64,000 nt of DNA from Pectobacterium atrosepticum (GTDB taxonomy: Bacteria > Pseudomonadota > Gammaproteobacteria > Enterobacterales > Enterobacteriaceae). Of this stretch, positions 1 through 64,000 are shown piece after piece. The notes below the pieces were generated by a model that did not search any database, had not been told where the DNA came from, and was given only the letters and a program-made list of their open reading frames with translations. Position numbers and translations under genes: made by a program. The stretch spans positions 1,054,001-1,118,000 of the forward strand of contig CP036163.1 in assembly GCA_019056595.1 (NCBI GenBank), read 5' to 3'. Position 1 is the first letter of the stretch; each line of letters begins with the position of its first letter.

Positions 1-1
1 C

Positions 2-511
2 ATCAGCGAGTATTATCCTAAATTTTCACTCAACGCATTACTCGGTAGCGCAACATCGGTGTCGAGCGGCAACCTGTTCTCCAACGGTGCCAGCCAATCG
101 GCGGGTGTATTGGGGCTGCGCTGGCGACTCTTCGATTTCGGCCGTATTAACGCTCAGATCGATCAGGCTAAGGGGCAGGAAGCCGAAGCATTGGCAGCTT
201 ACCGTCTGTCAGTATTAAGCGCGACCGAAGACGTTGAGAACGCACTCTCGGCGCTGCTCAATCGTGAGACGCAGACAACAACATTAACCGCAGGCGAAAC
301 GGCGTTGGCTAGCGCACGCCAATCATCTTTCATCGCTTACCAGAAAGGGACCGCCAGCCTGATTGACGTCCTGCATAACGATGAAACCCTGTTGCAGACT
401 TCCGACGCCAGAGCGCAGGCCCAGACGGAATCTGCACGCGCAGCGGTCGCTACGTTTAGGGCGCTCGGCGGTGGCTGGCAGCCTCCAGAAACCGCTGCGA
501 AGATGCTCTAA
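2..511 (+). CDS. Outer-membrane efflux protein (TolC/NodT type), 3' part only
   Basis: This frame is open from the left edge of the window, so the N-terminus lies outside it. The visible 169 residues look like the second half of an outer-membrane factor of RND or MFS efflux systems. They include a SEYYPKFSLNALLG strand, a DFGRI segment followed by long alanine-rich amphipathic helices, and a YQKGTASLIDVL motif typical of the OEP domain repeat. Such proteins form the trimeric exit duct that an inner-membrane pump and a periplasmic adaptor dock onto. The pump and adaptor are presumably upstream, outside the window. Family assignment is good; the substrate cannot be told. Confidence 0.8.
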   Translation: MSEYYPKFSLNALLGSATSVSSGNLFSNGASQSAGVLGLRWRLFDFGRINAQIDQAKGQEAEALAAYRLSVLSATEDVENALSALLNRETQTTTLTAGETALASARQSSFIAYQKGTASLIDVLHNDETLLQTSDARAQAQTESARAAVATFRALGGGWQPPETAAKML

Positions 512-589
512 TATATCCATGTACCGGTGCGCAAACATGCCATCGACTAACACCTGCACAGCTCACAATAAATAACCGGAGTGATTAAC

Positions 590-1375
590 ATGACAGCAAA
601 AAACAATGCGTGGGTGCTCATCACAGGGGCTTCAGGCGGATTTGGCGAAGAGTTCGCGCGTCAATATGCCGCGCAGGGAAAATCACTCATTCTGGTGGCT
701 CGGCGGCTCAATAAGCTTGAATTGCTGGCAGCAGAATTGCGGGAGCGTTTTAACATTGATGTGATGGTTGAACAGGCCGATCTTTCTGTGATGACCGCAA
801 TTAGCGATCTGCACAGTCGACTGCGGGAACAAAATATTGTGGTTGATATATTAATTAACAATGCTGGCCATGGTTTGCAGGGCAGCTTTTTGGATCAACC
901 ACTGGATGACGCGCTGGACATGATCAATCTGGATATCGCAAGTTTGACAGCAATGACTCGGCTCTTTGCAGAAGATATGCGCGTCAGGCGGAAAGGACAT
1001 ATTTTGATGGTCGCCAGCCTGTTGTCTTATCAGGGCGTAAAGAATTTTGCCGTTTACTCAGCAGCGAAAGCGTATGTGCTCCGGTTCTCCGATGCTCTGC
1101 ATCGTGAGCTTAAAGACGACGGCATCATTGTCACCGCGCTTTGTCCGGGTATGTCTGACACTGGCTTTGCTACCGTCGCCAACCAGAAAATAACCCCTCT
1201 ATTAAAAGGGGCAATGATGCAGCCTAAACCGGTTGTACAAGCCGGCATCCGAGCGCTTCAGGCTGGGCGAATGAGCGTTGTTCCGGGGATGGGAAATAAG
1301 GCAATTACATTGCTGACCTGGGCAACGCCACGCTGGTTACATCAGGCCATCATGGCCCGTGTGATGGGTGTATAA
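590..1375 (+). CDS. Short-chain dehydrogenase/reductase (SDR)
   Basis: The 261-residue product has the classical SDR layout: nucleotide-binding TGASGGFG near residue 14, NNAGHG near residue 88, and the catalytic Ser followed by YSAAK near residue 158. The family catalyses NAD(P)-dependent oxidation or reduction of hydroxy/keto groups in the cytosol; the substrate is unknown. The ATG at 590 was chosen because GGAG lies 8 nt upstream; an in-frame GTG at 581 has no such site. It begins 78 bp after the efflux gene and could be co-transcribed with it. Confidence 0.85.
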   Translation: MTAKNNAWVLITGASGGFGEEFARQYAAQGKSLILVARRLNKLELLAAELRERFNIDVMVEQADLSVMTAISDLHSRLREQNIVVDILINNAGHGLQGSFLDQPLDDALDMINLDIASLTAMTRLFAEDMRVRRKGHILMVASLLSYQGVKNFAVYSAAKAYVLRFSDALHRELKDDGIIVTALCPGMSDTGFATVANQKITPLLKGAMMQPKPVVQAGIRALQAGRMSVVPGMGNKAITLLTWATPRWLHQAIMARVMGV

Positions 1376-1507
1376 AACGCGGCCTGAACGCGTGTATGGA
1401 TCAAAGAAGAATGAAAGCAATGAAGCGCTTAGCATGAAATCAAAAGGTCAAGATCGGGTATGGAAACCCGCATGTAAAGTCATCGTAAGGCAACATATCC
1501 TCATGGA

Positions 1508-1888
1508 TTATCTTGCCTCAGATTTTATATCCCTAATACGGCGCCTTTCTTCAGCCCAGTCGATCAATGCTTCCATCGCGGGCCCCAAAGCAATGCCCAT
1601 GTCGCTCAGCGTATATTCAACTCTGGGTGGCACTTGCGGATAAATTGTACGTATGACTATGCCATCGCTCTCCAGTTGCCGAAGCTGCTGAATCAGCATC
1701 TTCTGGTTCACCCCTTCAACCAAGCGCTCTAGGTCAGAAAAGCGTATCGGGCCCTTGGCCGCAAAGAGTTGACAGATGATGATGATTTTCCACTTTCCCT
1801 CCAGTACCCGAAGCGCCTCGGTGGTCGCCGCCGCCCATACCAACCGCTGCTGGGGGTCCTCACAATTCCAGACACGTTCTTTCTTCAT
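1508..1888 (-). CDS. HxlR-family winged-helix transcriptional regulator
   Basis: This 126-residue protein fits the HxlR family: an N-terminal Cys in the NCEDP segment, the helix VLEGKWKIIIICQL, the recognition region FSDLERLVEGVNQKMLIQQLRQLESDGIV, and the wing with PPRVEYTLSDMG. Members are dimeric repressors or activators that often sense redox or electrophile stress and commonly control an adjacent oxidoreductase. Here the divergent neighbour is an NADP oxidoreductase, so it probably regulates that gene. An AAAAGG ribosome site precedes the ATG. Confidence 0.88.
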   Translation of the reverse strand: MKKERVWNCEDPQQRLVWAAATTEALRVLEGKWKIIIICQLFAAKGPIRFSDLERLVEGVNQKMLIQQLRQLESDGIVIRTIYPQVPPRVEYTLSDMGIALGPAMEALIDWAEERRRIRDIKSEAR

Positions 1889-1999
1889 ACTTACCTTTTA
1901 GGGTGTTACCCACTTAATGGTGTGTTCTTGTTACATTAACCTGTACATCCTAATATAACCAGAACAACCAGCTTACCTTAATAACACGAGGCAAAAAAC
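1889..1999. promoter_or_regulatory. Divergent promoter region of HxlR regulator and oxidoreductase
   Basis: This 111-bp intergenic region must hold both start signals of the divergent pair. A short interrupted palindrome GGGT-gtt-ACCC (1901-1911) lies next to the regulator start and is a plausible but unproven operator. No strong -35/-10 pair is asserted. Confidence 0.35.
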
Positions 2000-2740
2000 A
2001 TGGAAATAGGCATTATTGGGACAGGCAACATTGGCGGAACCCTTGCACGCAAGCTTATAGCCGCGGGCCATCAGGTACGCGTTGCGAATTCCAAAGGCAT
2101 TCATGGCGTTCAGAGCTTTGCCGATGAAATCGGGGCTACGGCAGTGGACGTCTATGGTGCAGTTAAGGGAGCCGACGCTATCATTTTGTCAATCCCACTA
2201 CCGGCACTGGCATCGCTGCCAAACGGTTTTTTTGATGACCTTCCCGAAACGGTACCGCTAATCGATACCAGTAACTATTACCCAGGCTTACGCGACCCGC
2301 TTATTCCCGAAATTGATGACGGTATGACTGAGAGCGTATGGGTGTCGCAACAACTCTCACATCCCGTGATCAAAGCCTTCAACAACATTCTCGCCTGGTC
2401 GCTTGCAGAGCTTGGGACGCCAAAAGGTTCGGCATCACGTTTGGCTATTGCCGTAGCGGGCGATAACGCCACGTTAAAACAGATTGTCATGAATTTGGTG
2501 GATGACACGGGCTTCGATGCTATCGATGCAGGCTCCCTGGAAGAATCATGGAGGCAGCAACCGTCAACACCAGCCTACTGCTGCGATTACGATGCGGAAA
2601 CGATGAAGAAAGGCCTGACAGCAGCCGTGAGGGGTGAGGCGGCATCGAAGCGCGATCGCCTACCAGAGTTGTTTGGCAAATTGGGTGCAAATCCTACTCA
2701 TGAAGATATCGTGGCGATGAATCGCTCGCTTAACCCCTAA
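2000..2740 (+). CDS. NADP oxidoreductase, F420-dependent type
   Basis: This 246-residue protein opens with a Rossmann fold, MEIGIIGTGNIGGTLARKL, whose glycine pattern matches the F420-dependent NADP reductase / NPDC family. It continues with VANSKG (a phosphate-binding loop), DTSNYYPG and KAFNN, motifs seen in the same family. In enterobacteria, which lack F420, these proteins probably act on other NADP-linked substrates. It is divergent from the HxlR regulator and likely controlled by it. The ATG at 2000 follows GAGGC. Confidence 0.8.
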   Translation: MEIGIIGTGNIGGTLARKLIAAGHQVRVANSKGIHGVQSFADEIGATAVDVYGAVKGADAIILSIPLPALASLPNGFFDDLPETVPLIDTSNYYPGLRDPLIPEIDDGMTESVWVSQQLSHPVIKAFNNILAWSLAELGTPKGSASRLAIAVAGDNATLKQIVMNLVDDTGFDAIDAGSLEESWRQQPSTPAYCCDYDAETMKKGLTAAVRGEAASKRDRLPELFGKLGANPTHEDIVAMNRSLNP

Positions 2741-2759
2741 CGGCTGCTGCCAGCCCGTT
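2739..2759. terminator. Hairpin shared by the convergent oxidoreductase and nifQ ends
   Basis: AACGGCTG, a CTGC loop, then CAGCCCGTT form an 8-bp stem with one bulged base that straddles both stop codons. There is no clear T-run, so activity as a bidirectional terminator is an inference. Confidence 0.35.
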
Positions 2760-3274
2760 CACACCTCGGGTGCAAAGCAGTGCGCCCACTCGCAGCAGTC
2801 ATCACAGCTTGGGGAACGGCAGATCAGTTCCCCCTCACTGTGCAGACAACGTTGGCGGTAAAAGAATTTCTTCCAACGCATGTTAGTGGCGTTCATCACC
2901 ACTAAAGAGGGAAAACAGTCTGTCATCAATTCGCGCAGTTCATTGCGGGAATCTAACCCTAAATCCTGCCACAGATGATTAAATCCTAACGAAGCGCTGG
3001 CAATAATGTGGTGCATCGGTGCCGCATCACGGGACATATGCTCGTACAGCCAGTCAGCCAGTTGTTCCCGTTCCTCAGTGCGATGCGCCTGTAATTCGTT
3101 CAGCAGCGCATAGCGCTGCTCACGTTCAGGGCAATGTGCAGACGGCACGGCGTCCATACGTTCAAGGAGACGCTGCCACTCCGATAGCGACAATCCCATA
3201 TGTTGCGCAAAACAGGCAGAACCTCTCTCATATTGCGCCAATAAGCGCCGTAGCCAGCGTTGCGCCTGTGGCAT
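2759..3274 (-). CDS. nifQ: NifQ, molybdenum donor for FeMo-cofactor synthesis
   Basis: NifQ is a cytosolic iron-sulfur protein that delivers molybdenum for FeMo-co assembly. The 171-residue product ends with the family's cysteine cluster, C-RSPS-C-DD-C-CEWAH-C, which fits the Cx4Cx2Cx5C ligand pattern, and contains RWKKFFYRQ just before it. It is the last gene of the nifBQ operon, and its ATG shares one base with the nifB stop (TGATG). A GTG one codon upstream is an alternative start. Length is usual for the family. Confidence 0.93.
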   Translation of the reverse strand: MPQAQRWLRRLLAQYERGSACFAQHMGLSLSEWQRLLERMDAVPSAHCPEREQRYALLNELQAHRTEEREQLADWLYEHMSRDAAPMHHIIASASLGFNHLWQDLGLDSRNELRELMTDCFPSLVVMNATNMRWKKFFYRQRCLHSEGELICRSPSCDDCCEWAHCFAPEV

Positions 3275-4680
3275 CACGCCGCTCCCTTATCCTTTTGCTC
3301 ATTCAACCGTTCTCCCCGTCGCTGTTGCCACCAGGCTGTCAGCACTTCAGTGACATTTTGCCAGGCACCCTCAATGCAGGGTTGGATCCCTTGTTGTTCC
3401 AGCTTATTCCATGGTTCGAAGCCAATGCGGGCACAAAATACAGCATCAACATCCGCCAAAAGCGCCAGCAGTGCGCCCAAGCGCTCAGTATTTTCCTCCG
3501 GTGGGCACGCCCCTTCACCGTGGCAATATTTAGGGGTAAAACGCTCGTTAACTAGTACCACACCGGCAGGTGACAGGCTGTAGATCTGGAAACGTTCGGC
3601 GTGGCCAAAATGCAGGTCAATTACCTCACCGTGCGAAGAAGCCACGGCGACCAGACAGGCTTCCGGCTCCTCAGATTCTCCCTGTGATGCGATGCTGGCG
3701 TGCAATTGAGCACGCTGATGTAGCAGGGGCAAATACGGCTGTGGTTTTTCTGGCAGTGCAGATAAAGGGAATTGCTGGCTGCGATCATCGCCTAGCATGC
3801 CGATAGCATCCGCGCGACATTGTTGGCAATGCGACATTTGCGGCATCACCTGACCGCACTCTGCCCGCACGCGCGTCATGCATTCAGCATCCGGTTCCCT
3901 TTGCCCCTCAAGGCCAAATACCGTGCCGTGTTCTGGTCGGGCGATCAGCGGCATAATATTGTGCAGAAATGCGCCCCAACTGCGTGCTTTTTCACTCACT
4001 GCCCTCATCGATGCCTCGTTAATGTCAGGGATCAACACGGAATTGATCTTGACCAGCACGCCATGTTCCGTCAGGCGGCGAATGCCCTCTTCTTGCTTCG
4101 CAAGCAGGATTCTGCCCGCCTCCAACCCGGTGTAACGTTCTCCCTCCAGCCATAGCCAGGCATAAATACGAGCAGCGACCGCAGGGTCTAACGTATTCAG
4201 CGTCACCGTAACGTGATCCACACCGATATCCAGCAATGGCACCACGGCCTCAGGCAACATCAGTCCATTGGTGGAAAGGCATAGCTTCACATCCGGCATT
4301 TGCTCACGCAGCAACCGCAATGTGCTAAAAGTCCGTTTCATGTTTGCCAGCGGATCGCCCGGCCCGGCGATCCCCACGACGGAAAGCTGAGGAATAGCGG
4401 CGGCAACCTGCCGTGCTTGTGCCACCGCCTGTTCTGGCGTTAACAACGTCGATACCACGCCGGGACGGGATTCATTACTGCAATCGTATTTACGGTTGCA
4501 GTAATTACATTGCACATTACATGCAGGCGCGACCGCGAGATGCATACGGGCAAAACGGTGATGACCGCTCACCGAATAGCAGGGATGGTGTGCAGCTTTG
4601 CTGGCCTGCAACGGGGTAATCCCATCAGCCAGCGTTGATCGGCAGCCTACCGTGCCGGATGCGGAGGAACAAGATGCCAT
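3274..4680 (-). CDS. nifB: NifB, radical-SAM enzyme making NifB-co
   Basis: NifB builds the 8Fe-9S-carbide core (NifB-co), precursor of the nitrogenase FeMo-cofactor. The 468-residue protein has the radical-SAM ligands CNVQCNYC near residue 50, followed by NRKYDCSNESRPG, the SAM-binding GIAGPGDPL, and a C-terminal NifX/NafY-like cofactor domain with CLVAVASSHGEVIDLHFGHA. The ATG at 4680 matches the N-terminus of enteric NifB proteins; a TTG 14 codons upstream is open but unlike the family. It is transcribed from its own sigma-54 promoter. Confidence 0.96.
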   Translation of the reverse strand: MASCSSASGTVGCRSTLADGITPLQASKAAHHPCYSVSGHHRFARMHLAVAPACNVQCNYCNRKYDCSNESRPGVVSTLLTPEQAVAQARQVAAAIPQLSVVGIAGPGDPLANMKRTFSTLRLLREQMPDVKLCLSTNGLMLPEAVVPLLDIGVDHVTVTLNTLDPAVAARIYAWLWLEGERYTGLEAGRILLAKQEEGIRRLTEHGVLVKINSVLIPDINEASMRAVSEKARSWGAFLHNIMPLIARPEHGTVFGLEGQREPDAECMTRVRAECGQVMPQMSHCQQCRADAIGMLGDDRSQQFPLSALPEKPQPYLPLLHQRAQLHASIASQGESEEPEACLVAVASSHGEVIDLHFGHAERFQIYSLSPAGVVLVNERFTPKYCHGEGACPPEENTERLGALLALLADVDAVFCARIGFEPWNKLEQQGIQPCIEGAWQNVTEVLTAWWQQRRGERLNEQKDKGAA

Positions 4681-4716
4681 AATAGTGCCTACGGTTGCGG
4701 AGTCATAGGCAGAGAG

Positions 4717-4735
4717 GTGCAAAGGCCGTACCGTT
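4717..4735 (-). promoter_or_regulatory. nifB sigma-54 promoter (-24/-12)
   Basis: Read on the minus strand, ACGGTACGGCCTTTGCACC has GG-N10-GC spacing and the TTTGCA -12 element. The predicted transcript starts about 12 bp downstream, near 4707, some 25 nt before the nifB ATG. Confidence 0.85.
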
Positions 4736-4824
4736 TAGCGTGACTATTAAAATCAATGTAAAACATGAAGATACAGAATGTCTACGTCATCGAATTTGTC
4801 AGGATTGCAGCAGTAGGCCGACAA

Positions 4825-4840
4825 TGTGGCATATGCCACA
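4825..4840. promoter_or_regulatory. NifA upstream activator sequence of nifB
   Basis: TGTGGCATATGCCACA fits TGT-N10-ACA exactly and is also a perfect 16-bp palindrome. Its centre lies about 125 bp upstream of the predicted nifB start, the usual UAS distance. Confidence 0.85.
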
Positions 4841-4857
4841 ATCCTGTCTCATCGGAA

Positions 4858-6432
4858 TCACAGACGATGCATATTGATATCCATCGTCTGAATGCGATAA
4901 GCCACCTGGCGCGGTGTCATACCTAACAAGCGCGCCGCCTTGGCCTGCACCCAACCGGTTTTCTCCAGTGCGGCAATCACCCGCTGCCGTTCATCAAGAG
5001 ACGGATCGCACCAGCCTTCATCCGGCACAGGTAAGATGTTGGTCGCTTTTGGCGCTACCTCACGATGGTTAAACATAATCACATCGCGATCAATCAATCC
5101 GCTTTCTGACATCACGGCGGAACGTTCCAGACAATTCTCCAACTCACGCACGTTGCCCGGCCAGCTATAGCCCATGAGTAAGCGGATGGCTCCATCGCTT
5201 ATCCGCAAGGGGCGTCCCTGATGTTGGCCGATTTTCTGCACCAGAAAATCGGCCAGTTCGGCAATGTCCTCTTGCCGTTCACGCAGAGGAGGAAGCGCAA
5301 GCGGCATAACATTCAGACGATAATAGAGATCCTCACGGAAATGGCCGGCCCTCACCTCTTCTTCCAGATTACGGTTAGTCGCCGCAATGATACGGACATC
5401 CACCCGAATGGTTTCATCGCCGCCAACGCGTTCCATCTCCCCTTCTTGCAAAATCCTCAGTAACTTGGCCTGAAACGAGGCGCTGCTTTCACCGATCTCA
5501 TCAAGAAACAGCGTGCCACCATCGGCTAACTCGAAGCGTCCTTTACGTTGCCGCACGGCACCGGTAAAGGCCCCTTTCTCATGACCGAACAATTCGCTTT
5601 CTAACAGATTATCCGGCAGCGCAGCGCAGTTGAATTTGACGAATGGGGCGGCTGCACGCGGTGAATGATAATGGATAGCATTGGCTACCAGCTCCTTACC
5701 TGTGCCGCTTTCCCCCTGAACCAGCACCGTGGTATCCCAGCGTGAAACCTGACGGATAATCTCCATGGTTTGCCGCATTGCCTGACTCTTTCCCACCATA
5801 TTGTCGAAACGGTAGGAACGCGGCGGCGTGACGCAGGTTCTCGCGCGTACGGTGGTCACCGCAGGTTCTGGCACTGACCTCGGGCGGGCGGGCTGCATCA
5901 GACGCACCGTTTGCGCCACCAGATTGGCCACGGTTTCCAGAAAGCGCGTACACGCGGGCAAGCGCTCTTCGTAGCGAGCCATCGGCTGTGCAGCCAACAC
6001 GCCAATTGGCTGAGATTCAATGCCAAACAGCGGCACCGCGATAAACGGCAGGTTGTAGTCGTACAGGCCCAGTTTATCGAGAAAGCGTTGATCGTCAGCC
6101 ACCCGAGGCAGAACCAGCGGTTGATGCTGTGCTAATACCGTCCCTACCAATCCTTCACCGGGGCGGTAGCGAACATGAGTCCCGCTGGCGATCAGTTTTT
6201 CATCAGCTTCATGCAGCGCCTCCACCGCCATCACCCCATTCTGTTTGTCATACAGACAAACCATACCGTGTTGCATGAATGCATCATCGTGCAGCACGCG
6301 TAACACCGCCTGCAGTGCTTCGCGAACCTCTGTCGCTCGGCTCAATGCTGCGCTAATACGCTGTATGGCGGTAAACTGCTGAGAAAGATCGAACCGCCAA
6401 GTCAGGTTGCTTGTTTCAGGAGCCTGCGTCAT
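4858..6432 (-). CDS. nifA: NifA, sigma-54-dependent activator of nif operons
   Basis: NifA is the bacterial enhancer-binding protein that opens sigma-54 promoters of nif operons. The 524-residue product has an N-terminal GAF domain (about 40-180), an AAA+ domain with Walker A GESGTGKE near 235 and the sigma-54 contact loop GAFTGA near 300, and a C-terminal helix-turn-helix, [19 protein letters not shown], that reads the TGT-N10-ACA sites. Length equals Klebsiella NifA. The ATG at 6432 overlaps the nifL stop in ATGA, so translation is probably coupled, keeping NifL and NifA in balance. The reading frame extends upstream only inside nifL. Confidence 0.96.
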
Positions 6433-7916
6433 TTTGCACCTCCAGCCAGAGAGGGTGAGAGAGGAAAGCGCAGGATAAGGCAGGTACCGCCTTGTGCATG
6501 CGCCGACAGGTCGATGGCACCCTGATGATCGGCCACCAGCGTCTGAATCAGGCGAAGTTCCATTCCCTTGCCCGGTGAACTCAACGTGGCGGGGGCGGGA
6601 GCAAAACGGACCTGCGTCATCGGTACGTTGTCTTCCAGATAGAGCGACAGCCAACCACGCTCTTCGCGAGCATAAATCTGGATTGATAGTTGAAAAGGTG
6701 CAATTTCTGCCGCCAGCGCCAGCGTGCGGTCCAGCCATAGGCTAAGGCACGCCAGCACCTGCGTTCGTTGGCCAAAAACCGTCAACTGCGGCGACTGCAA
6801 TTCATACTGCAAGCGATCTTCACTATTCAGGCGCGACTGGTATAACGACGTCAGATCGTCCAGCAGGGATTTTATCGACCACTCATCCTCGGGTTCGAAT
6901 GCCAGAGAAGGACGGCACGCCTGTAACCGCGCCATCGCTTCCTCCCCCTCACGCCATGCGGACTCCAATGCGACGTTACTATGATCTTCACCGTTTAAAC
7001 GCCGTGCAGCGGCCAGCATGTTGAGCGGACAGTTCAGTTGCACCATGGCAGCACCCAGCGATTCACGGATTGCCGCCAGCAATATGCCATTAGCAATTTG
7101 CTGCTTCAGACGATCGAGTCGCCCCTGCTGTTGCTGCTGTTGTTGCTCCGTACAATCGGTAATCACAACGACGGTGCGCGGCAACGCACTGTCCGTGAAG
7201 TAACGGCTGGCTTCTTCATTGACGCCGGGTAATGCCCACATTCCCAGCATCAGCCAACGAACCGAGCCGCGAACCATCACGGGCAACGGTTTTCCCTCTC
7301 GCAACACGTTCTTATTTTTGCCATATTCCAGTACTGACAAGAGTTCTTTGCCACCACAGTCGGCACACAGCGTTTTATAGGCCAGGTTATCCATAATGAC
7401 GCGGTCGTTATCATCAACCACCACCACCGCCGCAGGAATGTTATTCAGCACAGCAGTCATAAGCGTCATATGGTTACGCAACCGCTGTTCAAGGGCATAA
7501 CTGGCGCTAATGTCTTTATGCATCGCCAGATAATGTTCCAGCTCCCCCTGCGCATTAACGATCGGCGTGATATCAATATCAGCCAGATAGAGGGAGCCAT
7601 CCCGTCGGCGATTAATCAACTGTCCTCGCCAAGCAGCTCCCTGTAATAAGGTCTGCCACATATCGCTGTAGACCTCTCCGGGCGTTTGCTGACTGGCGAG
7701 AATACGGTGATTTTGGCCGAGTAATTGAGACAGAGGAAAACCCGTCAGACGGCAAAATGCCGGATTGGTGTACACAATACGCGCCTGTGGATCGGTCACA
7801 GAGATCGCCACTGACGATTGCTCCACCACAGTAGAGAACAACGCCGGATGCTGGCGCGATAAATGACTGACAATCTCCCCCTGCGGAAGAGACTCCATTA
7901 TCAGGTTTATGGTCAT
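6429..7916 (-). CDS. nifL: NifL, redox- and nitrogen-sensing anti-activator
   Basis: NifL is the flavoprotein that inhibits NifA under oxygen or fixed nitrogen. The 495-residue protein carries an N-terminal PAS domain (about 23-140; NPAFCRLTGF and HYLAMHKDIS) expected to bind FAD, a second PAS (about 150-270; NNIPAAVVVVDDNDRVIMDN), a glutamine-rich linker of eight or so Gln residues, and a C-terminal GHKL-like region ending in SPGKGMELRLIQTLVADHQGAI. It lacks an obvious phospho-acceptor His motif, as is usual in enteric NifL. AAGGG precedes the ATG. Confidence 0.95.
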   Translation of the reverse strand: MTINLIMESLPQGEIVSHLSRQHPALFSTVVEQSSVAISVTDPQARIVYTNPAFCRLTGFPLSQLLGQNHRILASQQTPGEVYSDMWQTLLQGAAWRGQLINRRRDGSLYLADIDITPIVNAQGELEHYLAMHKDISASYALEQRLRNHMTLMTAVLNNIPAAVVVVDDNDRVIMDNLAYKTLCADCGGKELLSVLEYGKNKNVLREGKPLPVMVRGSVRWLMLGMWALPGVNEEASRYFTDSALPRTVVVITDCTEQQQQQQQGRLDRLKQQIANGILLAAIRESLGAAMVQLNCPLNMLAAARRLNGEDHSNVALESAWREGEEAMARLQACRPSLAFEPEDEWSIKSLLDDLTSLYQSRLNSEDRLQYELQSPQLTVFGQRTQVLACLSLWLDRTLALAAEIAPFQLSIQIYAREERGWLSLYLEDNVPMTQVRFAPAPATLSSPGKGMELRLIQTLVADHQGAIDLSAHAQGGTCLILRFPLSPSLAGGAK

Positions 7917-8015
7917 GGCCTACCCTTACAACATCAGATGCCGTCATGTCAGGTTCGCAACAATTTGTGCCACGAACCGACACCCTTCTCCGGTCGACTA
8001 CCGGCATCAATAACC

Positions 8016-8034
8016 ATGCAAACACTACGCCCTT
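8016..8034 (-). promoter_or_regulatory. nifLA sigma-54 promoter (-24/-12)
   Basis: On the minus strand the sequence AGGGCGTAGTGTTTGCATG shows GG-N10-GC spacing and closely resembles the known Klebsiella nifLA promoter from memory. The predicted start is near 8006. Confidence 0.85.
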
Positions 8035-8102
8035 TATTCATTAACTAACCTAAAGATTGATCGCACCCCCTGTTTTAACGTTAAACCACGTAAAATCCTT
8101 AC

Positions 8103-8117
8103 TGTATCAGGTAAACA
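8103..8117. promoter_or_regulatory. NifA UAS-like site for nifF with short spacer
   Basis: TGT-ATCAGGTAA-ACA has nine rather than ten bases between the half sites. It lies about 135 bp upstream of the predicted nifF start, the right distance, but the spacer makes it a weak candidate. Confidence 0.35.
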
Positions 8118-8152
8118 CCCTATCTTCTGGCCTGGCTAGCCTCCTCAATAAG

Positions 8153-8167
8153 TGCATCAATAGTGCA
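8153..8167. promoter_or_regulatory. Possible second NtrC site upstream of nifLA (imperfect)
   Basis: TGCATCAATAGTGCA is an inverted repeat of NtrC-like half sites but with 2 bp less spacing than the consensus. It lies 20 bp (two helical turns) from the better site at 8172-8188. Confidence 0.4.
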
Positions 8168-8171
8168 GCCT

Positions 8172-8188
8172 TGCGCTAAAAACGTGCA
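8172..8188. promoter_or_regulatory. NtrC-type binding site upstream of nifLA
   Basis: TGCGCT-AAAAA-CGTGCA follows the TGCACY-N5-GGTGCA layout with three mismatches. It lies about 170 bp upstream of the predicted nifLA start, a position similar to that of the NtrC enhancer in Klebsiella. Confidence 0.6.
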
Positions 8189-8217
8189 AAATATCGCCAG
8201 CACACTGAATGCCAAAT

Positions 8218-8236
8218 TTGGCATGATATTCGCACC
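8218..8236 (+). promoter_or_regulatory. nifF sigma-54 promoter (-24/-12)
   Basis: TTTGGCATGATATTCGCAC has GG-N10-GC spacing with a TGGCA -24 element. The predicted start is near 8245, leaving a leader of about 55 nt before the nifF ATG. Confidence 0.75.
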
Positions 8237-8299
8237 TCACTGTACAGATACCTGCTGCCTCCGGCGGCGATCCTTCTCAATATCAGTCAGGAGTGAACT

Positions 8300-8830
8300 A
8301 TGGCGAACATTGGTATTTTCTTTGGCACCGATACGGGAAAAACCCGCAAGATCGCCAAAATGATCCATCAAAAATTGGGCGACACGGCGGATTCGCCGGT
8401 CAATATCAACCGCACTTCTCTGGACAGTTTTCTCTCTTATTCGGTTCTGCTGCTCGGCACGCCGACGCTGGGTGAAGGCCAGTTACCGGGGATGAATGCG
8501 GGATGTGAGAACGAGTCATGGCAAGAGTTTATCGCTGAATTGCCTGATGAAGCGCTGGCTGACAAGACGGTCGCCTTGTTCGGATTAGGCGATCAGCAAG
8601 GCTATCCTGATAATTTTGTCAGCGGGATGAAAACCTTATATGACGTGGTTACCGCCTGCGGTGCCAAGGTCATCGGTGCCTGGCCGAATGCTGGTTATGA
8701 TTTCAACACTTCAGCCGCCTTGGTGGATGACCAGTTTGTCGGATTGGTACTGGATCAGGATAACCAGTACGATCTCACGGATGAGCGCCTCGATAGCTGG
8801 TTGGAAACACTCAAGCCCGCTATCGGCTGA
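8300..8830 (+). CDS. nifF: NifF, flavodoxin electron donor to nitrogenase reductase
   Basis: NifF carries electrons from the pyruvate oxidoreductase NifJ to the Fe protein NifH. The 176-residue product is a long-chain flavodoxin with the FMN-phosphate loop GTDTGKT near residue 9, LLGTPTLGEGQLPG near 52, and GLGDQQGYPDNF near 95, which lines the isoalloxazine site. AGGAG lies 8 nt before the ATG. It is monocistronic and divergent from nifLA; the two share a regulatory region of about 380 bp. Confidence 0.96.
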   Translation: MANIGIFFGTDTGKTRKIAKMIHQKLGDTADSPVNINRTSLDSFLSYSVLLLGTPTLGEGQLPGMNAGCENESWQEFIAELPDEALADKTVALFGLGDQQGYPDNFVSGMKTLYDVVTACGAKVIGAWPNAGYDFNTSAALVDDQFVGLVLDQDNQYDLTDERLDSWLETLKPAIG

Positions 8831-8839
8831 TCCGCTAGA

Positions 8840-8865
8840 AGGTGGAGGCCTCAGGCACTCCACCT
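8840..8865 (+). terminator. Hairpin after nifF
   Basis: AGGTGGAG-GCC, loop TCA, GGC-a-CTCCACCT make an 11-bp stem with one bulged A just downstream of the nifF stop. There is no T-run, so it may be a transcript-stabilising or Rho-assisted end rather than a classic terminator. Confidence 0.55.
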
Positions 8866-9063
8866 GAGTTTGCTGACAAAGTACGCTGAGCGGTGATAAT
8901 GGGTAGATCGTAAAGACGCTGCAAGTACGTCCCTGTAAGCTCGGATTGCGCCATCCATGGCGCAAACGCTTTACTCTTCTATCCCATTACCCCCGTTCTC
9001 GTTCCGTAAACAGGTTTGTCAACGGTCTGAGGTAGAAGCCTAATGCTCTCTATCTTTTTATTT

Positions 9064-9861
9064 CTACCCACGGCCCGGCACCAGTTGGACTAACCATTGG
9101 CGTTGCTGTTCTTTCTGACGTTGCAGCAACAGGTGATCATAGGCTTTTGCCAACGCGTCTTCCTGCGCCATCGGCGTTTCTGGGCGGATCGCTTCACATA
9201 ACAGCAGGTGCCATCCTATATCGGTCTCGATGATGGCACTTAACTCCCCTTCGTGTAGCGTAAATAGCGCCTGATCCAGTGACGTAAACAACAGCCCGCG
9301 ACTCACCCATCCCAGCAATCCACCTTCCAACGCCGTCGGACACTGGGAATGACGTTCGGCCAACGTCGCAAACGCGGCGGTGTCCGATTGTAGCTGGCGA
9401 CGCAGCGCAAGAAGCTGCCTGCTAATGGCCTCAGAATCGTCTTCCCCCGTGGTCAGCAGGAGATGCCGGGTCAAACGCTGTTCTGGGCGACAAAAGCGTG
9501 CAGCATGACGCCGATACCACTGTTCGACCTCTGCTGATGTCGGCACTGCTACCTGCTCAGAAATACTCGCTAGCTGTCCCGCCATCAGCACATGGTGCTG
9601 GATCACCGCCGTACGATCGGAGGCAGAGAATCCAGACTGCCGTAAATCAGGTTCCAGCTCCTGTGTTACTGCCTGCACAAGATCTGGCGTCACTGTCGAT
9701 AGGCTATTTTGTGCCGCTTCCACCACAGCTTGTTCCAGCAGCAACTGGCGAGCCAATTGCTGCTGGAGAAGCCGCTGGCGATCCACCGGCAATTGCGTCG
9801 CTGTGGTGTTCCACATTTTTTGCGCCAGACGCCATTCACTAAACCGCTGCCAAGCCAACAT
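9064..9861 (-). CDS. nifM: NifM, parvulin-type prolyl isomerase for Fe protein maturation
   Basis: NifM is a peptidyl-prolyl isomerase needed to fold and activate NifH. The 265-residue protein matches Klebsiella NifM in length. It has a helical N-terminal half and a C-terminal parvulin domain (about 130-250) with RPEQRLTRHLLLT, AFATLAERHSQCP, GGLLGWVSRGLL and GWHLLLCEAIRP. The ATG at 9861 shares its A with the nifZ stop (TGATG); the open frame upstream lies within nifZ and was excluded. It is the last gene of nifUSVWZM. Confidence 0.94.
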   Translation of the reverse strand: MLAWQRFSEWRLAQKMWNTTATQLPVDRQRLLQQQLARQLLLEQAVVEAAQNSLSTVTPDLVQAVTQELEPDLRQSGFSASDRTAVIQHHVLMAGQLASISEQVAVPTSAEVEQWYRRHAARFCRPEQRLTRHLLLTTGEDDSEAISRQLLALRRQLQSDTAAFATLAERHSQCPTALEGGLLGWVSRGLLFTSLDQALFTLHEGELSAIIETDIGWHLLLCEAIRPETPMAQEDALAKAYDHLLLQRQKEQQRQWLVQLVPGRG

Positions 9862-10304
9862 CAGCGATCCTCCTCCGCCAGTTCCAAAACACTGGCAGGG
9901 ACCTGAAACCAGCGTTCTCCGAACATCACCGTATAGCAATCCCCCTGATCTCCTTGACCAGTAGCGAAAATTTGCCCGCGCTGACCAATGTCCACCACCA
10001 GTTCGCCGTTGATGGAAAGCGTTTGCCTGCTATGAACGCCATCACCGTACTGAAAGATGCCAGCATTCCACGGTATTTCCGCCGCGATCAGCTCCTGTTC
10101 GCGGCACCCCACAACGCGATCGCTATCAAGGAAATGCACCTGATAGATCAGTTGGTCCTGAAGAAAAACGCCCCATTCACGCACATATCCTACCGTGCCG
10201 CGCCGTACCAGCAGTTCACCTCGTTTCATTCCTGCCATGGTGCCGTCGTTACGCAACGAACGCACGACGCGCACCGCATCGCCAAATGCAAAGCGCGGTA
10301 TCAT
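9861..10304 (-). CDS. nifZ: NifZ, MoFe protein P-cluster maturation factor
   Basis: NifZ helps form the second P-cluster of the MoFe protein. The 147-residue product has the NifZ SH3-like region: GDAVRVVRSLRNDGT, RGTVGYVREWGVFLQDQLIYQVHFLD and GCREQELI. The C-terminal half (IWNAG..FQYGD onward) follows the enteric NifZ pattern. It overlaps nifW by 4 nt and nifM by 1 nt, so translational coupling is likely. Confidence 0.92.
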   Translation of the reverse strand: MIPRFAFGDAVRVVRSLRNDGTMAGMKRGELLVRRGTVGYVREWGVFLQDQLIYQVHFLDSDRVVGCREQELIAAEIPWNAGIFQYGDGVHSRQTLSINGELVVDIGQRGQIFATGQGDQGDCYTVMFGERWFQVPASVLELAEEDR

Positions 10305-10558
10305 GGTGTGATCTCCGGTTGGTAGCAGCGATAACTTTCTGCCAATAGCCGACGCGCCAACTGCCAGTCAGCATCTTGCACTGCCTCCAGCGCGTTACGC
10401 AGTGGCACCGCCGCACGCAAACGACGGTGAAAATCACTCAACACCGATAAACTACAAATTTGCAGGGCGTGGGGGTCGTATGGCACAGCAAAAAAATCAA
10501 AAAAGGCCTCGGCACTCTCCAGCTCATCAACGCCGGGTAACTGGTAGAACCATTCCAT
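10301..10558 (-). CDS. nifW: NifW, nitrogenase stabilising/protective protein
   Basis: The 85-residue product matches NifW, a small protein that associates with the MoFe protein and helps its maturation or oxygen protection. Characteristic segments are the N-terminal [28 protein letters not shown] and [12 protein letters not shown]. Its start lies 32 nt inside the nifV 3' end, and its end overlaps nifZ by 4 nt. Confidence 0.93.
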
Positions 10559-11702
10559 CGTTTGCCCTCCCCATCACCGCATCACTGCCACACAGTTCGC
10601 GATACATCTCCAGCAATTCATAATCCAGAGGATTACGCTTCCAGTTTTCCGCAAAAGCGCGGACGCTGCGCAACAGCGCTTCCGTCTCACTCGCCTGCGG
10701 CTGAAAACCTAAACGGGCGAAAATCCCCGCCACCGCTTGCCGTCCCGAATGCTTACCTAGAACCAAACAGAACTCACGCCCCATGAGCGCCGGGTCGATG
10801 CCCTGATAACTGCGGCTGTCGTTTAGCAAAGCTGCGACATGCACGCCGGATTCGTGAGTAAATACCTGCTCCCCCACCAGCGGCTGCTGCTTGTCGATGG
10901 TGCGCTGTGCCGCGCTTGCCACCAGTTGGCACAGCGCGGGCAAACGAGCGAAGTGGATGCCACTGTCACGATCGAGACAGCGTTCCAGCGCTAACGCCAC
11001 GGTTTCCAATGCAGCATTACCTGCCCGTTCCCCCAGACCCAACACCGTGGTATTAACATGGGAAACGCCAGCCTCTATCGCTGCCAGCGTATTGGCCGTA
11101 GCCAGCCCAAGATCGTTATGCGCATGCATTTCAATCTCACCGCCCCAGTTTTGCCGCAAGGTACTGATACGGGCGAAGGTGGAGAACGGGTCAAGCACGC
11201 CCAGCGTATCCGCAAAGCGCAGCCGTTCAGCCCCTGCTGCATCGGCAGCAATCGCTATCTGACGCAAGGTGTCATCGCTAGCGCGCGATGCATCTTCACA
11301 GCCGACACACACACGTAACCCTTGCTGACGAGCCTGAGCAATCAGCGAGGAAAGCTGTGCCAATAAGACGTTAAGCGGCTGACGCAGCTTCTGTTCGCGC
11401 AATCGATCCGATGCAGGAACCGAGATATCCACCCAATTCATGCCCAGATCGGCACTTTGCCGGATTTCCAGCGCATTCATCCGGCACCAGGTCATCAGCA
11501 CCGTGTCCGGCAGGCGGCGGCGAATAACCGCAATACGCGCCCGTTCATCGTCTCCCATCGCCGGGGTGCCCACTTCCAACGCGGTCACCCCAGCATCAAC
11601 TAATGCCTCGGCAATCGCCAGTTTTTCGCTGGCGCGAAACGCTACGCCGGGGCTCTGCTCACCATCACGCAGCGTAGTGTCATTGATAATGATATCCGCC
11701 AT
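10527..11702 (-). CDS. nifV: NifV, homocitrate synthase
   Basis: NifV condenses acetyl-CoA and 2-oxoglutarate to homocitrate, the organic ligand of FeMo-co. The 391-residue protein has the HMGL/isopropylmalate-synthase signature near the N-terminus ([16 protein letters not shown]), the metal-binding HAHNDLG near residue 200, and [12 protein letters not shown]. The ATG at 11702 gives the family N-terminus [16 protein letters not shown]; the frame continues 34 codons upstream without homology. It runs slightly longer than Klebsiella NifV. Confidence 0.95.
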
Positions 11703-11715
11703 GCCGTTCCCCTTA

Positions 11716-12924
11716 TCAGCCATAGGTCGGCATAAACTCGCCGCCGGATACCGTCTGAGGCTTACCTTGCTGCCAATAAGGTGACAGGGTGCGCAGCCGT
11801 TCAATAATCGGCGGTAGTGCCGTAATCACCTGATCGATCTCTTTCTCGCGGGTGTAGCGCGATAGCGAAAAACGAATGCTGCCGTGAGCGGCCGTATAGG
11901 GAATATTCATGGCGCGCATCACGTGGGAGGGTTCGAGCGAGCCAGATGTGCAGGCGCTGCCGCTGGAGGCGGCAATACCGACATGATTGAGCAGCAGCAG
12001 AATGGCTTCTCCTTCAATAAACTCGAAGGCAATATTGAGCGTATTGGGCGTGCGCGGTTGCCCCTCGCCCATCACGATTACGCTGGGAATCACCTGCGCC
12101 AGCCCCTTTTGTAAACGGTCACGCAGGGGTTCCACCGCCGCACTCATCATCGGTAGATGCACGTCCGCCAATTCACAGGCACTGCCCATGCCGACAATAC
12201 CCGCAATATTCTCAGTGCCGGCACGGCGTCCACGCTCTTGATGCCCCCCGCGCAGCAGCGGGCGAAACCGAGTAGAGCGGCGTAGGTAGAGGCATCCGAC
12301 CCCTTTCGGGCCATGAATTTTGTGCGCAGAGCAAGACAACATGTCGATGTCACAGCTCGATAATACAATGGGGATTTTCCCGACCGCCTGTACCGCGTCA
12401 CAGTGAAACAACGCCCCCTGTTCATGAGCCAGTGATGCCATTTCACGCACCGGAAACAACACGCCGGTTTCGTTATTCGCCCACATCATCGTCACCAGCG
12501 CGACACGGTCACTCAGCAGGGCGCGGTATTGCGCCATATCCAGTTCGCCCTGCGCAGAAACACCAATCTGATGGATGGTATAACCTTGCCGGGCAAGGTG
12601 CTCACAGACTTCCAGAGTGGCGGGATGCTCTACGGCACTGATGATGATCTCACGCCGTTCCGGTGCCAACGCCACAGCGGAATGAATGGCGGTGGACGTT
12701 GCTTCGGTGGCACATGATGTGAAGATGATTTCGCTGTCATAGCGCGCGCCTAGCAGGCTGGCAACCTGCTGGCGCGCTTTCTCCAGCGCACCCCGACAGG
12801 GCGTGCCGAAATCATGAATCGACGACGGATTACCGTAATAATCGGTCAGGAATGGCATCATGGCTTCCAGCACCATCGGATCGAGACGGGTGGTGGCATT
12901 GTTATCGAGATAAATGTTTTTCAT
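11716..12924 (-). CDS. nifS: NifS, cysteine desulfurase for nitrogenase Fe-S clusters
   Basis: NifS is a PLP enzyme that takes sulfur from cysteine and passes it to NifU. The 402-residue protein has the start [16 protein letters not shown], the PLP lysine in [11 protein letters not shown] near residue 202, [15 protein letters not shown], and the persulfide cysteine in SSGSACTSG near residue 325. It lies 30 bp downstream of nifU and 13 bp upstream of nifV. Confidence 0.96.
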
Positions 12925-12954
12925 GTGCGCTGCCTCGCTGAACAGTTAATAAGC

Positions 12955-13794
12955 TCACGCGGCCTGTGCCGCAACCACTTCCATATAGCGCCCCGTGCGC
13001 TCAACCAGCTTTTGTTGCAGCCAAGCGAGCGTCATGTCGGTCATCATGCATCCCTGGCAACTGCCCGACAGGCTGACCGTCACCTGATGATCGCTGACGT
13101 TGAGTAGCGCCATGTCACCGCCATCGGCCTGAATATACGGGCGCAGTTCCGCCACCACGTCAGCGACCAGTCGCCACGCGGAAGTCTCCACCTCCGGCAC
13201 CTTGAATTTTTCAGGCAGCGCTGCCTGTTCTTCGATAATTTCCGCTAATGCCAGCTCGATCTTTTCATGGCACGCCGTGCAACCGCCGCCCGCTTTGGTG
13301 TAGTTGATTACTTCTTCCAAGGTGGTCAAGCCATTGGCCACCACCGCACGACGGATCTGGCCTTCATCCACGGCGAAGCATTTGCAAATCAGCGCCCCTT
13401 CCTCATGGTCATCCTCCAGCGTCTCACCACGGTAATTGGCGATAGCCGCACGTAGCGCTTCCTGCCCCATCACAGAACAGTGCATTTTTTCTGGCGGCAG
13501 CCCATCGAGATAATCTGCGATTTGCTGATTGGTGACCTGCTCCGCCTCATGCAGAGTGCGGCCAATAATCAACTCAGTCAGCGCCGAGGAGGAAGCAATC
13601 GCGCTCCCACAGCCGAAGGTTTGAAAACCGGCCTCCTGAATCGTTTCCGTGCCCGGATCCACACGCAGCATTAAGCGTAAGGCATCACCGCAACTGAGCG
13701 AACCGACATCACCAACGGCATTCGCCTGTTCCACCACGCGGGCGTTACGCGGGTTAAAAAAATGGTCTTTTACTTTCTCGGAATAGTTCCACAT
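12955..13794 (-). CDS. nifU: NifU, Fe-S cluster scaffold
   Basis: NifU assembles [Fe-S] clusters with sulfur from NifS and delivers them to nitrogenase components. The 279-residue product has the three-part layout. There is an IscU-like domain (1-125) with conserved Cys in [15 protein letters not shown] and KMHCSV. A central permanent [2Fe-2S] region follows (about 137-175; CKCF and GGGCTACH). A C-terminal Nfu domain holds CQGCM near residue 252. It is the first gene of nifUSVWZM, downstream of a sigma-54 promoter. Confidence 0.96.
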
Positions 13795-13878
13795 GCTCTC
13801 AGCTCCCTACGATGCAGATAAGCAGAACCCTAAGGCTCCGGCCCCCGCATAGGCGTTATGGACGGGTTAGCTCAAAAC

Positions 13879-13897
13879 AAGCAAATGTGATGCCATT
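13879..13897 (-). promoter_or_regulatory. nifU sigma-54 promoter (-24/-12)
   Basis: On the minus strand GAATGGCATCACATTTGCTT contains TGGCA and TTTGC with GG-N10-GC spacing. The predicted start near 13869 gives a leader of about 75 nt to the nifU ATG. Confidence 0.85.
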
Positions 13898-13940
13898 CAC
13901 AAAAATACATTGCAATCAATGTGATGGGGAAATTCGCCAT

Positions 13941-13969
13941 AAAAAAAACCGCGATGAATGTCGCGGTTT
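13941..13969 (-). terminator. Intrinsic terminator of the nifENX operon
   Basis: On the minus strand AAACCGCGA, a 6-nt loop and TCGCGGTTT form a 9-bp stem followed by eight T residues in total. It sits 52 bp after the nifX stop and before the nifU promoter, separating the two operons. Confidence 0.9.
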
Positions 13970-13979
13970 ATGTCGGTTT

Positions 13980-13995
13980 TGTCGTACAGACGACA
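13980..13995. promoter_or_regulatory. NifA upstream activator sequence of nifU
   Basis: TGTCGTACAGACGACA fits TGT-N10-ACA, with near-palindromic inner bases. It lies about 118 bp upstream of the predicted nifU start, between the nifX stop and the nifENX terminator. Confidence 0.85.
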
Positions 13996-14020
13996 TTGTT
14001 GCGGGTTATGCCGTAATGAT

Positions 14021-14488
14021 TCAGGAGGCGTCATCTTCCTCACGCCATTCGGTTTCCACCATCAGTTGCTGGAAGCGATCCGGATCCCGTTGGCGACGTC
14101 GGGTAGCCTGTTCACTATCCACCCAACATTGTTGGATTTGCTGCAATAGCTGTGCAATGGAAGTCGCCTCTGGTACGCGGATGGCGCGAACGCCGACCTG
14201 CAACAATTGACGGAAGACCGTCTCGCCAATCGCCACACAATAAAGGGTGACACACTCTTCCAATGCACTGATACGGCTGGCGAGTTTGTCTTCGCCATGC
14301 CCGTATTCCACGTTAAAATCCACCACCTTCAGCAGCCTGACTTCATGTTGTTTGACGCCATAAACCACCAGACGTGGCGTCGCGCCAAAATGCTGGTCCA
14401 CATGGTGGTAATCTGAGCTGGCGAAAGCGACTTGCATCGACCACACCGCCGAACTGATGGTGCTGAGATTGCGGTTAACATGCTGCAT
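14021..14488 (-). CDS. nifX: NifX, FeMo-co biosynthesis carrier
   Basis: NifX binds NifB-co and VK-cluster intermediates and passes them to NifEN. The 155-residue protein shows the NifX/NafY cofactor-binding fold: MQVAFASSDYHHVDQHFGAT, VVYGVKQHEVRLLKVVDF, LYCVAIGETVFRQLLQVGVRAIRV. Its start lies 14 nt inside nifN. It is the last gene of nifENX and is followed by a clear terminator. Confidence 0.94.
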   Translation of the reverse strand: MQHVNRNLSTISSAVWSMQVAFASSDYHHVDQHFGATPRLVVYGVKQHEVRLLKVVDFNVEYGHGEDKLASRISALEECVTLYCVAIGETVFRQLLQVGVRAIRVPEATSIAQLLQQIQQCWVDSEQATRRRQRDPDRFQQLMVETEWREEDDAS

Positions 14489-15860
14489 GTTCCACCCCCT
14501 GACGCCTCACTGCCGGAAATTGCTGCCGCAGTGGCGAGTGATAAGCGGGCACCGGATGATGTTCATTCAGCAACCGATTCGCCAATTCGAACAGCGTATC
14601 GCGCATGCCCGCATATCCTTGGCGCACACGACGAAATTCGCCAAGACGGTCATATATGGGAAACCCAGCACGAATCAGCGGAATACCACATTGCTCAGCC
14701 AACCCTGCGGCATGAGAATTGGCGACCAGTAGATGCGCGGGGGTTTTAATCAGCAGATCCTGCATATCCTCAAGATCGCCGATCAGAACCTGCTCAACCG
14801 GCAGGTTCAGTAACCCGGGTTGGCTCACGGGCGCGACCACTGGTCCCGGCACCATGCCTTGGCTAAGGGCGAAGTCGCTCCAGGCCGCCAGCACATCCCC
14901 CTCTGCGGCCAACGCGATGGCTTTATCCTGTAATGCCATATGACAATCGATCATCGCATCCTGCAACTGACCTCGCTGACGGTCAATCCAGGCAGGTACG
15001 TCACGCCCAGAGAGCTGTTGCAGGTGGTGGATAAAGGCATCCATGGTTGTAAGCGTCATCAGGTGCGGTAAATTTAATGCCACGCCACGACTACGCTGCG
15101 CCAGTAAACCCGCCGCGCGCTGGAGCGACACACCCAGCGTGATGGTGCTCAGGCTTTGCCCCATCTGCTCAATATTGCGTAACACCGCCCCGCCTTGGGT
15201 AACAGATTGGTAATCGCCACTCGCGAGATGACCATCCAACGACTGTGACAGATCCGGTAGCAGTATCGGTTGCAGGCCAAACGCCTCGACATAGCTGCGG
15301 ATAAGCTCCACATCCCCCGGCGTAAACACATGGCTGAGCAGCAAGTTAACGCGACGGTTGCGCATACCTGCGGGCGGTTTTTCTGGGATCCATTGTGTAA
15401 TCACCCCTTCCAGCACCGCGCTGTAGCCATTTTCCAACGATCCATAGAAATCTGGCGTATTGACCGTGAGCAACGCCGTCGATTTAAAACGCGGATTATC
15501 AGCGCGGAATTCGCTTACCGCACGCGTCATATCGCTACCTTGTGCTTCCGACAAGCCGGTACTGATGATGACAATCGCCTTAGGCGCATTGCGCTGACAC
15601 AATGTGCTCAAGGCCGTCAAAATATTGCTGTCTGACCCCATTACCGTCGTGGTGGGATCCATGCCGGTGGACTGGAGCGGAATGGGATCGTGAAAATGCT
15701 GAATAAAAAACACCTTGGCAAAGGCACTACAACCCTGAGCGCCATGAACCAGAGGAATGCAGTGTTCAATACCCTGACTGGCCAGAATCGCCCCCAGAGG
15801 CTGCCCACTTTTAATTGGACTGGTCGCCAGCGGCTTTTTGTTACGAATAACCTGAGCCAT
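14475..15860 (-). CDS. nifN: NifN, FeMo-co scaffold beta subunit
   Basis: NifN pairs with NifE in an alpha2-beta2 scaffold, related to NifDK, on which NifB-co matures to FeMo-co. The 461-residue product has the NifK-like start with SPIKSGQPLGAILASQGIEHCIPLVHGAQGCSAF, including the cluster-ligand Cys in HGAQGC, then VIISTGLSEAQGSD, where the third NifK cysteine is absent as expected for NifN. It starts 9 nt after nifE. Confidence 0.95.
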   Translation of the reverse strand: MAQVIRNKKPLATSPIKSGQPLGAILASQGIEHCIPLVHGAQGCSAFAKVFFIQHFHDPIPLQSTGMDPTTTVMGSDSNILTALSTLCQRNAPKAIVIISTGLSEAQGSDMTRAVSEFRADNPRFKSTALLTVNTPDFYGSLENGYSAVLEGVITQWIPEKPPAGMRNRRVNLLLSHVFTPGDVELIRSYVEAFGLQPILLPDLSQSLDGHLASGDYQSVTQGGAVLRNIEQMGQSLSTITLGVSLQRAAGLLAQRSRGVALNLPHLMTLTTMDAFIHHLQQLSGRDVPAWIDRQRGQLQDAMIDCHMALQDKAIALAAEGDVLAAWSDFALSQGMVPGPVVAPVSQPGLLNLPVEQVLIGDLEDMQDLLIKTPAHLLVANSHAAGLAEQCGIPLIRAGFPIYDRLGEFRRVRQGYAGMRDTLFELANRLLNEHHPVPAYHSPLRQQFPAVRRQGVEHAAC

Positions 15861-15869
15861 AATTTGCTC

Positions 15870-17243
15870 CTAATGCCAAGGGGCACGTTGATGAGTCTGC
15901 GCCCAAATCGGGCTTTCCAGCGTCAGGCATAGCTGTTCCGCCAGCGTCACAATACCGCGATACCCTGCGTAAGCGTGCTCGCGCTCCTGATTGATATCGA
16001 GGAACGGCAACCGGGCCTTATAGGCGGTGTACATGTTGCGCCCCCCGGCGATCATCAGGTCAGCGCCATAGCGATACGCCACATCCAGCAAGGTGCGCGC
16101 ATTCCCCTCATCCAGCATGATGGCATCATCCCCCATCAGTTCGCGGATACGCTGTTTGTCTTCCTCGGTAGATTTACGTGTCCCAGTCGCCACCACGGTC
16201 ATACCGAGATCCTGCAAAGCCGAGACCACCGACCAGGATTTTACGCCTCCGGTATAGAGCAGTACCTTGCGCCCTTGCAGGCGTGCACGATACGGAGCCA
16301 ACGCCTGTTGCGCCGTCGCTTCTTCTCGCGCAATCACGGTTTCCGTACGCTGTATCAGGTCGGGGTCGTCTAGCATGGCCGCGAGCTGACGCAGCGCATC
16401 GGACATGGCACGCACACCATAGAAGCTGCCTTCAAACCACGGCGTGCCATAACGTTGTTCCAGCGTGCGCGCCACGTTGATCAACGCACGCGAGCACACC
16501 AGCATGTTGACCTGAGCACGATGCATCGTCTGGATTTCGGCAAAGCGCCCATCGCCGGATAAATTGCCCAACACGCGGATACCCAGTTCATCCAGCAGCG
16601 GCTGCACATGCCAAAATTCACCAGCAATGTTGAACTCACCAATCAAGCCAATATCGTGACGCTGTGCGTGGGAAAACGCGGTGTCATCCCGCCACGGCGC
16701 GGGTTCACGCGTCCCAATCACCTGTTTTGCCATCACTTCCCCTGCCAGACGGTTACCCAGATTCTTGCTGCCGTAGAATCCGGCGGCATCCACCGCAATC
16801 ACCGGAACCCCTACCGCGACCGACGCTGCCCGGCACACCGCTTCAATATCATCGCCCTCCATCGCCGGGACACAGGTGTTGTAGATAAAAACGGCGGCAG
16901 GGTCATATCGCTCCACGATATGGCGCACGGCATGAAACAGCCGCCGCTCACCACGCCCCATGATCACATCCTGTTCATTGAGGTCGGTGGTAAACCCTAG
17001 ACGATTGATCGCTGGCCCGGAACTTTGGCTACCACGGTTATCCCATGAACTGCCCGCGCAACCGATAGGGCCATGCACCAGATGGGCAACATCCGCCAGC
17101 GGCAGCAGCGTAATTTGCGCCCCGTCAAACGCACAGCCGCCTGCCGTCGCGCCAGGCTTAGGCGCACTGCATCCCGATTTTTGTTTGTGGTTATGTTCGC
17201 AGGCGGGCTCATCGAGCAACGCCAAAATTTCATTTCCCTTCAT
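15870..17243 (-). CDS. nifE: NifE, FeMo-co scaffold alpha subunit
   Basis: NifE is the alpha subunit of the NifEN scaffold. The 457-residue protein has [36 protein letters not shown], with Cys positions equivalent to the NifD P-cluster ligands, [15 protein letters not shown], and [22 protein letters not shown]. It heads nifENX with its own sigma-54 promoter and two overlapping NifA sites. In related clusters nifE follows nifY directly; here a 2.4-kb transposon-like cassette separates them. Confidence 0.95.
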
Positions 17244-17285
17244 CTTTGCCCTCTTCGAGTCGGTTGACCTTACTCAACTCTTTTT

Positions 17286-17304
17286 GTGCAATTCACGGGC
17301 CATA
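17286..17304 (-). promoter_or_regulatory. nifE sigma-54 promoter (-24/-12)
   Basis: On the minus strand TATGGCCCGTGAATTGCAC shows TGGC and TTGCA elements with GG-N10-GC spacing. The predicted start is near 17276, 33 nt before the nifE ATG. Confidence 0.85.
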
Positions 17305-17335
17305 AATTAATTAATTATTTTCAATCAGATAGGTT

Positions 17336-17351
17336 TGTCGCCTTTGTGACA
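17336..17351. promoter_or_regulatory. NifA upstream activator sequence 1 of nifE
   Basis: TGTCGCCTTTGTGACA fits TGT-N10-ACA. It lies about 67 bp upstream of the predicted nifE start and overlaps the second site by 7 bp, inside a 27-bp perfect inverted repeat. Confidence 0.75.
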
Positions 17352-17360
17352 AAGGCGACA
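17345..17360. promoter_or_regulatory. NifA upstream activator sequence 2 of nifE
   Basis: TGTGACAAAGGCGACA fits TGT-N10-ACA. Its centre is 9 bp from that of site 1, so both can hardly be filled by separate dimers at once. The cassette insertion point is only 27 bp further upstream and leaves both sites intact. Confidence 0.75.
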
Positions 17361-17391
17361 ATAGCGGAATATTGAGGGGAGTGGTGTTACT

Positions 17392-17429
17392 GGGCTCCGT
17401 TTGGATATCGAAAATTATTGTACGTTAAG
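17392..17429 (+). repeat. Left 38-bp terminal inverted repeat of the cassette
   Basis: It begins GGGCTCCGTTTGGATATCG and ends TTGTACGTTAAG. All 38 bases match the right repeat in inverse orientation. Confidence 0.95.
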
Positions 17430-17532
17430 GCTATTTTTTGTACTAACTGACAGCCATTGATCAAGCAGATAGAACAACACGATTAGGGTCAGACACATCG
17501 AAAACAGAATCGCATACGGGTTTAATTACACG

Positions 17533-18141
17533 CTACAAACGTGCGGTGTCCCATAATTTCATTATTTGCGCGATGCCCCGTAGTGTCTCTTTCAGCGGCA
17601 CATTATCCCGGGCGAGCGTCGATATTCCCACCAGAAAACTGTCAAAACAGACCGCCTGGGAAAGGGTATCCTCACCATTAACAAGCTCACCGCTGTTTAT
17701 GCCTCTCTGTAAGCAATGCTTTATTCCCTCCCTGGTGTGACGCCTTGACTCAGCAAGGGGCTTCAGGAGATCCCCGTTTTCATCAGAGCATAGGGGCATT
17801 ACGCTGAGCGCAACCATACATCCCCGAGGATGCCCGGGTTCGTACTGCATTTTTGCCGAATTCGTTAATGCCATCTCCAGCGCCTGTCGTGGAGGCAGGT
17901 TGGGATCCCAGAGCGATGATGTTACCTGTGCATGTGTTTTCAGATAACAATCAACTGCCTCGTTAAAAAGAGAGGCTTTCGAACCAAACGCCGCATAAAA
18001 ACTGGGCGCACTGATCCCTTTGCCTATCGAGGCCTTCAGGTGGGCAAGTGATGTTGCCTCATAACCCTGTTCCCAGAAAAGATGCATTGCCTGTACGACA
18101 GCTTCATCTCTGTCAAACTGCCTTGGTCTGCCTGTTTTCAT
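17533..18141 (-). CDS. TetR-family repressor of the cassette
   Basis: The 202-residue protein has an N-terminal TetR helix-turn-helix (about 10-58: FDRDEAVVQAMHLFWEQGYEATSLAHLK through SAPSFYAAFGSKASLF) and a helical ligand-binding half. Such proteins repress divergent efflux genes until a toxic ligand binds. It is divergent from the MFS gene, with two near-identical operator candidates between them. It points toward nifE, and no intrinsic terminator is seen after it. It lies wholly inside the Tn3-type cassette and was presumably acquired with it. Confidence 0.88.
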   Translation of the reverse strand: MKTGRPRQFDRDEAVVQAMHLFWEQGYEATSLAHLKASIGKGISAPSFYAAFGSKASLFNEAVDCYLKTHAQVTSSLWDPNLPPRQALEMALTNSAKMQYEPGHPRGCMVALSVMPLCSDENGDLLKPLAESRRHTREGIKHCLQRGINSGELVNGEDTLSQAVCFDSFLVGISTLARDNVPLKETLRGIAQIMKLWDTARL

Positions 18142-18159
18142 GATCCTGCCCTCCTTAAA

Positions 18160-18177
18160 TATATACTAATCGATACA
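18160..18177. promoter_or_regulatory. Candidate TetR operator, copy 1
   Basis: TATATACTAATCGATACA matches the copy at 18214-18231 in 16 of 18 bases. It lies just upstream of the tetR start, within its promoter region. Confidence 0.55.
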
Positions 18178-18213
18178 AAATTCATTGACAACTCTCCCTC
18201 CCGACACTCAACA

Positions 18214-18231
18214 TATATACCGATCGATACA
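18214..18231. promoter_or_regulatory. Candidate TetR operator, copy 2
   Basis: TATATACCGATCGATACA contains a dyad around ATCGAT and repeats copy 1 with a 54-bp period. It lies upstream of the MFS gene, so one regulator could control both divergent promoters. Confidence 0.55.
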
Positions 18232-18300
18232 TTAATGATCATTTATAGCTGCCTTGTGAAATCCACGCAGGGTGAGAAATCTTCTGGAGAGTTATTTAAT

Positions 18301-19491
18301 ATGAAAAAACATACGCAAAATGATGAGGCTGATAGCCTGCCTGTTTTTGCTTTACTGGCACTGGCCATGACGGGTTTCATCTGTATATTGACCGAAACAA
18401 TCCCAGCGGGTCTTTTGCCTGGCATAAGTTCTGGCCTTAATATATCACCATCCGTTGCCGGGCAGATGGTAACCGCTTATGCAGCGGGTTCACTTCTGGC
18501 CGCCATTCCCCTGACTATCATGACCCAGGCATGGTCCAGACGTCTGGTTTTGCTTACTACGGTGGGCGGCTTTCTGCTCTTCAACAGCCTGACGGCTTTA
18601 TCTGATAGCGTTGCTGTCATTATGTGCGCCCGCTTTCTTGCCGGTGCAGCTGCAGGGCTGGCATGGAGTTTAATTGCGGGCTATGCAAGAAGAATGGTTG
18701 CTCCTTCACTTCAGGGACGGGCTCTTACGCTGGCAATGATTGGTACCCCTGTCGCACTTTCCCTTGGCGTGCCTGCAGGAACCTGGCTGGGGGATCTTCT
18801 GGGGTGGCGTCTGACCTTCGCCGTTATGTCCGGATTATCCGTGGCACTGATGGCCTGGATCATTCTGGCTGTTCCTGATTATCCAGGGCAGGCAACCCGG
18901 CAAAAAATGCGTCTCACTTCTGTCCTGTTGATCCCCGGTATCCGTCCTATTCTGGGAGTGGTTTTGACCTGGATGCTTGCGCACAATATTTTGTATACCT
19001 ATATCGCCCCTTTCCTGTCCCAGGCAGGGCTTTCATCAAGCGTGGATATTGTTCTGCTGGTTTTTGGCCTGGCTGCGATGGTCGGGATTTTCATCACCGG
19101 TAGGGTGATAGACTCCGGCCTGCGTATTGCCGTGCTTCTTTCACTTTCAGTATTCGCCCTTGTTTCGATCATCTTTGGTATTTCTGCCACATCCCCCGCC
19201 GTGATTTATCCCGGAATAGCAGTCTGGGGCCTGACGTTCGGAGGCGCTGCGACATTACTGCAAACAGCACTGGCAGATACGGCGGGTGAGCATGCTGATA
19301 TTGCGCTTTCAATGAATGTGGTGACCTGGAATAGCGCTATCGCTCTTGGTGGCCTTACAGGCGGGCTTCTGCTCAGACATGAAGGAGCCAGTTCTTTACC
19401 CTGGGCCCTACTTGCTCTGTTAATCGTTGCTCTGATTATTGCCTTTCGTGCCAGGAACCATGGATTCCCAGCGGGGGAGCGCTCATCGTAA
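18301..19491 (+). CDS. MFS drug/sugar efflux transporter
   Basis: The 396-residue protein is a 12-helix major facilitator of the AraJ/YdhP-like DHA1 group. It opens with FALLALAMTGFICILTETIPAGLLPGIS and has the family's LVLLTTVGGFLLFNSLTAL, the motif-A-like arginines after helix 2, and VGIFITGRVID in the second half. It should export small toxic compounds from the inner membrane by proton antiport. The ATG at 18301 follows GGAG by 8 nt; an open stretch 73 codons upstream overlaps tetR and is not used. Cargo of the cassette. Confidence 0.88.
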   Translation: MKKHTQNDEADSLPVFALLALAMTGFICILTETIPAGLLPGISSGLNISPSVAGQMVTAYAAGSLLAAIPLTIMTQAWSRRLVLLTTVGGFLLFNSLTALSDSVAVIMCARFLAGAAAGLAWSLIAGYARRMVAPSLQGRALTLAMIGTPVALSLGVPAGTWLGDLLGWRLTFAVMSGLSVALMAWIILAVPDYPGQATRQKMRLTSVLLIPGIRPILGVVLTWMLAHNILYTYIAPFLSQAGLSSSVDIVLLVFGLAAMVGIFITGRVIDSGLRIAVLLSLSVFALVSIIFGISATSPAVIYPGIAVWGLTFGGAATLLQTALADTAGEHADIALSMNVVTWNSAIALGGLTGGLLLRHEGASSLPWALLALLIVALIIAFRARNHGFPAGERSS

Positions 19492-19547
19492 ACAACTTGA
19501 TTATATTTTTGTCAGGGCGATTAAGCCTGCCCATGACTTTCTTATAA

Positions 19548-19661
19548 GAGGTCGTAAAAAAGGTCGAGGGGGCTGTGTTGGCAGGGTGTGGACACTGGCT
19601 ACCCGAGGAATGTCCGGCACCGTTGAACCCACTGGTTGTGAAATTTATTAACGACCAATAA
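19548..19661 (+). pseudogene. C-terminal remnant of an alpha/beta hydrolase
   Basis: After a stop at 19545-19547, the frame reads about 37 residues ending in [20 protein letters not shown] and KFIND before a stop. This is the typical C-terminal block of alpha/beta hydrolases: the catalytic His in GHW followed by PEE-P. Everything upstream of it is missing. It probably marks a third gene of an ancestral tetR-MFS-hydrolase unit that was truncated when the cassette formed. Confidence 0.6.
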
Positions 19662-19680
19662 TAGCCCCTCTGTTTTCCAT

Positions 19681-19707
19681 AAAAACTACGCTTTCGCGTA
19701 GTTTTTT
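19681..19707 (+). terminator. Intrinsic terminator inside the cassette
   Basis: ACTACGC, loop TTTC, GCGTAGT, then six T residues. It stops rightward transcription from the MFS gene before the right inverted repeat, protecting the antisense strand of nifY. The A-run on the other side could let it work both ways. Confidence 0.9.
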
Positions 19708-19744
19708 ATCACTGGATATTTTCAGTTAAAGGTTAAAATTTAGT

Positions 19745-19782
19745 CTTAACGTACAATAATTTTCGATATCCAAACGGAGCCC
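19745..19782 (-). repeat. Right 38-bp terminal inverted repeat of the cassette
   Basis: It begins CTTAACGTACAA and ends CCAAACGGAGCCC, the exact reverse complement of 17392-17429. The target duplication TTACT follows at 19783-19787. Confidence 0.95.
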
Positions 19783-19808
19783 TTACTTGTGGGCTAAATA
19801 CTTGCGGG

Positions 19809-20471
19809 CTAAAATATCCGTTCCTCCAGCGGATTGCCTTTTTCCAACCGTTTCGCCAACCAGGGTGGGAGACGGTCCGCCATCAGCGCTTGCAGGGCAT
19901 CGCACTGTGACAGAATAGAGGTTCCCGGTGGGACTTTCATCGGGTGCACATTATGGCGAATAATGCGCGCTGCCGCTGGACCGCCAATCGCTTCGCAAAA
20001 GAGCAAATGGCACCCTTCCAACAGCTGCGCACGGACTTCATTCCCCTCTTGTTCCCCTGACTCGCTAGGATAACGGCGTAGCCCGTGTAGCCAGTACCCC
20101 GCCTCGTCACACGCATAGATAAAAAACAGCCGACACTGACCAAAATGTCCGTTGATGGTCATGCCATCCTGTGACGAAAATGCAGCCAGTAACTGCGGTT
20201 GACGTCCCTTCGGCGAGACCACAGCCAGATGCGGTGGCAGTTCGCCCCGCAGACAAGCCATCACATTCTGCCAACGGCTGCGCGTCAGGAACGCGGGATC
20301 ACCAGGAAACGTGGCCAGCAGCTGTGGCTGATTCAGGGACATGAGAAACGCCACATCCAGAGAGACATCCTCTCCCTGATTGAGCCAGTGTAATAACTGC
20401 GGTGGCGAGAGTTCCGGCAGGCATTGAATCAGCGCAAACAACCGCCAGAACAGACGATCATCATCAGACAT
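19809..20471 (-). CDS. nifY: NifY, cofactor-insertion chaperone of apo-MoFe protein
   Basis: NifY binds apo-NifDK and FeMo-co and leaves when the cofactor is inserted. The 220-residue product has the NafY-type N-terminal helical half (MSDDDRLFWRLFALIQCLPEL) and the C-terminal cofactor-binding domain with QLLAAFSSQDGMTINGHFGQ, FIYACDEAGYWL, CHLLFCEAIGGPAAARIIRH and the terminal NPLEER. The ATG at 20471 matches Klebsiella NifY; 49 codons of open frame upstream run into nifT. It is the last gene of nifHDKTY, and its stop lies 22 bp from the cassette's target duplication. Confidence 0.94.
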   Translation of the reverse strand: MSDDDRLFWRLFALIQCLPELSPPQLLHWLNQGEDVSLDVAFLMSLNQPQLLATFPGDPAFLTRSRWQNVMACLRGELPPHLAVVSPKGRQPQLLAAFSSQDGMTINGHFGQCRLFFIYACDEAGYWLHGLRRYPSESGEQEGNEVRAQLLEGCHLLFCEAIGGPAAARIIRHNVHPMKVPPGTSILSQCDALQALMADRLPPWLAKRLEKGNPLEERIF

Positions 20472-20484
20472 GCTCCCCTCCTGT

Positions 20485-20703
20485 TCATACCACATCAGGT
20501 CGTGTGGCACGTAAACTGATCGGAAAAGCAGGTTTCTCTGCCTGTGGATTAACGTAGTAACGTTTTCCCCCTTCCAGTTCAACCTCACCGCCCCAACGTT
20601 CGTGGCTATCGAATTCAATCCCGGTCACTCTCGCTTCCAGATCTTGTTTGGCGATATAGCAATACAACTGTGAATTGCGTTCACGAAAAATCACCATCGG
20701 CAT
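20485..20703 (-). CDS. nifT: NifT, small nitrogenase-associated protein
   Basis: The 72-residue product is NifT (FixT), of unknown biochemical role but conserved beside nifK in enteric clusters. Diagnostic segments are MPMVIFRERNSQLYCYIAKQDLE and RWGGEVELEGGKRYYV. The ATG at 20703 has GAGGA upstream. It lies 13 bp before nifY and 72 bp after nifK. Confidence 0.92.
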   Translation of the reverse strand: MPMVIFRERNSQLYCYIAKQDLEARVTGIEFDSHERWGGEVELEGGKRYYVNPQAEKPAFPISLRATRPDVV

Positions 20704-20775
20704 CGCGTCCTCCTTTGCTGCATGTGACGGCCCGAACAACATCGGGCCGATATGACGGTCAAAATAACCACATGA

Positions 20776-22344
20776 TTAGCGAACAAGATCAAAGCCGTAG
20801 TCCGTTTTTCCCAGTTTCATGGTGTCGCGATCCAGTTTTTCCAATACCGCATTCACCAGCGAGGTGAGGATGGACATCGCTCCTTCATAACCCCAGGTTG
20901 TTTGGCGGTGCAGATGATGGCGATCAAATAGCGGGAAACCGAGGCGAATCAGCGGTACTTCAAACTGCTCGCCCTTCGCCAGCGTGTCACGCTGAATGAA
21001 TTTGCCGTAGGAGTTGCCGATCATAAAATCGGGCTGTTTGGTGAACATCAGCGAGCGGAAATGCCACAGATCGCTATTGATGTACACGTCGCTTTCCTGC
21101 CCATAGGGTGATGCTTCCAGTATTTTTTTCATCGCTTTCTGCCAGCGTTTGTTGCCGTTGTGGCACAGGATCACCGTTGGCTCGCATCCAAGTTCTAACA
21201 AGAACTGTGTCAGCCCCATGACAAAATCCGGGTCGCCATACAAACCGAAACGTTTACCGTGCAGCCAGGTATGTGAGTCGAGCATCATGTCCACTAACCG
21301 CCCACGTTCCAGCGTCAATGCTTCACCGATCGGCACGTCGGTCAGCGCACTGATGGTCATCAGGAGTTTATCCGTTGCGTTTAATCCGATGGGGACTGAC
21401 ACCTCGGTGGCAGGCTGATTCCAGACATCCTGAACCATTTTCTTGGTTTTGATCAGGTGCCACGGCTGCAATAACAGCGTATCAATGGCGTTCGGCGCAT
21501 CACGCATCTCTTGCTGGGTAGTCCCCCCGGCATACATGCGGTAGTGGCCGTCTGCAGGGGTATCCAACACCTCGGAAGGGTCGGACAGAATGGCACAGGG
21601 GACGCCCATGTCAGCCATCATGCGTTTCAATACCCGATAGTTCCCCAGATAGGTTTCAAATCCCGTCACCAGATTAAGGCGCGGCAGGCTACCCGGCTGA
21701 TAATGTTTATCTTCCCCCACGGTAAAGGTACGGGCGAACCCCTCAAACATATTGTCCCAGCCGGTGATGTGGCTACCGATAAAGCTGGGCGTATGGGCAT
21801 AAGGGATCGGCATGTCTGCATCGACAAAGCCATCTTTCTTGGCATTGGCGATAAACGCCTGAAGATCGTCACCGATGACTTCCGCCATACAGGTGGTAGA
21901 AACCGCAATGACCTCCGGTTTGTAAAGCGCGCTGGCGTTCTCCAGACCCGCGTTCAGGTTGTTATTCCCCCCGAATACGGCGGCATCTTCCGTCATTGAA
22001 TCCGAAACGCAGGCGATCGGCTCTTTAAAGTGACGGTTGAAGTAAGTACGAAAATAGGCAACACACCCCTGCGAACCATGAACATAGGGCAAGGTGTTGG
22101 CAAAGCCGAGAGAACACAGCACAGAGCCTAAAGGCTGGCAGGCTTTCGCGGGATCAATGGTTAGCGCTTCGCGCTTAAAATTCAGTTCCTGATACGCTTG
22201 CGTGGTGGTCCACTCAAAGACCTCGCGTACCCGCTGCTCATCATGCGCCTCTTCCAATGGGCGTTTATTGTGAAACAGCGTTTGGTATTCCTCCTGCTCG
22301 AACAAGGGGTAGCAGGACTGGGCTTTCTCTGCAGTTTGGCTCAT
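20776..22344 (-). CDS. nifK: NifK, nitrogenase MoFe protein beta chain
   Basis: NifK pairs with NifD in the alpha2-beta2 MoFe protein that reduces N2. The 522-residue protein has the three P-cluster cysteines: KACQPLG near 70, HGSQGC near 95 and STTCMAEVIGDD near 153. The N-terminal extension and the C-terminus DYGFDLVR follow the enteric type. The ATG at 22344 was chosen to match MSQTAEK; a start seven codons upstream is unlikely. Confidence 0.97.
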   Translation of the reverse strand: MSQTAEKAQSCYPLFEQEEYQTLFHNKRPLEEAHDEQRVREVFEWTTTQAYQELNFKREALTIDPAKACQPLGSVLCSLGFANTLPYVHGSQGCVAYFRTYFNRHFKEPIACVSDSMTEDAAVFGGNNNLNAGLENASALYKPEVIAVSTTCMAEVIGDDLQAFIANAKKDGFVDADMPIPYAHTPSFIGSHITGWDNMFEGFARTFTVGEDKHYQPGSLPRLNLVTGFETYLGNYRVLKRMMADMGVPCAILSDPSEVLDTPADGHYRMYAGGTTQQEMRDAPNAIDTLLLQPWHLIKTKKMVQDVWNQPATEVSVPIGLNATDKLLMTISALTDVPIGEALTLERGRLVDMMLDSHTWLHGKRFGLYGDPDFVMGLTQFLLELGCEPTVILCHNGNKRWQKAMKKILEASPYGQESDVYINSDLWHFRSLMFTKQPDFMIGNSYGKFIQRDTLAKGEQFEVPLIRLGFPLFDRHHLHRQTTWGYEGAMSILTSLVNAVLEKLDRDTMKLGKTDYGFDLVR

Positions 22345-22402
22345 GGTGCTCTCCTCCCGCGCCACTCATCTGTGAACTAACGGGATATCAGGATAATAAG
22401 AA

Positions 22403-23851
22403 TCAGGCTGATTTCAGCCACGGGGCTGTCAACGCTTGCCAACTCGGGTTATTGAGCGTCATGTCCATATCGCGGGCAAAAATGGCGAAACCGTCATAGC
22501 CGTGATAAGGGCCGGAGTAGTCCCAGGAATGCATCTGGCGGAACGGCACGCCCATTTTCTGAAAGATATACTTCTCCTTGATCCCCGACCCGACCAGATC
22601 CGGTTTTAAGGCTTTGACAAACGCCTCCAGCTCATAGCTGCTGGCGTCATCGAACAGCAGCGTGCCCTCTTTCAAATCAGGCAACGTCCGGTCGTAATCG
22701 TCGTTATGACCAAACTCATAGCCGGTTCCGATAATCTCCATACCGAGATCTTCGTACGCCCCGATAATGTGGCGTGGACGCAACCCGCCGAGATAGAGCA
22801 GGACTTTGCGTCCTTCCAGTCGCGGACGGTATTTGGCGATCACCGCATCCGTTTGCGCCTGATAGCGAGCAATTACCGCTTCGGCGTTTTTCTGAATCGT
22901 CTCATCAAACTGCAAGGCAATCTTGCGCAGTGATTCGGCAATTTTGGTCGGCCCGAAGAAGTTGTATTCCATCCAGGGAATGCCATGCTTTTCTTCCATA
23001 TGGCGTGAGATGTAGTTCATAGAGCGGTAGCAGTGGACCAGATTCAGCTTCACATAGGGGGTGTTTTCCATCTCCACCAGCGTGCCGTCGCCGGACCATT
23101 GCGCCACGACTCTCAGCCCCATTTCTTCCAGCAGAATGCGTGAAGCCCAGGCATCGCCGCCAATGTTGTAGTCACCGATAATCGCGACATCATAGGCCGT
23201 TGATTCAAAAGGTTTACCCTCACGGTTATCCAGCACCCAATCGCGGATCACGTCGTTGGCGATATGGTGACCTAGCGACTGCGACACACCGCGAAAGCCT
23301 TCACAACGCACCGGAACCACAGGTTTGCCGATAGCTTCACGGCTAACATTCGCGACCGCTTCGATATCATCCCCAATCAACCCCACTGGGCATTCCGACT
23401 GAATAGAGATACCTTTGGTCAACGGAAACAGAAGTTCCAGTTCCTCGATCAATTTGGTGAGCTTTTTATCGCCACCAAACACGATGTCCTTCTCCTGAAA
23501 ATCGGAGGAGAAATTGAGAGTACCGAAGCTGTCAACGCCGCTAACGCCGTTGTAGTAGTTACGACGCCCCGCGCGGGAATATTGACCGCAGCCAATTGGC
23601 CCGTGGGAAACATGGGCCATGTCCTTGATCGGCCCAAATACCACACCTTTGGAACCGGCGTAGGCGCAGCCGCGAACCGTCATCACCCCCGGCTGGGATT
23701 TACGGTTGGAAACCAGACATTTTCCGACGCCCTCCTGCGTCGGATCGGCCACCATCATGTGTTTCTTGCGCTCTTTACGCGTTTTGTCAGGGAAAACCTC
23801 CAGCACTTCCTGGATGATCGCCTGATTGCGTTCACTCGTAGCATTTGCCAT
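22403..23851 (-). CDS. nifD: NifD, nitrogenase MoFe protein alpha chain
   Basis: NifD holds the FeMo-cofactor where N2 is reduced. The 482-residue product shows P-cluster cysteines in [10 protein letters not shown] (near 62), [13 protein letters not shown] (near 88) and [11 protein letters not shown] (near 154), and the downstream His ligand region [16 protein letters not shown], near residue 442. It sits 60 bp after nifH in nifHDKTY. Confidence 0.97.
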
Positions 23852-23911
23852 TCCAATGTTCCTTCTGCGTCATATGCCCCCTAACGGCAGCCTATGACGG
23901 GGGTTAAGCGA

Positions 23912-24940
<1,029 letters not shown>

Positions 24941-24953
24941 TCAGCGAACCAAT

Positions 24954-24969
24954 TGTTGTAAAGAGAACA
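24954..24969. promoter_or_regulatory. NifA upstream activator sequence of nifH
   Basis: TGTTGTAAAGAGAACA fits TGT-N10-ACA. It lies about 130 bp upstream of the predicted nifH start. Confidence 0.85.
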
Positions 24970-25034
24970 ATTGTGGTCAGGGAAGGGGTTGAGCGTGTCG
25001 GCAAGCCTGTTCAGCCCGCATCACCACGACAGTT

Positions 25035-25050
25035 TGTTGGCAGCCCGACA
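25035..25050. promoter_or_regulatory. NifA upstream activator sequence of nifJ
   Basis: TGTTGGCAGCCCGACA fits TGT-N10-ACA. It lies about 150 bp upstream of the predicted nifJ start, on the other side of the shared nifH-nifJ regulatory region. Confidence 0.8.
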
Positions 25051-25165
25051 GGATGTGGCTGTTTCTGTCTTATTCCACGCAATTCCTCACCCTATCCCTG
25101 TGACATTCGCGGCAACTACTCAAGTTAACCCATTAAAAAATAGTGTCATTTTTTCTATACCTCGA

Positions 25166-25184
25166 CATGGCACAGGCTGTGCTA
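25166..25184 (+). promoter_or_regulatory. nifJ sigma-54 promoter (-24/-12)
   Basis: ACATGGCACAGGCTGTGCT has TGGCAC and GTGC with GG-N10-GC spacing, and is itself near-palindromic. The predicted start is near 25194. Confidence 0.8.
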
Positions 25185-25282
25185 CTGACTCGCTGAGACG
25201 GTGAATCAGGGGCGCTGCCTGTCATTGCCCATTTTCACCTGCGCCCAACGTGTCACCTGCTCCCAACCAAGAGGAATCCCGC

Positions 25283-28200
25283 ATGACCCGAAAAATGAAA
25301 ACGATGGATGGGAATGCCGCTGCGGCGTATATCTCTTACGCCTTCACCGACGTAGCAGCCATCTATCCCATCACCCCTTCTACCCCCATGGCAGAAAACG
25401 TAGATGAATGGAGCGCACAGGGTAAAAAGAACCTGTTTGGTCAACCGGTGCGCCTGATAGAAATGCAGTCCGAAGCCGGAGCGGCTGGCGCGGTACATGG
25501 TGCTCTGCAAGTCGGAGCCTTGACCACCACGTACACTGCCTCGCAGGGATTGCTGTTGATGATCCCCAATTTATACAAAATTGCTGGTGAACTGCTGCCG
25601 GGCGTGTTTCATGTCAGCGCACGTGCGTTGGCTACCAACTCGTTGAACATTTTTGGCGACCATCAGGATGTGATGGCCGTACGCCAAACGGGCTGTGCCA
25701 TGCTGGCAGAAAGCAGCGTGCAGCAGGTGATGGATCTCTCCGCCGTGGCGCACCTTACTGCCATCAAAGGCCGTGTGCCTTTTATCAATTTCTTCGATGG
25801 TTTCCGCACCTCGCACGAAATCCAGAAGATCGAACTGCTGGACTATGAAGAACTAGAGCCGTTATTGGATCGTGACGCGCTGAATGCCTTTCGCCGTCGT
25901 GCCCTGAACCCCGATCACCCAGTGATTCGAGGGACGGCACAAAACCCAGATATTTACTTTCAAGAACGCGAAGCCGTTAACCGCTTTTATGACGCGCTGC
26001 CTGAGATGGTGGAAGGCTATATGGCGCAAATCACCCAACTCACCGGACGCGAATACCATCTGTTTAACTACCACGGCGCGCTGGATGCCGAACGGTTGAT
26101 CATCGCCATGGGGTCGGTGTGCGAGACCATTCAGGAAACCGTCGATTATCTGAATCAGCAAGGGGAAAAGGTGGGGCTGCTGACGGTACATCTCTACCGC
26201 CCGTTTTCTCTGCCGCATTTCTTTGCCCACATCCCAGAAACCGTACAACGCATCGCGGTACTCGACCGCACCAAAGAGCCGGGATCTCAAGCTGAGCCCT
26301 TATGCCTCGATGTGAGAAATGCCTATTACCGTCATGCACAACCGCCGCTGATTGTCGGTGGACGCTACGCGCTGGGAGGAAAAGATATTCTGCCAGCACA
26401 CATCGTTGCCGTATTCGAGAATCTTAAGCACCCATTGCCGCAAGATAGCTTTACCGTGGGGATTATTGATGACGTGACCCACACCTCGTTGCCGGTTTCA
26501 ACGACACCGATCAACGTCTCGAAACCAGGAACGACCGCATGTAAATTCTGGGGACTGGGTTCCGACGGAACTGTGGGTGCTAACAAAAGCGCCATCAAGA
26601 TTATTGGCGATCACACCCCGCTCTACGCTCAGGCCTATTTTTCCTATGATTCGAAAAAGTCGGGCGGCATTACCGTCTCCCATTTGCGCTTTGGACAGAG
26701 CCCGATTACCTCGCCTTATCTGATCCACCATGCGGATTTCATTGCCTGCTCGCAGCAAAGCTACGTGGAGAAATACGATCTGCTGGTGGGGTTAAAACCG
26801 GGCGGCACTTTTTTGCTTAACTGTTCCTGGACGGCTGAAGAGCTGGCAGCGAAATTACCTAACGCCATGAAACGCTATCTGGCGCAGCACGCCATCCGTT
26901 TCTATACCCTCAACGCGGTACACATTGCGCAGCGTCTTGGGTTAGGTGGCCGTTTTAATATGATTATGCAGGCGGCTTTCTTCAAGCTGGCCGCGATCAT
27001 TGCGCCAGAAACCGCCGCCGACTATCTGAAAGCGGCAGTAGTCAAATCCTATGGCAGCAAAGGTCAAAACGTGGTGGACATGAATAGCGCCGCGATAGAC
27101 GAGGGGATGCAGGCGTTGGTCGAAGTGATAATTCCCGAAACCTGGGCGACGCTGCCGGAGGTGGAAGGGAAAGAAGTGCGCGTCCTGCCCGATTTTATCC
27201 GCAATATTCTGGAACCGATGAATCGTCAGGAGGGAGACAACTTACCCGTCAGCGCCTTTATTGGCATGGAGGATGGGACTTTCCCTCTCGGTACTGCCGC
27301 CTATGAGAAACGCGGTATCGCAATTCAGGTGCCCGCATGGCAACCCGAGGGCTGTACTCAGTGCAACCAGTGTGCCTTTATCTGTCCTCATGCCGCTATT
27401 CGCCCCGCTCTGCTGAGTCAGGAAGATCGAAGTAACGCCCCGGTGGTGCTGCTGAGTAAAGTAGCTCAAGGGGCGAAAGCCTACGAATACCATCTGGCAG
27501 TATCACCGCTGGATTGCTCCGGCTGCGGTAACTGTGTCGATATTTGCCCGTCACGCGGCAAAGCACTGACAATGCAACCGATCGATAGCCAGCGTCACCA
27601 GATTCCGCTATGGGAACAGGTGCTCTCCCTTGCGCCTAAAGGTAATCCCTTTAACAAAATCTCGGTAAAAGGCAGTCAATTTGAAACACCCCTATTGGAA
27701 TTTTCTGGCGCATGCGCGGGCTGCGGCGAAACGCCCTATGCCAAGCTGTTGACCCAATTATTTGGCGATCGCATGTTGGTAGCAAACGCGACTGGATGCT
27801 CCTCCATTTGGGGAGCCAGCGCACCGTCCATTCCCTACACCACCAACCATAAAGGGCAAGGACCGGCCTGGGCTAACTCACTGTTCGAAGACAACGCCGA
27901 ATTTGGTCTGGGTATGTTGTTGGGAAGCCGTGCGATCCGCGATCAACTTGCTAAGGATGTACAAGCTGCACTGGCCTTACCCCTCACCCCAGCACTGAAT
28001 ACGGCATTCAGCAACTGGCTGGAACTGAAGGATCGCGGAGAAGGCTCACGGGAACGTGCCGATGCAGTGATCGATATGCTGGCAGAAGAACGCGGTAAGG
28101 ATCCCCTACTCACTCACCTTTACCAGAACCGTGATTACCTGACCAAGCCTTCGCAGTGGGTCTTCGGTGGCGATGGTTGGGCATACGATATTGGTTACGG

Positions 28201-28795
28201 TGGGCTGGACCATGTGCTGGCCTCCGGTGAAGACATCAATGTGTTGGTATTTGATACCGAGGTGTATTCCAACACGGGGGGACAATCATCCAAATCCACA
28301 CCGGTTGCCGCCATCGCCAAATTTGCCGCCGAAGGAAAACGCACGCGCAAAAAAGATCTCGGCATGATGGCCATGAGCTATGGCAACGTGTACGTGGCGC
28401 AGATCGCCATGGGCGCGGATAAGACGCAAACCCTACGCGCGATGGCAGAAGCGGAAGCCTGGCCGGGTCCGTCGTTGATCATCGCCTACGCTGCCTGTAT
28501 CAATCACGGGTTAAAAGCGGGCATGGGATGCAGTCAGCGTGAAACTCAGCGAGCTGTGGATGCTGGTTACTGGCATTTATATCGCTTCGATCCACAGCGT
28601 GTGGATAAAGGGAAAAATCCCTTCTCGCTCGATTCAGACGAGCCGGAAGAGGATTTTCAGGATTTCCTGATGGGTGAAGTTCGGTATGCGTCGCTAAAAC
28701 GTCAGCACCCAGCCATCGCCAATAGCCTGTTTGAGCAAACGGAACGGGATGCTAAGGAGCGATATGAACGTTACCGACGCTTAGCGGGCGGCTGA
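25283..28795 (+). CDS. nifJ: NifJ, pyruvate:flavodoxin oxidoreductase
   Basis: NifJ oxidises pyruvate to acetyl-CoA and reduces the flavodoxin NifF, supplying low-potential electrons for N2 fixation. The 1170-residue protein has the N-terminal pyrimidine-binding domain ([13 protein letters not shown]), the gamma domain, two [4Fe-4S] ferredoxin motifs ([13 protein letters not shown] near 690 and [12 protein letters not shown] near 748), [10 protein letters not shown], and the TPP-binding [20 protein letters not shown] near 963. The ATG at 25283 follows GAGGA; the frame opens 11 codons earlier without a ribosome site. Transcription is divergent from nifH. Confidence 0.97.
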   Translation: [1170 protein letters not shown]

Positions 28796-28817
28796 TCGCG
28801 GAAGAAGACACAACGGT

Positions 28818-28847
28818 GGGCGGATATAGCGAAAGCGCTATCCGCCC
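28818..28847 (+). terminator. Hairpin after nifJ
   Basis: GGGCGGATATAGC and GCTATCCGCCC pair with a two-base bulge around an AAAG-containing loop, 23 bp after the nifJ stop. No T-run follows. Confidence 0.5.
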
Positions 28848-28964
28848 CTTCGTACCCCAGCAAACGTCCCTTTGCCCGCCAACACAGGACAGTATCTTTT
28901 ATACTGCCGATAATTTATCCTCTCCCGCCTTTCGTCATTGACTATAAAAATTAAGCCTGCACCT

Positions 28965-30464
28965 ATGATCTCATCACCCGACGCAACGCCGACGCCGGTT
29001 CAATCAACCACGTCAACGCTTGCCGCCTTACGCTCGCCCTCGCTGCTGATGCGCGAAATTTTGGCGGGCACTATCACCGCGCTGGCGCTTATTCCCGAGG
29101 TGATTTCATTTTCTATCATCGCGGGTGTTGATCCCAAAGTCAGCCTGATCGCCTCGATTGTCTTATGCTTCACCATGTCTTTTCTCAGTGGCCGACCGGC
29201 GATGGTCACAGCGGCGGCAGGTGCCGTAGCGCTGGTTATCGGGCCGATGGTGCACGCACACGGCGTGGCCTATATTCTGCCTGCCGTGATTATGGCGGGG
29301 CTTATCCAGATTCTTTTTGGGCTGGCTGGGTTGGCAAGAATGATGCGCTACATTCCCCGTTCGGTAATGATCGGTTTCGTGAATGCGCTGAGCATCCTGA
29401 TTTTCGCCGCGCAAGTGCCGCATGTTTACGGGCATTCCTCGCTTGTCTGGCTACTGTTTGCATTAACGGTAGCGATCGTTTTGCTGTTGCCTTATGTGGT
29501 GAAAAGCATTCCCGCCCCGCTGGTCGCGATTGTGACCGTGACGGCGATTGCGATGTTTACCGGCATCACGGTGCCTAACGTCGGTGATGCTGGGCCAATG
29601 CAGCCCGGATTGCCGGGTTTCACCCACTGGCTGGTACCGTTCAATGTTGAAACACTGCGCATCATCTGGCCAACCGCGCTCAGTATTGCCTTCGTCGGCC
29701 TGATGGAATCGCTGCTAACCGCCAAACTGGTAGATGACATTACCGATACCCCATCCAGCAAGCGCCGCGAATGCTGGGGACTGGGCGTTTCCAATATCTT
29801 CGCCGGATTCTACGGCGGCATTGCTGGATGTGCGATGATCGGGCAAACCGTGGTCAATGTGGAGTTAGGGAAAGCGCGTACACGTATCTCTACCCTCGCC
29901 GCCGCACTGGTGCTGTTGCTGCTGGTGACGGGCCTGAGCGAAATCATGGCTAAGATTCCGATGGTAGTGCTGGCAGGGATTATGATGATTGTCGCGCTGA
30001 AAACGATGAACTGGCATAGCCTGCGCCCCACCACGCTGAAACGGATGCCACTGTCGGAAACGCTGGTGGTCGTGGTAACGGTGATCGCCACCGTCTCGAC
30101 GGCAAATCTGGCAATCGGCGTAGCGGGTGGCGTGATCTTTGCCATCCTGCTATTTGCACGCCGCGTGGCGCACGTTATTCATGCGGAACGTCGCGTGAGC
30201 GAAGATGGGCAGTCGGTGCACTACACGGTACGCGGACCGCTATTTTTCGGCAGCAGCAACGACCTCTTCGAGCACTTCCTCTATGCGCAAGACCCGCAGA
30301 ACGTCACCATCGATCTGACGCACGCCCAAATCTGGGATGCCTCCAGCGTGGCAGCACTCGACGCTATCGAAACCCGCTATCACCGTTACGATGCGAAAGT
30401 TGCGATCATCGGGCTGGATAACCACAGCAGCAAAATTCACCAGCGCCTGTCCGGGCATCTCTGA
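28965..30464 (+). CDS. SulP-family inorganic anion transporter with STAS domain
   Basis: The 499-residue protein has the SulP layout. About a dozen membrane helices start at LMREILAGTITALALIPEVISFSIIAGV and include GRPAMVTAAAGAVAL and FYGGIAGCAMIGQT. A cytosolic STAS domain (about 410-495) follows, with VTIDLTHAQIWDASSVAALD. The family moves sulfate, bicarbonate or carboxylates; this one resembles bicarbonate/sulfate types but its substrate is uncertain. A TTG at 28938 is an alternative start. The last 225 bp overlap a convergent ABC ATPase frame. Confidence 0.88.
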   Translation: MISSPDATPTPVQSTTSTLAALRSPSLLMREILAGTITALALIPEVISFSIIAGVDPKVSLIASIVLCFTMSFLSGRPAMVTAAAGAVALVIGPMVHAHGVAYILPAVIMAGLIQILFGLAGLARMMRYIPRSVMIGFVNALSILIFAAQVPHVYGHSSLVWLLFALTVAIVLLLPYVVKSIPAPLVAIVTVTAIAMFTGITVPNVGDAGPMQPGLPGFTHWLVPFNVETLRIIWPTALSIAFVGLMESLLTAKLVDDITDTPSSKRRECWGLGVSNIFAGFYGGIAGCAMIGQTVVNVELGKARTRISTLAAALVLLLLVTGLSEIMAKIPMVVLAGIMMIVALKTMNWHSLRPTTLKRMPLSETLVVVVTVIATVSTANLAIGVAGGVIFAILLFARRVAHVIHAERRVSEDGQSVHYTVRGPLFFGSSNDLFEHFLYAQDPQNVTIDLTHAQIWDASSVAALDAIETRYHRYDAKVAIIGLDNHSSKIHQRLSGHL

Positions 30465-31400
30465 TCGCGCGCAGGCGACGCGATGCTCTGCATTAATCCA
30501 ATATTCTTGCGTTGGATGTATGCGGCATCGCGCCGGTGTGCCGGGTGTTAGTTCGTCAAACTGACACCCGCCCTCTTGTCCTTGCTGCGCACTAACCTGA
30601 ACAGCCCGCTTTAACCGGGGATGCGCAGGCGGAATCGATGCCAAGAGAAAACGCGTATACGGATGACGCGCCTCTGAAAATAGCGTAGCTGCGGGTGCTT
30701 CTTCGACAATGCGCCCGCGATACATCACACCAATACGGTCAGCAATATGGTGTACCACGCTCAGATCGTGCGCGATAAACAAATACGCCAGCCCCTGCTC
30801 CCGCTGTAATGCCAAAAGCAGATTCAGAATTTGCGACTGGATAGAGACATCCAGCGCCGAAACCGGTTCGTCACACACTATCAATTTAGGTTCCAGCACC
30901 AGCGCGCGAGCAATCCCGATACGCTGGCGCTGCCCGCCGGAAAACTCATGCGGAAACCGTCCGGCATCCGCAGCGGTAAACCCGACTCGCGTCAACATCT
31001 TGACTACCTGCGCCTTGCGCCATTGGCTGTCGTGTATTCCGTGGATAATCAGCGGTTCTTCAATGCTGTACCCGACGCTACGCTTGGGGTCGAGCGAGGA
31101 GAGCGGGTCCTGAAAGATCATCTGCATGTCGCGCCGCAACTGTCGTAACTGCTCAGCATTCTGTTGCCGGAGATCGTGACCGGCAAAGTGCAGTTCACCG
31201 GCATTGGCGGGCGTCAGCCCTAAAATACTGCGCCCCGTGGTGCTTTTGCCACTGCCCGACTCCCCAACCAGTGCGTAAGTTTCACCGGGGAAAATATGGA
31301 AACTGACATCATCCAGCGCCACTAGCGTTTTTTTGCGCCATCCGTGCCCAACCCGAAAGGTTTTACGCAGGTTTTTCACCTGTAATAACGGCGCGATCAT
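30240..31400 (-). CDS. Peptide ABC transporter ATPase (DppF/OppF type) with read-through tail
   Basis: This is the second ATPase of a dipeptide/oligopeptide importer. It has Walker A GESGSGKST, the signature EFSGGQRQRIGIARAL, Walker B LIVCDEPVSALD and the switch His in FIAHDLSVVHHIADRIG. The C-terminal oligo/dipeptide extension (SIPPAHPRL through HRVACAR) would normally end the protein near 30465. Here the frame continues for about 74 codons antisense to the SulP STAS domain, entering exactly at the SulP stop codon. The natural stop seems to have been lost. The ATG overlaps the preceding gene in ATGA. Confidence 0.85.
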   Translation of the reverse strand: MIAPLLQVKNLRKTFRVGHGWRKKTLVALDDVSFHIFPGETYALVGESGSGKSTTGRSILGLTPANAGELHFAGHDLRQQNAEQLRQLRRDMQMIFQDPLSSLDPKRSVGYSIEEPLIIHGIHDSQWRKAQVVKMLTRVGFTAADAGRFPHEFSGGQRQRIGIARALVLEPKLIVCDEPVSALDVSIQSQILNLLLALQREQGLAYLFIAHDLSVVHHIADRIGVMYRGRIVEEAPAATLFSEARHPYTRFLLASIPPAHPRLKRAVQVSAQQGQEGGCQFDELTPGTPARCRIHPTQEYWINAEHRVACARSEMPGQALVNFAAVVIQPDDRNFRIVTVIAGFDSVECCHAGGIPDLGVRQIDGDVLRVLRIEEVLEEVVAAAEK

Positions 31401-32398
31401 ACACCGCTCCCGAGGCTGTCCGCTTTCCAACAGCGTACTCGATGACCCGATCCGTCAGCCACGGAGAGCACGGGTGGAGAATGGTGACAGCGTTCATCCG
31501 CCAGCGGGCAGCGCGGAGCAAAACCACAGCCGGTTGGCGGATGGGACAGCGGTGGGACACTGCCAGTTATCTCCGGTAGCTCGCTTTTGCGCGGCGCATC
31601 GAGATTAGGCACCGCTCGCAGCAGCGCCTGCGTATAAGGATGACGAGCATGATCAAACAACGTGAACACATCCGCCTGCTCCACCACTTCCCCCAAATAC
31701 ATCACAATCACGCGTTGACACATCTGCGCCACCACCGACAGATCGTGAGTAATCAGCACGATGCCCATGTCGGTTTCGGCTTTTAACCTATCCAACAGCG
31801 AAAGAATCTGCGCCTGAATGGTGACGTCGAGCGCCGTTGTCGGTTCATCGGCAATCAGTAATCCCGGCCCACAGGCAATAGCGATAGCAATCATCACACG
31901 CTGGCGCATCCCGCCGGATAGTCGATGCGGATAGCTCACGGCACAGGCGGCCGGATCGGGCATCCCCACCTGAGTAAGCAATTCATGTACCCGCGCTTTC
32001 CGCGCCTGACGCGATAGCGTGGTGTGCTGCCGCAGGCTTTCCTCTATCTGTTCACCGACGGTATAAACCGGATTAAGGCTGGAAAGCGGGTCCTGAAAAA
32101 TCATCGCCAGCGCATTGCCACGCAGACGTCGCCGCGCTTCATCTGACAGCGACAGCAGCGGCTGGCCGTTCAGACTAGCCTCGCCGTCGACCCGACTAGC
32201 GCGCGCAGGCAACAGCCCCATCAGCGCATCGGCGGTGACACTTTTTCCACAGCCCGATTCACCGATGATGCCCAGCGTCTCACGCGGTTTCACCTCAAAA
32301 GAGATCCCTCGAACGGGGTGCAAGAGGCCAGACGGCACGGCAAACGTGACTTTCAGGTCTTTGACAGACAGTAGCGGCGTTTCACTCATCATATTCAC
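31397..32398 (-). CDS. Peptide ABC transporter ATPase (DppD/OppD type)
   Basis: The 333-residue protein has Walker [10 protein letters not shown], signature [16 protein letters not shown], Walker [13 protein letters not shown] and the switch [16 protein letters not shown]. The C-terminal oligo/dipeptide domain has four cysteines in [19 protein letters not shown]...RVRCW, a pattern that binds an Fe-S cluster in some relatives. It overlaps both neighbours by 4 nt in an operon of binding protein, two permeases and two ATPases. Confidence 0.93.
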
Positions 32399-33258
32399 TT
32401 TGGGGTCGTTACTGCTTTCAGCAGACGGGAAACCCGACGTGAAAGCGGTTTAAGCGTGGGGTCGGAGATATCGCGCAGGCCGTCTCCAATCATATTCAGA
32501 GACAGGATCAAGAGCACGATGGCAATACCGGGGAAAAAGGTCATCCACCAAGAGGTAAAAATTACTTTTTTCCCCTCCAACAATAAATTACCCAGGCTGG
32601 GCGTTGGGGCGGGGATCCCCGAACCTAAAAAACTCAGCGCGGCCTCGGTGAGGATCGCAACCGAGAAGATCCACGACACTTGAACGATCAGCGGCGATAT
32701 CACGTTGGGTAGAATGTGCAGCCAGATGATCCGGCGGCTCTTTGCCCCCTGTGCACGCAGCGCCTCAATGTAATTTTTCTCCTTGATCACCAGCGCCGCC
32801 GCACGCATCACGCGTGCCACCGACGGCACATACACCAGCGATAGCGCCAGCACAACATTGGCGGAGTTCGGGCCAAGAATACCGACGATGGAAATCGCCA
32901 GCAGCAGAGAAGGAAAGGCAAACAACCCGTCACAAATCCGCATGATGATCGCGTCCAGCAGACGATACCAGGTGCATAGCAGGCCAATCAGCGTGCCAAT
33001 CGTTCCCGAAATCAGCGCCACAGCGCCACCAACGGACAGCGAAATCTGTACGGCAATCGCCACCCGCACAAACACATCGCGACCAAAATTATCGGTGCCA
33101 AACCAGTGCTGAAACGTAGGCGCAGACAGCCGCGCGAGGGGATTCAGCGCATAGGGATCGTAAGGGCTGAGGAACGCGCCCCCTACCGCAACGACAAGAA
33201 TAAGTAGCAGGATAGCGACGCCCGCTGTCAGGAGTTGATTGGAAAACAGCGCTTTCAT
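32395..33258 (-). CDS. Peptide ABC transporter permease (DppC type)
   Basis: The 287-residue inner-membrane protein has one N-terminal helix (LLTAGVAILLLILVVAVGGAFL), the periplasmic HWFGTDNFGRDVF motif of DppC/OppC proteins, and five further helices. The EAA loop EALRAQGAKSRRIIWLHILPNV contacts the ATPases. The ATG at 33258 begins 1 bp after the upstream permease's stop; a longer frame lies inside that gene. Confidence 0.92.
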   Translation of the reverse strand: MKALFSNQLLTAGVAILLLILVVAVGGAFLSPYDPYALNPLARLSAPTFQHWFGTDNFGRDVFVRVAIAVQISLSVGGAVALISGTIGTLIGLLCTWYRLLDAIIMRICDGLFAFPSLLLAISIVGILGPNSANVVLALSLVYVPSVARVMRAAALVIKEKNYIEALRAQGAKSRRIIWLHILPNVISPLIVQVSWIFSVAILTEAALSFLGSGIPAPTPSLGNLLLEGKKVIFTSWWMTFFPGIAIVLLILSLNMIGDGLRDISDPTLKPLSRRVSRLLKAVTTPK

Positions 33259-33259
33259 G

Positions 33260-34216
33260 TCACTCCTTCTCCCCAGACAGAGAGATTCGCGGGTCAACGG
33301 CATGCCCCAGAATATCCACCGCCAGATTAATCAGAACATAGCTGATGGTAATCAGCAGCACCGCGCCCTGAATCACAGAGAAATCGCGCCGTTCGATGGA
33401 ATCCACCACCAGCGAGCCCACGCCGGGAATGCCGAACACGCTTTCAATCACAATCGTTCCCGTCACTAGCGAACCGAAAGATTCACCGCAGATAGTTAAA
33501 ATAGGCAGGAGCGCATTTTTCAAACCGTGGCGCAGTAAAACCCGGTATTCAGATACGCCTTTGGCACGTGCTGTTTTAATGTAGTTTTCACTTAACACGT
33601 CGAGCATTACCGCTCGCGTCATGCGGGCAATCAGGGCGGCAATGCGCAGCCCTAACGCCAGTGCCGGGAGCGTCATATACCAGAGATTGACCAGCACATC
33701 GCCGCGCGTCGAGCTGTATCCCACGACCGGAAACCAGCGTAACTGCACGGCAAAAAAGAAAATCAGAAACAGCCCGAGTAAAAAGCCGGGAATCGACATT
33801 CCCACCGCCGCCAGTCCCATAATCAGGCGATCGAGCAGCCGTCCCTGCTGCGCCGCACTGATCACGCCGGCAGCCAGACCCAGCAGCAGCGCTAACCCTT
33901 GCGCATAGAGCGCTAGCGCCAGCGTGGGTTGCAGGTGCTGCAAGAAAAGCGACATCACGCTGGCGTTCATGAAGAGCGAATGGCCGAGATCGCCACGCAA
34001 CGCCGCACCAAACCACACGACAAACTGTGCCAGCAGGGGCTTATCCAGCCCCATTTGTTGACGCAGTGCGGCGACATCCCCGGGACTGGCATCATTGCCC
34101 AGTATCACCAGCACCGGATCGCCCGGCGCCAGATGTACCAGACAAAACACCACAATGGAGACCACCAGCAGCACCGGTATCAGCGCCAACAGCCGATGGA
34201 AAATAAACCATCCCAT
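33260..34216 (-). CDS. Peptide ABC transporter permease (DppB type)
   Basis: The 318-residue permease begins with the usual helix of DppB/OppB proteins (FIFHRLLALIPVLLVVSIVVFCLVHLAPGDP) and has the EAA loop NYIKTARAKGVSEYRVLLRHGLKNAL followed by GTIVIESVFGIPGVGSLVVDSI. It pairs with the DppC-type permease to form the channel. It lies 12 bp after the binding-protein gene. Confidence 0.93.
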   Translation of the reverse strand: MGWFIFHRLLALIPVLLVVSIVVFCLVHLAPGDPVLVILGNDASPGDVAALRQQMGLDKPLLAQFVVWFGAALRGDLGHSLFMNASVMSLFLQHLQPTLALALYAQGLALLLGLAAGVISAAQQGRLLDRLIMGLAAVGMSIPGFLLGLFLIFFFAVQLRWFPVVGYSSTRGDVLVNLWYMTLPALALGLRIAALIARMTRAVMLDVLSENYIKTARAKGVSEYRVLLRHGLKNALLPILTICGESFGSLVTGTIVIESVFGIPGVGSLVVDSIERRDFSVIQGAVLLITISYVLINLAVDILGHAVDPRISLSGEKE

Positions 34217-34228
34217 TCGCTTCTCCGC

Positions 34229-35794
34229 TTACGGTTTTGTGATGCTGACGTTCCACAGAACGGGGCCGATTAAATCCCGATAGCCGTGAACATGATGCTT
34301 GATCGCGACCGCATCAGGCGTGGTGCGCCCCAGCACAATCACGGGCAGATAGGTCCAGGTTTGAACGTGAAGTTGATCCACCAATCCTCTTGCCGCCTGT
34401 AGCGACGGTGCCTGTTTGATATCATCCAGCAGCGCGTCGATTTCCGGGCTATTGCTCAGACCGGGGAATTTGGCGCGAGAATCAAGGAAAGGGTACTGAT
34501 GCAGTACCTGACGCATGGAAAACTCCAGCGCGCACAGGTCGAAGTTTTTAGGATCCTGACGCCGCTGTAACACCGTGGCCCAGTCATAGACATCAAGGCG
34601 AGATTTCACGCCAATTTGTTTGAGCACCTGCTGTGCAACAATCGCCAGATTGTACAATTCGGCGTATTCCTTGGTGGCGATGATCACCACTTCTTCGCCG
34701 TTATAACCGGACTCTTTCACCAGCTTTCTTGCCTCTTCCAGCTTGTGCTGATTCCAGTAAGGCTTACCGGCTTCACTGTGCCAATCCACCTGCTCAGGAA
34801 AACCCAATGACGAATCCTCCCTGAAAAAGCGTGGATCGCTGTATCCCGCCAACAGCACCTGATGTACATCGAGCGCCAGATTGAACGCCTGACGCAGTTT
34901 CACATCGGCAAACGGTCCACGATTCTTATTGAACAGGTAGGTGATGAGCGATCCCCCTGCTTCGGGGCGATACAGCTTCACATCGCGAGCACGATTCAGT
35001 GCCTCAATGTTGTCTTTCGGCAAATCAAAAACGACGTCATATTCACCGGTCAATGCCCCTGCCAGCCGGGTGGACTCATCCGTGATGTAGCGAAACCAGA
35101 TATCTTTCACCTCTGCCGTCTTCTGGCCCGACAGACCGTTCGCCGGTTCGCTGCGCGAGACATAGCCGTCATAGCGCGTCAGATGCAGATAATCTCCCTG
35201 TTTGAATTCCGCCAGCTTGTAAGGACCGGTGCCAATCAGTTCACTCACCGGTTTTTTGCTGGTATTGGCTTCGTCAATCAGGCGCTTAGGCATAATGGAA
35301 GGCAGGTTTTTCAAGTCGGCCAGCACATTCAGGGTAATCAGAGACGGCGTCTGTACCGTCAGTTGCACGGTACGCTCGTCAATCCGGCTAAACTGCGCCC
35401 CCGGCAGGTTGGCTTTACCCTGCGTGGAAACGGCCAGCCAACGGTTCATCGATGCCACCACATCATCGGCTGTTAGCGGCTGACCATCATGAAAGCGGAT
35501 GCCGTCGCGCAGTACGAACGTGTAGACCTTGCGGTCATCACTCAGCGAATAGCGTTCAACCAGTTCCGGCACCGGTTCAAACCGATCGTTAATCGTAAAA
35601 AGCTGTTCAAAAATGTGGCGCACCACATCCGTGGTCGCACTATTGGTTGTCAGGTAAGGATCGAGCGTACCCGGTCGTTTGCCATAAGCGATATTCAGCG
35701 TTGCATCGCGATTGACGGTCTCCGCCAGCGCGATTCCCCAGGGTAAGCTAGCCGCCAGCAAGAGTGCGGCGGCAGGAAAGTTAAACCATTTCAT
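34229..35794 (-). CDS. Peptide ABC transporter periplasmic binding protein (SBP family 5)
   Basis: The 521-residue protein has a signal peptide (basic start, AAALLLAASLPWGIALA, cleavage after ALA) and the family 5 fold: RPGTLDPYLTTNSATTDVVRHIFEQLF, YTFVLRDGIRFHDGQPLTADDV, GTGPYKLAEF, KLRQAFNLALDV. It captures the substrate in the periplasm. Because an M20 amidohydrolase lies directly upstream, the substrate could be an N-acyl or aryl amino acid or peptide rather than a general dipeptide; that is inference. Confidence 0.92.
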   Translation of the reverse strand: MKWFNFPAAALLLAASLPWGIALAETVNRDATLNIAYGKRPGTLDPYLTTNSATTDVVRHIFEQLFTINDRFEPVPELVERYSLSDDRKVYTFVLRDGIRFHDGQPLTADDVVASMNRWLAVSTQGKANLPGAQFSRIDERTVQLTVQTPSLITLNVLADLKNLPSIMPKRLIDEANTSKKPVSELIGTGPYKLAEFKQGDYLHLTRYDGYVSRSEPANGLSGQKTAEVKDIWFRYITDESTRLAGALTGEYDVVFDLPKDNIEALNRARDVKLYRPEAGGSLITYLFNKNRGPFADVKLRQAFNLALDVHQVLLAGYSDPRFFREDSSLGFPEQVDWHSEAGKPYWNQHKLEEARKLVKESGYNGEEVVIIATKEYAELYNLAIVAQQVLKQIGVKSRLDVYDWATVLQRRQDPKNFDLCALEFSMRQVLHQYPFLDSRAKFPGLSNSPEIDALLDDIKQAPSLQAARGLVDQLHVQTWTYLPVIVLGRTTPDAVAIKHHVHGYRDLIGPVLWNVSITKP

Positions 35795-35845
35795 TGATGG
35801 GAAACTCCACTATTTTTATGATATTCAGCCGGTTCAAACGCAACA

Positions 35846-37063
35846 TCAGGCGGCGTCGGTAACCGAGTGACGACCCGCAAACTCGTCTTTGGCATCCTGT
35901 AACGCGCGAGCATCCGTCAACAATCGCAGACCGGTTCGAGCCAGCACCTGCGCGCCCGTCAGCAGCGCGGCGTAACCGAGTGGAGAATTTGCCGCTTCAC
36001 GGAATGGCACGGTATGACCGATCAGATCGTCAGGGCCGATTTTAATAGTAGGGTGTGCCGTCGGCACCGCGTGGCTGATATCTCCCGCGTCCGTCGAACC
36101 GATACCCTCTTTCGCGTTTTGATCGACCACTTCCCCTGCGGCGGTGAACTCCTCAAGCAGGATCGCATTCAGTGCGTGGTTGATCAGGAAATCGCGCGGG
36201 CCTACCTGATGTTCAATTTTCACCGTAGTGCCCGTCGCCAGCGCGACGCCATCCGCAATCGCGCGAATACGCGGTTCCAACGCCAGCACTTCTTCACGCG
36301 TTTTGGCACGGATGTAATAGTGGGCGGAGGCGTATTCTGGAATCACATTCGGTGCCTGTCCGCCGTTGGTGATAATGCCGTGAACCCGAACGCCGTCCGG
36401 CAGTTGCTGGCGCAGCACGCTGATCCCGTTGTAAAGCAGCACCAGCGCATCCAGCGCGTTCACGCCTTTATGTGGTGAACTTCCGGCATGGGAGGGTTTA
36501 CCGTAAAAATGGAAATAGAGGTGATTATTTGCCAGTGACGGTCCAGTGAGCCGCGTTTTTCCTGACGGATGAACCATCAGCGCGACATCGACCTTATCGA
36601 GGAAGCCGTGTTCGACAAAACGCGCCTTCACGTTGCCATTAATTCCGCCTTTCCCGCGCAGGCCGCCTTCTTCAGCAGGCGTCCCCAGCACCACAACCTT
36701 GCCGCCGGTCTGATCGATAACCTCTGCCAGCGCAATCGCCGCAGCCAGACTGGTTACTCCGATAATGTTGTGACCGCAGGCGTGGCCGATATCGATCAAC
36801 GCATCGTATTCAGCCAGGTAAGCAATGGTCGGCCCCGGTTTGCCGCTGTCTTTTTCCGCATAAAAGGCCGTTTCATGTCCGGCAACATTCAGCGTTACCG
36901 TGAAGTGATGTTTCTTTAATAAATCCGTTAATAGTCCGCTAGCGTAATACTCATTATTTCCAGTCTCAGGATGCGCATGAATATCCTGGGAAATCGCAAT
37001 ATATTCTTCGCGATGCTGCTCAATACTGCTAGTAATACGCTGCTGTAATGCGGTAGTTCCCAT
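35846..37063 (-). CDS. M20-family amidohydrolase/peptidase
   Basis: The 405-residue protein belongs to the M20D amidohydrolases (AbgB/IAA-amino-acid hydrolase-like). It shows DIHAHPETGNNEYYAS, the metal ligands in GHACGHNI, and EEGG with the catalytic Glu. GKPSHAGSSPHKGVNALDA in the dimerisation domain and GSTDAGDISHAVPTAHP follow. It should hydrolyse an amide bond in the cytosol, probably on the import product of the ABC system 51 bp downstream. The ATG at 37063 follows AAGGTGAG. Confidence 0.88.
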   Translation of the reverse strand: MGTTALQQRITSSIEQHREEYIAISQDIHAHPETGNNEYYASGLLTDLLKKHHFTVTLNVAGHETAFYAEKDSGKPGPTIAYLAEYDALIDIGHACGHNIIGVTSLAAAIALAEVIDQTGGKVVVLGTPAEEGGLRGKGGINGNVKARFVEHGFLDKVDVALMVHPSGKTRLTGPSLANNHLYFHFYGKPSHAGSSPHKGVNALDALVLLYNGISVLRQQLPDGVRVHGIITNGGQAPNVIPEYASAHYYIRAKTREEVLALEPRIRAIADGVALATGTTVKIEHQVGPRDFLINHALNAILLEEFTAAGEVVDQNAKEGIGSTDAGDISHAVPTAHPTIKIGPDDLIGHTVPFREAANSPLGYAALLTGAQVLARTGLRLLTDARALQDAKDEFAGRHSVTDAA

Positions 37064-37082
37064 CTTGCTCACCTTTCTATTT

Positions 37083-37110
37083 GTTATGGATATATGTGTT
37101 ATGGATATAT
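37083..37110. repeat. Tandem 13-bp direct repeat GTTATGGATATAT
   Basis: Two copies (37083-37095 and 37098-37110) separated by 2 bp lie directly upstream of the M20 gene and abut the palindromic element. They may reflect local duplication or a regulator site. Confidence 0.6.
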
Positions 37111-37234
37111 ACCCGTAATACTTCAAGCTGCATGTGCGTTGGCTGCGCTCACTCACCCGAATCACTTACCTGAGTAAGCTCATCGGGATTCCTTCCCTTG
37201 CCGCCTTCCTGCAACTCGAATTATTTGGGGTATA
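37108..37234. repeat. Palindromic intergenic repeat, short copy
   Basis: A 127-bp element with matching ends (TATACCCGTAATACTTCAAG... and ...TCGAATTATTTGGGGTATA) and an inner dyad around the near-palindrome ACTTACCTGAGTAAGC. Positions 48664-48938 hold a second, inverted and expanded copy. It lies between the M20 gene and the dehydratase gene. Confidence 0.9.
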
Positions 37235-37633
37235 TCACGCAATAATCCTGCCTTTATTCCACAGGTTTTAGGGATGAAAACGCCTGCCCGCCGATAACGG
37301 CAGGAAATAAAAGTCAATGCGGTGTTGTTTACGACGAATACCTGCGACGCCGAGCATTTATCAAACGACGGTAAAAATAATAAGCGTGCTTCTAATTACT
37401 TATTTCACCATCACTATAACGGCAACCTGCCATTTCTTTTATAGAGATTCAGGATAAGGATATCTAATAAATGGTATTGCACGCGTTAGCCGTGCCGATC
37501 TCGCTCAGCCAGATGCGCCATTCGGCCCCGACTGCGTCCGCGTATTGGATGCCGCGCTGACGTCAGCGTTGACAACCCGCACGCCTCTGTGATTAGACTC
37601 AATGCTAAGCAGGCTAACTTAAGGAAAGCGTTG
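37235..37633. other. Intergenic stretch before the dehydratase gene
   Basis: About 400 bp without a supported gene. Part is AT-rich with several TTATTT tracts. It presumably carries the promoter of the following gene; no defined operator is recognised. Confidence 0.5.
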
Positions 37634-38815
37634 ATGAAAATTACCGATGTGCGCGTAATTTTAGCGAACCGATATATGTTTGTTGAGGTCACCACCGACG
37701 AGGGGCTGACGGGCATTGGCGAATCCGGTGCCTGGGGCTTTCTGGATGCGTCCAAAGGCGCGGTGGAGGCATTACGCACTTATCTGATCGGGCAAGATCC
37801 GCTGCGCATTGAGCACCACTGGCAGTATATGTACCGCTGCTGGCATTTTCGTGGCGCCGCCATCATGGGTGCTATCAGCGCCATTGATATCGCTCTGTGG
37901 GACATCGCGGGCAAGTATTACGATACGCCGGTTTATAACCTGCTAGGCGGCCGCTGCCGCGACAAGGCGCGCGTTTATGCCCACGCGGGAGGTCGCACTA
38001 CCGAAGAAACCATCGCCAATCTGGAAAAAGCCAAAGCTGATGGTTTTACCGCGATTGGTCATCTCACGCCTTTTCTGGATGAATCGCGTGATACGCCCTA
38101 TTTCATCACTCATGCCAAAGAGATCGGCGAAGCCATCGAACGTATCGGCCTCTATCGGGAAGCAGTCGGTAACGATGTCGATCTGTGCATTGAAGTCCAT
38201 CGTCGCCTGAAGCCCGCCGATGCCGTGGTATTCGCTCGCGGCATTGAGCCGTTTTATCCGTATTTTATTGAAGACCCTATCGGTGCGGATAACTTCGATT
38301 CCATGGCGGAGGTGGCCGACAAAATCAATATTCCTATCGCTACCGGTGAACGCCTGAATAACCCGCAGGAATTCGCGATGCTGATTCGCCGTAATGCGGT
38401 CGCCTATGTGCGTCCTGACGTCTGCATGTGCGGCGGGATTACTGGTGCGAAAAAAGTGGCAGCATTGGCAGAGGCCAATGATTTGATGGTGGTGCCGCAT
38501 AACCCACTTAGCCCCGTCTCTACCGCCGCCTGTTTACAGATCGCCGTCAGCATCCCGAACTTTGCGCTGCTGGAGTATCCGGGGGATGACCAGCCCGCAC
38601 TGTCGGAAAAATTTGGTGCGACGGGCGTAGAGAATGGCGTGCGGAAAAAAGACATGGTGAAGAACACGTTCAAATGCGTAGAGGGATTTATGGAGATACC
38701 GACACAGTCCGGCATCGGCATTGAGCTGGCAGACGATCTGGAGAGCCGCTTCCCCTACCGCCGTCGCGGCCTGAAAACCCGACTGCACGTCGACGGTTCC
38801 GTCGTCGATCAATAA
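37634..38815 (+). CDS. Enolase-superfamily sugar-acid dehydratase (mandelate racemase/RspA-like)
   Basis: The 393-residue protein has the capping domain start MKITDVRVILANRYMFVEVTTDEGLTGIGE and the barrel metal-ligand positions: Asp/Glu in DLCIEVHRR, Glu in YFIEDPIG and Glu in IATGERL. VPHNPLSP near the end supplies the catalytic His. These fit acid-sugar dehydratases such as galactonate or mannonate dehydratases, but the exact sugar is undetermined. AAGGAAAG precedes the ATG. No transporter or regulator for sugar acids is adjacent. Confidence 0.82.
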   Translation: MKITDVRVILANRYMFVEVTTDEGLTGIGESGAWGFLDASKGAVEALRTYLIGQDPLRIEHHWQYMYRCWHFRGAAIMGAISAIDIALWDIAGKYYDTPVYNLLGGRCRDKARVYAHAGGRTTEETIANLEKAKADGFTAIGHLTPFLDESRDTPYFITHAKEIGEAIERIGLYREAVGNDVDLCIEVHRRLKPADAVVFARGIEPFYPYFIEDPIGADNFDSMAEVADKINIPIATGERLNNPQEFAMLIRRNAVAYVRPDVCMCGGITGAKKVAALAEANDLMVVPHNPLSPVSTAACLQIAVSIPNFALLEYPGDDQPALSEKFGATGVENGVRKKDMVKNTFKCVEGFMEIPTQSGIGIELADDLESRFPYRRRGLKTRLHVDGSVVDQ

Positions 38816-38824
38816 AACGCATCA

Positions 38825-38870
38825 ACAGGTCGTGACGCATCAATAATAGTGCCACGACCTGTCGTATTTT
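38825..38870 (+). terminator. Terminator between the dehydratase and efflux genes
   Basis: ACAGGTCGTG and CACGACCTGT form a 10-bp stem around an 18-nt loop, followed by CGTATTTT. Placed between convergent genes, it can serve the dehydratase and possibly the RND gene. Confidence 0.75.
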
Positions 38871-38873
38871 CCC

Positions 38874-41800
38874 CTACGCCGTAGGATTTTCCACCTTCCG
38901 CCCTTCCCACTGCATCAATAGACTCAGCGCCGCAGGCAGGGCAAGCAACGTCAGCAGCGTCGCCACCATCAATCCGCCGATAATCGCGTAGGCCATCGGC
39001 CCCCAAAACACCTGATGCGCAATCGGGATCATGCCAAGAATCGCCGCCAGCGCGGTCAGCACTATCGGGCGTGAACGATGGCTGGCCGCATTCACGATTG
39101 CCTCCGTGGCGGGTTGTCCATTTTTCACATTCAGATCGACTTCGCCAATCAGAATGACGGCATTACGAATAATCATCCCCGCCAGCGCAATTGCTCCCAG
39201 CAGCGCCACAAATCCCATCGGCGTTCCGGTCGGCAACATGGCCGCAACGATGCCGATCAGGCCAAACGGTGCGGTCAGGAATGCCAGCACCATGCGGGAA
39301 ATACGCTGTAGCTGAATCATTAACAGCACCAGCATCACCAACAGCGTAACTGGCAACACCGCATACACCGAACCATTGCCCTTGTCGGATTCCGCCGCAA
39401 CGCCGCCTTCCGTGATGTGATAGCCCGTCGGTAACGAGGCACGGTAGCGTTCAATTTCCGGTGCCAATTTTTCAGACAGCGCCGGTGCCCGCACGCCCGG
39501 CGCGACATCCATCTGCACCGTGATGAACGGCTCGCGCTGACGCCGCCAGATAATCGGATCGTCAACGCCGTACGAAACCGTGGCAATCTGTCTCAGCGGT
39601 ACCGAGCGCCCCTCCGCAATCGGAATTTGTAGATTCGCGATCGTGGCGACGTCTCTGCGTTCCTGCGGCGTACCGCGAATCACGACGTCCACCAATCGGT
39701 TTTCATCGCGCACCGAGGTCAGCGTTGAACCGGAGAATATCGCCGCCAGCATGCTGGCCACATCCTGTGAACTGATACCAACCGCGCGGGCTTCAGTCTG
39801 ATTCAGCACCACGTTCACCGAGCGTTCAGGTTCACCTGCCGTCAGATTCACCTCGCGGACATCGGCTCGGTTTCCCACCAGGCCGGCAAGCCCCTGCGCA
39901 AGATCACGAACCCGATTAATATCCGGCCCCGCGACCCGATATTTAAGCGGCCAGCCCACTGGCGGCCCTAATTCCAATGCCGAGACGCGCGCCACAATGC
40001 TACTAAAATCGCGCTCAAGCACCTGATTCAACCGTGCCGCCAGCGCGTCCCGCGCATCCAGATTTTTTGCTACCACCACCAGTTGAGCGATATTTTCGTG
40101 ACTCAGTAGCACATCCATTGGGAGATAAAAACGTACCGCCCCCGCCCCAACATAAGTGGAGAAATGGTCAACGTCAGGATCGTCCTTCAGAAGTGCTTCC
40201 AGCCGTTTCGCCTGCACTTCCGTCGCAGCCTGTGATGCATTCGAGGGCAACGTCAGGCTAACCAGCAGTTCTGGCCTGTCCGACGCGGGAAAGAATTCTC
40301 CCTCCAATCGGGTTGCGCCGAACAAGGCGACAACCAGTAGGAGCACCGCAATGATTAACGTCATTCCCCGGTTTGCCAACGCCCGTTGCAGCCATTGGCG
40401 ATAAATGCGTCCCACTCGTCCCGGTTCGTTGTGATGGTGACAAAACGTTTTTGGCAACAACCAGACACCGAGCAGCGGGGAAAAAAGAATCGCGACGATC
40501 CAGGAACTGAGCAAGGCGATGAGGACGACGACGAAAAGCGAAAAACAGTATTCACCCGCGCTGGATGAGGCAAACCCGACGGGAATAAATCCGGCAATCA
40601 TCACCAGCGTCCCCGTCAGCATGGGAAAAGCTGTACTTTCATACGCCCAGGCCGCCGCCCGTTTACGATCCCACCCCTCTTCCAGCCGCGACACCATGGC
40701 TTCTACCGTAATCATGGCGTCATCCACCAGCAGTCCCAGCGAAATAATCAGCGCCCCGAGCGAGATACGCTGCAAACCAATACCGGTTATCTCCATGCCA
40801 ATAAACGTCATCGCCAGCACAATAGGGATGGATGCAGCAACGACCAGTCCCGCACGGCTGCCGAGAGAAACGAACGACACCGCCAACACGATGGCAACGG
40901 CCTCCAGCAGCACTTTGATAAAGCCGCCGACCGCGCCTTTCACCACCTCAGCCTGATCGGCCACACGCGTCATTTCTATCCCATGCGGTAACTGGGCAGA
41001 AAGCGTGTTCATTTTTTCGCGAATAGCCTGACCGAAATTGAGCATGTTGCCGGTAGGTGCCATAGAAATAGCCAGTCCAATGGCTTTCTCGCCATTTACT
41101 CGAAACGTCGGCGACGGCGGTTCCGCTATTTCACGGCTAATGGTGGCGATATCAGTAAGCGGAACAAATTTCCCGCCAATACGTAAGGTAATCTGGCGCA
41201 GACTCTCCTCAGAGGTAAACGCGCCGCTGACGCGCACGGCGATCTTCTCATCCCCAGTACGGATAATACCGGCAGGCGTAACCGCATTCTGTGCTTTAAG
41301 TGAATCAATCACCTGCTGCGAATCGATCCCTAATCCAGCCAGCCGTCGGGGAGAAAACGTTACGACGATCTGTTCTTCTTCCACCCCCAGCATGTCGACC
41401 TTGCCGACATCCGGCACGCTCAGTAACGCAGAGCGAATATCCTCGACGCGATCGCGCAGTTCACGTGGTGAGAACCCATCCGCGGTGAAGCCATAAATCG
41501 TACCAAACGTGTCATCAAACTCGTCATTGACGTCTGGCGGGCTGACACCATCGGGGAGCGAACTGGCGATATCCGTCATCTTCTTACGCACCGTATACCA
41601 GATATTCGGCACGGCAGAAGGCGGTGTATCATCACGCAGGTTAACGAAAACCACCGCTTCCCCAGCACGGGTGTAGCTCTCGACATAATCGAGATACGGC
41701 GTTTCCTGTAACTTCTTCTCCAGCTTATCGGTGACGAAATTGACGGTATCGCTCACCGTCGCCCCCGGCCAGGCGGCAGATACCACGGCAGATTTGATGG

Positions 41801-41957
41801 TAAACGCCGGATCTTCGTTGCGTGGCAAGCGCTGGTAGCTCATCACGCCTGCCGCCATAATCACCAGCATCATAAAAGCGACCAACTGCTGATGCGCTAG
41901 TGCCCAAGCGGAGAGATTGAAGCGCGTAGAGGTAGAAGATTGAGATTCACGAGACAT
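38874..41957 (-). CDS. RND efflux pump inner-membrane subunit
   Basis: The 1027-residue protein is a resistance-nodulation-division transporter. Helix 1 comes near residue 22, RLPRNEDPAFTIKSAVVSAAWPGAT opens the first porter domain, and the paired proton-relay aspartates lie in LGLLVDDAMITVEAMVSRLEEG near 400. A second porter domain follows from about 560, with helix bundles to the C-terminus. It exports toxic compounds with its adaptor, encoded by the overlapping upstream gene, and an outer-membrane duct not encoded here. The sequence resembles the single-adaptor MexF/VexF-like branch rather than AcrB. Confidence 0.92.
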   Translation of the reverse strand: MSRESQSSTSTRFNLSAWALAHQQLVAFMMLVIMAAGVMSYQRLPRNEDPAFTIKSAVVSAAWPGATVSDTVNFVTDKLEKKLQETPYLDYVESYTRAGEAVVFVNLRDDTPPSAVPNIWYTVRKKMTDIASSLPDGVSPPDVNDEFDDTFGTIYGFTADGFSPRELRDRVEDIRSALLSVPDVGKVDMLGVEEEQIVVTFSPRRLAGLGIDSQQVIDSLKAQNAVTPAGIIRTGDEKIAVRVSGAFTSEESLRQITLRIGGKFVPLTDIATISREIAEPPSPTFRVNGEKAIGLAISMAPTGNMLNFGQAIREKMNTLSAQLPHGIEMTRVADQAEVVKGAVGGFIKVLLEAVAIVLAVSFVSLGSRAGLVVAASIPIVLAMTFIGMEITGIGLQRISLGALIISLGLLVDDAMITVEAMVSRLEEGWDRKRAAAWAYESTAFPMLTGTLVMIAGFIPVGFASSSAGEYCFSLFVVVLIALLSSWIVAILFSPLLGVWLLPKTFCHHHNEPGRVGRIYRQWLQRALANRGMTLIIAVLLLVVALFGATRLEGEFFPASDRPELLVSLTLPSNASQAATEVQAKRLEALLKDDPDVDHFSTYVGAGAVRFYLPMDVLLSHENIAQLVVVAKNLDARDALAARLNQVLERDFSSIVARVSALELGPPVGWPLKYRVAGPDINRVRDLAQGLAGLVGNRADVREVNLTAGEPERSVNVVLNQTEARAVGISSQDVASMLAAIFSGSTLTSVRDENRLVDVVIRGTPQERRDVATIANLQIPIAEGRSVPLRQIATVSYGVDDPIIWRRQREPFITVQMDVAPGVRAPALSEKLAPEIERYRASLPTGYHITEGGVAAESDKGNGSVYAVLPVTLLVMLVLLMIQLQRISRMVLAFLTAPFGLIGIVAAMLPTGTPMGFVALLGAIALAGMIIRNAVILIGEVDLNVKNGQPATEAIVNAASHRSRPIVLTALAAILGMIPIAHQVFWGPMAYAIIGGLMVATLLTLLALPAALSLLMQWEGRKVENPTA

Positions 41958-43039
41958 TAGCGACGCCCCTCTTCATCCAGCCGAATTTTCTCATCCGGCC
42001 GTAGCTTACTGACGCCAGCCGTTACCACGCGGTCACCCTGTTTCAGCCCATCGGTGATGTAGATCGCCGTGTCGCTGTAGCGTGCAACGGTAATCGGCTG
42101 CAAGCGCACCGTCTGGGTTTCCGTGTTCACGACGTAAACCGCCGGGTTTTCTTCCTGACGGGTGAGTGCAGAAGCAGGTAACTCAATGACAGCTGTGTCG
42201 GACTGCTGTATTGCGCCATTCACGCTGGCACCCAGTACCATCGCTACCGGTGGCGAGGTTAACGTCACCCGAACCCGAAACGTTCGCGTGACTGCATCGG
42301 CCTGCGGACTGATATCACGCACGCGTCCTTGTACCTGAATCGCCGGATCGGATAGCAGCAACACGAGAATCGTGCGCGAAGGAAGCGACTGATTGACCAA
42401 ACGTTCTGGTACATCAAACACCGCATCGCGCCCATCGAGCGAAGCTAGCTTGACGACTTCCTGCCCGGCACTGACCACCTGACCGGGATTCGCACTGACC
42501 GTTGTTATCACACCATCCTGTGCGGACGTGAGTTGCGTATAGCTGAGGCGTTCCTGCGCCCCTTTGACGGTCGTCTGTGCGCTTTCGCGCCGGGAAACAG
42601 CGGCATCCCAATTTGCCTGCGCTTCATCAAGCTGTACCCGCGCAATGGCCCCGCCCGGCGCCAGCGCCTTCATGCGGGAGAAATTACTTTTCGCCAGCCG
42701 TTCTGCCGAGGTTGCGCTGGCTAAATCAGCCTGTGCGCTGCGCAGCTGATTTTCACTGTCGCGAGCATCGAGCGTCGCAATCACATCACCGCGCTTCACG
42801 GATGCCCCCACATCCACCAAACGATTCAGGATGCGGCCATCCAGCCGGAAACCTAACGCCGTTTCTTCATGCGGGCGAATCTCTCCCGTCAGCGTCACAG
42901 GCTCACGACTCATTGCTGGCATGACGACCAGCGTTTTTACCGGCCTCACGGGCGGCGGCGCAGGCGAACCATCGGTACTGTCACAGCCGCTAAGCAACAC
43001 GGCTGACAGCAGACAAAAGGCAAAACGGCTGACCATCAT
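41957..43039 (-). CDS. RND efflux periplasmic adaptor lipoprotein
   Basis: The 360-residue protein has a lipoprotein signal with lipobox LLSGC near residue 20, then a barrel-sandwich/lipoyl domain (GFRLDGRILNRLVDVGASVKRGDVIATLD), an alpha-helical hairpin (about 95-165) and a second lipoyl half with GVITTVSANPGQVVSAGQEV. It bridges the pump and the outer-membrane duct. It overlaps the RND gene by 1 nt. An ATG at 43039 follows AGAGG; a GTG one codon upstream is possible. Confidence 0.92.
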   Translation of the reverse strand: MMVSRFAFCLLSAVLLSGCDSTDGSPAPPPVRPVKTLVVMPAMSREPVTLTGEIRPHEETALGFRLDGRILNRLVDVGASVKRGDVIATLDARDSENQLRSAQADLASATSAERLAKSNFSRMKALAPGGAIARVQLDEAQANWDAAVSRRESAQTTVKGAQERLSYTQLTSAQDGVITTVSANPGQVVSAGQEVVKLASLDGRDAVFDVPERLVNQSLPSRTILVLLLSDPAIQVQGRVRDISPQADAVTRTFRVRVTLTSPPVAMVLGASVNGAIQQSDTAVIELPASALTRQEENPAVYVVNTETQTVRLQPITVARYSDTAIYITDGLKQGDRVVTAGVSKLRPDEKIRLDEEGRR

Positions 43040-43065
43040 CACATCCTCTCACTCATCAAACGCCA

Positions 43066-43881
43066 TCAGAACGAATACAGAACAGCCAACGTGGCGCCAG
43101 TATCATTCCGTCGTTCCACAACCTGACTATCCGCGACTTTGTCAGTCAGCCACGTTGAGGTAACCCCGACGTTGGTTGACCAGGCAGGGCTAAATTGATG
43201 CGTCCAGTTCGCGCCCAGTGCATAACCGTAGACACCTTTGCCAGCATGATAGGCGGCCAACCCAGAACGGCTGCTCTGCTGCTGTGTCACACCGTAATAG
43301 GTTTGATTAAAGCGGGCATCGCCCATCAGCACGTCTGCCGACAGCGCCAGCACGTCGTCTTTTGTCGTGGACTGCCACACCGTGCTCTTTGCCCCGACGC
43401 GATACTGATTTCCTCTTTTTGTCTCGCTCAGTGCAAATTCACCGCTCGCTTCCAGCGCCAGCCAGGGTGCAAACTGATACCCCGCCGTTACGGTGGTAAT
43501 TACCGATCCTTTGATTTTCCCCATCCCTTTCAATCGGTTAGAACCCGCACGCCAATTGCTGTTTTTGTCATCCCTTCCCATGTCGTAGCCAATCGCGTGA
43601 TCGAGATAAAAACCGGAAGGAGACTGGTATTGCCAGCCAATGCCGTGCGAAGAATCGAAATAGAGTGCACCGCGCTGAACCGTCAGCACAGGCAGTGCCA
43701 TGGTTTGACGATTTTTACTCCCCTTGTAACGCGGTGCATTCTGGGCTGCAACGCCAACGGTAACATCCGTGTGGTCACCCAAAAGCGAGGGCGCTGATGC
43801 CTCCGACTCCGCAGCGAATGCGGTGCCAGATAACACGATAGCGGACAGACTGGTGGATAAAATCATTGTTGTTATGTTCAT
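43066..43881 (-). CDS. MipA/OmpV-family outer-membrane protein
   Basis: The 271-residue protein has a signal peptide (LSTSLSAIVLSGTAFA) and a beta-barrel body that opens DVTVGVAAQNAPRYKGSKNRQTMALPVLTVQRG, the MipA/OmpV pattern, and ends in the outer-membrane signature LAVLYSF with terminal Phe. Roles in the family include scaffolding of murein synthesis and porin-like functions. It sits 26 bp upstream of the efflux adaptor in the same orientation, so it is probably part of the efflux operon. GAGGGG precedes the ATG. Confidence 0.9.
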   Translation of the reverse strand: MNITTMILSTSLSAIVLSGTAFAAESEASAPSLLGDHTDVTVGVAAQNAPRYKGSKNRQTMALPVLTVQRGALYFDSSHGIGWQYQSPSGFYLDHAIGYDMGRDDKNSNWRAGSNRLKGMGKIKGSVITTVTAGYQFAPWLALEASGEFALSETKRGNQYRVGAKSTVWQSTTKDDVLALSADVLMGDARFNQTYYGVTQQQSSRSGLAAYHAGKGVYGYALGANWTHQFSPAWSTNVGVTSTWLTDKVADSQVVERRNDTGATLAVLYSF

Positions 43882-44034
43882 ACATCCCCTCTTTAACGCG
43901 GTAATCTTGCACCGTGGTGTTTCCACGGCGGGTGCAATGTAATTGGTGTTGGCTTTTCAGCACCGTGACGAATTATGCTGACGCTTAATCAAGAAACGCT
44001 TTGTGGTTTTTTAAGATTTCATCAAGAGGTTGTG

Positions 44035-44724
44035 ATGGCAGAAAAACGGGTGTTGGTTATTGAAGACGATATGGATGCCGCCAGCGTGCTTGAGGCTTAT
44101 CTGCGGCGCGATGGCTATCAGGTTTCTATCGCGTCTGATGGGCAAAAAGGTCTGCACATGGCGCTGACCAGTAAACCCGATTTGATTTTGCTGGATGTGA
44201 TGCTGCCGAAAATGAATGGTTCTGAGGTGCTGTCCGCCCTGCGGCAGCGCAGTAATATTCCGGTAATTATGGTCACCGCCATCGGCGATGAACCGGAACG
44301 GATCGGCGCGCTGCGTTACGGCGCGGATGACTATGTCGTCAAGCCCTATAATCCGCAGGAAGTGGTAGCGCGAGTGCAGGCCGTGCTACGGCGAACCGGC
44401 TACGCCATCCGGGAAGATGCGATCCTGACATTCGAGAATTTATCGGTTGATCCAACCTCCGTGACGGCAAGCATTGCGCTCTCACCGTCTGAATCTGTCG
44501 TTCTCGATCTTACGCCCACCGAATTCAACATTCTGGTGACGCTGCTCAAAGCGCCAAACCGCGCCTTCACTCGCGGTGAGCTACTGGAAGCCTGCTTGCC
44601 GGAAAGCGATGCGCTGGAACGCGTGGTGGATACTCACGTCCACAACCTCAGGAAGAAACTCAACCAGTACGACATCATCAACGTGCTCGTCACCGTCCGT
44701 TCTGTTGGCTATCGATTCCGGTGA
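44035..44724 (+). CDS. OmpR-family response regulator
   Basis: The 229-residue protein has a receiver domain with the acidic pair EDD near residue 10, phospho-acceptor Asp in LLDVMLPKMNG near 54, and the conserved Lys in VVKPYNPQE. A C-terminal winged helix follows, with LTPTEFNILVTLLKAPNRAFTRGELLEACLPESDALERVVDTHVHNLRKKL. It is divergent from mipA and the RND operon and probably activates it, as AdeR does for AdeABC. AAGAGG precedes the ATG. It overlaps the kinase frame. Confidence 0.93.
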   Translation: MAEKRVLVIEDDMDAASVLEAYLRRDGYQVSIASDGQKGLHMALTSKPDLILLDVMLPKMNGSEVLSALRQRSNIPVIMVTAIGDEPERIGALRYGADDYVVKPYNPQEVVARVQAVLRRTGYAIREDAILTFENLSVDPTSVTASIALSPSESVVLDLTPTEFNILVTLLKAPNRAFTRGELLEACLPESDALERVVDTHVHNLRKKLNQYDIINVLVTVRSVGYRFR

Positions 44725-44729
44725 ACCTG

Positions 44730-45944
44730 ATGAAAAAATCGATCTTCCTGTCAGAAAAAATGTCGCTGTGGCGCTGGCTGTGCTTTCGTATTATTTCTCT
44801 GCTGCTCGCCACCCTGCTCATCATCGCCACCCTGATGTGGCTACGCTTCGCCATCAACAATGTCTACGTCGAACAGCAGATGCCGGACGAGGTACGGGCT
44901 GAATTTCAGCAGTTAAGCAAACAGGAAGATTACGGTAATCCCCGCTACCAACAGATTATCAATCAGTATTACGGCCCGGATTTCTTTGTGCCAAATATTG
45001 CCAGCACTGACTGGCTGGTGCTGGCGATTATGGTTCTGATCGCCTTACCGACCGTCGTCGTCATCGTGCTGTGGCGGGCGCGACCGCTGTCACAACAATT
45101 TTCCAATATCGCCAGCGCCGCACGCGACGTTGCTCAGGGAAATTTCGATGCTCGCACACAGCTTGTCGAGCAGGCACCGATGGAGTTGATTACGCTGGCG
45201 AACGACTTTAATAATATGACCGCACAGTTGGAGCGCTACGAGCGGGAACTCCGCGAATCCAGCGCGGCGTTGGCTCACGAACTGCGTACGCCGTTAAACG
45301 CGGCGATGGGGCGCGTTCAGGGCATGCTTGATGACGTCTTTCCGCGCGATAAATCACAGCTGACGATGGTCATCAAACAGCTCGAACAGCTCAATCACGT
45401 GATTCAGGATCTGCACTTTCTTTCACTCGCCAGAGCCGGACAACTGCAACTGGTCAAAACGCCGCTGTATTTCGACGAGATCGTCACTGAGCGGCTTACC
45501 TGGTATCGGCCTCAGCTAGAGCAGGCTGGGTTTCAGACCCATATTCATATCGAACAACATGACTTTTGTGTTGCCGACCGCGAACGATTGGGACAGGTGT
45601 TCTCTATTCTGATCGAGAATGCCTTAAGCTACGCCAGCGAGGGGCGCTATCTGGCAATTGAGGTACGTGAAATGACCGTTCGTGAAATGGCAGTACGTGA
45701 AAACGTGCCGTGCTGGCAGATTACAGTTTCTGACCACGGACCGGGGATTGAAGCAGAATCGCTGCCCCTGCTTTTCGACCGCTTCTGGCGGGCAGAACAT
45801 TCACGCGGAAGACACTCCGGCGGCAGTGGACTTGGGCTGTCTATTGCCTCAGCCATTATCACTGCACATGGTGGTGCTATTTATGCAGAACGCGGCAATA
45901 ACGGCGGACTTGCCATCGTGATGACGCTGCCACACACCGCCTGA
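44730..45944 (+). CDS. Sensor histidine kinase (AdeS/BaeS-like)
   Basis: The 404-residue inner-membrane kinase has two membrane helices (CFRIISLLLATLLIIATLMWL and WLVLAIMVLIALPTVVVIVLW) around a periplasmic loop. A HAMP segment follows, then the phospho-acceptor His in ALAHELRTPLNAAMGRVQGMLDDVF, N-box ILIENALSYASEGR, and G-boxes VSDHGPGIE and GGSGLGLSIA. A threefold REMTVREMAVREN repeat interrupts the ATPase domain. GTG at 44721 is an alternative start overlapping the regulator stop. AdeRS-like pairs govern RND efflux, which fits the divergent neighbours. Confidence 0.92.
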   Translation: MKKSIFLSEKMSLWRWLCFRIISLLLATLLIIATLMWLRFAINNVYVEQQMPDEVRAEFQQLSKQEDYGNPRYQQIINQYYGPDFFVPNIASTDWLVLAIMVLIALPTVVVIVLWRARPLSQQFSNIASAARDVAQGNFDARTQLVEQAPMELITLANDFNNMTAQLERYERELRESSAALAHELRTPLNAAMGRVQGMLDDVFPRDKSQLTMVIKQLEQLNHVIQDLHFLSLARAGQLQLVKTPLYFDEIVTERLTWYRPQLEQAGFQTHIHIEQHDFCVADRERLGQVFSILIENALSYASEGRYLAIEVREMTVREMAVRENVPCWQITVSDHGPGIEAESLPLLFDRFWRAEHSRGRHSGGSGLGLSIASAIITAHGGAIYAERGNNGGLAIVMTLPHTA

Positions 45945-46261
45945 CGTAGCTGCATGCCGTTGGTCATTGACCAATAATGAGAAAGCATAGCGAAATTATT
46001 GCTATGCCCTTTCTCTGGTAAAAAAACCGGGAAATACTGCAATACTCACCCGCTCAACGATGAGACAAACGCCACCACCTCAGACTCCACGCCCTACGGC
46101 GAGGCACACCGCTGTCTAACACGTTTTTTGTCCTGACCAATACTTATATTTATCTGGAATGAGATAAGGCGAAAAAGACTAATTTCGCTATAAGTATTTC
46201 GCTACTCTGCATGAGCGAAATATATCGCCTCGATTAAAACTCAATCATCAGGGTAACTATT
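45945..46261. other. Intergenic region after the kinase
   Basis: This stretch holds the 15-bp dyad TTGGTCATTGACCAA just after the kinase and a long hairpin (45979-46015), then sequence expected to contain the promoter of the binding-protein gene. No gene is supported. Confidence 0.6.
45979..46015 (+). terminator. Hairpin after the sensor kinase gene
   Basis: GAGAAAGCATAGC pairs with GCTATGC-cc-TTTCTC-type sequence around a 9-nt loop. It is followed by purine-rich rather than T-rich sequence, so its strength is uncertain. Confidence 0.5.
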
Positions 46262-47095
46262 ATGAAACGTTCTCTTCACCAGGTATTCATGGCGATGACG
46301 CTAGTTAGCGCCTCCTTTTTCAGTCAGGCTGCGGAAACACAGCCATCAACGTGGCAACACATCAAACAAACCGGTGAATTACGCATCGGCGTGGCACAGG
46401 GTGAGCCGTGGTATTTTAAAAATCCATCGACCGGAGAATGGGATGGCATCGGCTATAACATCGGCAAGGAGTTAGCCAACGATCTTGGCGTGAAGCTGGT
46501 GACGGTAGAAACCACCTGGGGTAACGCCATTGCCGCCTTACAAACGGGTCAGATCGATACCATGCTGGTACTCGATCCAACGGAAGAGCGGAAAAAAGCG
46601 GTCGATTTCCCTGAGCAGCCTTTCTTTTGGTATGCGCAAGGCGTGTTGATTCGCGACGGCATTACCGTTACCAACTGGGACGATCTCAATCGTGAGGATG
46701 TCAAAATCGGCGTCACGCTGGGTTCCAGCCCAGATCTGATTCTGACCAAACGTCTGCCAAAAGCACAGCTAGTGCGCTTCCCAAATATGGATGAGGGCGT
46801 AGCCGCATTCTATGCTGGCCGTGTCGATGCACTGTCGTATTTCCATCCGGCTCTGGCGCTGCAACAGGCTAAAGTCGGCAAAGGCAATTTGATTCTGCCG
46901 AAGCCGATTATTGAAGTCAGCACCAGCGGCGCAATCCGCAAAGAAGCCGACCAGACCTTCCACAACTTCCTGAATGACGAATTTGCCAAGCTGTATAAGT
47001 CTGGTAAAACCCAGCACTACTATGAACAGGCGCTCAAACTGCGCGGCGTGGACGCAAGCAAAGTGCCGTCAGTCATTAAAGAAGACTGGAAATAA
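46262..47095 (+). CDS. Amino-acid ABC transporter periplasmic binding protein (SBP family 3)
   Basis: The 277-residue product has a signal peptide (AMTLVSASFFSQA, cleavage after AEA/AA) and the family 3 pattern: GELRIGVAQGEPWYFKNPSTGEWDGIGYNIGKELANDLGVKL, IAALQTGQIDTMLVLDPTEERKKAVDFPEQPF, VGVTLGSSPDL. It should bind a polar amino acid or a related acid. Its permeases and ATPase lie at 48.96-51.17 kb, beyond an oppositely oriented gene and a repeat element. Confidence 0.9.
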   Translation: MKRSLHQVFMAMTLVSASFFSQAAETQPSTWQHIKQTGELRIGVAQGEPWYFKNPSTGEWDGIGYNIGKELANDLGVKLVTVETTWGNAIAALQTGQIDTMLVLDPTEERKKAVDFPEQPFFWYAQGVLIRDGITVTNWDDLNREDVKIGVTLGSSPDLILTKRLPKAQLVRFPNMDEGVAAFYAGRVDALSYFHPALALQQAKVGKGNLILPKPIIEVSTSGAIRKEADQTFHNFLNDEFAKLYKSGKTQHYYEQALKLRGVDASKVPSVIKEDWK

Positions 47096-47130
47096 GCGGG
47101 ATTTGGATAACAGAACGGTCCTGAACGGAT

Positions 47131-48546
47131 TCAGGACATCTGCATCAGCGGCGTAACCAGTGCAGCTACATCCTTGCATTGTTCAATCTCAGAGAGCGCC
47201 GCTACTGCCTGTGCAATATCAGCAGGGGCAAGCCGTGACGATAGATTCTCCGCAAATTTCTCCATGATGTTGCTTTCCGTTAGCGGGTGTTCCACACAGC
47301 CCAGCGGAAATGCAATGCGTTCACCTGCCACAACGTTTCCCCGCGTGACAACATCAACCTGCAATACCGGGCGACGCGCTTGCGCCATAAGCTGGTCAAG
47401 TTCGGGAGACACCTCAACGTGAACCTTATCGGCTAGCGCCAGAAGCATAGGATTGATTAACGTATCGCCCGCACTCCAGCGGTGGCGCGGAATACGGTAG
47501 GCAAGACAGGCCAGCGCAAACGGCAGGCTGAACTGCGCATCCGTTTCATTTTTCGGTCGCCTATCCATAAAGTCAGCGGCCAATCTCTGGCTGCCTTTAA
47601 CCCGAATAAGGTCAATATCCTGCGGCACCAGCGCCAACTCGTCCTGTACACGTTCGAAGGATTCCAGTGCAGTATGTATCCAGCGACAGGCCGGATACGC
47701 TTTGAAACTGGCGTGCTGGAGCGCCCACTGCTCTCCTAAACCGGTCGACAAAATCGTCTCATCAAAACGATCTGACCCCATCATGCGCCAGAATCCCTTC
47801 TCGCCGGACAGCACATCTCTTGGGCCGATCATTCCTGCGTGGTGCAGCTCGACACCACGGACGCCCGCTTCCGCGGCTGGCGCGTTGTAATCCTTAAAGG
47901 AAACCAACGGTCGCTGCTGCCAGTTGTATTTGTGCAAGCTGGGCAACGGCGTCAACGAGGCCGCCAACCCGATAGCGTTCTCTAATCCTTCGGCATCACA
48001 CCCCGTCAGTAACCCGTAGGCCACCGCTGCACCTACCGATTCATGCTGACACACGCCATAAACCTGCTGAAAACGCGCCGGACTCGGTTGCTGAGATTGG
48101 ATGATCCGGCCATTGATTTCATATGCAGCGGCCAGCGCACAGATCAGCGTTTCGCCGTCGATAGGGCGCTGCCCCAGCGCCGCCAGCGCGGCGGCAACCA
48201 GCGAGGCACCGGGATGCCCCATGCCGCACCCGGCCACTTCATACCCGTCATCGTAATCCAACGCATTGATCGCCGCCGCATTCAAAAACGCCGCGCCAAT
48301 AGCCGCCAGCGGCGTTCCACCATCCAATACTGGGCTGTTGCCCGCAGCATAGTGCAGACGAGTGACCCGTGCGCAATCCTGAACCGCCTGACTCTTTGCG
48401 CCTGCAATGCCGCAGCCCAGGCTGTCGATAAAATGCAGCGCAATCTTTCTTCTTAATACGACAGGGATGTCCTGAATCGTCAGTCGACAGGCAAAGGTCG
48501 CCAGACGCAACGTCAGAGGTAATTCAGTTGAGTGGGGCATCGGCAT
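47131..48546 (-). CDS. MmgE/PrpD-family protein
   Basis: The 471-residue protein belongs to the MmgE/PrpD/iminodisuccinate-epimerase family: IALHFIDSLGCGIAGAKS, NALDYDDGYEVAGCGMGHPGAS, and HKYNWQQRPLVSFKDYNAPAAEAGVRG, then ASFKAYPACRWIHTALES in the second domain. Members include 2-methylcitrate dehydratase and cis-epoxysuccinate or iminodisuccinate-acting enzymes. Given the amino-acid transporter and aminotransferase around it, an amino-dicarboxylate substrate is possible but unproven. No other methylcitrate-cycle genes are present, so a propionate role is unlikely. Confidence 0.85.
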   Translation of the reverse strand: MPMPHSTELPLTLRLATFACRLTIQDIPVVLRRKIALHFIDSLGCGIAGAKSQAVQDCARVTRLHYAAGNSPVLDGGTPLAAIGAAFLNAAAINALDYDDGYEVAGCGMGHPGASLVAAALAALGQRPIDGETLICALAAAYEINGRIIQSQQPSPARFQQVYGVCQHESVGAAVAYGLLTGCDAEGLENAIGLAASLTPLPSLHKYNWQQRPLVSFKDYNAPAAEAGVRGVELHHAGMIGPRDVLSGEKGFWRMMGSDRFDETILSTGLGEQWALQHASFKAYPACRWIHTALESFERVQDELALVPQDIDLIRVKGSQRLAADFMDRRPKNETDAQFSLPFALACLAYRIPRHRWSAGDTLINPMLLALADKVHVEVSPELDQLMAQARRPVLQVDVVTRGNVVAGERIAFPLGCVEHPLTESNIMEKFAENLSSRLAPADIAQAVAALSEIEQCKDVAALVTPLMQMS

Positions 48547-48663
48547 ATCGTCATTTGTTTATAAACAAAAGGAATATTAACACCACGTTTTATTATTTAT
48601 TTATCATTTTTTCGACCTGCTAAGATGCATAGGTTCTAACAAAATAAGAAACGTTTTTCCTAA

Positions 48664-48938
48664 TATACCCTAAATAATTCGAGTTTCAGGCAGGCGGCAA
48701 GCGAGGGACAAATTCGTCGGGAACGAATTTGACCAGCCAACGGCTGGCCTTCGGTGAGAGACAGGATGTCTCTCATTTCATCCCGATGAGCTTACTCAGG
48801 TAAGTGATTCGGGTGAGTGACAAATCTGTTAAAAGCAGATTTGAACGCTGCTTGCAGCGACCCCTACGGGGCGAGGCTCACGTCAGTGTGCCGAGTATCG
48901 TAGCCAACGCACATGCAACTTGAAGTATGACGGGTATA
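48664..48938. repeat. Palindromic intergenic repeat, copy expanded by hairpin modules
   Basis: This is an inverted relative of 37108-37234, with the same ends TATACCC and GGGTATA. It is about 148 bp longer because of two internal inserts. Insert one (about 48709-48779) consists of hairpins CAAATTCGT/ACGAATTTG, CCAGCC/GGCTGG and GAGAGAC/GTCTCTC. Insert two (about 48821-48899) consists of CAAATCTG/CAGATTTG, CGCTGC/GCAGCG and CCCC/GGGG. Confidence 0.9.
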
Positions 48939-48963
48939 CGCCATTTCCAGGGGTTCTGTATCT

Positions 48964-49641
48964 ATGTCATATCAGTGGGATTTTTCTGCCATCTGGCCTT
49001 ACCACCAACTGCTGTTGGAGGGGCTATGGGGAACGATAAAGATCGGTGCCACCAGCATCCTGATCGGAATGCTGGCAGGCATGGTGCTCGCCGCGATGAA
49101 AATGTCGCCTCGGTTGTTATTGCGCTTGCCCGCCGTGATGTTGATTGGCTTCTATCGTAATACGCCCGCGATTGTGCATTTTTTCTGGATTTACTACGCC
49201 CTGCCCGTTATTACGCCCTTAACGTTTTCACCTTTCACCGCCGCCGTCATCGCGCTGTCGGCACAGTCCGGTGCCTTCTATGCTGAGGTCTATCGTGGAG
49301 CGATTTCTTCGATTCACCCAGGGCAATGGGAAGGAGCAAAAGCGCTGGGCATGCCGCAATCGACGGCATTGCGACGGGTCATTCTCCCGCAGGCCTTGCG
49401 CAGAATGATCCCGCCTTTTATTGAGCGTTCGTTTGAACTCATCAAATCCACCTCGCTGGCTTCCTCACTGGCCTATAGCGAACTGCTTTATCAGGCGATG
49501 CAGCTAAACAGCCAAACTTACCGACCGCTCGAAGTCTACAGTCTAGTGGCCGTGATGTATTTCACTCTGCTGCTGCTGATTAGCCTGTTCAGTCAACATA
49601 TTGAGAAACGGCTGTCGCTGGCAGACCGTCGGCTCGCCTAA
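48964..49641 (+). CDS. Amino-acid ABC transporter permease 1
   Basis: The 225-residue HisMQ-type permease starts MSYQWDFSAIWPYHQLLLEGLWGTIKIGATSI. It has about five helices and the EAA loop GQWEGAKALGMPQSTALRRVILPQALRRMIPPF that docks the ATPase. It is the first gene of a run of permease, permease, ATPase and aminotransferase. Confidence 0.92.
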   Translation: MSYQWDFSAIWPYHQLLLEGLWGTIKIGATSILIGMLAGMVLAAMKMSPRLLLRLPAVMLIGFYRNTPAIVHFFWIYYALPVITPLTFSPFTAAVIALSAQSGAFYAEVYRGAISSIHPGQWEGAKALGMPQSTALRRVILPQALRRMIPPFIERSFELIKSTSLASSLAYSELLYQAMQLNSQTYRPLEVYSLVAVMYFTLLLLISLFSQHIEKRLSLADRRLA

Positions 49642-49649
49642 GGAACATC

Positions 49650-50315
49650 ATGCACTATCAATGGGATTTCTCGCTGGTCTGGGACAACATTCCGGTGTTG
49701 CTGAAAGGCCTTGGCGTCACGCTCGAACTGTGGCTGATAGCAGGCGTGCTGGGAACTGCGCTGGGGCTGGTTTTGGGTATTTTTCGCGTGTTTGGAAAGC
49801 GCTGGCTGTCATTGCCCGCCAGATTCTTTGTCGAGATATTCCGCAATACGCCCGTCCTGATCCAGCTGATCTGGTTTTATTACGCCTTCCCGGTTCTGGT
49901 CGGTGTGCAGTTTAGTACCTTTGCCGCCGCCGTGCTGGCTCTGACGCTGTATAGCGCCGCGTACTGCACCGAAATTTTCCGTGCCGGACTACAATCCATC
50001 GACCACGGACAATGGGAAGGCGCAAAAGCGTTGGGCATGCGGCACACGGTGATCCTACGGCGCGTGGTTCTGCCACAAGTATTGCGCAACATGCTACCTG
50101 CCTTGACCAACCGGATGATCGAGTTGGCTAAAGTCACCTCGCTGGCCTCCATATTGGCCGTCAACGAACTGATGTACCAAGGGCGGCTGCTGAGCAGCAC
50201 CTATTATCGTCCGCTGGAAATCCTGACGGTGGTGGCACTGCTCTATTTCGTTTTGATCTGGCCGGGGAGCTACCTTGCCGCACGACTTGAACGTCGTTTC
50301 CGTTCAACCCCCTAG
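49650..50315 (+). CDS. Amino-acid ABC transporter permease 2
   Basis: The 221-residue permease is a paralogue of the preceding gene: MHYQWDFSLVWDNIPVLLKGLGVTLELWLIAGV, FFVEIFRNTPVLIQLIWFYYAFPVL and the EAA loop GQWEGAKALGMRHTVILRRVVLPQVLRNMLPAL. The pair would form the heterodimeric channel. It starts 8 bp after permease 1. Confidence 0.92.
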   Translation: MHYQWDFSLVWDNIPVLLKGLGVTLELWLIAGVLGTALGLVLGIFRVFGKRWLSLPARFFVEIFRNTPVLIQLIWFYYAFPVLVGVQFSTFAAAVLALTLYSAAYCTEIFRAGLQSIDHGQWEGAKALGMRHTVILRRVVLPQVLRNMLPALTNRMIELAKVTSLASILAVNELMYQGRLLSSTYYRPLEILTVVALLYFVLIWPGSYLAARLERRFRSTP

Positions 50316-50338
50316 CCCGACAGTGACACAGGATTACT

Positions 50339-51169
50339 ATGCGTGAAGATATTGCTTTAAGTGAAGAACGTGTTCTAAGCGAAAATCGTGATCTGAGTGA
50401 AGATACCGTTCTGCGTATTCGCGGACTCCAGAAACGCTTCGGTGCCGTTGAGGTGTTGAAAGGTATCGATCTGGATGTACGACGCGGTGAAAAAATTGCC
50501 ATCATCGGCGGCAGCGGATCGGGGAAAAGTACGCTATTGCGCTGCCTGAATTTCATGGAAATCCCCAGAGCTGGCACCATCGAACTGGATGGCGTAGTGC
50601 TGGGAAAAACAGACGCTAAAGGTCAGCACGACTACCCAGAGAAACAACTTTGCGCCGTGCGGGAACGCGTGGGAATGGTGTTTCAGCAATTCAACCTGTT
50701 TCCCCATCTCACCGTGCTGGAAAATGTGCGTGAAGCACTGATATCGGTGAAAAAGATCCCACGACATGAGGCGGATATCATCGCCAAAGCCCAGTTGGAA
50801 AAGGTCGGGCTGAGCAATAAGCAAGACGCTCGCCCCAGCAGCCTGTCCGGCGGTCAGCAGCAGCGGGTAGCGATAGCCCGAGCGCTGGCAATGTCGCCTG
50901 AAGTGATGCTGTTCGATGAGCCGACATCGTCACTGGATCCCGAACTGGTAGGCGAAGTGCTGCACACCATTCGGGCGTTAGCGGACGAAGGTCGCACCCT
51001 TCTGTTAGTCACCCATGAGCTGGGTTTTGCCTATCACTTCGCCGACCGCGTCGTGTTTATCGAAAATGGCGTGATCCATGAAATGGGCAGCGCCGAACAG
51101 GTACTCAAAAATCCGCAGCAGCCGCGTACACAGGCTTTTCTTGCCCGCTTTGCCGAGCGGGCCTTTTAA
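50339..51169 (+). CDS. Amino-acid ABC transporter ATPase (GlnQ/HisP type)
   Basis: The 276-residue protein has Walker A GGSGSGKST near 58, signature SLSGGQQQRVAIARAL, Walker B VMLFDEPTSSLDPE and the switch LVTHELGFAYHFADRV. It energises the two permeases. The N-terminus carries about 25 extra residues before the usual VLRIRGLQKRFG, made of three degenerate repeats (LSEERV, LSENRD, LSEDTV). An ATG further in is not available before the ABC domain, so the extension is probably translated. Confidence 0.92.
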   Translation: MREDIALSEERVLSENRDLSEDTVLRIRGLQKRFGAVEVLKGIDLDVRRGEKIAIIGGSGSGKSTLLRCLNFMEIPRAGTIELDGVVLGKTDAKGQHDYPEKQLCAVRERVGMVFQQFNLFPHLTVLENVREALISVKKIPRHEADIIAKAQLEKVGLSNKQDARPSSLSGGQQQRVAIARALAMSPEVMLFDEPTSSLDPELVGEVLHTIRALADEGRTLLLVTHELGFAYHFADRVVFIENGVIHEMGSAEQVLKNPQQPRTQAFLARFAERAF

Positions 51170-51203
51170 TTCATCATTCACATTCACATTCAGGAACAGC
51201 ACG

Positions 51204-52121
51204 ATGCAACCGACGTTATCCAGCCAAAGCAGTCAGGCCTATTTGCAAGATCCGCGTAACAACGACGTACAGGTGTATGTGAATGGGGAATTTGTTCATC
51301 GCGACAACGCGGTGGTGTCGATCTTTGATTCCGGCTACGTGTGCGGTGACGGCGTATGGGAAGGATTGCGCTTGGTTAATGGCCGCCTGATTGCGCTGGA
51401 TGCCCATCTGGATCGATTGTTTGACGGTGCTGCTTCAATCCAACTGGATATCGGCCATAGCCGAGAGGCGCTGACCGCTATTCTCTATAAAACGCTCGCC
51501 ATCAACGGGATGACTGATGGCGCACATATTCGCCTGATGATTACCCGTGGGAAAAAGCATACGCCGAATCAGGATCCTCGCTTCATCATCGGTGGTGCAA
51601 CCATCGTGTGCGTGGCGGAATACAAGGTCGTCGATACGGCGGCAAAAAAGCGCGGGCTGACGTTGTTTACGTCCACTTACCGCACCAGCACGCCTGACGT
51701 CTTCGATCTACGGCTCAATTCGCACAGCCGACTTAATCTTATTCAGGCGCTGCTACAGGCGTTGCAGGCCGGTGCAGACGAAGCGTTGATGCTGGATCCG
51801 CACGGTTTTGTCGCCAGCTGTAACTCCACCAACTTTTTTATCGTCCGCCGCGGTGAACTGTGGACGTCATCGGGGCGCTACTGCTTCAATGGCATTACCC
51901 GCCAGACCCTTATCGATCTCGCTCACGCCAACGGACTCACGGTCAAAACTCAGGATTTTACGCTGGCAGAAGCGCTTACCGCTGATGAAGCCTTTGTTAC
52001 CGGCACGCTGGCAGGCATCACCCCAGTAAAAGCGCTGGATGGCCACTTGTTTAGCGCCGAACATCGCCCGATTACCGAAAAGCTTAGCCAGTGGTATGAG
52101 GCGTACCTGCACGCACAGTGA
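51204..52121 (+). CDS. Class IV PLP aminotransferase
   Basis: The 305-residue protein fits the branched-chain/D-amino-acid aminotransferase fold type IV: VYVNGEFVHRDNAVVSIFDSGYVCGDGVWEGLRLVNGRL, RLMITRG, and DEALMLDPHGFVASCNSTNFF near the PLP phosphate site. The Schiff-base Lys is probably in the GLTLF/K region near 155, which cannot be fixed by eye. The ATG at 51204 follows AGGA; 42 open codons upstream overlap the ATPase gene. It probably deaminates the amino acid imported by the ABC system. Confidence 0.85.
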   Translation: MQPTLSSQSSQAYLQDPRNNDVQVYVNGEFVHRDNAVVSIFDSGYVCGDGVWEGLRLVNGRLIALDAHLDRLFDGAASIQLDIGHSREALTAILYKTLAINGMTDGAHIRLMITRGKKHTPNQDPRFIIGGATIVCVAEYKVVDTAAKKRGLTLFTSTYRTSTPDVFDLRLNSHSRLNLIQALLQALQAGADEALMLDPHGFVASCNSTNFFIVRRGELWTSSGRYCFNGITRQTLIDLAHANGLTVKTQDFTLAEALTADEAFVTGTLAGITPVKALDGHLFSAEHRPITEKLSQWYEAYLHAQ

Positions 52122-52192
52122 TAGAGACGCATCGTCGTGATAACAATGACGATGCCACATAAGGAATGGATAGACACTGACAAGTGAGGATA

Positions 52193-53449
52193 TTAGTGAT
52201 GATTAGAACATTCCAATTTCAGGAACTCTGCAATCGCAGCCGTGACTGCCTGCGCAGCTTCAGTCGGAGGATGATGACCTGTTTTAGCCAAAATGAGTAT
52301 ACTCGCGTCAGCGATCAGGGTAGCTATTTCCTGACTCAGTTCAACAGGTGTTGCAGTGTCCTGTTCCCCACAGATGATCAGTGTCGGAGCACTGATGTCA
52401 GCCAGTAGTTCCGTTATATCACCCCGCTCAAAAACCGCTGCATCCAATGCAAGCGCTAATCCTGTGCGATTGTGAGACAGCATAATACGACGCTCTCGGA
52501 CAGCCTCTCCCTGATTATTCTGCAACCACGCCTCATTATTGATATGACCCTGAATTTTTTTGAATAAATCCTCACGCGCATGTTCTGAACCGGTGAGCAG
52601 AATGTCACGCTGCCTGTGCCAGTTTTGCAGACGTTCAGGAAATTCCGCTCTGGCACTGGTGCCGATCAGAACCAACCCGGACACCAGTTGCGGATAATGG
52701 GCTGCAAGCCTGATGGCAACCATTCCGCCCTGACTCTGTCCAATAAATGTCACTTTGCCGAGTGACAGTTCCTGAATCATTAACGCTAAATCCCTGCTCA
52801 GATCGTCAAGTTTCCAACCAGCGGGATCGTATTCGCTCAGGCCGTGTCCCGGCATGTCCAAGACAATACAACGATACGACTTACTCAGTACCTGAAATTG
52901 TGCAGAGAAAATTTCATGATTTGCGAACAGTCCGTGAGCAAAAATAAGCGTCGGTCCTTCACCAATATCGCGATAACGATACAGAGTGCCATTAATTCTA
53001 ACCTGCTGAAGCTGCCATTCATCACTGGCATCAAAAGCTCTGCTAAGTAGAGCTGAATCTTCAAACATTTGATAACGGGTGATTTTCGACCCTGATACCT
53101 TAAAGTGAATGATCATATCGCTGCCAACCGCATTTCCCGTACTCAGTACGGTATGACGAAAACGCCCCAGTACCAGAACGCTGTCATTATGGGCAATGAT
53201 GTCACTGATGGAAAAATCCAATGGCCTGAAGTTCTGCGGGAAATTTTGCAGCCAGCGCCTGACTCGCCCCGGCCCCTGTAACAGCCCAACGGTAGATACC
53301 CCAGGCTCACCATCGATATGCCACACGACGTTGTCATCAAGCAGGCTGACGATATCATCCAACTTTCCTTCAGCAAATGCCGCCAGATAAGCCTCGACCG
53401 TCTTTCTTGCACTCAGCCCCTGTATATCATGCGTATTTGTTGCTTCCAT
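52193..53449 (-). CDS. SnoaL-like domain fused to an alpha/beta hydrolase
   Basis: Residues 1-130 look like a SnoaL/NTF2 domain (ARKTVEAYLAAFAEGKLDDIVSLLDDNVVWHIDGEP, ending SGSKITRYQMFEDSALLSRAF). Residues 150-418 are an alpha/beta hydrolase with FAHGLFANHE, the nucleophile elbow GQSQGGMVA, the acid Asp in ICGEQDTATPV and the catalytic His in KTGHHPPTE. The triad looks complete. The substrate is unknown; the SnoaL-like part could bind a small hydrophobic ligand. A LysR gene is divergent and is the likely regulator. Confidence 0.82.
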   Translation of the reverse strand: MEATNTHDIQGLSARKTVEAYLAAFAEGKLDDIVSLLDDNVVWHIDGEPGVSTVGLLQGPGRVRRWLQNFPQNFRPLDFSISDIIAHNDSVLVLGRFRHTVLSTGNAVGSDMIIHFKVSGSKITRYQMFEDSALLSRAFDASDEWQLQQVRINGTLYRYRDIGEGPTLIFAHGLFANHEIFSAQFQVLSKSYRCIVLDMPGHGLSEYDPAGWKLDDLSRDLALMIQELSLGKVTFIGQSQGGMVAIRLAAHYPQLVSGLVLIGTSARAEFPERLQNWHRQRDILLTGSEHAREDLFKKIQGHINNEAWLQNNQGEAVRERRIMLSHNRTGLALALDAAVFERGDITELLADISAPTLIICGEQDTATPVELSQEIATLIADASILILAKTGHHPPTEAAQAVTAAIAEFLKLECSNHH

Positions 53450-53570
53450 TTTATTGTTCCTATTTAAGAAATATTAAGTTGGCAAATGCCATGAGGAAGA
53501 GTTTATTTGTTCCATATTTTGAAAACTATAGATAAAATCGATCAATCATCTTCCAAAAACAGAAAACTTT

Positions 53571-54461
53571 ATGCGTGAAATAAGCATGGACTGGAACGAC
53601 TTACGCTTCTTTTTGGAAGTCGCGCGAACAAGCAGCCTCACCAAAACTGCCATTAAGCTGAAGGTCAGCCAGTCAACTGTATCAAGAAGGATTGGCGCAC
53701 TTGAAAGCAGTTTAAAGACCCGCCTGTTCCTCCATCATCAGACCGGATATTTTCTTACTGATGTTGGCAAAGAAGTTCTCAAATATGCTGAAGATGTGGA
53801 AGGTAAAGTAGGAACACTGGAGAAAAAAATCTCTGGACGGGATCTGGCTCCTGCCGGAATAGTCCGCCTGGCTACAGCAGTGACGCTAGCAAACCACCTG
53901 ATTATTCCTCAGCTACCCCGCTTCATGGCCTGTTATCCTGAAATCATTCTGGAGCTCGTCACGGGTGTAAATACCGTATCAGTAGTACGAAATGATGCCG
54001 ATATTGCGCTGCGGCTTGTCCGTCCTGAACAGAATTCCTTAAAGATACGAAAGGTAGGTGTTGTGGCTTCTGCGGTGTACGGTTCAGAAACCTATGTCCG
54101 CGAGCATCCTGCGCCCGAAGATAACCCGATAATAGGCCGAAATTTTATCACATGGGACAAGTCGTTCAGTCATCTCCCCTCTGCCAGATGGCTCAATGAA
54201 CACTTCCCTGACATGACGTCGACATTAGCCTTGACCAGCCTTGTAACACAGATTGCTGCAGCAAACGCTGGTTTAGGACTCGCAGTTTTACCCTGCTTCA
54301 TTGCCGCGCAGAACAGCGACCTGGTGGAAGTCATCCATACCCAACGCGTGTTTTCTGAAGACCTCTGGTTGGTCAGTCATACCGACCTAATAGCATCTTC
54401 ACGGATCAGGGTAGTGGCTGACTTTTTAATGGAAATTATCGCTGAAGCTCATCTGGCATGA
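53571..54461 (+). CDS. LysR-family transcriptional regulator
   Basis: The 296-residue protein has the LysR winged helix (MDWNDLRFFLEVARTSSLTKTAIKLKVSQSTVSRRIGALE) and a C-terminal effector domain with NADIALRLVRPE-like and TSLVTQIAAANAGLGLAVLPCF segments. The second Met, ATG at 53586, would give the commonest LysR start. It is divergent from the SnoaL-hydrolase fusion gene across about 120 bp and probably controls it. Confidence 0.9.
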   Translation: MREISMDWNDLRFFLEVARTSSLTKTAIKLKVSQSTVSRRIGALESSLKTRLFLHHQTGYFLTDVGKEVLKYAEDVEGKVGTLEKKISGRDLAPAGIVRLATAVTLANHLIIPQLPRFMACYPEIILELVTGVNTVSVVRNDADIALRLVRPEQNSLKIRKVGVVASAVYGSETYVREHPAPEDNPIIGRNFITWDKSFSHLPSARWLNEHFPDMTSTLALTSLVTQIAAANAGLGLAVLPCFIAAQNSDLVEVIHTQRVFSEDLWLVSHTDLIASSRIRVVADFLMEIIAEAHLA

Positions 54462-55088
54462 CCTTTCTGAGTTATTGCTATCAAGCTCAAAATATCTGCT
54501 TCTGGCACACAGGGGACAAGTACGTGACGCTGAAGGTCTGCTGAGAGCGAGGAGCGGACGTTCGCAGTTTGACAAAGGCATGACTAAAATCGTGGTCTGT
54601 TAAACAACAGGTGCAGGTCAAGTGATATATTCAATTGTCATCTGGCCATTTTTCAAAATATTATATCGAACATCACCTGTTATTGATTTTTTTTGTTGTT
54701 CATTGTCACATTTTCATCGTGGGATTAAATAAAAAAACCTTATTTATCATAAGCATTTAATTTTCTGAAATTGCTACCCCACCTCAGATTACTGGGCTGA
54801 CCTAATCTATAGATCAGTTTCCCTTTATAATTTATGTTAGCAAGACACTAAGATGATTCTTAGAGACGCCCTCTTGACGGTAGAGGAAGCGTGCATTGAT
54901 TTTTACGATCACTGCCTTTCGCCCCCCAACCTAATCCGCGAATGATGCTTCCTGAACTTGCGTGCCTGTTATTATACTCGCCGCCAGAGCAATCAAATTG
55001 CTGATGCTTTCTGCCTGCTTAATGCATCTCCTGTCGTCAACATTACTGTGCATATTTGAGTGATTTCCTCTTAAGGAGAACTAGTTTC
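54462..55088. other. Intergenic region upstream of the large helicase gene
   Basis: About 600 bp without a supported gene. It contains GCTTCTGGCAC (54498-54508) and AGAGCGAGGAGCGGA (54544-54558), both repeated almost exactly beyond the other side of the helicase gene, then AT-rich sequence. A clear promoter was not identified. Confidence 0.55.
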
Positions 55089-58000
55089 ATGGGTATAAAA
55101 GCGCAGGTGAGTATCGCGCACAAGCTGGGGTTCACATCACACCAGAATGCTGTTCCGCTGTTACGTGAGCTTGTCTTGCATAATGAGTCCGAAGAGACAT
55201 TTCAGGATCTGACGCTGCATCTGCGGACCGCGCCCGCCGTGCTCGAAGAAAAAAAATGGAATATCGACCGCCTGCTTCCCGGTACTTCATTGGATATCAG
55301 GGATCGGGATGTCAAACTTAATGCCGAATGGCTTGCCGAACTGACCGAGAGCGTACTCTGTGAAGTCACTTTGAGTTTGCGCCTAGGTGAGGAAGAACTC
55401 TTTATTACCCATTACCCGCTTGAAGCACTGGCGAAAAATGAATGGGGCGGCAGTGCAATGATTGAATTGCTACCTTCATTTATTATTCCTAATGATCCAG
55501 CAGTGGATCGTGTACTCAAGGCCACCTCTGATGTTCTTCGCCGGGCAGGCAAGGATGACGCTCTTAATGGCTATGAAAGCAAGTCCAGAACTCGTGTCTG
55601 GGAAATTACCTCAGCTCTCTGGACTGCTGTCTGCAACCTTAATATCAGTTATGCCCTTCCCCCAGCCAGTTTTGAACACAATGGACAGAAAATTCGCACG
55701 CCAGGCGCCATTCTGGAAGGAAAAGTCGCAACCTGTCTGGATACAACCTTATTATTTGCTTCCGCGCTGGAACAGCTTGGTCTGAATTCATTGCTAATGC
55801 TCAGCGAAGGTCATGCGTTTGCCGGCGTCTGGTTACAACCGCAGGAGTTTTCGCAGCTAGTGACAGAAGATGTCTCAGCGGTGCGCAAACGTGTCGACCT
55901 GAAAGAAATGGTCGTATTTGAGACAACACTCGCGACCCGAGCTCACCCGCCTTCATTTACACAGGCATCTGATGAAGCGTTAAAGCATCTTAACGAAGAT
56001 GTTTTTCACGCAGCCATTGATTCCCGTCGCGCGCGGATGCAGAAAATTCGGCCACTGGCTCTGGGTATCATCCGCCTTGAAGACCAGCCGGATTCCGGCG
56101 AGGTTAATTTGCATGGGTTTGAGGAAGCTCCCTCTCTCCCTGATGTTGACATCGATATTGAGACGGCTGGTGAGAAAGAAGCCGGGGGCCGGCTGGTACA
56201 GTGGCAACGAAAACTTCTGGACTTAACCACACGGAACCGCCTGTTACATCTTCCTGAAAGCGCTAAGGGCATTCGTTTGATTTGTGCGAATCCGAGCCAT
56301 CTTGAAGATAAACTGGCTGAAGGGAAACGCATTCGCATTGTCCCGCTCCCTGATCTCGAGAGTGGCGGTCGCGATGCCGAACTTTATCAGCAGCTTACAA
56401 ACGAGAACCTGCGCGAAGAATACGCACAGCTTGCGCTGGAACGCGGTGAAGTTGTCTCCTCAATGGAAAAATACCGCCTGGAGTCATCCCTTATCGATCT
56501 CTATCGAAAATCGAAAAGTGATCTTGAGGAAGGTGGCGCCAACACCCTTTTCCTCGCTGTTGGCTTTCTTAAATGGAAAAAATCCGCTGATGACCCCAAA
56601 AGTTACTCCGCCCCACTGATACTGCTGCCGATTCAGCTTGACCGTAAAAGTGCGCTTTCGGGCGTGACCATGCGTTTGCTTGAAGAAGAGCCTCGCTTCA
56701 ACCTTACACTGCTTGAGCTGCTACATAATGACTTTGCTCTGACAATCAATGGCCTCGATGGCGATCTTCCGACTGATGAAAGTGGCGTTGATGTGGATGG
56801 CATCTGGAATATGGTACGGCGCGCTGTGCGCGATATTCCCGGTTTCGAAGTCACCCGTGAAGTTGTGATTGGCACCTTCTCTTTTGCCAAATATCTGATG
56901 TGGAAAGATCTCATCGATCGTGCACCGCAGCTTATGCAAAGTGCGCTGGTAAAGTATCTCATTGAACGCGGCCAGGACAATGCCGTTCTGGATGAGAGCG
57001 GGGAAGTCATCAACGTTGAGCAACTCGATGATAACATCAATACGCAGGACCTTTTCCTGCCGTTGCCAGCCGATTCCTCGCAAATCGCCGCCGTTGTAGC
57101 CTCTGCAAAAGGCAGGGATTTTGTTCTGGATGGACCACCCGGCACTGGGAAGTCGCAAACCATAGCCAACATGATTGCACATAATCTTGCGCTGGGCAGG
57201 CGTGTACTGTTTGTGGCTGAGAAGAAAGCGGCACTGGATGTGGTCTACCGCAGGCTCGAGGCTCAAGGTCTCGGTGAATTTTGTCTGGAATTGCACTCGA
57301 GCAAAACGTCCAAGATGGATTTTCTCAAACAGCTTGAGCGGGCATGGGATGCACGTGATCTACTGACCACCGCAGAGTGGCAGGAAGAAGCGGCCAAGGT
57401 GCAGCACCTGCGTGACAAACTCAATGAGGTTGTCCGTTTGCTACATCTGCGCTGGCCAAATGGCTTAACGCTCCATCAGGCAATGGGCACGGTTATCAGG
57501 GATGCCAGTAGCGCCACACCGCACTTTACTTGGCCTGCATCGACTTTGCATTCTTCTGCAGAGATGACGCAGTTCAGAGAGATAGTAAAACGGCTTAAGC
57601 TGAACCGTGATGCCTGGAAACAGCACAGTGACCATTTTGACCTCATCACCCAGGCTGATTGGACAAATGGATGGCAATCCTCTCTTATTGCTGAAGCAAA
57701 CGCATTGCCAATAACTATTGATCGTCTTGAAAACGCCACCGAGGAATTACTTAAAGCGACGGGAATCACTCTGGACTCTACCGAACCGGAGAGACTATCG
57801 CAGTTAACTTCATTCTGTGAATTATTGTCGGAAGCTTACGGCATTGATCTGAGCTTCATGTTCGCACCGGATGCCACGAGCCGTATTGAATCAGCTCATA
57901 AAGCCATTCACCTCCTAGGTGAGATCGAAGCAACAAAGGCTCATCTGTCCGTTACCTATCTCGGTAACAGCTGGCAGCACGTTAATGTTCCGAAGATCAG

Positions 58001-60980
58001 AAACGCACTTGAAGTCGCTGACAAAAAATTCTGGTTCTTTGCGACCAGTGCCCGCAAGAAAGTGATTGGTGAAGTTATCCGGCAACACTCGCTGACTTCA
58101 GCTCCCGACTTATCCGTTGACCTCCCCATTGTTGAAACTCTGCAGACATTACTGCAACGCCTAACTGAGCTTAATTCTGCCACTACATCCCTGCCGGGAT
58201 GGGTTGGTCTGGATACCAACTCTGCGCAATTGCAGGCCACCCTGCAACTCGCCGAATCTATCCGTAATATGCTAGGTGGTTTTGCTTCTTCGCCACAGCA
58301 GCTGGCCGGGATCCGCACTGCGGTAAAAAACCTGATTATTGATGCCAACGACCTTCTCGGTTCACAGGGTGTGATCCCCACCCTGACCCGGAAACTGCAC
58401 ACAGCTATTACCGATTTCAATGATTCGCAGGTTCGCTTCTGCAATCTGATAAAACCATCTGAGGACAAACCTTCGCTCACGGCTCTGCGTGACTGCGCAC
58501 TCAATATCCTGCAACATCAGTCCGCTCTTAAAGCCTGGAGTGACTGGAGCCGTGTGCGTGAAGAAGCTATTTCTCATGGCCTGCAGCCCGTGATAAACGC
58601 GCTGGTCCATCTTGACTCAGGAGACGTAAGCGCCGCAGAGATATTTGAAACTGCCTATTGCCGCTGGTTTGCATCCTGGATGATCGATTCAGAGCCGCTG
58701 CTGCACAATTTTGTGCCGGCTGAGCATATGAGTGATATTGAGGCTTACCGTACGCAAACCGATCGTCTGGCCAAACTGACAGTGCGCTACATACGTGCCC
58801 GTTTATGTGGCGTCATTCCTGCAAAAAATGAGGTCAGTAAGCCGGGGGGGTTTGCCCTGCTCAAACATGAGCTACAGAAGTCCCGTCGTCATAAGCCGGT
58901 ACGCCAGATGGCAGCGGAAATGGGCGATGCCATGGCCAAACTTGCTCCTTGCATGCTGATGAGTCCGCTTTCAGTCGCCCAGTTCCTGCCCTCGGACCAG
59001 GCCTTGTTTGACCTGGTAATTTTCGATGAAGCATCACAGATTGCTCCGTGGGATGCTATCGGCACTATGGCGCGAGGAAAACAGGTGGTAATCGCCGGCG
59101 ATCCACGCCAGATGCCGCCTACCAGCTTCTTTAATCGTGCGGCTAATGACACAGACGATGATACTGAAGAAGATATGGAAAGCATTCTGGATGAGTGTCT
59201 GGCTGCCGGCCTGTATAACCACAGCCTGAGCTGGCATTACCGGAGCCGTCATGAAAGCCTGATCACCTTCTCTAACCATCGTTACTATGACAGTAATCTG
59301 ATTACTTTCCCTGCTTCGGAAACAAAGCAAAGCGCGGTTCAATGGTGCAAGGTCGCAGGCGTCTACTCTAAAGGCAAAGGACGTCATAATCAGGCCGAGG
59401 CAGAAGCAATTGTTGCTGAAACGGTGAAGCGACTGACTGATAAAGACTTCATTGCGTCAGGCAGATCGATAGGCATTATCACTCTGAATACCGAACAGCA
59501 GAAACTGGTCAGCGATCTTCTGGACCGAGCCAGACAACAACATCCTGAAATTGAACCTTTCTTCCAGTCTGAACTGGAAGAACCTGTTGTGGTTAAAAAC
59601 CTCGAAACGGTTCAGGGGGATGAGCGCGATTTGATCATGCTCTGTATTGGGTACGGCCCGACTGAGCCAGGCGCAAATACGATGTCGATGAATTTTGGGC
59701 CTCTAAATCGTGAGGGAGGCTGGCGCCGGCTGAATGTTGCCGTCACGCGCGCGCGACAGGAAATGATGGTCTTCAGCTCGTTCGACCCTTCCTTTATCGA
59801 CCTTAATCGTACCAGCGCACGCGCGGTTGCTGACCTCAAATATTTCATTGAATTCGCACAGCGCGGCCCTGTGGCTCTTGCCCAGGCAGTACGTGGATCT
59901 GTAGGCGGTTATGACTCACCATTTGAAGAAGCGGTGGCAAATGGCCTGAGAAAAAAGGGTTGGCATGTTGTCCCACAAATTGGCGTATCCCGTTTCCGTA
60001 TTGATTTGGGGATCGTTCATCCGGATAAGCCTGGCGACTATCTTGTCGGTGTTGAATGTGACGGCGCCACTTACCATAGCGCAGCAACAGCACGCGATCG
60101 CGATAAAGTCCGCAGCGCCATCCTGCAGGGCCTGGGCTGGAAATTACTGCGCCTCTGGTCAACAGAATGGTGGATTGATAAAGAAGGTGCACTTGACAGG
60201 CTGGATACAGCAATACGTCGCCTGCTTGAAGAATCCAGAACAGCGGAAGCCACACTGATTGCAGAAGCAGAAAAACAAAAGCAGATTACGCCAATCATCG
60301 ATCCCGTAACCGATGATGTCAGTGAAGACATACTGGTTTCTGACACTACACCTGTCGCTAATGATGAGGAAATATCTGCTTCAGTAACCCCTATCAGCCC
60401 GCTTCCTGGCGAAGTAATTGAAGATGGTGATGTCACTGAGTTCAAGTATGCATCTTTAGCTTCTCAGGACGACGACAAGCCAGCACATGCCGGTAAGTAT
60501 ATCGTCAACGATCTTCAGGAATGGCACGGCAGGGCAGATGCAGAACAATTCTATACAGCTGAATATGATGAGACACTTAAAACGCTCATTGAAGCGGTGG
60601 TGACAAGTGAATCACCCCTTCTGGATACTACGCTTGTTCAACGCATCGCACGTATACATGGCTTCACTCGCGCCGGCAGGTTGATACGTGAACGCGTAAT
60701 GGATATTGTGGATCAACACTATCACCTTGCAACAGATCTCTCGGGTGAAGACTTCGTCTGGCTGTCTGCAGCGCAACGCGCTGACTGGAATACGTTTCGT
60801 TTGCCTGCCACGGATAACGATATTCGCCAGGTTGACGCGATCCCCTGCGAGGAATTACGCGCATTGGCTCTGAGTATTGAAGGTGACAATAAGATACAGC
60901 AAATGACCCGGTCGCTTTGGATTAGACGCCTGACCAGTCAAGCAAAACAAAGGCTTGAATCAATACTTGAAGTTGTTTGA
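55089..60980 (+). CDS. DUF4011-SF1 helicase-Vsr-DUF3320 protein, Hhe-like candidate anti-phage defence gene
   Basis: The 1963-residue protein has, in order: an N-terminal beta-rich region; a transglutaminase-like stretch (about 210-250) with Cys in ATCLDTTLLFASALEQLGL and His in EGHAFAGVWL; the DUF4011 motif QRKLLDLTTRNRLLHL near 375. Then come SF1 helicase Walker A GPPGTGKSQT near 682, Walker B VIFDEASQIAPWD near 1312, DPRQMPP, HYRSRH, and TVQGDERD and NVAVTRAR as late motifs. A Vsr/PD-(D/E)XK-like nuclease (about 1610-1700; SPFEEAVANGLRKKGW, RIDLGIVHP, VGVECDGATYHS) and a C-terminal DUF3320 follow. This is the architecture described as Hhe, a single-gene phage-defence system, from memory. 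AAGGAG lies 10 nt before the ATG. Confidence 0.85.
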   Translation: MGIKAQVSIAHKLGFTSHQNAVPLLRELVLHNESEETFQDLTLHLRTAPAVLEEKKWNIDRLLPGTSLDIRDRDVKLNAEWLAELTESVLCEVTLSLRLGEEELFITHYPLEALAKNEWGGSAMIELLPSFIIPNDPAVDRVLKATSDVLRRAGKDDALNGYESKSRTRVWEITSALWTAVCNLNISYALPPASFEHNGQKIRTPGAILEGKVATCLDTTLLFASALEQLGLNSLLMLSEGHAFAGVWLQPQEFSQLVTEDVSAVRKRVDLKEMVVFETTLATRAHPPSFTQASDEALKHLNEDVFHAAIDSRRARMQKIRPLALGIIRLEDQPDSGEVNLHGFEEAPSLPDVDIDIETAGEKEAGGRLVQWQRKLLDLTTRNRLLHLPESAKGIRLICANPSHLEDKLAEGKRIRIVPLPDLESGGRDAELYQQLTNENLREEYAQLALERGEVVSSMEKYRLESSLIDLYRKSKSDLEEGGANTLFLAVGFLKWKKSADDPKSYSAPLILLPIQLDRKSALSGVTMRLLEEEPRFNLTLLELLHNDFALTINGLDGDLPTDESGVDVDGIWNMVRRAVRDIPGFEVTREVVIGTFSFAKYLMWKDLIDRAPQLMQSALVKYLIERGQDNAVLDESGEVINVEQLDDNINTQDLFLPLPADSSQIAAVVASAKGRDFVLDGPPGTGKSQTIANMIAHNLALGRRVLFVAEKKAALDVVYRRLEAQGLGEFCLELHSSKTSKMDFLKQLERAWDARDLLTTAEWQEEAAKVQHLRDKLNEVVRLLHLRWPNGLTLHQAMGTVIRDASSATPHFTWPASTLHSSAEMTQFREIVKRLKLNRDAWKQHSDHFDLITQADWTNGWQSSLIAEANALPITIDRLENATEELLKATGITLDSTEPERLSQLTSFCELLSEAYGIDLSFMFAPDATSRIESAHKAIHLLGEIEATKAHLSVTYLGNSWQHVNVPKIRNALEVADKKFWFFATSARKKVIGEVIRQHSLTSAPDLSVDLPIVETLQTLLQRLTELNSATTSLPGWVGLDTNSAQLQATLQLAESIRNMLGGFASSPQQLAGIRTAVKNLIIDANDLLGSQGVIPTLTRKLHTAITDFNDSQVRFCNLIKPSEDKPSLTALRDCALNILQHQSALKAWSDWSRVREEAISHGLQPVINALVHLDSGDVSAAEIFETAYCRWFASWMIDSEPLLHNFVPAEHMSDIEAYRTQTDRLAKLTVRYIRARLCGVIPAKNEVSKPGGFALLKHELQKSRRHKPVRQMAAEMGDAMAKLAPCMLMSPLSVAQFLPSDQALFDLVIFDEASQIAPWDAIGTMARGKQVVIAGDPRQMPPTSFFNRAANDTDDDTEEDMESILDECLAAGLYNHSLSWHYRSRHESLITFSNHRYYDSNLITFPASETKQSAVQWCKVAGVYSKGKGRHNQAEAEAIVAETVKRLTDKDFIASGRSIGIITLNTEQQKLVSDLLDRARQQHPEIEPFFQSELEEPVVVKNLETVQGDERDLIMLCIGYGPTEPGANTMSMNFGPLNREGGWRRLNVAVTRARQEMMVFSSFDPSFIDLNRTSARAVADLKYFIEFAQRGPVALAQAVRGSVGGYDSPFEEAVANGLRKKGWHVVPQIGVSRFRIDLGIVHPDKPGDYLVGVECDGATYHSAATARDRDKVRSAILQGLGWKLLRLWSTEWWIDKEGALDRLDTAIRRLLEESRTAEATLIAEAEKQKQITPIIDPVTDDVSEDILVSDTTPVANDEEISASVTPISPLPGEVIEDGDVTEFKYASLASQDDDKPAHAGKYIVNDLQEWHGRADAEQFYTAEYDETLKTLIEAVVTSESPLLDTTLVQRIARIHGFTRAGRLIRERVMDIVDQHYHLATDLSGEDFVWLSAAQRADWNTFRLPATDNDIRQVDAIPCEELRALALSIEGDNKIQQMTRSLWIRRLTSQAKQRLESILEVV

Positions 60981-61292
60981 AGGTCAACCGTGCAGGAAAC
61001 CACGTATAGAGACTAACAGTCTGAAATATAAAGTCTCATTAGACAATTGTGAGGCAAAGAAACAGTTCAACATCTCGTTTTGTTGCCGTTTTGAGATAAT
61101 TATTATTAGAGTCGATTTCTGACATCTCTTAACATGGTTTTCTGTATCACCAACGTCGACCAGTTGGGCGTCCTCGAGGAGGACGCCTGGAAAACGGAGA
61201 ATATCCTACGCTAAGCCTATTTCTGAAGTAGCATTACAGGCAGCTTAGAGCGAGAAGCGGATCTTGAAATGTGGTCTGTGCTATGTGGATTT
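60981..61292. other. Intergenic region after the helicase gene
   Basis: About 310 bp with no supported gene. It contains a strong hairpin (61167-61187) and, at 61247-61261, AGAGCGAGAAGCGGA followed by GTGGTCTGT, which repeat sequences left of the helicase gene. Confidence 0.55.
61167..61187 (+). terminator. Strong hairpin downstream of the helicase gene
   Basis: GGCGTCCTC, loop GAG, GAGGACGCC form a perfect 9-bp stem. It is 187 bp after the stop and lacks a T-run, so it may be a decayed terminator or part of a repeat. Confidence 0.5.
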
Positions 61293-61529
61293 TTATTGTT
61301 CTTGCTTCACTAGCGGGAGAGATATCCTCGCCTCCGAAATCAATTTCTCCACTGCTTCAAGAGGGATATTCTCTTCGTAGCAGGTCAAAAAGAATTCTTG
61401 TGTAACGTCAGAATAGAAAACTTCAGCAACTTGCCGTAAAGGAGATGTCTCACTGACAGATAATTCCAGATACATGCCATCACGTAGCACATCGCTTCCA
61501 CGCCTCAGTTCAAACTTAATCTTAGACAT
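61293..61529 (-). CDS. Small protein of unknown function
   Basis: The 78-residue, slightly acidic product starts MSKIKFELRRGSDVLRDGMYLELSVSE and has no signal peptide or membrane helix. AAGGA lies 8 nt before the ATG at 61529, which supports a real gene; an earlier in-frame start at 61550 is possible. No family was recognised. It could be an immunity-type or accessory protein of the region, but nothing in the sequence proves this. Confidence 0.6.
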   Translation of the reverse strand: MSKIKFELRRGSDVLRDGMYLELSVSETSPLRQVAEVFYSDVTQEFFLTCYEENIPLEAVEKLISEARISLPLVKQEQ

Positions 61530-61839
61530 ATACGAATTCCTTTTTTTCAACGACGCAAAAAAATTATTTTTTGATTTAAAAGCAATTTGCTCAGGATGTG
61601 GCGGGATAATATTCCGACCACGTCAGTTTGAACTACAAAGCCATTATATGGGTAATCCTGAAATCGTTATAACGCGCTAACTTCCGCTTCTGGCACTCTA
61701 CAGCCCTTCGAAAGACCTCCGACAGCTTTGAGCAAGGTTCGAACATTCGCTTTCACACGATTACGATATGCCCGTTGAGTGACTCTGTTGTTTTGCCATC
61801 ACGGCGCTGTAGTAGCCGACCATAATGATAGAAGTGCCA
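61530..61839. other. Intergenic region between two small genes
   Basis: About 310 bp. It includes another GCTTCTGGCAC (61686-61696) and sequence resembling decayed remnants shared with the left side of the helicase gene. No supported gene is seen. Confidence 0.5.
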
Positions 61840-62175
61840 CTATGCAAAGTTCTCCAGTATCTGCTTTGCATGAAGGTATTCGTAAGACGTAACTTCAATC
61901 TTGTTGTTGCTGAGATCGCAGAAGTACACGGACATAGATACATCGTGGTCACTGATGGTGAAAGGGATTTTTTTGTCCTTGAGGGTTGGGATCAGCTCAA
62001 TAAATGCTGATCCCACTACGCCGAAAGCCATCGTATGACCAGGATGCTGAGATGTTCTGAGGAAAAGGGAAAGTGACGCTCCGTTATTGCTTATAACCAA
62101 CGGTCCTCCCTGAATCATCTTTGATAAACAGCCGGCAAAGAATTGATTCAACCAAATATTAACCGTTAGAAACAT
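61840..62175 (-). CDS. VOC (glyoxalase-fold) family protein, probably N-terminally degraded
   Basis: The C-terminal part, GGPLVISNNGASLSLFLR, then AFGVVGSAFIELIPTLKDKKIP, DHDVSMSVYFCDLSNNKIEVTSYEY, has the VOC pattern of a beta-alpha-beta-beta-beta module ending in a metal-ligand Glu of KIEVT. The N-terminal module is much shorter than usual (MFLTVNIWLNQFFAGCLSKM), so part of it may be lost. An in-frame TTG at 62202 would add nine residues. It is either a divergent VOC protein or a decaying copy. Confidence 0.55.
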   Translation of the reverse strand: MFLTVNIWLNQFFAGCLSKMIQGGPLVISNNGASLSLFLRTSQHPGHTMAFGVVGSAFIELIPTLKDKKIPFTISDHDVSMSVYFCDLSNNKIEVTSYEYLHAKQILENFA

Positions 62176-62218
62176 TTCATGTAACCTATCGCTCTTTTTC
62201 AAAGGAGCAGGTCAGGGA

Positions 62219-64000
62219 ATGAAAGCCGTAAAGTTACTGTTTGGCATCTTACTATTGAATATGGCCATAGGGATTAGCACGGCTATCGCAGCACCGGACG
62301 ACACCCCACACTCTTTTTACGCGGGTAAAACGCTGGCGCATCCGATCATTTCGGGCGCACGCGACAGCAACGCCCTTCTGGTTTTCATTCAGGAAAACCA
62401 GGTGGTCAACGGCTATTACTGCTTCTGTAGCGAAGAGGATCACAGTGTCGATCACCTTCCCCACCTGCTCGGTACTTTCCCCGATTCCACCATCGAATCC
62501 GTGTTTTATGCCGATGTGGACAAGTCTGGTCAAATCACGCTGGTGTTGAGTAAAAGTCACGGCAAGTTCGCCCTGCGCAGTTGGCGTTATATTGAAGACG
62601 GCAGCTATATTCCGGTACTGAGTTTACAACCGGTTCTGGATAAGTTGGTGCGCGAGAATAAAGATCTCAATTCAACGCTGATAAAACGTGCCCTCGGCCA
62701 GCTTCCGCCTTATGACTACAGCGCGCAGTACCCTACGTTCGATAATCAGGATTTCGATAACATCGACTTTACTCAGGGCAAGTTTGTCGGCTGGTATTTT
62801 GAGGATGGCATACCTTCCCATGCCGCGAAACAGCCAGCAGAAAATGTCTACGCCTATAAAAAAACGTTTGCGGAAAAAGACGGTTTATTTCTCACCGCGA
62901 CGTTCAGCCGTGAGTCAGACAGCGCCACAGCCGAATTTCGTGTAACTGCCATCAGTTGGCAAGCTGATCCGGCTAAATTCAGCGGCAGCGAAAATGGGCC
63001 CTATGTCTATTATTCGAAGCAATATGGCTTAGTAAAAGGGTTTTTCCTCCATGGCATCCCTGACGAAAAATGGACCACCGTTGGTGAGAACTTCGACAGT
63101 TCAGGTAGCTATATAGCGGGACAACAGCAAGGCCAGTGGACCATCAGCGATGAGCAAGAAACGGCCACTGGCATGATGAAAAACGATAAGCGAGAAGGCC
63201 GCTGGGAGATAACCGACGGCGCGAATAGCAATACACCCGAGCTAAGTGGCTTCGATACTTACCTCAATGGCCAGCGCCATGGCCCAAGTGAGCGCCGTCT
63301 GGCGGGCGTGCTGCGCACGAAAGGCGATTATATTGATGACCAGCCTGAAGGCATGTGGATCACCGAAAACGGCGAAGGCCCGTTTGTGAAAGGCGTGGCT
63401 AACGGGATGTGGCAGCTAAACACGGCTGACGGCGAGATCCAGCAGGTCGAACTGATCGCTGGCGTAAAGCAGGGAGAACTGCGCTGGAGTGATAAGAAAG
63501 GCCATCTGACACAAATCATTCATTATAAAGATAATCTTCCCCACGGGGTGTACCAGAAGTTCAACTCTACCGGGAAACTGGTTTATCAAGCTGGCTATGT
63601 GATGGGGACGCTGAACGGCCGCGAAATCGAATATTACGACGATGGCACCACTTTGCGCGCCGATCGCGGCTACCGCAATGGCGAGCTCGACGGCCGGAAT
63701 ATCTATAATTTCTCCGACGGAAAACCGCAGTCCATATCAACCTATGACCACGGTGATGAAGTCGGACTGGCGCAAGAATTTACCGCCGCTGGTGTCAAAA
63801 TTATCGAGCGTAATTACTGCCCTCCGTCGATGAGTGGTCGCGGCTACTGCGGCAAACAGCAAACCTTTAACCCTGACGGCACGCCCCTCACCGAGGCCGA
63901 TTATCTGTTCAACCGTCAGCAAACCAATAATACCTGGTATGCCAACGGCCAGCGTCAGGATGAAACGCGTATCGGCACCGATGACAGCTACACCCAAATC
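62219..64000 (+). CDS. Secreted MORN/YwqK-type repeat protein, 5' part
   Basis: The frame is open from an ATG at 62219 to the window edge (594 codons) and continues beyond. It starts with a signal peptide (LLFGILLLNMAIGISTAIAA). From about residue 270 it has repeated units of the form GxxxGxWxxxxxxG, such as YNGKREGRWEI-like, QKFNSTGKLVYQAGYVMGTLNGREIEYYDDGT, NGELDGRNIYNFSDGKP and YANGQRQDETR, which resemble MORN or YwqK antitoxin-type repeats. It is probably a periplasmic or surface beta-sheet protein. Cysteines in YYCFCSEE and YCPPSMSGRGYC could form disulfides. Function unknown. Confidence 0.75.
   Translation, partial: MKAVKLLFGILLLNMAIGISTAIAAPDDTPHSFYAGKTLAHPIISGARDSNALLVFIQENQVVNGYYCFCSEEDHSVDHLPHLLGTFPDSTIESVFYADVDKSGQITLVLSKSHGKFALRSWRYIEDGSYIPVLSLQPVLDKLVRENKDLNSTLIKRALGQLPPYDYSAQYPTFDNQDFDNIDFTQGKFVGWYFEDGIPSHAAKQPAENVYAYKKTFAEKDGLFLTATFSRESDSATAEFRVTAISWQADPAKFSGSENGPYVYYSKQYGLVKGFFLHGIPDEKWTTVGENFDSSGSYIAGQQQGQWTISDEQETATGMMKNDKREGRWEITDGANSNTPELSGFDTYLNGQRHGPSERRLAGVLRTKGDYIDDQPEGMWITENGEGPFVKGVANGMWQLNTADGEIQQVELIAGVKQGELRWSDKKGHLTQIIHYKDNLPHGVYQKFNSTGKLVYQAGYVMGTLNGREIEYYDDGTTLRADRGYRNGELDGRNIYNFSDGKPQSISTYDHGDEVGLAQEFTAAGVKIIERNYCPPSMSGRGYCGKQQTFNPDGTPLTEADYLFNRQQTNNTWYANGQRQDETRIGTDDSYTQI

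Follow-up and report, generated by a model that had tools for sequence, protein, structure and literature searches.

Perfect repeats and a clean target-site duplication are easily taken for the marks of a recent insertion, and the locus described here raises the question of whether they can be read in that way. The window (the whole stretch of DNA that was analyzed, 64,000 nucleotides) contains a transposase-free Tn3-family cassette of 2,391 bp that carries a tetR-MFS gene pair and lies on the Pectobacterium atrosepticum chromosome in the nifY-nifE gap. The favored reading, with a probability of roughly two in three, is that the cassette is an old deletion derivative of one transposon type (type B) whose ends were re-typed in place by the ends of another (type A).

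Structure and location of the cassette

Both terminal 38-mers read GGGCTCCGTTTGGATATCGAAAATTATTGTACGTTAAG inward and are identical at 38/38 positions, as claimed in the preliminary description, and a chance origin of such a perfect inverted repeat is far too improbable. A repeat search extends the inverted arms to 48 nt at 94% identity. The ends are of the 38-bp Tn3 type (GGG...ACGTTAAG) and match at 36/38 those of an element whose TnpA belongs to PF01526, and the 5-bp repeat TTACT, a duplication length expected for the Tn3 family, is found on either side of the insert in two genomes (Table 1), so the original assignment to this family holds. A 6-bp duplication is ruled out because the adjoining bases read GTTACT and TTACTT.

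The cassette was compared with six elements of the same transposon group, with both ends inside the stretch for five of them. The alignments are limited to the ends, ~25 bp of tnpR and two weak short matches (21-26 bp), and the cassette is therefore without tnpA and without an intact tnpR. The tnpA alignment to these six elements consists of the gene's tail only, within the left end, which bears out the earlier statement that there is no transposase inside. In place of a resolvase gene the cassette has just a probable tnpR remnant of 20-25 bp, which matches the tnpR of a transposon resident in the same genome at 19/20 positions (equalled in 0/1000 shuffles) and type-B tnpR at 17/20 (equalled in 4/1000). 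Among the matches listed, no tnpA-tnpR spacer of the relatives aligns with the cassette.

The interior had been described as a TetR-MFS pair and a hydrolase scrap, and matches to PF00440 and PF07690 and the similarity of the scrap to Abhydrolase_1 proteins agree with this. The nearest solved relative of the MFS transporter is a 'sugar efflux transporter' (6kkk, E 4e-25), and the pair probably functions as a pump. A Pfam search of the hydrolase scrap itself gave no match. A stretch resembling it occurs at 8/78 loci, the sister genome's own scrap being one, and two scrap-like proteins of 316 aa from those loci match Abhydrolase_1. The site between nifY and nifE was likewise recovered, with one neighbor being nifE (TIGR01283, 694 bits) and the other encoding a NifX/NifY-family protein that scores under the TIGR02663 cut-off. 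In other members of the genus, nif genes are present in some P. betavasculorum strains, according to PMC10991766.

Table 1. Features of the cassette and its borders (positions in the window; G015, sister genome)
Feature	Position	Strand	Remarks
GG-N10-GC motif	17288..17301	-	presumably the sigma-54 -24/-12 motif of nifE; not disrupted by the insert
TGT-N10-ACA motif	17336..17351	.	taken to be the NifA upstream-site motif; between insert and nifE; overlapping second match from 17345
Left target-site duplication, TTACT	17387..17391	.	also in G015
Left 38-bp inverted repeat	17392..17429	+	diagnostic bases 4 and 7 (outer) are type B, bases 14-24 type A
Left tract, positions 9-49	17400..17440	+	41/41 vs resident left end
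Rest of type-B-like tnpA tail (left-end positions 50-66)	17441..17457	-	related left ends align over positions 1-66 to 1-69
Probable tnpR (resolvase) remnant	17458..17482	+	codes KQIEQH; complete relatives have it in the same order and on the same strand
TetR-family regulator, 202 aa	17533..18141	-	PF00440; dN/dS ~0.065 vs G015
Candidate TetR operator copy 1, 19-bp repeat	18159..18177	+	
Candidate TetR operator copy 2, 19-bp repeat	18213..18231	+	89% to copy 1
MFS transporter, 396 aa	18301..19491	+	PF07690; dN/dS ~0.084 vs G015
Alpha/beta-hydrolase-like C-terminal scrap, 36 residues	19551..19661	+	
Right tract, positions 9-55	19728..19774	-	46/47 vs resident right end
Right 38-bp inverted repeat	19745..19782	-	same sequence as left repeat
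Right target-site duplication, TTACT	19783..19787	.	

A resident plasmid transposon and related systems

A complete relative of the cassette is found on a plasmid contig of the same genome, together with relaxase and TraG/D-like genes. This resident transposon encodes a TnpA of 995 aa whose nearest solved relative is that of Tn4430, and its ends, designated type A, are 36/38 identical to those of the cassette. It had been suggested that the repeat could identify the mobilizing transposase, and it does so at the level of the family. TnpA type matches end type in 14/14 typed elements, and the end type of the resident TnpA matches the inner part of the cassette ends; on this sequence correspondence, the resident TnpA may transpose the cassette in trans. 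At up to 3 mismatches, the 38-mer is found in this genome only at both ends of the cassette and both ends of the plasmid transposon, which disposes of the alternative that it is a common chromosomal repeat. At up to 2 mismatches it is found in 32/392 family genomes, the P. atrosepticum genome included, and none is listed among these 392 genomes for the reversed control. A chromosomal TnpA-like fragment was also observed at C2:481941 (58% over 76 residues), and no matching transposon end was noticed by eye in the 1,001 surrounding bases.

The Tn3-family transposons with a Tn4430-like TnpA, namely the resident copy and its plasmid relatives, share 38-bp ends with the cassette. They feature 5-bp duplications (6 bp for the resident copy), and in the two relatives examined for layout the passenger is located between tnpR and the right end. 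Unlike them, the cassette has neither tnpA nor an intact tnpR, and its ends are hybrid. One decayed copy among the plasmid relatives is annotated as 'TnEc1 family'. Transposase-free elements with 38-bp Tn3-family ends and 5- or 6-bp duplications that are mobilized by TnpA in trans are described as TIMEs, TIME-COMPs and TIME-RES in PMC4133298 and PMC13367494, and the latter places TIMEs among miniature elements (MITEs of 50-500 bp). TIME-COMPs have a full TIME on each side, whereas the cassette is bounded on each side by a single simple end and retains tnpA and tnpR traces of a deleted transposon. Identity with a TIME or a TIME-COMP is ruled out by the 2,391 bp size, the 48-nt arms and the lack of bounding miniature elements. 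Another parallel is L017, a transposase-less 1,338-bp cassette on a Salmonella Macclesfield plasmid, which likewise features type-A inner ends, a 5-bp duplication (TGTTA) and a passenger only. L017 differs in its passenger (an aminoglycoside-phosphotransferase-family gene), its plasmid site and its outermost bases, which are altered and lack the type-B outer part. The mobile insertion cassettes (MICs) of Bacillus also hold a passenger gene within transposon ends without a transposase, but their ends come from an IS family and not from Tn3. For a layout of Tn3 ends in two domains, the literature matches listed offered no source.

Age of the insertion and composition of the ends

The insert and its TTACT duplication recur in the sister genome G015 (matched to Pectobacterium peruviense), whose tetR and MFS genes are 1.8% diverged from those of P. 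atrosepticum and whose flanking nif genes are ~3% diverged. The insertion had been suggested to be recent, and this shared, diverged insert rules that out; the perfect repeats are secondary and are no clock. Divergence is lower in the tetR-MFS pair than in the nif genes that flank it (32/1800 vs 144/4867 differences, p 0.007), which leaves room for a more complex history, e.g. cassette exchange between species. The high divergence is limited to the ends, where 25/150 terminal positions differ from G015 vs 202/7,537 in the remaining aligned stretch (Fisher p 1e-12). Related cassettes that were inserted twice, independently, at the same TTACT are a highly improbable explanation: a type-B element elsewhere (L173) is also flanked by TTACT and the pair is somewhat less diverged than its flanks, but the base, orientation and interior are the same in both genomes, the passenger genes have not diverged as the ends have, and end replacement would still be needed because the high divergence sits only there.

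Divergent ends in relatives and a lack of empty sites had been named as observations that would speak against a mobile cassette. The ends do diverge in G015 (mismatching the P. atrosepticum ends at 9 and 5 of 38 positions), whereas a third genus genome, G016, has nifY-nifE without the insert. The expected single TTACT is absent from G016 because its local sequence differs. Compared with type B, the G015 ends show 4 and 2 mismatches and, judged by their bases, are aged type-B ends. The G015 right end gave no match as a query in the plasmid search, so no type-B right-end donor can be named.

At every difference from G015 within the two tracts the P. atrosepticum cassette has the resident base (9/9 left, 10/10 right, 19/19 pooled). 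Six differences in each tract distinguish A from B, giving 12/19 informative sites, i.e. sites that separate the resident transposon from a type-B element; the other 7/19 do not. G015 carries the type-B base at 11/12 informative sites, and its type-B bases are shared by both ends at 4 positions (14, 15, 17 and 20). Just outside the left tract the P. atrosepticum cassette has the resident base at 0/3 positions, and past it the tnpA tail is type-B-like in both genomes. At each end, bases 4 and 7 are the two diagnostic sites from which the outer part is called type B.

These sites bear on whether this is an ordinary non-autonomous cassette whose hybrid ends were already in the common ancestor, with the sister's ends later B-converted or decayed. 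This is unlikely, even though the cassette is common to both genomes, the 7 uninformative differences are compatible with it, and the decay of the G015 ends is real because of their mismatches to type B. The pattern in G015 is not random decay because of the 11/12 type-B sites and the four positions repeated at both ends, and plain decay as the sole cause is ruled out by the former. The type-B-like tail in both genomes also stands against it, as do the lack of a TnpA match in the G015 genome and of any other type-B inner end when up to 3 mismatches were allowed across 25 genomes of the genus.

The outer part reads GGG[GAT]TCAG in all 49 other ends listed from the 392 genomes (up to 2 mismatches), and of the 26 ends in a type-B census of these genomes, 24 read GGGCTCCG with a type-B inner part. 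Outer and inner end types thus appear, from their sequences, to be linked otherwise, this locus excepted. Apart from this locus, the hybrid end was not found in the 392 family genomes, in 5,426 genomes of E. coli or in 72,556 records of plasmids, its best match in plasmids and E. coli being 36/38, and an exact scan of viral contigs gave no match. Intermediate end forms are found elsewhere (G133, G239). The hybrid ends are known from a single assembly, with one genome per species, and the tracts match sequence of that same assembly, as they would if plasmid transposon reads had overwritten the chromosomal ends in the consensus during assembly or polishing. Such an artefact is quite unlikely, since the tracts span 41-47 bp within unique flanks, below ordinary read length, and the type-B outer positions at both ends and the type-B-like tail at the left were kept.

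The 41-bp left tract is widespread among plasmids (41/41 in all 30 matches listed), so the resident copy is unproven as the donor. The true length of the right tract may be below 47 bp because the right sub-terminal stretch of G015 already resembles a type-A right end (36/47). The longest exact runs common to resident and type-B ends are 15 bp on the left and 14 bp on the right, and runs of this length are short for RecA.

Proposed history and its meaning

The ancestor of the re-typed cassette would have been a type-B transposon with the layout IRL-tnpA-tnpR-passenger-IRR, from which a deletion removed tnpA and the larger part of tnpR while sparing the TetR-MFS pair. Insertion between nifY and nifE, with TTACT copied, would predate the split of P. 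atrosepticum and P. peruviense. Later, in the P. atrosepticum lineage only, the inner part of each end would have been overwritten by the matching end of a type-A transposon like that on the plasmid of the same genome, with the match reaching position 49 on the left and 55 on the right and the outermost bases, duplication and interior left unchanged. We infer the direction, from B to A, and the conversion route, which was likely short-tract conversion or template switching, possibly with one end converted first and the other via the inverted repeat. The odds are about even that both ends changed type where they stood, each taking on the sequence of the matching end of a foreign transposon in the same cell, and that an old cassette thereby gained inner ends for a new transposase without moving. 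The re-typed cassette would have inner ends that fit the resident TnpA and may be mobilizable in trans.

Repeat identity can mislead dating, because two species share the insertion and its perfect repeats in P. atrosepticum look like the outcome of later overwriting. To our knowledge, the joint change of both transposon ends upon a change of transposase is not settled, and this locus offers a before/after pair for it at one fixed site. If the proposed history is true, it would give a direct view of how both Tn3-family terminal repeats change together, and a route by which stranded passengers regain mobility. The locus suggests that stranded passenger genes could pass under the control of a new plasmid-borne transposase.

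The nifY-nifE cassette and the age of its insertion

The cassette lies between a NifX/NifY-family gene and nifE in a cluster in which nifU, nifN, nifT, nifK, nifD, nifH, nifV, nifA, nifB and pyruvate:ferredoxin oxidoreductase were also recognised. It is bounded by two identical, inverted 38-mers with TTACT outside each, so that the perfect 38-bp repeats and the duplication reported in the preliminary description were both found again. The TetR-MFS pair and hydrolase scrap reported there were also recovered, as divergently oriented tetR and MFS genes and a 36-residue hydrolase-like stretch. The scrap itself matches no Pfam family; a stretch resembling it is present in 8 of the 78 loci compared, including that of G015, a sister genome matched to Pectobacterium peruviense IFB5232 with a TetR identity of 99%, and two proteins of 316 aa each with a scrap-like stretch match Pfam alpha/beta hydrolase families. 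The cassette was aligned with six members of the same transposon group, of which five had both ends included, and the matches were the ends, ~25 bp within tnpR and two further, weak matches of 21-26 bp. Because matches are restricted to these, the cassette has no transposase gene, as had been claimed, and no intact resolvase gene.

TGT-N10-ACA and GG-N10-GC motifs precede nifE, which we take to be NifA/sigma-54 promoter motifs. Since the insert is upstream of both, nifE's own promoter is probably spared and read-through from nifY probably cut; a spared promoter would account for tolerance of the insertion. The G015 locus (L019) features TTT-N10-ACA in place of TGT-N10-ACA, and the NifA site before nifE may be weakened there.

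A nifY match is found in three of the 25 genus genomes, those of the window, G015 and G016. In G016 nifY and nifE are present with no insert between them, but there is no TTACT at the spot, where a single copy had been expected of an empty site. The insertion had been called recent, which does not hold, since G015 carries the same insert in the same orientation between the same TTACT copies. The tetR and MFS genes of the two genomes are 1.8% different and the nif genes ~3%, with synonymous divergence of 0.055-0.067 inside the cassette and 0.070-0.136 in nif genes. Judged from these sequences, the insertion is older than the split of the window's species and P. peruviense, or at least than their last exchange of the locus.

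Transposons and other elements with related ends

Cassette-type ends recur in the window's genome on the 112-kb contig C1, which was taken as a plasmid because ten of its larger ORFs include one each with a relaxase, TraG/D, secretin and secretion ATPase domain. This plasmid also encodes a protein that combines a PAAR domain with an S-type pyocin domain. The resident transposon on C1 is a complete Tn3-family element of 4,161 bp that encodes a 215-aa serine resolvase and a 995-aa TnpA (PF01526), of which Tn4430 TnpA is the nearest solved relative (E 2e-214). Its ends differ from those of the cassette at 2/38 positions, and the proposed search of the 38-bp repeat against the rest of the genome thus leads to an element with its own TnpA (36/38). 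The transposon has TATATA on both sides; duplications of 5 or 6 bp are given for elements of this kind in PMC4133298. Its sequence is present in 3,879 of 72,556 plasmid records, 544 of which have one place covering at least 80%. The gene tables of two relatives show, as passenger between tnpR and the right end, either a phosphotransferase-family gene or an MFS gene accompanied by an ArsR-type regulator. The site beside tnpR is likely a passenger-swapping site, because many kinds of gene are named among matching records. Those named under the match in the plasmid and E. coli records H95-H123 include cation efflux, chloride channel, MFS with ArsR, DJ-1/PfpI, phosphotransferase, and AraC or GlxA regulators.

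Two types of end are distinguished at positions 4, 7, 14, 15, 17, 20 and 24, counted inward from the outermost base. Type A, found for example in the resident transposon, has GGGGTCAG as the outer and GATATCGAAAATT as the inner part, and type B, found in Serratia, Erwinia and Klebsiella plasmids, has GGGCTCCG and GGAAACGGAAAAT. Among 29 sources, end type equals TnpA type in all 14 elements with a typable tnpA of their own (7 A, 7 B), some of these genes being partial or broken and two elements (L016 and L018) being nearly the same. The other 15 have no typable tnpA of their own; L130 has a type-A tnpA fragment outside a type-B end, L181 is neither type, and no tnpA was seen in the rest. The two TnpA types share 77% of residues. 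The compared A and B tnpA genes are 96-98% identical over the first 200 bp and then 50-85% per 100 bp, and tnpR is 84% identical; from these profiles, the transposons look like recombinants with a common block around the tnpA start. At up to three mismatches, type-B ends occur in 14/392 family genomes, and 24 of the 26 ends combine GGGCTCCG outside with a type-B sequence inside, in some cases with single changes, the right end of G015 included. Intermediate forms exist: one end (G133) has GGGGTCGG outside a mostly type-B inner part, and another (G239) has GGGCTCCG outside an altered one.

The table includes further elements with such ends. The duplication of the G122 element has the same five bases as that at the window's insert. 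The inverted end pairs spanning 254-255 bp are miniature elements near in size to MITESen1 (256 bp; PMC13367494), the likeness being one of size. The G348 element is a candidate transposase-less element because its span is short for the usual tnpA-tnpR layout.

Coordinates of the cassette and related features
Feature	Source	Coordinates	Duplication	Content
Cassette	window	17392-19782	TTACT (17387-17391, 19783-19787)	2,391 bp, TetR-MFS
Second transposase-less passenger cassette	NZ_CP022118.1, Salmonella Macclesfield plasmid	L017:5004-6341	TGTTA	1,338 bp, aminoglycoside-phosphotransferase-family gene; ends type-A inner, outer bases altered
Element with type-B ends	G122 contig 8	L173:133-9119	TTACT	9 kb, additional end within
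Miniature element	K. variicola pKP187	L127:11635-11888
Miniature element	G133	L185:3850-4104
Inverted type-A ends	G348	C1:77134-80295		3.2 kb apart
tnpA, type-A transposon	L009	472-3459
tnpA, type-B transposon	L128	7034-10021
PAAR-domain protein gene	plasmid C1	L190:10847-12664

Origin of the cassette and its hybrid ends

Homology of the cassette's left end to those of transposons extends over 66-69 bp, through the tnpA tail, and is followed further in by 20-25 bp of tnpR-like sequence in the order and strand of complete relatives. This stretch matches the resident tnpR at 19/20 (equalled by 0/1,000 shuffles) and type-B tnpR more weakly in DNA (17/20, 4/1,000); the encoded KQIEQH has histidine as in type B. 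The simplest reading is that the cassette is what an internal deletion left of a complete transposon; tnpA would have been lost together with most of tnpR, and the passenger spared. TetR-MFS relatives in other family genomes reach at best 79% and 76% DNA identity (G232, G122). The low dN/dS between the window and G015 (~0.065 for tetR, 0.084 for the MFS gene) suggests purifying selection on both genes. Their divergent promoter region features two 19-bp repeats, which are candidate TetR operators, and aligns at least partly with all seven relatives tried.

The ends were compared in assembled sequence with one genome per species, the window's and G015. Over the terminal 75 bp of each side 25/150 positions differ, versus 202/7,537 in the remainder of the alignment (Fisher p 1e-12). 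In the window, positions 4 and 7 of the ends are of type B and positions 14-24 of type A, whereas the ends of G015 are type B with further changes, four left and two right. Against the resident left end, positions 9-49 of the left side score 41/41 in the window and 32/41 in G015; against the resident right end, positions 9-55 of the right side score 46/47 and 36/47. All 19 differences from G015 within the two tracts show the resident base in the window, versus none of three just past the left tract (50-66). Of the 19, 12 distinguish the resident transposon from a Serratia type-B element, G015 carrying the type-B base at 11 of them; the other seven do not. The left tract is common in plasmids (41/41 in all 30 matches listed of 2,519 records), and the right sub-terminal variant is uncommon (>91.5% identity in 6 of the best 30 of 1,847). 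The hybrid end is absent from 72,556 plasmid records and from 20,395 E. coli records (5,426 genomes), the best match being 36/38 in each. At up to two mismatches the hybrid 38-mer has a match in 32/392 family genomes, and outside the window's cassette all 49 ends among the matches listed have a GGG[GAT]TCAG outer part; of 394 genomes of the order five match at up to three mismatches, the cassette alone being hybrid.

The parent transposon would have been type B, as the type-B-like tnpA tail and the outer positions suggest, and G015 would retain aged type-B ends. In the window's lineage both inner ends would then have been replaced by type-A sequence, each matching the corresponding resident end. 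A TnpA match is present in the window's genome and none was found in a search of the G015 genome, in keeping with donation by the resident transposon or one of its close relatives. The favoured mechanism is short-tract conversion or template switching; the exact runs common to resident and type-B ends are short, 15 and 14 bp. Possibly one end changed before serving as template for the other via the inverted repeat, a route that fits both tracts starting between positions 7 and 14. Tn3 ends have two domains, the outer one for cleavage and the inner one for TnpA binding, which meet near positions 7-14. If this two-domain layout is true here, the cassette would retain its old outer domain and would have gained an inner domain of the kind bound by the resident TnpA.
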